DNA of 18,382 nucleotides from contig CAKQUI010000034.1 in NCBI GenBank assembly GCA_934277495.1, positions 1 to 18,382 of the forward strand, given 5' to 3'. The stretch comes from an uncultured Clostridia bacterium (GTDB lineage Bacteria; Bacillota; Clostridia; Peptostreptococcales; Anaerovoracaceae). The position numbers and the translations under genes were made by a program. Shown in pieces: positions 1 through 18,382 of this stretch (within the stretch, counting starts at the first letter, position 1; the number at the start of each line of letters is the position of its first letter). The notes below the pieces were generated by a model, which had not been told where the DNA came from, did not search any database, and saw only the letters and a list, made by a program, of their open reading frames with translations.

Positions 1-737
1 CCGTAAGGACTTTCCTCGAAGCTTATATTCTTCAGTGTAGTATTGAAAGTGGTGTGCCTGCAGTGGTCGGACCAGTATGTGTCTATTACCTTCAGTTCTG
101 TCAGCGTCGGGTCGCGCTGCTCGTCGTCACGGTAGTACTGCTGCACGAATTTTATATCCTCAGGACTCATGGCGAATCCCATGTCTTTTCTGTATTTTTC
201 AAGTTCATCCGGCGTGTATCCTGCAAAGCCTGCGATAACGGCAACGTCTTCGGGAACAGTCGTTTCCATTTCCAGGTTTTCCGGTTTCTCAGCTGACGCC
301 AGCTGGGAATCCACAGGGTTGACGCAGTATGACTTCACTGTCTCCGCCTGCTGCTGGGTGAGACTCCCTTCGAGAACTATCACTCTGGCGAATCTTACAG
401 TGGCCTCTGCCGCCGAGTTCATCAGCTTGATACACTGTGCCGCCGAGTCTGCTCTCTGGTCGTACTGTCCAGGCAGGAATTCAACTGCGAAAAAAATTGC
501 AGAACCCGGCATATCAGGCATCGTTTCTTCATAAACGGTGTCTATCGCTGGCTCTGCAAATACTGTAAGTTTTGCTGCTTCGTATGTGTCGTCATCTATT
601 CCGTCGATATCATAGCGGTTGAGGATCCTGATACCCTGAAGACCATCCAGGTGCAGGTTTTCCTTAACATCAGCAAAAAGCTGAGCTGCTTCAACGTCAA
701 AACCTTTTTTCTTTTCAACGTAAATTCTTCTTACCAT
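1..737 (-). CDS. purL: Phosphoribosylformylglycinamidine synthase, N-terminal part (cut by window edge)
   Basis: This is the first ~245 codons of FGAM synthase, the cytoplasmic enzyme of purine synthesis that converts FGAR, glutamine and ATP to FGAM. I translated the minus strand from the ATG at 737. It opens MVRRIYVEKKKGFDVEA, as in the long single-chain PurL of Clostridia and streptococci. Near residues 220-232 it contains TYWSDHCRHTTF, a hallmark segment of the PurL synthetase domain. The start is supported by AGAAAGGA about 7 bases upstream. No stop is met before position 1, so the rest of the synthetase domains and the glutaminase domain lie outside the window. The gene is transcribed away from the rest of the window, behind its own promoter. 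The family assignment is firm; regulation is inferred separately. Confidence 0.95.
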   Translation of the reverse strand, partial: MVRRIYVEKKKGFDVEAAQLFADVKENLHLDGLQGIRILNRYDIDGIDDDTYEAAKLTVFAEPAIDTVYEETMPDMPGSAIFFAVEFLPGQYDQRADSAAQCIKLMNSAAEATVRFARVIVLEGSLTQQQAETVKSYCVNPVDSQLASAEKPENLEMETTVPEDVAVIAGFAGYTPDELEKYRKDMGFAMSPEDIKFVQQYYRDDEQRDPTLTELKVIDTYWSDHCRHTTFNTTLKNISFEESPY

Positions 738-971
738 GGTTTTTCCTTTCTTACATGAAAATCGGTCATTACTGACATATCTGACTTGTATCAGAACACT
801 GGCTCTGCAGATCTCCGCTGCCATGCTCAGGACGACTGCGCTGCTGCTGCCTGCTCTCTGCATGGTCCTGTGTTGTATGCCGGCTGCCGGAACTGTGTTC
901 TGTAATGTCGCTTTGCTGTCCCCGGGATATATATCCGGCGAGGGCAGTATCGTTCTGTATATTATGGTTTA

Positions 972-1000
972 ATGTTAGCACTTTCAGCTATAAATCGCAA
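972..1000 (-). promoter_or_regulatory. Promoter of purL (TTGCGA-N17-TAACAT)
   Basis: On the minus strand, TTGCGA (1000-995) and TAACAT (977-972) are separated by 17 bases, with TG one base before the -10 (TGCTAACAT, extended -10). Predicted transcription start is near 965, leaving an untranslated leader of about 230 bases before purL. I see no recognisable purine riboswitch core in that leader. Confidence 0.55.
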
Positions 1001-1033
1001 TAATTTTACTTGTACTTTTTGAAAAACTTGAGT

Positions 1034-1078
1034 TTTTCCGAATTATTATCTCAATATTAATTTTTATAGTTCGAGTTT
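1034..1078 (-). promoter_or_regulatory. Candidate PurBox pair upstream of purL
   Basis: Reading toward purL, AAACTCGAACTAT (1078-1066) matches 11 of 13 positions of the Bacillus PurR box AWWWCCGAACWWT. ATAATTCGGAAAA (1046-1034) matches 11 of 13 of its reverse complement. The order and orientation are those of the Bacillus pur operon, and the pair lies about 70-110 bases upstream of the predicted start. The gap between boxes is 19 bases, a little longer than the 16-17 known in Bacillus, so this is only a candidate. Confidence 0.35.
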
Positions 1079-1080
1079 TG

Positions 1081-1363
1081 TCCAGATGTAAAAAAAATCA
1101 GTCTTATCTCACAGCCCGGTGGCAGTCATGCAGCCGGTTCGCATATCCGCAGCAGATACGGATGCACCGCAATAGTAACAATGTAACACTGCTTAAATAC
1201 AGCGGTTTCGAGCGTCAGTGTGCACGATCCGGCAGCAGCAGCCGGCATTATTTCAGCCAACCGGGAGCTGCAGCAGCTTGATCAATGAATGAGAAACATC
1301 ATCACACAAAAATCCGAATATTCTGTTTTTATCAGATCAGGACTTCCGGATCCAGCAACAGCT
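1081..1363. other. Gene-free stretch before the first 94-bp array
   Basis: I find no convincing gene here: reading frames are short, without clear ribosome binding sites or recognisable products. The only structure I noticed is a weak hairpin around 1140-1170 (ATCCG with CGGAT arms). The stretch separates the purL control region from the repeat array that starts at 1364. Confidence 0.4.
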
Positions 1364-1836
1364 GATGGGACGTTTCAAGCTTCCAGGCAGCTGTTTTCGA
1401 TACTTTCCAGATCCGGACAGCCGGGTCATTGCCTGCCATGGCGGTCACGCTTTTCGAAATGGGACGTTTTTGAACAAAACTCCGCTGATTTCGATACTTT
1501 TCGAGTCTTGACAACCGAGCCATAAGCTGCCGGCTCCTGGATTCACTGGCGGATGGGTCGTTTTCGATGTTTCTGCTCGCTATTTCGTCCCTTTTCTCAT
1601 TACCACACACCGCCAAGGCTGCCCTTATTCCAGGCAATCACTTCAAATGGGACGTTTTTGACTTTCAGGCGGCAGTTTTCGATACTTCCCTGATCCGGGC
1701 AGCTGTGATATCAGCTGTCGAAGCAATCATGACCTTCAGAACGGGTCGTTTTTGAACAAAACTTCGCTGATTTCGATACTTTCCAAGACTCTCCCGGCCA
1801 GCTGCATCCTTTCCAACACCGGCTTTGTTATCCATG
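1364..1836. repeat. 94-bp-phased degenerate repeat array A (five copies)
   Basis: There are five copies of a bipartite motif. The left block is ATGGG(A/T)CGTTTT or similar; the right block is TTTCG followed by ATAC or TCCC and CTTTYC-like bases. The GGG of each copy starts at 1367, 1461, 1555, 1649 and 1743, a step of exactly 94 each time. Inside every copy the second TCG begins 30 bases after the first G of the GGG. Between right block and next left block are about 50 mostly variable bases. Copies 2 and 5 are nearly identical (TGAACAAAACTYCGCTGA in the middle); copies 1 and 4 resemble each other (CAGGC[AG]GC in the middle, ATCCGG[AG]CAGC after). Copy 3 is of the TCGTCCC type. No cas-like gene is near, and 94 is not a multiple of three, so this is neither an obvious CRISPR nor a protein repeat. 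Confidence 0.85.
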
Positions 1837-1901
1837 ACCGCCCGCCTGAGCCCGATATCACTAAAACGACGCACTTTACTGCAAAACTGTATGTATCCGC
1901 T

Positions 1902-1938
1902 GATTTTTTGAAAATCCCTTGTTGTTTTTCAAAAAATC
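1902..1938. promoter_or_regulatory. 13-bp perfect inverted repeat over the -35 (candidate operator)
   Basis: GATTTTTTGAAAA (1902-1914) is the exact reverse complement of TTTTCAAAAAATC (1926-1938), with an 11-base centre that contains the -35 hexamer TTGTTG. A dimeric regulator bound here would cover the promoter of the 614-residue surface protein. The arms are AT-rich, so an intrinsic DNA structure is an alternative. Confidence 0.5.
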
Positions 1939-1947
1939 TGATAAAAT
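1919..1947 (+). promoter_or_regulatory. Promoter of the 614-residue surface protein gene
   Basis: TTGTTG (1919-1924) and TAAAAT (1942-1947) are separated by 17 bases, with TG one base before the -10 (TGATAAAAT). Transcription should start near 1954, giving a leader of about 190 bases before the start codon at 2144. Confidence 0.6.
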
Positions 1948-1953
1948 CTTAGC

Positions 1954-2062
1954 GAACTGTAAATACGGATCGTCGCACAACAGGGATTTGAAAATCGATC
2001 ATGCTACAAAATTACTGCCGGAAATCAAGTGTGCTGCACTCTGACTTCGGCATTTTGTTTTT
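1954..2062 (+). ncRNA. Putative leader RNA or small RNA ending in an internal terminator
   Basis: The predicted transcript from ~1954 meets a strong intrinsic terminator (2016-2062) about 80 bases before the start codon at 2144. The segment could therefore be an attenuated leader or a free RNA of about 109 nt. It does not resemble a riboswitch that I recognise. A stretch at 1978-1990 (ACAACAGGGATTT) is nearly complementary to 1912-1925 in the promoter region, but 1912-1925 is not transcribed from this promoter. Function is unknown; this is inference from promoter and terminator positions. Confidence 0.35.
2016..2062 (+). terminator. Intrinsic terminator in the leader of the surface protein gene
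   Basis: TGCCGGAAATCAAGTG pairs with CACTCTGACTTCGGCA (one mismatch and a small bulge) around a TGCTG loop, followed by TTTTGTTTTT. It lies after the promoter and before the coding region, where it would attenuate expression unless antitermination occurs. Confidence 0.65.
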
Positions 2063-2143
2063 ATGAAAGACTTATTGCTCGTCCCTGACGCCCCGATCCG
2101 TTAAGAAGACCCACAGAACTATTTGAGATGGAGGAAGTAATTT

Positions 2144-3988
2144 ATGAAGAAAAAGAACAGGATACTCCTGGCTATGTGCATGGCCTTCTGCATGATGCTG
2201 TGCCTGCTGCCCGTACATGCGGCAGCTGAAGATGCCAGACCGGTCGTGAAGATCGATGTGAGCGGAGAAATCACAAAGACCGATGACTACGAGATCACAA
2301 GCTCGAACATTAAACTTTTGCAACCGGACAAGATCTATGAGCTGACAGGTACGACGACAAAAACCATCAACTACTGGGGCAGCAACGACCTCAACGCCAT
2401 CAGAACTTTCTATCTGCGTCTGAACAACGTGACGACCGGCAATATCACCGGCACCAATTCAGATGGAGCGAAAGTTGTAGTGGATGTACCGGCAGGCACA
2501 GTCAACAATATCGGATCGATGTACTCGGTAGATCTGAACATCACCGGCAGCGGCACCATTAACGCCACTTCACTGGGAGTGACACAGTCGACCAGAGTAC
2601 CTAACAAACTTTACATCAAAGATACGACTATCGTGACACACGTTGCCAGAAACAGCGACGGCTGGGAAGGTGAATGCGTGCTGGCAGGTTCTGCCAACGT
2701 GACTTACATCGGCAACGGCAAATATGCACCGCTGAAGCTGGGTCAGAAAATCGGCAACACTCATTCCCTGACTATCCAGGACAATGCCAAGCTTTACTGC
2801 CTGCAGGATGACAGCAAGCCTGTACCGGATTCTTCAGTCAGCGGCATGGAGATATTCGAAAATGCCACACTTACACTTAAAGACAACGGATATCTGGAAG
2901 CCCATGGCATGGACAGCACAGGTGAATATGCAGGATACGGTCTTGTGACTTACAGCGATATCAAGGTCCAGGATAACGCAACCATCAAAGCGATCGGTTA
3001 TGACGTAGGACTTTGCGCAGAAGGTAACCTGACAGTCACTGGCGGAAGCATCACTGCTGAAAGCAGCAGCAGCAACGGAATATATGCTTCAGGCACTATA
3101 GACATCAGCAATGCCGACATCGATGCAAAAGGCTACTATCCGGCTATATTCGGCGGCAAAAGTGTTTCTATATCAGACAGTACAGTTAAAGCTGAAGCCA
3201 CCGGCAACTGTGCGATATTCTCACGTGGCTCTGTAACACTCAAAGACAGTCTTGTAAAGGCAACAGCTCCGGATGATGATCGTGGCATCAATGCAAACAG
3301 CGGCGTCAAGGTCTCAGGCTGCTGGATACAGACTTCCGGCACAGAAACGCTGGCAGATGATCCGGACACTATCGCCGACAGCGTGCTTTTCAACAAGAAC
3401 AAGGGAAAGACAATCGGCAATGCAGCTCTTCTGGCTGACGAAACTATTGAAAAAGACATGACGCTGGACATCGGTGAAGGCACATCTCTCACAGTCCCTG
3501 AAGGCAAGACACTGACAAACAACGGCACTATAAATCTTAAAGGTACGCTGAACCGTGACGGAACGATCATATGCAACAGCCATATCGGTGGCACTGCTAC
3601 ATGCACAGAAAAGGCGAAATGCGACATCTGTCTCGAACCTTACGGCGAACTGGCTCCGGACAACCATTCCGATCTGAAACATGTAGACGCGAAGGCAGCG
3701 ACTAAAACATCCGAAGGCAATATCGAATACTGGTACTGCAGCGGCTGCGGCAAGTATTTCAGTGATGCAAACGCTGAAAACGAGATCACTGAAGCTGATA
3801 CGATCACCGCTAAACTGAAGGACGATCAGAAAAACGATAATAATAATGATCCTGCAGGTGAAACAAAATCCACAAAGACAGGTGATGATACAAACCTTGC
3901 AATGTGGCTCGCACTGCTGGCCCTCAGTGGAAGTTCTGCTGCAGGTATCACCATCGTGAGCAGAAAAAAGAGACACTCCGGCAGATAA
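2144..3988 (+). CDS. Secreted surface protein with beta-helix-like body, Cys-rich domain and KTGD anchor
   Basis: This 614-residue protein is probably displayed on the cell surface; its ligand is unknown. Residues 1-27 form a signal peptide (basic start, hydrophobic core, HAAA before the likely cut). Residues ~30-470 are rich in short strand-like stretches with repeated N, G, T and turns such as LTVTGGSITAESS, SGTIDISNADIDA and SVSISDSTVKAEA, as in parallel beta-helix proteins. Residues ~477-545 contain CNSHIGGTATC, CDIC and YWYCSGCGKYFSDA, a Cys-rich module common in clostridial surface proteins. After an N/D-rich linker come KTGDD (578-582), a hydrophobic helix and RKKRH, the layout of a sortase signal but without LPXTG. 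GGAGGAAG sits about 8 bases before the start. It is monocistronic with its own terminator. Confidence 0.8.
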   Translation: MKKKNRILLAMCMAFCMMLCLLPVHAAAEDARPVVKIDVSGEITKTDDYEITSSNIKLLQPDKIYELTGTTTKTINYWGSNDLNAIRTFYLRLNNVTTGNITGTNSDGAKVVVDVPAGTVNNIGSMYSVDLNITGSGTINATSLGVTQSTRVPNKLYIKDTTIVTHVARNSDGWEGECVLAGSANVTYIGNGKYAPLKLGQKIGNTHSLTIQDNAKLYCLQDDSKPVPDSSVSGMEIFENATLTLKDNGYLEAHGMDSTGEYAGYGLVTYSDIKVQDNATIKAIGYDVGLCAEGNLTVTGGSITAESSSSNGIYASGTIDISNADIDAKGYYPAIFGGKSVSISDSTVKAEATGNCAIFSRGSVTLKDSLVKATAPDDDRGINANSGVKVSGCWIQTSGTETLADDPDTIADSVLFNKNKGKTIGNAALLADETIEKDMTLDIGEGTSLTVPEGKTLTNNGTINLKGTLNRDGTIICNSHIGGTATCTEKAKCDICLEPYGELAPDNHSDLKHVDAKAATKTSEGNIEYWYCSGCGKYFSDANAENEITEADTITAKLKDDQKNDNNNDPAGETKSTKTGDDTNLAMWLALLALSGSSAAGITIVSRKKRHSGR

Positions 3989-4002
3989 CCATATAAAAAA
4001 AC

Positions 4003-4049
4003 AAAACGTATCGGAATAATGCTTTACAGCGTATTTCGATACGTTTTTT
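4003..4049 (+). terminator. Terminator of the surface protein gene
   Basis: AAAACGTATCGGAATA (4003-4018) pairs over 16 bp, one of them G-U, with TATTTCGATACGTTTT (4032-4047), followed by further T residues. It starts 14 bases after the stop codon. It happens to contain TTTCGATAC, which also occurs in the 94-bp repeats, but its position does not fit their phase. Confidence 0.8.
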
Positions 4050-4113
4050 ATTGCCGCAGCCAGGGTCGTTTCATTACTTCAACACGAACCGATGGCTGCT
4101 GGCTTCACTATCT

Positions 4114-4350
4114 GATGGGTCGTTTTTGAGGTTTCTGCTCGTCATTTCGTCCCTTTTAGCTTTCCCGACGGCTACCAGGACCGACTCGTTTCCGAGCGCT
4201 CGCTTCAGATGGGTCGTTTTTGAACAAAACTTCGCTGATTTCGATACTTTTCAAGTCACGATGGCTGAACCACAGACTGCCAGCGGATGGCTGCGGTGAC
4301 GGATGGGACGTTTTTGGCATTCTGACAGCTGGTTTCGTCCCTTTACTCAT
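4114..4350. repeat. 94-bp-phased degenerate repeat array B (three copies)
   Basis: There are three copies of the same bipartite motif as in array A. GGG starts at 4117, 4211 and 4305, again 94 bases apart. Copy 1 is close to copy 3 of array A (GTTTCTGCTCG in the middle, then TTTCGTCCCTTTT). Copy 2 is almost identical to copies 2 and 5 of array A. Copy 3 has perfectly complementary GGGACG and CGTCCC blocks. The array fills the space between two convergent genes. There is no coding frame that spans it convincingly. Confidence 0.85.
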
Positions 4351-4390
4351 CGTCGCTGGGCAGGGGACTGTGCAGTTGCTCATGATACAG

Positions 4391-4429
4391 CAAAGCCGGT
4401 CGCTGATGTAATGCCAGCGACCGGCTTTG
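4391..4429. terminator. Terminator hairpin between convergent genes
   Basis: CAAAGCCGGTCGCTG (4391-4405) and CAGCGACCGGCTTTG (4415-4429) form a perfect 15-bp stem with a 9-base loop. It lies about 60 bases past the stop of the leftward DUF1002 gene, which it probably terminates. The U-tract on that strand is short. Confidence 0.7.
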
Positions 4430-4490
4430 TTCATATTCTATGTTTTTTTGCTTTTCTCAGCTGAATCATTTTTCATGTTCTGATGCTCTA

Positions 4491-5423
4491 TCAGTTTCCG
4501 AACACTTTGTTCCACAGATTGCTGAAGAAATCTCCTATTTTACTGAAGAATCCGCTGGCGGAGCTGAGGTCAATATCCAGTTTGGAAAGCTTGTCGTAAA
4601 GACCTTTTGCCTGGGCCTTGAGAGTATCTATATCAAGGTCCAGCTTCGATATCTTTTCCATGAGTGCTGCGATCTGTGCTTTCTGATCGTCGGTAAGGTT
4701 TATGTCCATCTGGTCTGCTGTTTCGTCGATGGCATCGTTTATCTCTTCTTCAGAGTCGAGACCTTCTGCAACGACCTTGTCTTTTACGGCTCCCACAAGG
4801 TTGCCGGCTGCTTCCTGGTCTCCGAGGCTTTCGCCAAGATCACTCGTTGTAACAAGTTCCTGCGTCGCCGCTTCAACGCTCTCTTCCGCAGTGTCTTTGC
4901 CTGTCATGGTGTCGTATGCCTTGATGGCTCCTACCAGACCTGCAGTACCTGAAACGCTGAAAGGACCAACGACTGTAACGTCTGCATCTTCAAGACCGGC
5001 TGTAGCCAGTGCGTTCTGATACATCGTGTCGGTGCAGTACGATATGTTCTGCGTCGTCACATTGATACCGTTGCCCTTGTCTTTGTTCACCACCTTTACG
5101 GATGATATTGCACGGTTGCCGATGACGCTGCTGCTGATATAGGAGTCGAGGTATTCATGCTCTTCCTGGTTCGTTACGTTTATCACCGTACAGTCCTTGA
5201 GGTCTGCTTCCGTCAGTCCCAGAAGGTTCAGAACTGTGGCTCGTTCACTTGAGGAAAGGCTTGCGCCCAGTGCTACATATGTATCCGACAGATCCCCGGT
5301 GGAATCTGCACTGACTGCTGCCGGTGAAGCTATGACCCCTGCAGCCATCAGCACTGCCAGGCACAGTGATATTATCCTGCGTTTTCTGCGTGATCCGTTC
5401 TTTTTATTTGATGTAAATTTCAT
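4491..5423 (-). CDS. DUF1002 family secreted protein (YpuA-like)
   Basis: This 310-residue exported protein is of the family represented by Bacillus YpuA, whose function is not established. Residues 1-40 form a signal peptide: a basic start with SRRKRR, the hydrophobic stretch IISLCLAVLMAAGVIA, and a likely cut after AVSA. The body matches the family pattern: YVALGASLSSSERATVLNLLG near 50-70, then SSSVIGNRAISSVKV near 97-111, and GPFSVSGTAGLVGAIKAYD near 153-171. The C-terminal third has heptad-like helices (KISKLDLDIDTLKAQ, DKLSKLDIDLSS) ending in FFSNLWNKVFGN. AGGGGG precedes the start by about 6 bases. The gene stands alone, convergent with the surface protein gene. Confidence 0.85.
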   Translation of the reverse strand: MKFTSNKKNGSRRKRRIISLCLAVLMAAGVIASPAAVSADSTGDLSDTYVALGASLSSSERATVLNLLGLTEADLKDCTVINVTNQEEHEYLDSYISSSVIGNRAISSVKVVNKDKGNGINVTTQNISYCTDTMYQNALATAGLEDADVTVVGPFSVSGTAGLVGAIKAYDTMTGKDTAEESVEAATQELVTTSDLGESLGDQEAAGNLVGAVKDKVVAEGLDSEEEINDAIDETADQMDINLTDDQKAQIAALMEKISKLDLDIDTLKAQAKGLYDKLSKLDIDLSSASGFFSKIGDFFSNLWNKVFGN

Positions 5424-5471
5424 AATTGCCCCCTGTCTTGTTTTGAAAAAAGGTCTTTTTCTGCATCTTAC

Positions 5472-5477
5472 ATTATA
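5472..5477 (-). promoter_or_regulatory. -10 box of the DUF1002 gene
   Basis: A consensus TATAAT lies on the minus strand about 50 bases before the start codon at 5423. No good -35 is seen at 16-18 bases; the nearest candidate, TTCGCA, would give a 15-base spacer. The promoter may therefore depend on an activator. Confidence 0.4.
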
Positions 5478-5955
5478 ATGATACCTGCTGTCTGCGAATA
5501 TCCTGCGATGCTGTCATGAAAATCATGTGAAGTCCTGGATCTGACGATGCCCCGACCAGCTGTGCAAATTCCACCGAGATATCGAATTACCTGTAGAACG
5601 ATGGTTTGTCATGAAGGTTTGTCAGCCATTGAAAATACTTGATGCAGCATGTTCCTGCTTTTCCTGTAAGATCTTCACAAATAGAGCAAAAGTGGCTTCG
5701 CCATATTTTATCATATGAAACTTTTGTTGATATTCCGGAAATATCCTGCCGGCAGCAGTCGTCCGGATATCTGTTTTCCAGGCACTGCCTCTATGTCCGT
5801 CTCATCAGTTCATGATTTTGGGTCAGCCGCTGCAAGGCTTTGCAATGGCTCCTGTAACTTAAAGAGTTACTGACACAAATCCGGATTTCCCTTATGACCT
5901 GCCTGATATACTTCCTTTAACAGACGCTGCAACAATCGCCGTCTGCAAAGCTCAC
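5478..5955. other. Gene-free stretch with small hairpins
   Basis: I see no convincing gene in this stretch. Small hairpins occur at 5854-5870 (GTAACT with AGTTAC) and at 5921-5945 (CAGACG with CGTCTG). The second lies just after the stop of the leftward oxidoreductase gene and could be a weak terminator, although it lacks a U-tract. Confidence 0.35.
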
Positions 5956-6522
5956 CTATTTCACCAGCTCTCTGTCTATCTGTGCTTCTGTTTCCCTGAG
6001 TATGGCTTCCACGTCCATGCCGTCTACATCCAGGTTCTCGGCTTTGAAGCAGATATTTTCAGTGATGCCATAGAAATTTTCTGCCAGTGCTTTTACATAT
6101 GGGAATCCAAAATCTACAGCTATCGGACCGCCTGCCGTAGTGACGAATATCAGCCTCTTTGCTTTACAAAGTCCTACGGAACGGCCATCTTCATCGTAAC
6201 CGAAAGTCACGCCTGTTACCGATATCAGCTCGATGTATGTTCTGAGCAGTGCAGGGAAAGACATTTCCCAGTACGGTGCTGCGATGACTATCTCATTGGC
6301 TTCTGCAAACTGTCTGGCATATCTGAACATCGGGTCGTCGAAGCTGCCCTGCTGGCTGAGTCTACCCCTTTCTTCCAGCAGATCATGATCCAGCGGCTGA
6401 AGGTCTTCCTTTTCGAGGCAAAGCTCGGTCACATCGCCGTCAAGCCTGCTGAGAACGTGGTCCGCCAGCCTCTTTGTCCTTGAATTATCTCTGACACATG
6501 CGTTTATAAATAAAATCTTCAT
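5956..6522 (-). CDS. FMN-dependent NAD(P)H oxidoreductase, flavodoxin-like fold
   Basis: This 188-residue cytoplasmic flavoprotein resembles FMN-dependent NADH:quinone reductases/azoreductases; the natural substrate is unknown. It opens MKILFINACVRDNSRTKRLAD, a beta strand followed by the S-R-T loop that binds FMN phosphate in this fold. Further on, AAPYWEMSFPALLRTYIE and TGVTFGYDEDG correspond to the active-site loop and the segment after it in this family, and VTTAGGP to the second flavin loop. An in-frame upstream ATG at 6702 exists. I chose 6522 because AAGGAG lies 7 bases before it and homology begins there; the upstream part reads through leader hairpins. It appears to be a single-gene unit with its own promoter. 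Confidence 0.85.
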   Translation of the reverse strand: MKILFINACVRDNSRTKRLADHVLSRLDGDVTELCLEKEDLQPLDHDLLEERGRLSQQGSFDDPMFRYARQFAEANEIVIAAPYWEMSFPALLRTYIELISVTGVTFGYDEDGRSVGLCKAKRLIFVTTAGGPIAVDFGFPYVKALAENFYGITENICFKAENLDVDGMDVEAILRETEAQIDRELVK

Positions 6523-6575
6523 CGTTATCTCCTTCCGTGCAGCATGTTCCGGCGATCTGCCGCCGCATAAAGTCT

Positions 6576-6592
6576 CGCAACTGCCAGTTGCG
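6576..6592. promoter_or_regulatory. 17-bp palindrome in the oxidoreductase leader
   Basis: CGCAACTG and CAGTTGCG flank a single C, a perfect palindrome about 55 bases before the start codon and downstream of the predicted transcription start. It could bind a dimeric repressor or fold as an RNA hairpin. A second short stem (GGCG with CGCC) lies beside it at ~6551-6564. Confidence 0.35.
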
Positions 6593-6673
6593 GGCAAATG
6601 ACCGCTGCAGATCTGTATATCCTCTGCTGCTGCCTGTTTTACTGTTTTACGGCGGTCTGCCGTTCTTCCATCT

Positions 6674-6702
6674 ATCATACACAAATATCCCGTAAATTTC
6701 AA
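6674..6702 (-). promoter_or_regulatory. Promoter of the oxidoreductase gene (TTGAAA-N17-TATGAT)
   Basis: On the minus strand TTGAAA (6702-6697) and TATGAT (6679-6674) are 17 bases apart, close to the sigma-A consensus. Transcription should start near 6667, giving a leader of about 145 bases that holds the palindrome at 6576-6592. Confidence 0.65.
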
Positions 6703-6746
6703 TTATATACAGAAAGAAGCATGATCCCGCTGCAGGATAGACGATA

Positions 6747-6885
6747 GTGAACGTTGCCTTTTTTCCCGGAGAGCGCAGCGATCCGCATGGAAAATGCGAC
6801 AGCAGGGAGCGTAAGCGTTGGTGGCTTGTTGCCACTGTTTCCACTTTTTCCACATTCCGGAATCGCTTACTCACGCTACGCAAAA
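6747..6885. repeat. Dispersed mosaic repeat, copy 1
   Basis: The block starting GAACGTTGCCTTTTTTCCCG at ~6750 recurs at ~15470, and in altered form at ~12190, ~16610 (reverse strand) and ~18199. The block GAGCGTAAGCGTTGGTGGCT near 6818 recurs near 15769. The two blocks are adjacent here but about 250 bases apart in the copy at 15.5 kb, so the family is a mosaic of reusable pieces. It lies just past the operon terminator. Confidence 0.65.
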
Positions 6886-6908
6886 ATACTGCCGGGGGCC
6901 CCCGGCAG
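6882..6908 (-). terminator. Terminator of the sipW-tasA-VWA operon
   Basis: CTGCCGGGGGCCCCCGGCAG (6889-6908) is a perfect palindrome, folding with an 8-bp stem and GGCC loop or longer in DNA. On the minus strand it is followed by TATTTTTG. It lies about 35 bases after the stop codon of the last gene of the operon. Confidence 0.8.
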
Positions 6909-6942
6909 CATCTTTTCTTCCAATATATACTCGTTCGCTTTT

Positions 6943-7656
6943 TTACGACTTCCTGCGTCTTGAGATCACGACTGCGGCTGCTCCTGCCAGTGCCGCTGCT
7001 GCGATGATAACATACACGAACATACGGCTGTCATCACCTGTCCGTGTCATGCTGCCCGTACCCTTTGCATCCGATGTCCCTGACTCATCAGGGTATTCCT
7101 CAGCCATGAACTGCCAGTCGAGTGCTCCGATACGCTCCTGAAAGTCATTGCCCATGGAAATCGGGACGTCAAGCTTCACATACAGATCCACATCAGCGCC
7201 TGAATAGAACGTCCCCAGGCACACCCAGTCTTCCAGACCGTCTTTCTGATCTGCCGGTGCTTCAAAAAGCTTCGTTTTCTGCTGAAGATCCACCCGCAGC
7301 GTCATTTCTTTGAGGAGATCTGCCGAATCCCGCCGGCTCACGATCTCGCCGCCTTTTTCGCTCTCCAGCTCCGCAGTTCCCAGCGCCCTTATGTAAAGTT
7401 TCACCTTTACCTTCTTCGCTGCGTCGTTTCTCACATTTATCTTCTGCGTCAGCGTATCTCCTGGCATCACGCCCTTGAAATCCGTGAAAAGATCCGTAGG
7501 CGACCAGTCGCTTCCCGGCTGGAAAACGAACTTTTCCGCATTGCCTTTGTATGTGACTTTTGCCTGACTGCCGGCTGCCGAAGCTGTCACGGTCATGCTG
7601 CATATCAGCATCAGAATGAGAGCAAGAGACGCAATATTTTTCATTGTTTTTTTCAT
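6943..7656 (-). CDS. Small secreted protein with RTGD anchor signal, last gene of the operon
   Basis: This 237-residue protein is probably held at the cell surface. It has a signal peptide at residues 1-28 (KK start, hydrophobic core, TASAAG). The body begins KVTYKGNAEKFVFQPGS and has GVMPGDTLTQKINVRND (62-78). That MPG-loop-plus-strand pattern is also seen in the TasA-like proteins upstream, so it is likely a beta-sandwich. The C-terminus is TRTGD (204-208), a hydrophobic helix and RRRKS: a sortase-type layout without LPXTG and matching the KTGDD end of the protein at 2144-3988. AAGGAGG overlaps the stop codon of the preceding gene, with 12 bases between the genes. It may anchor the assembled material to the wall; that role is inferred. 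Confidence 0.75.
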   Translation of the reverse strand: MKKTMKNIASLALILMLICSMTVTASAAGSQAKVTYKGNAEKFVFQPGSDWSPTDLFTDFKGVMPGDTLTQKINVRNDAAKKVKVKLYIRALGTAELESEKGGEIVSRRDSADLLKEMTLRVDLQQKTKLFEAPADQKDGLEDWVCLGTFYSGADVDLYVKLDVPISMGNDFQERIGALDWQFMAEEYPDESGTSDAKGTGSMTRTGDDSRMFVYVIIAAAALAGAAAVVISRRRKS

Positions 7657-7668
7657 GACTGCACCTCC

Positions 7669-8250
7669 TTAATTCCCTTTGCTGATGGTTTTTCCGTCAG
7701 CGCTGACTGCGACCTGCCACTTTTCTGCCACCACGCCGGAAGGCAGCGACTGTATGGCTTCTGCAATGACCTCCACCACCTGCCTGCCGCCGTCTGCGTC
7801 GCTGTATCCGGAAAGCGTGACACCGCCGTCTCCGATAAGATCGGTCTCCGGAGAACCTCCGGGAGCGACAGATCTGCTGTAATAGTAGAAACCGTCTTTT
7901 TCGAACCAGCCGTCACCCGGCGTGAAAGAAGGTACGACCGCCATACCGCCTATCCTTTCCCCTGCCTCATTCACTCTGTATCCCACCAGTCTGACACGAA
8001 TGAAAGCATCTATGTTGCTGGTGTTCTTTACATTGACATTTTTCTTCACAGTGCCGTCGAAGTCTTCATCGACCTGGCAGGTGACCTGGGCAGGCTCCAT
8101 AGCGTTCCTGACCACGGCGGTCCTGTGATTCAGGAACATCAGCGTGCCTGTCGCTGTGATGCAAAGTATCAGCAAAGCAGCCAGCGCCGCCGGCAAAGCT
8201 TTGCGTGAGGCTGTTATCCCGGATATTTTATCTCTTATATACATGAACAT
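7669..8250 (-). CDS. TasA/camelysin-like protein 4, membrane-anchored
   Basis: This 193-residue protein has one N-terminal hydrophobic segment (~18-40, ALPAALAALLILCITATGTL) after a basic stretch. A beta-rich domain follows: VTCQVDEDFDGTVKKNVNVKNTSNIDAFIRVRLVG near 56-90 is the typical 'new strand, N-T-S, D-A-(F/Y)-(I/V)-R-V' core of SipW-dependent proteins. Later it has GWFEKDGFYYYSRSVAPGGS, the aromatic loop also present in protein 3 (DDGYYYYNEPLAAGET). It lacks the AYFTD...TTG stretch seen after the signal in proteins 2 and 3, so SipW cleavage is uncertain and it may stay in the membrane. AGGAGG lies 9 bases before the first of two ATGs. The gap to the VWA gene is 15 bases. Confidence 0.75.
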   Translation of the reverse strand: MFMYIRDKISGITASRKALPAALAALLILCITATGTLMFLNHRTAVVRNAMEPAQVTCQVDEDFDGTVKKNVNVKNTSNIDAFIRVRLVGYRVNEAGERIGGMAVVPSFTPGDGWFEKDGFYYYSRSVAPGGSPETDLIGDGGVTLSGYSDADGGRQVVEVIAEAIQSLPSGVVAEKWQVAVSADGKTISKGN

Positions 8251-8265
8251 CTGTACCAGCCTCCT

Positions 8266-11200
8266 TTACCTGTCGCCGAAAATATTTTTTGCCACTGCGC
8301 TGTAGCCATTCAGGAAAGACTCGTACCGGTCATGGTTCCTGACGGTGATACTGCCGGACGTCTGATCCCTGTCAAGCTCCACGCCCTCTGAGATCACCGG
8401 CACCGGATCTTCGTATCTCCATGCCCACCGGGTATCTTCCTTTACGGTATATTTCCCTGCAGGCAGCTCTCTTACTGTTTCGCTGTCATTACCGGTTATC
8501 GTCATCGACGTGTAAAACTTCCCGTTTCTGTAGATATCCATCACATAGGGCTCGCCGTCAGCACCGCCGGATTTGGTCACTGTCAGCCGGCAGGTCTTCA
8601 CATGCAGGAGGAACTGCTCCTTTTCTTTGTCGAAATCACACTCTCCGCTGCAGTTTTCATGATGGAAAGTGACATGCTCTGTTATGTCATCGCCTTCGAT
8701 GCTCACTGTCACTTTCACAGGGATGTCTTCTTTCGTCGAGATCACGCCGTCCCTGTAATACTTGTCGCTGTCAGTATCCGGATCCCAGGAAAGCGTCAGC
8801 TCCGGCTTTTTCCCTGTCATTACCACGCCACTGTCGGTATCTGCCCGATCGCCGTGCTTCCAGACCACGCCGGCTTCATTGCTGCTGTAGTCTGCCGGTG
8901 ATTTTTCCCCATAGTACACCGTACTGTCCCTGAACGTCAGCTCCGGCTTGAAGACGCTGATCTTTCCAGCAGCTTCATCGGAAGTTTCTCCTGCTCCGGA
9001 CTTTGCTTTCACCGTTCCTGTAACGGTATATGAACTGTCGCTGGTGAGATCTTCAAGACCGCCGTACTTTTCAGAGAAAATATCTCTGCCATCTGCATCC
9101 TCTGCGGATACAGATATGTCAACAAAGGCGTTCTGCCACGGCTCCAGTCCGTAGTTTTCTTTGCTGAGATCAAGAGATATCTTTCCAGCACTGGCTGTGA
9201 TGTTTTTTCTGATATCCGCTGCACTGATGCTGCCTTTCAGATAAATGTCCATATCGCCGGCTTTCACCGATATTTCGCTGACCGGCACATCAGTCTCTGG
9301 TCTTTCGAAATTCTCAACGACAGTCTCATCACCGTCTTTTTCAGTATATATCCCGGATGCTGCGCCGTTGGTGGGGACTCCGTTTCCGCCCAGAAAACCG
9401 TCACGGACGCTGACATCGAACTCGATGATCAGCTTCCTGCCTCTTGGAGTTTCCCTGCCGTCAGTCTTATCTACGCCGACATAGTTCTCGGAAAAATCAA
9501 AGCCCGTGACTTTCACTGTTTTATCCTGTATCTCTGCACTGATACCGGAGGCTGCAGTTTCGTCTTTCCATTTTGCAGTCTTTCCATCTGTTTCATAACC
9601 ATCGAACTGCACAGTGCTGATGCTTATGTCATCTGTCGTCATGACCTCCGGCAGCTGGAAATAGTCCGAAACGATGTCCTTCACCACTGTGTCGCTGCCG
9701 AGCTTCACACTGGCGCCTCCTGTTTCGATCTGCTTTGAGATCTGCTGGAAAATGTCGCTGAGAGCTGCTGTGCTGCTGGCGGAAAGATAGTAACTCGGCG
9801 TCTGAGGCGTGCCGTTGTTGCTGGAGAGGTTCTGCATGAACCAGTTGCAGGCTGCAGGAAGTGATGCCGATTTATCCCCCAGATCACCGCCCGGCTTCGT
9901 CCCGGTGCTGGTGGCGTCCGCTCCTGAAAATATACCTACGGAATATGCCGTTGCTCCTGCCGTCTTTATCTCGCCTGCCTTGCTTATGGCATCGTTAGCG
10001 ACGTTGAGCTGGAAACCGTTATTTGCAGTCGGACTTCCGTCAGTGAACATGATGACCACACGATTCCTTTTCTCGCCTGCAGCTACAGGGTTGCTGTCCA
10101 GTATGTTCTTGGCCATATCCATACCCAGGTCGGCTTTCGTGGCTCCGCTGGCTGCCAGTGCATTCAACGAAGCACTGATATTTCCTGTGCCTGCTGCTGT
10201 GCTCATATCCTGGAAAGCCTTGCTGTACTGGCTGCTGATGGTGTTTCCTGCGTAGTTATATTGAGTACCGCCGATAAACAGTTCTGTATTTTCATAGCTA
10301 TAGGTCTCGCCGCTGGCGAAGCCTGCTATTGCTATCCTGTGCTCCACGTCGTCATCGGTGCCTGCGATACCGTCGGCGCCCTTTGCTTTTTCAGCTACCG
10401 CACTGCTGAAAGAAGTGACAGCTTCCTTCAGTGCTTCAAGTTTGGTAGTGCTGCTGTTTGCCCTTGTGTAAAAAGTATATCCCGGATCGGTGTTCCAGCC
10501 TGTGGATGTGCCGATGGTCTGGCGATCACCGCTGCTGTCAGTGTAGAAATAGGCGTAGCTGTTGCTGCCCCATGAATGTTCTACGCTCACTTCATAATAG
10601 TCACCATTGCTGTCTTTGTAATACATAGGACTCCGACGATCGTTATAACTGCCGTTGTTCTTATTCCTGGTGATCGCGGTGTAATTATACCCGAAAGGAT
10701 CGCCCATACTTCCTGACTGGTCCAGTACCAGCACTATGTCCGTTGGAATGTCTTCCGTCACCGTAGTCGTGGTGGTCGCTCCCGTGACGTAGGACTCAAG
10801 ACGTATCCTGTAAGTCCCGTCGTCATTTTTCACGGCGGTCTTCTCCGTCACTACGCCGTCGCTTGTGACCCGCTCCGGGTCTGTGCTCTCTGCCGATGCC
10901 TTTGCTTTTCTGGCTGACTGAGATCTACCGGTTACCGGTTCAAGGAAAGGCGCCACTTTTGTAAAATCCACGGTCCTGAAATCAGGCAGCGTCATTTCGT
11001 CAGCATCAGAAGATACTGTGTCTTCGCTTTCGCTGCGCTGCGCTGCATACGCTTTCAGGGCTTCGTACTGCTGCTGGCTCAGCTTTCTTATTTCGGTTTC
11101 CTTTTCTTCATTGCTGTCAAGAGACACCAGATAGCGGTACTGCTCCTCCGTAGTCATTTTCGTTATGTCGATGCCGTCAGGTTCCTGCACAGCACTTTCT

Positions 11201-11409
11201 GTCTCCCTGACTGATGAAGGCTCTGTCTGGCGTGTCTCCGCTGCAGTTTCTTCAACGGGAATACTGTCTGACGGCTGCTCCGCTGTGGTCTCTTCGGTGG
11301 TTACCGTATCCTGGGCAGCCGCATCTCCCGATACCAGCGTGAAAGCGGACAGTATCATGGACATGCAAAGAACGAGGGACAGTATCCTGCTTTTTTTCGA
11401 TTTTTTCAT
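8266..11409 (-). CDS. Large secreted von Willebrand A domain adhesin with C-terminal Cna-B-like domain
   Basis: This 1047-residue secreted protein probably mediates adhesion or fibre structure. The signal peptide is residues 1-32 (KKSKK, hydrophobic core, DAAA). A T/E/S-rich linker follows to about 135. The vWA domain (about 222-570) has the full MIDAS metal site: D230-S232-S234 in DQSGSMG, T424 in SGATKAD, and D457 in FTDGSPT. It also carries an insertion with aromatic repeats at 250-320. After it lie beta-sandwich regions, and at the C-terminus a Cna-B-like domain (LTVTKSGG near 945, LPAGKYTVKED). The extreme end is SFLNGYSAVAKNIFGDR, with no sortase motif or transmembrane helix, so attachment must be indirect. 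AGGAGG precedes the start by 8 bases; the gap to tasA-like 3 is 17 bases. Confidence 0.85.
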   Translation of the reverse strand: MKKSKKSRILSLVLCMSMILSAFTLVSGDAAAQDTVTTEETTAEQPSDSIPVEETAAETRQTEPSSVRETESAVQEPDGIDITKMTTEEQYRYLVSLDSNEEKETEIRKLSQQQYEALKAYAAQRSESEDTVSSDADEMTLPDFRTVDFTKVAPFLEPVTGRSQSARKAKASAESTDPERVTSDGVVTEKTAVKNDDGTYRIRLESYVTGATTTTTVTEDIPTDIVLVLDQSGSMGDPFGYNYTAITRNKNNGSYNDRRSPMYYKDSNGDYYEVSVEHSWGSNSYAYFYTDSSGDRQTIGTSTGWNTDPGYTFYTRANSSTTKLEALKEAVTSFSSAVAEKAKGADGIAGTDDDVEHRIAIAGFASGETYSYENTELFIGGTQYNYAGNTISSQYSKAFQDMSTAAGTGNISASLNALAASGATKADLGMDMAKNILDSNPVAAGEKRNRVVIMFTDGSPTANNGFQLNVANDAISKAGEIKTAGATAYSVGIFSGADATSTGTKPGGDLGDKSASLPAACNWFMQNLSSNNGTPQTPSYYLSASSTAALSDIFQQISKQIETGGASVKLGSDTVVKDIVSDYFQLPEVMTTDDISISTVQFDGYETDGKTAKWKDETAASGISAEIQDKTVKVTGFDFSENYVGVDKTDGRETPRGRKLIIEFDVSVRDGFLGGNGVPTNGAASGIYTEKDGDETVVENFERPETDVPVSEISVKAGDMDIYLKGSISAADIRKNITASAGKISLDLSKENYGLEPWQNAFVDISVSAEDADGRDIFSEKYGGLEDLTSDSSYTVTGTVKAKSGAGETSDEAAGKISVFKPELTFRDSTVYYGEKSPADYSSNEAGVVWKHGDRADTDSGVVMTGKKPELTLSWDPDTDSDKYYRDGVISTKEDIPVKVTVSIEGDDITEHVTFHHENCSGECDFDKEKEQFLLHVKTCRLTVTKSGGADGEPYVMDIYRNGKFYTSMTITGNDSETVRELPAGKYTVKEDTRWAWRYEDPVPVISEGVELDRDQTSGSITVRNHDRYESFLNGYSAVAKNIFGDR

Positions 11410-11426
11410 GCTCTCTCCTCCTTCAC

Positions 11427-12005
11427 TTATTTTTCCGCATCAGGCCAGCCCGCTGCAGTGAATACATCGCTGCCGTTGTTTTTCACCTGCACCGCCTGTG
11501 CGCTGACTTTGATGACGGCTTTGCTGTCCTGATACATGTTTCCCATGGCAGGGTCGAAGCTGACGTTCCTGAACAGTGCCTCAGTAGTTTCACCGGCTGC
11601 CAGGGGCTCATTGTAGTAATAGTATCCGTCGTCACCATAGGTCCACCGGCTGCTGTCGTAGTCCAGCGTTACCAGCTGCGGATCGGCTGTGCCGGATGCG
11701 CCCTCGGCCAGATGTATTGACTGCGCCACACTTACTCTTATGTATGCCGCCTCGCCTCCGGTGTTCTCGACCCTGACTATCTTGGAAACTTTCTGTCCCG
11801 GCATCACGTTATAGATGTCCCTGGACTCTTCGAAAGGGATCTCTGCATCATCAACAAGTGCAGTTTCCTGAAGCTCGATCCTGATGTTGCCGGTGGTCAC
11901 CACATTCCTGGCGGTGTCTGCGGTGTTGAAATATGCGATAGTCGTGTATATCATCACCGAAATGCACAACGCCAGGACTGCTCCGGCTGCGATCTTCTTT
12001 TTCAT
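11427..12005 (-). CDS. TasA/camelysin-like protein 3
   Basis: This 192-residue secreted protein is of the SipW-dependent TasA/camelysin type, likely a fibre subunit or accessory. The N-terminus is a short hydrophobic signal running into TIAYFNTADTARNVVTTGNI (22-41), the characteristic SipW signal region. Then come NVMPGQKVSKIVRVENTGGE (66-85) and AAYIRVSVAQS, the N-terminal strands of the fold, and GDDGYYYYNEPLAAGETTEA toward the end. GAGGAG lies 9 bases before the start. It follows the 220-bp inverted-end element, so it is separated from tasA-like 2 by 301 bases, whereas other gaps downstream in the operon are 12-17 bases. Family assignment is good; exact role is unknown. Confidence 0.8.
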   Translation of the reverse strand: MKKKIAAGAVLALCISVMIYTTIAYFNTADTARNVVTTGNIRIELQETALVDDAEIPFEESRDIYNVMPGQKVSKIVRVENTGGEAAYIRVSVAQSIHLAEGASGTADPQLVTLDYDSSRWTYGDDGYYYYNEPLAAGETTEALFRNVSFDPAMGNMYQDSKAVIKVSAQAVQVKNNGSDVFTAAGWPDAEK

Positions 12006-12052
12006 AATCGGTAACTCCTCTCAGTTTTTCAAATGTCGGTATGCCTCTTCAT

Positions 12053-12272
12053 ACAGGGCATATATGGATATCCGTGTGTCTGGTATCGCAGGCGTAAAGT
12101 TCCGGCTGCAGATCATGTAAAGCTGCATCTGTGCTGCCTTTTCTATGCTGTACATGGAATGGAAAGTTCTTTGCCAGCTGAAGCCGGTAAAAACTGCATT
12201 TCTGCCCGGAGACCCGAAGGCGATCCGCAAAAGGCTCTCTTTGCCCTTGCCGGATATCCATATATACCCTGC
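12053..12272. mobile_element. 220-bp element with 22-bp imperfect terminal inverted repeats
   Basis: The segment 12053-12074 is the reverse complement of 12251-12272 at 20 of 22 positions (core CGGATATCCATATAT). The enclosed 176 bases include a degenerate copy of the dispersed repeat (GCCCGGAG...GGCGATCCGC near 12206-12228). It sits inside the operon between two tasA-like genes. Size and inverted ends suggest a miniature non-autonomous element. I could not see a clear target-site duplication. In RNA it would be a large hairpin, so an mRNA structural element is an alternative. Confidence 0.5.
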
Positions 12273-12286
12273 TCCGCAGAGCAGGG
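12267..12286. other. 8-bp GC hairpin overlapping the right inverted end
   Basis: CCCTGCTC and GAGCAGGG close a CGCA tetraloop, 21 bases after the stop codon of tasA-like 2. Neither strand has a U-tract after it, so it is not a standard terminator. CCCTGC at 12267-12272 is also part of the right inverted end, so the small hairpin and the long-range pairing exclude each other. Confidence 0.55.
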
Positions 12287-12307
12287 ATATGTCCACATCA
12301 TGACTTT

Positions 12308-13015
12308 TTATTTGAATGCATTATATGTTCCCGGAATGCCGAAAGAAGTGTTGAGTGCTTCATAGGCATCAGAGAATCCTGCAGCCTGTGTTCCTTCTGC
12401 GATGACTTTGATCTCCCAGTCTTCGCCAAGAGTTTCCTTGATCTTTGTTATGTCATCATTCGTAACTTTCCTGTCGAGGTATACCTGATGCATTGCCTTT
12501 TCAGCAGTAGTCTCACCGGCTTTGAGTGCTTTGCCGTAGGTGACTACATATACGTTGTATTTCACGCCGTCTGTTGTAGTCTCATAGTAGTTCCAGTCTC
12601 CCTGATACGGGTCGCCGGCTGTCTTCGACCAGTCCCACTTGTCTGCGCCTATGGAGTCAGGTTCATAATTGAAGTGGAGCACATTTTTTCCAGCATCGAA
12701 CTCTGTACTGCCATTGTCCAGGATCGACGGTATGGCGATATGTACACGTACATATGCGTCTTCAGACTCCAGTTCGTTCTTCACCATGACTTCCTTAGTG
12801 ACTCCGTTCTGTAAAGTCCCGTCCTGTGCGCTGCCTGTTGCAGGTATCAGCTTTGAGTTCTGCTCGAAATTTTCCTCCAGAGAAATATCCACTTTTCCGG
12901 TAGTGAAAACGTTATTCTTTGCATCTGTGTCTGTAAAATATGCCAGCGATGCGCCGATGATGCATGTCACCAGCAAAGCAGCTGCAATACTGCATGTTAC
13001 TATTTTCTTTTTCAT
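12308..13015 (-). CDS. TasA/camelysin-like protein 2
   Basis: This 235-residue secreted SipW-dependent protein is the largest of the set. Signal residues ~5-25 lead into SLAYFTDTDAKNNVFTTGKV (23-42), the classic TasA/camelysin sequence around the SipW cleavage site. The mature part starts DISLEENFEQNSKLIPATG and continues VTKEVMVKNELESEDAYVRVHIAIPS, the strand pattern shared with the others. An aromatic stretch (WDWSK, DWNYYETTTDGVKYNVYVVTYGKALKAGETT) follows. AAAGGA lies about 8 bases before the ATG; the gap after tasA-like 1 is 29 bases. It is the best candidate for the main fibre subunit, by its closeness to the canonical motif; this is inference. Confidence 0.85.
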   Translation of the reverse strand: MKKKIVTCSIAAALLVTCIIGASLAYFTDTDAKNNVFTTGKVDISLEENFEQNSKLIPATGSAQDGTLQNGVTKEVMVKNELESEDAYVRVHIAIPSILDNGSTEFDAGKNVLHFNYEPDSIGADKWDWSKTAGDPYQGDWNYYETTTDGVKYNVYVVTYGKALKAGETTAEKAMHQVYLDRKVTNDDITKIKETLGEDWEIKVIAEGTQAAGFSDAYEALNTSFGIPGTYNAFK

Positions 13016-13044
13016 ATGTTATCGTCCTTTCGTATATGCGTGCT

Positions 13045-13626
13045 TTAGTTCCATGCCGGTGCTGCATTCCATGCTTCCGCAGCTGTCTCGAATCCGTCAG
13101 CCTGGACTGCATAGGCTTCTACTGTTATTGTCTTTCCTGCATAATCTGCAACAGCTGCGTCACTCTTTACCTTGAAAGTGTCGAACACTTTGATGTCTTC
13201 TTCTGCATTTACAGTTGTTTTATAGGCGTACACATTTGTCGCTCCGGCTACAGCTGTCCAGCCCTTTGCTGCCATCTGTGCAGCAACGGTATCATCATCT
13301 TCTATACCAGCGATCTGATCCACTACCTTGACGAACAGCCAGCTTTCTTCACTTCCTGTAGTCACATGTACTGTTGGATCCTTTGTGTAGTTATGACCAG
13401 GTATGAGCTTGTAGTCGTTGGCTTTTACTCTGGCTGCGCCTTCTACAGGAACTCCGGTCTCGTCTACCTTCGCCTCGTCCAGTGTGATATTCACATTACC
13501 TGCCGTGAATGTATTCGTCACTGTGTCTGTCTTCGACGTCAGATACGCCATCGTTCCCAGTACGCTCCCCACTACCAGTACCACTGCGGAAAGTACCGTT
13601 AAAAAAACTTTCTTCTTGCTTTTCAT
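13045..13626 (-). CDS. TasA/camelysin-like protein 1
   Basis: This 193-residue secreted SipW-dependent protein has a basic start (KSKKK), a hydrophobic core (8-24), and TMAYLTSKTDTVTNTFTAGN (25-44), the SipW-type cleavage region. The mature strands are VNITLDEAKVDETG, then NDYKLIPGHNYTKDPTVHVTTGSEESWLFVKVVDQ. The family's 'PG...K.P.V.N.G....YVRV' core appears here as LIPGHNYTKDPTVHV. It ends DGFETAAEAWNAAPAWN. AGGAGG lies 8 bases before the start. It directly follows the sipW peptidase gene (103-base gap), the arrangement expected when a peptidase and its client are expressed together. Confidence 0.85.
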   Translation of the reverse strand: MKSKKKVFLTVLSAVVLVVGSVLGTMAYLTSKTDTVTNTFTAGNVNITLDEAKVDETGVPVEGAARVKANDYKLIPGHNYTKDPTVHVTTGSEESWLFVKVVDQIAGIEDDDTVAAQMAAKGWTAVAGATNVYAYKTTVNAEEDIKVFDTFKVKSDAAVADYAGKTITVEAYAVQADGFETAAEAWNAAPAWN

Positions 13627-13729
13627 GTTTATCTCCTCCTATGAAAAAACTTGATATATCTGGGCGCCTTATTGCGTTACCCACTTTTTTATCTGCTCCT
13701 GTTGTTTCCAGGACAGACAGATCTGTCGG

Positions 13730-14374
13730 TCACCGGTCTGCCGGTTTCTTCGCCGTAACTTTCTGCACATGAGCTGAACGTTCCTGAGATGGCAAATCCT
13801 CCTCAGCAAAACCATGTCCGCTATGCTCCCCGGCAGTACATTTCCGGCTTTCGCTCAGGCTGCCACGGCTGCCTTTGCTGCTTTCAAAGAGATCTGGCAG
13901 GAACGCCAGCAGTATTATCAGCGCCGCTGCTGCCAGCGCAAGGTATCTGCCCGGCGGTTCCTTTACATATGCTGCAAAATAGCCAAAATACGGTATCGTG
14001 AATACCGGCTTTCCTATGAGATTTTTGAAATGCACAGGAGATGCGTCCGGATTTTCGTTGGCATCGCCCTTGGTATAGAAATACTGATTTTTTTCGTCGA
14101 TCTTTATAACTCTGTGTGTTGCGACTGTAAGATTTTCGTCGAGAATGAATGTTATCGGATCCCCTGTTTTTATATCCTGCGGGTCTGTCTTTTTCACATA
14201 TATCAGCGATCCCGTATGATACGCAGGTTCCATGGAACCTGACAGGACGCTGTATGTCTGAAAACCGACCGCCTTTGCTCCCACCAGCAGGATGGCCATA
14301 CCCACAGCAATGATCACAAGAAATGTTGTGACGGCAGAATAGATCTTCCTGCCTGATGTTTTGCTTTTCCCCAT
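13730..14374 (-). CDS. sipW: SipW-type (ER-type) signal peptidase I
   Basis: This membrane serine protease cleaves the signal peptides of TasA-like proteins. The 214 residues comprise an N-terminal membrane helix (~13-33), the catalytic serine S47 in SVLSGSMEP, and histidine H87 in ATHRVI. The histidine stands in place of the lysine of ordinary bacterial signal peptidases, the mark of the ER/SipW type. D104 and D110 lie in TKGDANENPD, and a second hydrophobic helix spans ~143-161. After it is a hydrophilic tail of ~50 residues (SSKGSRGSLSESRKC... to KPADR), longer than I expect for the family. The start has weak AGGTG before it. It is the first gene of the operon; the TasA-like genes downstream are its likely substrates. 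Confidence 0.9.
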   Translation of the reverse strand: MGKSKTSGRKIYSAVTTFLVIIAVGMAILLVGAKAVGFQTYSVLSGSMEPAYHTGSLIYVKKTDPQDIKTGDPITFILDENLTVATHRVIKIDEKNQYFYTKGDANENPDASPVHFKNLIGKPVFTIPYFGYFAAYVKEPPGRYLALAAAALIILLAFLPDLFESSKGSRGSLSESRKCTAGEHSGHGFAEEDLPSQERSAHVQKVTAKKPADR

Positions 14375-14462
14375 TTTTTCACCTGTAAACCATATGTATT
14401 TGCTCCCTGTCCGGAATGCATCCGCTGAAATGTCAGCCGTTTCCGGAGGTACTGTGTGTGAC

Positions 14463-14489
14463 TGGTCCGAAAACAGACTTTATGGTCCG
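14463..14489. promoter_or_regulatory. Direct repeat TGGTCCG at the sipW operon start site
   Basis: TGGTCCG occurs at 14463-14469 and 14483-14489, 20 bases apart, about two helical turns. One copy overlaps the predicted transcription start and the other lies about 20 bases downstream. This spacing fits a regulator binding one DNA face, but a coincidence cannot be excluded. Confidence 0.3.
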
Positions 14490-14494
14490 GGTGT

Positions 14495-14500
14495 ATTATA
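14495..14500 (-). promoter_or_regulatory. -10 box of the sipW operon
   Basis: A consensus TATAAT lies on the minus strand 120 bases before the sipW start codon. No good -35 is found at 16-18 bases; TTGCAC is present but only 12 bases upstream. The promoter may need an activator. The leader of ~110 bases contains a small hairpin (GCTGA with TCAGC). Confidence 0.4.
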
Positions 14501-14639
14501 GTAGATCGATAAGTGCAAAAGCTTGAAATTTGAACGATTCTGGATATGCTGTGCTGTGACTGGACGGCTGGACTGCAAAGTCTGCCTTTTAGACTATATT
14601 TTTTAAATTTCTGTTTAGAATATATATTTTTTCATATCC

Positions 14640-15370
14640 CCGTTTCCCCCGGAAAAGGAACGCAGTATATGAAACACCATATTTTTAACATGCTTTCCGG
14701 GAAGTCATACGGCCTTCATGATACAGCTGTTTCGCCTCGTGATATGTTTCGGATCCTGGATTTACTGGTCTTCCGGATTTCATGCCTCTTGCTTTGGCGA
14801 GTTTTATACCTTCCCCCTGCCGGCATTTTGTTTTTTCACGTTCGATATGAGCGACATACGACAATGCCTGAAGTACGAGACCCGCCATGGATCTGCTGGC
14901 CAGGTCGTTTTCTTTCTGCCTTGTATCCAGCAATAGCATGTCGGAAGCGACTATGCCGACTCCATTCTGTCTGGTGATCATACGCCATTCTTTTGTTATT
15001 TCACCATGATCCCTCCCAAAGTGGTCCAGGCGCCTCTGATAACGATACCATCACCGTTCCGGCATTTTTCAAGCATTTCGTGTATCATACCGTAGTGACC
15101 GAAAAATGCGGACCTCATATACTCCCGCAGCCTTCAACCAGATCCTGGAACTGTAGCCAGCCTGACCTTCCCATCAGCTGCGCATCACGTGCGCCCATTC
15201 TCTTTCAACCAGATCCCGTAACCGCAGCCAGCTTGACCTCTGCCAGGCTGCTTGTCCTGCAATATCCTGACTGCCGGTATCCCGAACCCGCTCAGTACAT
15301 AGATCTGTCTGACCGTATCCTGGTCTTTCGCCGAAACCCCCGCATAACCGTGATAACTGACCTGATCATC
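14640..15370 (-). pseudogene. Serine recombinase (resolvase/invertase family) pseudogene
   Basis: These are remains of a serine site-specific recombinase. Near 15305-15370 the minus strand encodes YHGYAGVSAKDQ, matching the catalytic-serine motif YARVSTxDQ, then RQIYVLSGFGIP and ILQDKQPGR. A 71-bp imperfect duplication (15133-15168 and 15204-15239) then breaks the frame. Further on come YGMIHEMLEKCRNGDGIVI, a frameshift, LDHFGRDHGEITKEW, and DMLLLDTRQK with VLQALSYVAHIERE and EGIKLAKARGMKSGRP (the longest intact piece, 14685-14981). The C-terminal helix-turn-helix is split by an in-frame TAA: MTSRKAC, stop, KYGVSYTAF. At least three lesions show it is inactive. It lies upstream of the sipW operon promoter. 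Confidence 0.8.
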
Positions 15371-15465
15371 TCATTGATCATCTCATTTTTGAATAATCAT
15401 ATCGCTGTTATGACTATCCGAAAAACCTTATGCAAAGCTCAGGTACATTCGCAGGAACAATCGCC

Positions 15466-15850
15466 ATCGAACGTTGCCTTTTTTCCCGGAGAGCCATCAG
15501 CGATCCGCTTGGAAAAACGGAGCGGTGAGTTTCTCTCCGGTTGAAGCCGGGGAACTCTCGCATGGAACCTTCCGCAATTCACAAGCTCATTGGGATAACG
15601 CACTTTCAGTGCTCCGACTCGCTCCGGTTGGAGACTTGTCCCGAAATCTCTGATTTCGTGGAAAGTCCCATGTGAGAGCCACAGGACTTTAGTCCGTGCC
15701 TTTCTGTCCGAAGAACCGTAAGGTGATTCGCAAGACAGAACGGACAGCAAACAGGCAGCAGCCTGTTGGAGCGTAAGCGTTGGTGGCTTACCGCCACTGC
15801 TGTCGCATTTTCCGTGCCAGCTGAAGCTGGGGAAAATCCGCAACGCTCCT
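15466..15850. repeat. Dispersed mosaic repeat, copy 2
   Basis: This block of several reused pieces starts with GAACGTTGCCTTTTTTCCCG at ~15472, as at 6750. It continues with GCCGGGGAACTCTCG and CTCATTGGGATA at 15546-15598, repeated near 18103-18153. CTTTCTGTCCG with GACAGAACGGACAGCA at 15700-15750 is shared with the 89-bp tandem units at the right edge. It ends with GAGCGTAAGCGTTGGTGGCT and CCAGCTGAAGCTGGGGAAAA near 15770-15840; reverse complements of the latter occur near 17960. Frames that cross it encode low-information peptides and are not credible genes. Confidence 0.7.
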
Positions 15851-16164
15851 GTTGTATATGTATTTTTATTTTTTCTGATCCGTAGTTTAGTGTTGAATAA
15901 AGAATAGATATTATAGAAATCCCTGTTATGTATAGAACCCCGATCTGCAGCAGGGCCCCCTGCCCTGTTTTCACTGATCATGAGCCTCATGCCCCTCTTT
16001 CAATACGTCTTGGAGATTATCATACTTTTCCAGCAAATTCAATGCATATGCAACACAAAACAGCATTTTTGTATCAAACAACAGAATACCGGCAAATTAC
16101 AGGTTATTACACAGTTAGAAGCACTGCTCTCAGGCAGGTTGCCGGGACTGGACTTGACATTTTT
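15851..16164. other. Gene-free stretch; possible truncated 5' end of a lost gene
   Basis: No recognisable gene is present. On the minus strand, GAAAGAGGGG stands just before an ATG at 15990, preceded by AT-rich promoter-like sequence near 16005-16035. The frame behind it soon enters the mosaic repeat, so any gene once here was cut off. A short GC stem lies near 15943-15965 (CAGGG with CCCTG). Confidence 0.35.
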
Positions 16165-16341
16165 CGTGACTTCACGACTCTGCTTCTCCATCGGACGGAT
16201 GGGTCGTTTTCGATATTTTTACTCCCACTTTCGTCCCTTTCCCGGCTCCGGCAGCCTTCGTGACTTCACAGCTCTGCTTCTTCACTGGACGGATGGGTCG
16301 TTTTTGCTGTTTTTTATCTCTGTTTCGTCCCTTTTGCAATG
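16165..16341. repeat. 94-bp-phased degenerate repeat array C (two copies plus a partial unit)
   Basis: There are two copies of the bipartite motif with GGG at 16201 and 16295, again 94 bases apart, both of the TTTCGTCCCTTT type. Here the spacer is also repeated: CGTGACTTCAC...CTCTGCTTCT...GGACGGAT at 16165-16200 recurs at 16259-16294, exactly 94 bases later. This indicates tandem duplication of a 94-bp unit. It is flanked by mosaic repeats and gene remnants. Confidence 0.8.
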
Positions 16342-16537
16342 CCGGCAGCTTACGCTTCTTCAGAAATCGGTCTTGCTTACTGACATTCCGTACCATAAAA
16401 TCAGGCATCCGGTATTGCACGGTATTTGCTGCCAGATATTCCGGGGGCATGGATACACCACAGATACCTATTGATATAGATCGCAGCGATTATTTATAGC
16501 ATAGGAAATATCCCATTTTAAGATATTTCCGGAGTTT
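16342..16537. other. Gene-free stretch with a 9-bp hairpin
   Basis: No credible gene is seen. GGAAATATC (16504-16512) and GATATTTCC (16522-16530) form a perfect 9-bp stem with a 9-base loop, directly before the 91-bp tandem repeat. No U-tract follows on either strand. Confidence 0.4.
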
Positions 16538-16709
16538 CAACGCTCGCTCATGCTCGCTCCTACTCACTGCGTTCGTTGCTGTCCGTTTTTCCTTGCGGTT
16601 CACCTTGCGGTTCTCCGGGAAAAAAGGCAACGCTCGCTCATGCTCGCTCCTACTCACTGCGTTCGTTGCTGTCCGTTTTTCCTTACGGTTCTCCTTGCGG
16701 CTGTTCCAT
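16538..16709. repeat. Tandem repeat, 91-bp unit, about 1.9 copies
   Basis: The unit starting CAACGCTCGCTCATGCTCGC at 16538 begins again at 16629. It contains ACTCACTGCGTTCGTTGCTG and GTCCGTTTTTCCTT; within it CCTTGCGGTTC is itself repeated. Its reverse complement is homologous to the 89-bp units at the right edge (shared CGGACAGCAACGAACGCAGT), so the two arrays belong to one family in opposite orientation. Confidence 0.8.
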
Positions 16710-16885
16710 CTGATAAGCTACGTTGCCATAGTTCATCGTCAATGCCCCGCCTGCAATGATATCAACAGTCTGTTTTTTATCATCTGTCTTACAGGGTTTT
16801 CGATCGGATGTCTTCTTCATATCTACATATGAAATCTGTGTGCTGTACTAACACAACCTGCCGGTATATTTTTATGTATCACTTG
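16700..16885 (-). pseudogene. Decayed duplicate of the 3' end of the PD-(D/E)XK gene
   Basis: Read on the minus strand from ~16875, the sequence encodes IYRQVVLVQHTDFICRYEEDIRS and then stops. The intact gene nearby has MYRQEGFVQHTNLICTYEEDIRS at its C-terminus. Homology continues past the stop: both copies are followed by ATTGCAGG and a short frame ending AYQMEQPQ (near 16700-16730 here, near 16910-16945 by the intact gene). This is a partial tandem duplication, with the left copy degraded by substitutions and stops. Confidence 0.7.
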
Positions 16886-16971
16886 CCGAAAAATAACGCT
16901 ATGGGTTCCTGCGGCTGTTCCATCTGGTACGCTGCTTTCCCCTGATCTATCATCGATATTCCTGCAATCTG

Positions 16972-17769
16972 CTATATCAGCAGCCTGCTTTCTATGATCT
17001 TCCTGATGGTATTTTCAGACCGGATGTCTTCCTCGTATGTACAGATAAGGTTCGTATGCTGCACAAAGCCTTCCTGCCGGTACATTTCGATTTTGTGTAT
17101 CGTTTTATGGAAGTAGTCGCTGTTGTCCATAAGGCCGAAATGTTCCCATAATATTTTCTGGCGGCTCCGTTTCAGTATCGTAAAATCCGGATAGAACACA
17201 CCACTGCCAAGGATCATCGGTGCTTCATATTTATAGGTGATACCGTATTCGTCCAGGCAGTCCGCAATGGTCCGCTCTGATTTTGAGCGCACCATAAGTC
17301 CTGAGCTGGTACGGTATATGAGACTGTCGCAGTAACTTTCCATGGCCGGAGTCTTTTCTTCAAGCCATTTTCTGTCCATTTCACTGAGATCCAGCCGTCG
17401 GCCATCAAAAAGCTGCTTTATCCGCTGTGTTTTATCTGTCCCGTCGCCACTGCGTTTTTTCTTTATTTTCGACATCGCCTTTTCTATTTCACAGCGGCAT
17501 GTTTCGATATCTTCAAGCTCATTTTCTGCTATGTGCTTCCTGGCAAGTTCGATAGTCCTGCTGTCTCTGCGGCTGCAGCTTTTCTCGGCTCCGCAGGTCT
17601 TGTGATAGCATTTGAAACGTCCACCATCGTTTTTTATGTAAAGTTTCCCCTCCGGGTATCCTGCCAGTTCCTGCTGCAGGTCCTTTTTTCTGTCGGCAGC
17701 ATATTCGCAAAGAGTGTCCAGCACTGTAAGTATATTGCCGGGTGCCCCTGATGATAACCCATTTTGCAT
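16972..17769 (-). CDS. PD-(D/E)XK nuclease-like protein
   Basis: This 265-residue protein is probably cytoplasmic, with a restriction-endonuclease-like fold. The N-terminal half (1-140) is charged and mostly helical: a helix with KDLQQELAGYPEGKLYIK, then KCYHKTCGAEKSC, then RKHIAENELEDIE. The C-terminal half carries the nuclease pattern: E165 in RSKSERTIADCLDEYGITYKYEAP, D195 in FYPDFTIL, and E209 in ILWEHFG. The position usually held by lysine is H or F here, as I recall for related clostridial proteins with WEHxG. The start has AAAGGG about 9 bases upstream and a good promoter further up. No methyltransferase or helicase partner is visible. The target is unknown; DNA repair, defence or mobile-element roles are possible. 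Confidence 0.65.
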   Translation of the reverse strand: MQNGLSSGAPGNILTVLDTLCEYAADRKKDLQQELAGYPEGKLYIKNDGGRFKCYHKTCGAEKSCSRRDSRTIELARKHIAENELEDIETCRCEIEKAMSKIKKKRSGDGTDKTQRIKQLFDGRRLDLSEMDRKWLEEKTPAMESYCDSLIYRTSSGLMVRSKSERTIADCLDEYGITYKYEAPMILGSGVFYPDFTILKRSRQKILWEHFGLMDNSDYFHKTIHKIEMYRQEGFVQHTNLICTYEEDIRSENTIRKIIESRLLI

Positions 17770-17875
17770 ATTCTAGTCCCTTTCCTTTCCGAAAAATACT
17801 GATCTTCCGGACACACCATGGAAAGGCTCCGTCGTGATCTTTCATTCTTTATGTGCGGAAGAAATTATTTTACAT

Positions 17876-17904
17876 ATTTTACCATATAAAGCACCCCTCG
17901 TCAA
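17876..17904 (-). promoter_or_regulatory. Promoter of the PD-(D/E)XK gene (TTGACG-N17-TAAAAT)
   Basis: On the minus strand TTGACG (17904-17899) and TAAAAT (17881-17876) are 17 bases apart, near the sigma-A consensus. Transcription should start near 17869, about 100 bases before the start codon at 17769. Confidence 0.65.
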
Positions 17905-17956
17905 TTCCCTGATCGACACACCGGAAACTTTCTGTTTTACTAACAGTCCCATCGAA

Positions 17957-18180
17957 AAGATGCGGATTTTCCCCAGCTTCAGCTGGTTTGGAAAATTCGA
18001 CAGCAAAGGTAAGCCACCAGCGATTACACTCTAAAAGGCTGCTGCAGATTTTATCCGTGTTGTCTATCCGGATACAACCTTGGATAAAACAACACGGATA
18101 AAGCCGGGGAACTCTCGTATGGGACCTTCCGCAACTCGCATACTCATTGGGATAGGCCTCCAAGCGTAGCTGATGGCGCA
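17957..18180. repeat. Dispersed mosaic repeat, copy 3, with a 14-bp hairpin
   Basis: It contains GCGGATTTTCCCCAGCTTCAGCTGG and GACAGCAAAGGTAAGCCACCA, reverse complements of pieces near 15780-15845, then GCCGGGGAACTCTCG and CTCATTGGGATA as near 15546-15598. Inserted between these is a perfect 14-bp inverted repeat, TTTATCCGTGTTGT (18050-18063) with ACAACACGGATAAA (18089-18102). Its 25-base loop itself contains TATCCGGATA and GGATAAA. This hairpin is absent from copy 2. Confidence 0.65.
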
Positions 18181-18181
18181 G

Positions 18182-18382
18182 GAGTGAGCGACAGCGAACG
18201 TTGCCTTTCTGTCCGGCGAACCGCAGGTGAGTCGCTCGACAGAACGGACAGCAACGAACGCAGTGAGTTGGAGTGAGCGACAGCGAACGTTGCCTTTCTG
18301 TCCGACGAACCGCAGGTGAGTCGCTCGACAGAACGGACAGCAACGAACGCAGTGAGTTGGAGTGAGCGACAGCGAACGTTGC
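18182..18382. repeat. Tandem repeat, 89-bp unit, more than two copies, running off the right edge
   Basis: GAGTGAGCGACAGCGAACGT begins at 18182, 18271 and 18360, a step of 89 bases. The two complete units differ by about one base in the inner part (CCGGCGAA against CCGACGAA). Each unit holds TTCTGTC and GACAGAA, and CTGTCCG and CGGACAG, as inverted arms, so alternative hairpins are possible. The near identity indicates recent duplication. Confidence 0.9.

Follow-up and report, generated by a model that had tools for sequence, protein, structure and literature searches.

Known Phased Operators and Extragenic Palindromes

Extragenic repeats are usually taken for mobile debris. According to the available text of PMC2817692, REP and BIME elements are short imperfect palindromes that are intergenic, clustered and lineage-specific, with a possible role in chromosome organisation; REP families with a CGTC tag are described in the accessible part of PMC3733652. 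In the operators of Lrp/AsnC regulators, as far as the available part of PMC2995911 goes, the sites lie on one face of the helix with their centres two or three turns apart, and they are bound by cooperative dimers or octamers that wrap DNA. No description of arrays like those presented below was found in the titles and abstract openings among the literature matches listed.

These arrays are, in the reading that we prefer and to which we give about an even chance, intergenic platforms of phased sites for a putative cooperative, sequence-specific DNA-binding protein.

Two-Block Sites in the Window

The window, that is, the whole analysed stretch of 18,382 nucleotides from an uncultured Clostridia bacterium, carries ten copies of a two-block repeat in three arrays. 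The initial annotation had described five degenerate copies at an exact 94-bp step, and this was confirmed, with the GGG of the copies starting at 1367, 1461, 1555, 1649 and 1743 (array A). Two further arrays keep the same step, with GGG at 4117, 4211 and 4305 (array B) and at 16201 and 16295 (array C). Tabulated over the ten copies (5 + 3 + 2), all seven within-array steps are 94. In every array, the self-identity over lags of 40-149 was highest at lag 94 (0.437, 0.364 and 0.690), and the pattern GGGWCGTTTT with at most one mismatch matched 15 times in the window versus 1.6 ± 1.33 times in 200 shuffles (maximum 6).

The ten copies align without gaps, and the 17 invariant columns out of 54 all fall inside two blocks about 31 bp apart. 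The left block reads ATGGGWCGTT(T), counted from position -2 of the first G, and the right block, TTTCGNNNCTTT, spans +28 to +39, with TTTCG and CTT invariant across the ten copies. The second TCG that had been noted 30 bases after the GGG is indeed present, and is better described as a part of this right block. Mean pairwise identity between the copies amounts to 93% in the left block, 83% in the right block and 46% in the interior. The middles of the copies form three classes, all sites lying on the forward strand. The alpha class comprises A2 (1459-1499), A5 (1741-1781, with the left block ACGGGTCGTT) and B2 (4209-4249). A3 (1553-1593, with GGGTCG...CGTCCC ends), B1 (4115-4155), C1 (16199-16239) and C2 (16293-16333) constitute the beta class, and A1 (1365-1405, with the left block ATGGGACGTT and the right block TTCGATACTT), A4 (1647-1687) and B3 (4303-4343, with GGGACG...CGTCCC ends) the gamma class. 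The ends are inverted (GGGWCG...CGTCCC) in five of the ten copies and the remaining five end in CGATAC. As dyads the window arms are poor, with 4-7 of 10 arm positions complementary around a 21-bp interior, and B3 is the best among the ten (7 of 10). A lone left half-site, GGGTCGTTTC (4063-4072, forward strand), is located 54 bp before B1 and outside the 94-bp register.

Most of the spacers had been said to vary. The seven internal spacers show a mean identity of 36% (range 19-62%), but the spacers are not wholly unrelated: identity reaches 78% between those upstream of C1 and C2 and 50-57% in seven further spacer pairs, indicating that duplication took part. Array A additionally contains a 282-bp higher-order repeat of 76% identity. 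With a single step size in the window and spacers that are in part alike, duplication explains some of its regularity. The strict form of this explanation, the neutral decay of one tandem 94-bp duplication with arrays subsequently copied elsewhere, draws on the likeness of the C1 and C2 upstream spacers and on the long repeat of array A, yet it would have to account for seven steps free of length change between such diverged spacers, for the 17 invariant block columns and, in the relatives presented below, for conserved arms combined with several spacer lengths one turn apart. We consider it quite unlikely.

Genes and Other Features of the Window

Array A is located upstream of purL, the 5' part of which (phosphoribosylformylglycinamidine synthase, 3-863, reverse strand) matches TIGR01857 with an E value of 2e-85, the fragment scoring under the whole-protein cut-off of the model. 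Between arrays A and B lies the gene of a 614-aa protein with no Pfam or NCBIfam match (2144-3988, forward strand), the C-terminus of which presumably resembles that of a wall-anchored surface protein. This gene is followed by a terminator-like hairpin, within which TTTCGATACGTT (4034-4045) resembles the right block of the arrays. Positions 8266-14374 hold a likely surface-fibre cluster: besides three genes of the camelysin-like kind, one of them slightly under the Pfam cut-off, there are a signal peptidase resembling SipW and a VWA protein of 1047 aa. Tandem repeats of 89-90 bp at 18181-18382 and 16538-16700 (99% and 97% identical) belong to a separate, recent family, to which pieces at 6749, 15469 and 15697 are related.

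Neither a cas family nor a transposase was found by Pfam among the 18 window ORFs scanned. Short mechanically called ORFs (87-164 aa) overlap six of 23 arrays or dyads, including all three window arrays; we take them for chance frames. A sigma-70 promoter as the repeated unit was rejected: in the region scanned, A4 alone out of eight units scored, and six matches stood against 4.4 expected.

Searches for the Window Repeat

Judged by the DUF1002 protein among 349 genomes of the family, the nearest relatives of the window are two uncultured species, G002 (80% identity) and G003 (75%), with the next genome at 53%. The identities of the PurL part to that of the window are 78% and 73%, respectively, and up to 75% in others.

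The window repeat was absent from the genome contigs searched with a pattern that fits five of the ten window copies, and from viral contigs searched with two patterns fitting six and nine of them. Array A gave no blastn match to plasmids and phages, and a sequence model of the repeat gave none in 23 of 73 purL loci. The same model returned matches with E ≤ 1 in 11 of 16 relatives' genomes (locus L009 lies outside this search); we read them as chance, the best reaching 17.4 bits (E 0.0101) where the window copies score 39.1-47.8 bits. The search of the 349 family genomes with the repeat model was empty, which, without a positive genome, shows nothing. A pattern allowing three mismatches matched once in eight relatives, below its control count.

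Dyad Arrays in Related Genomes

A scan for phased similarity in the DNA of G002 revealed a similar architecture in letters other than those of the window. Exact dyads TTTCGACG...CGTCGAAA occur 63 times in G002, 26 times in G003 and not at all in 13 other genomes, while the same dyad read backwards, as a control, was found once in G002, never in G003 and 0-4 times elsewhere. A longer form of the pattern matches two of the 349 family genomes, and no such dyad was detected in viral contigs. The locus set of this main family consists of 21 loci among the matches listed, with 81 dyads called by arms with at most two mismatches, a threshold at which strongly decayed dyads go unseen. Their lengths are 41 bp (68 dyads), 40 bp (11) and 39 bp (2), and three of the 81 have one arm mismatch. 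Arrays are present at 18 of these 21 listed loci and single dyads at three; in 16 of the 18 array loci there is one array of exactly four dyads, arranged as a pair, a wider gap and a pair.

The 59 spacers in the 21 listed loci measure 31 (1), 32 (36), 33 (4), 43 (1), 53 (10), 54 (1) and 64 bp (6), so that all 59 steps below 200 bp obey these classes, with no intermediate lengths. The spacers fit 32 + about 10.5n bp, and the resulting steps of 72-74, 84, 94-95 and 105 bp correspond to about 7, 8, 9 and 10 turns of 10.45 bp. Because some of the arrays share a common descent, the 59 spacers are not independent observations. For the four step classes themselves (72.5, 84, 94 and 105), equal regularity was reached in 78 of 20,000 random sets. 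The best single period for eight family-by-class steps is 10.71 (strength 0.977), which was weighed against the preferred reading; a period of 10.45 gives 0.962, a value reached by none of 5000 random sets. The spacers of different main-family arrays have little sequence in common.

Other arms were found in the same geometry. In the second family of G002, AGTCTCCAAA...TTTGGAGACT, all 31 dyads measure 40 bp, the gaps below 150 bp are 32 bp in 17 of 17 cases, and single dyads stand at seven of 12 loci. In another genome, G007, GGGAGAAA...TTTCTCCC dyads of 57 bp (12), 58 bp (1), 78 bp (4) and 79 bp (1) are present, with one further doubtful dyad of 68 bp. The lengths of 57 and 78 bp are two turns apart, gaps below 150 bp are 26-27 bp in nine of nine cases, giving steps of 83-84 and 104-105 bp, and four of nine loci lack a close pair. 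Steps in both further families are thus 72, 83-84 or 104-105 bp. One G002 locus carries GCCGATGA...TCATCGGC dyads at a step of 74 bp. Steps scattered around 94 bp or frequent single copies had been named initially as findings that would speak against selection on spacing. Scattered steps were not seen in these relatives (the 21 loci among the matches listed and the further arm families); lone copies are rare among the main-family loci (3 of the 21 listed), but common in the other two families (7 of 12 and 4 of 9 loci), which counts against such selection.

Arrays with AGTCTCCAAA arms are located directly 3' of genes whose ends resemble Rpn/PDDEXK_2 nucleases at L129:1702-1936 and 8505-8739, L164:4225-4611 and L002:3697-3860. 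The Rpn-type PDDEXK_2 nuclease was nevertheless rejected as a partner of the arrays, since G003 and G007 have none and it is a neighbour only at L129, L164 and L002. In another Clostridia genome, dyads GGGGACA...TGTCCCC (L033:18178-18360) have steps of 68 and 107 bp and are not in helical register.

Pairing within the Dyads

Complementarity in the relatives' dyads ends at 10 bp, and the arms enclose 19-21 bp. Arm position 10 covaries (58 pairs versus 37.2 ± 3.5 expected, reached in 0 of 2000 shuffles), position 9 covaries weakly (P 0.004), and no covariation is present beyond position 10. The covariation at position 10 was counted against phased protein sites, as base pairing would give it too. 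Arm mismatches are balanced overall, with 53 G.T and 51 A.C; lopsided exceptions are L164 (nine G.T to one A.C) and L165 (two G.T to seven A.C). The pairing pattern is easier to reconcile with paired half-sites or a cruciform than with RNA.

A promoter-like sequence, TTGACC-17-TATAAT, occupies the central gap of the array at L170:2385-2448, between convergent genes, and its G003 counterpart (L178:203-266) has TAAAAT. That sequence, kept between the two loci, the two arrays with lopsided mismatches, and the number of central gaps with a promoter score of at least 9 (7 of 17 versus 3.0 expected from mononucleotide shuffles) would suit arrays of small structured RNAs or transcript hairpins. A phased RNA had been among the initial suggestions and is not supported: no Rfam family reached its gathering cut-off in the window, the window units have no common fold, the relatives' pairing stops at 10 bp and shows no overall strand bias, and it is not obvious what spacing by whole turns would mean in a single-stranded RNA. 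We find the RNA explanation hardly credible.

Conservation and Rearrangement of the Arrays

Five array pairs of G002 and G003 provided 18 matched dyads, in which 288 of 288 letters of the outer 8-bp arms are identical. With two extra dyad pairs left out of the 18 (L171 dyad 4 versus L173 dyad 3, 15/16, and L169 versus L176, 16/16), the figure is 319 of 320. The 18 likewise exclude the chimeric dyad near purL in G002 and, for want of a partner, L171 dyad 3, which has one arm mismatch. Identity in the matched dyads is 67 of 72 letters at arm positions 9-10 and 302 of 375 (81%) in the interiors, the better of two orientations being taken; equal-length spacers of matched arrays agree in 334 of 394 letters (85%). 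Across three whole arrays, 0-2 gap columns were counted versus 14-81 substitutions; gaps in the flanks are large for L130/L175 and small for both remaining pairs.

In 344,900 bases of G002, TTTCGACG lies inside dyads in 22 of 22 cases, with none outside versus 5.3-5.9 expected, and TTTCGAC occurs outside dyads 13 times versus 30-34 expected. However, 8.3% of 60 comparable 8-mers, taken as a control, are likewise absent. TTCGACG and TCGACG show no depletion, and AGTCTCCAA no avoidance, with 7 of its 13 occurrences lying outside exact dyads. Given unchanged arms and moderate avoidance figures, arm conservation is a firm result and the avoidance of half-sites outside dyads a hint.

Dyads have been lost in two of the six compared array pairs, L177/L168 and L171/L173, which counts against the preferred reading. 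Three dyads with steps of 72 and 73 bp are left in the latter. Upstream of purL (L177 versus L168), the four-dyad array of G003 corresponds to one chimeric dyad in G002 that joins the left portion of dyad 1 to the right portion of dyad 4, as if the two had recombined. The single G002 dyad at L169:2332 resembles dyad 4 of the G003 array at L176:2457, with which it shares 17 of 21 interior letters when read in one orientation; it may be what is left of a further collapsed array. The 21-bp interior of the first dyad is inverted between L166:2718 and L174:2734, where 15 of 21 letters match inverted and five forward.

The initial annotation had also considered a recombination substrate. Arrays serving site-specific or hairpin-mediated recombination, with inversion of interiors and collapse of arrays, would find slight support in the chimeric purL dyad, in the one inverted interior (L166/L174), and in the arrays that flank a long gene on both sides, in L163 and in the window. 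Inverted interiors amount to only one of 18, though, ordinary homologous recombination accounts for the collapse, and no tyrosine or serine recombinase was found among 20 neighbour genes scanned (a PDDEXK_2 nuclease 'transposase' adjoins L164). Such a role seems very improbable.

Spread and Surroundings of the Arrays

The neighbours of the arrays are mixed (arginase, hydrogenase, repeat-rich proteins), with no consistent gene context, and consequently no regulated pathway is visible. An array or dyad lies upstream of purL in four cases, namely array A of the window, the four-dyad array of G003, the collapsed dyad of G002 and an array of G007, a position that comes from loci picked for containing purL. 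At L163:926-6897, two genes with surface-protein repeats lie in succession and an array comes after each of them, in shortened form after the second gene, possibly a duplicated unit of gene plus array.

A rival reading takes the arrays for mobile extragenic palindromes, similar to REP/BIME or TIR elements, that an IS200-like tyrosine transposase has spread and that owe their spacing to a founder array. Such elements would likewise be intergenic, repeated and lineage-specific imperfect palindromes, and single dyads are common in two arm families. The window's GGGWCG resembles the GGGGWSAS ends of TIR elements, as given in the accessible part of PMC3733652. There are 61 dyad pairs with at least 15 equal interior letters, 10 between loci of one genome, 16 at the same locus and 35 between genomes, and L164 and L179 hold homologous arrays although their neighbour genes differ (the pair is not proven orthologous); these inter-locus matches and L164/L179 indicate that arrays have spread. 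Several observations argue against mobile palindromes all the same. The arms are near-unchanged across species where the spacers differ by 15%, and the spacers come in quantised lengths, in contrast to Stenotrophomonas BIMEs, where the length of the segments between REPs differs substantially (PMC2817692, available text). The 68- and 107-bp steps of the GGGGACA cluster in L033 count on the same side. A RAYT transposase as the spreader was rejected because the Y1_Tnp genes, one in G002 and two in G003, have no TTTCGACG or CGTCGAAA within the surrounding 2.1-2.7 kb, and G007 has no such gene. Mobile palindromes are therefore an unlikely explanation overall.

Phased Sites as Putative Protein Platforms

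Under the preferred reading of phased protein sites, each copy would be a site of two ~10-bp blocks with centres ~31 bp, or three turns, apart, and successive copies would be a whole number of helical turns apart, nine in the case of 94 bp. Whole-turn placement would bring the blocks to one side of the DNA, and thus bound subunits could touch each other or wrap it: the subunits of an oligomer may occupy half-sites of one face, separated by three turns inside a site and by 7-10 turns from site to site, contacting each other or wrapping the DNA. Protein binding, its cooperativity and a function of the arrays are what we infer from the spacing observed in the window and the relatives and from the conserved arms of the latter.

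Selection on spacing that keeps all sites on one helix face, as suggested initially, is the best-supported reading, and its support comes from the relatives, where spacers of 32 + about 10.5n bp and near-unchanged arms persist amid drifting surroundings; in the window by itself, identical steps could arise through duplication of a 94-bp unit. The window matches the relatives in geometry (block centres ~31 bp apart, a step of 94 bp), and its arrays would be of the same kind by geometry and location, not by sequence homology. The window dyads are poor and the arm letters differ, hence this kinship is one of analogy. If the window arrays were TIR-like mobile ends, the link to the relatives' arrays would fall.

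As a tentative extension, possible rather than probable, the arrays may belong to a dedicated nucleoprotein system of an uncultured Clostridia lineage. In such a system, a chromosome-organising or gene-regulating oligomer would wrap DNA on arrays of one-face half-sites, the letters (TTTCGACG, AGTCTCCAAA, GGGAGAAA, ATGGGWCG) being replaced between species and the helical geometry kept. Arm letters kept between species and spacers that jump by single turns point, in this genome comparison, to an active protein machine. If this is true, the arrays predict a new DNA-binding protein, for which they could be used as bait, and offer a system readable from sequence for following helical phasing, cooperative binding and the turnover of recognition letters across species.

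Comparison with Known Systems

Phased protein sites account for the arrays better than REP/BIME-RAYT elements, CRISPR or RNA do. Like REP and BIME elements, the arrays consist of short imperfect intergenic palindromes that are clustered and lineage-specific. They differ in that the relatives' dyads have 10-bp arms around ~21 bp, where a REP has a stem, a 4-5-bp loop and a GTAG/CGTC tag; a 20-40-bp stem-loop with a short loop and an unpaired tag of this kind was found neither in the window nor in the relatives. Their spacers are quantised, and no RAYT gene was seen with these ends, nor any rayt gene flanked by repeats in the 2.1-2.7 kb surrounding the three Y1_Tnp genes of G002 and G003. The TIR elements of IS200-like transposases share G-rich ends with the window (GGGGWSAS and GGGWCG, respectively), whereas the window block reads ATGGGWCGTT. 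As in CRISPR, spacers of uniform length stand between the repeats, in two arm families mostly of 32 bp. Unlike CRISPR repeats, those of the arrays are not near-identical: interiors vary (window mean 46%) and conservation is confined to the arms. Moreover, each of many places has mostly four dyads, and further spacer lengths occur, one turn apart.

As would suit protein sites, the relatives show a conserved motif (288/288 or 319/320 outer arm letters). The closest likeness in manner of working, with no claim of membership, may be to the phased operators of Lrp/AsnC regulators. In the window and the relatives alike, sites lie on one face at whole-turn steps (72-74, 83-84, 94-95 and 104-105 bp), with block centres ~31 bp apart in the window and the main family. 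In contrast to Lrp/AsnC operators, these arrays are located at several intergenic places next to unrelated genes, and their steps extend over 7-10 turns.
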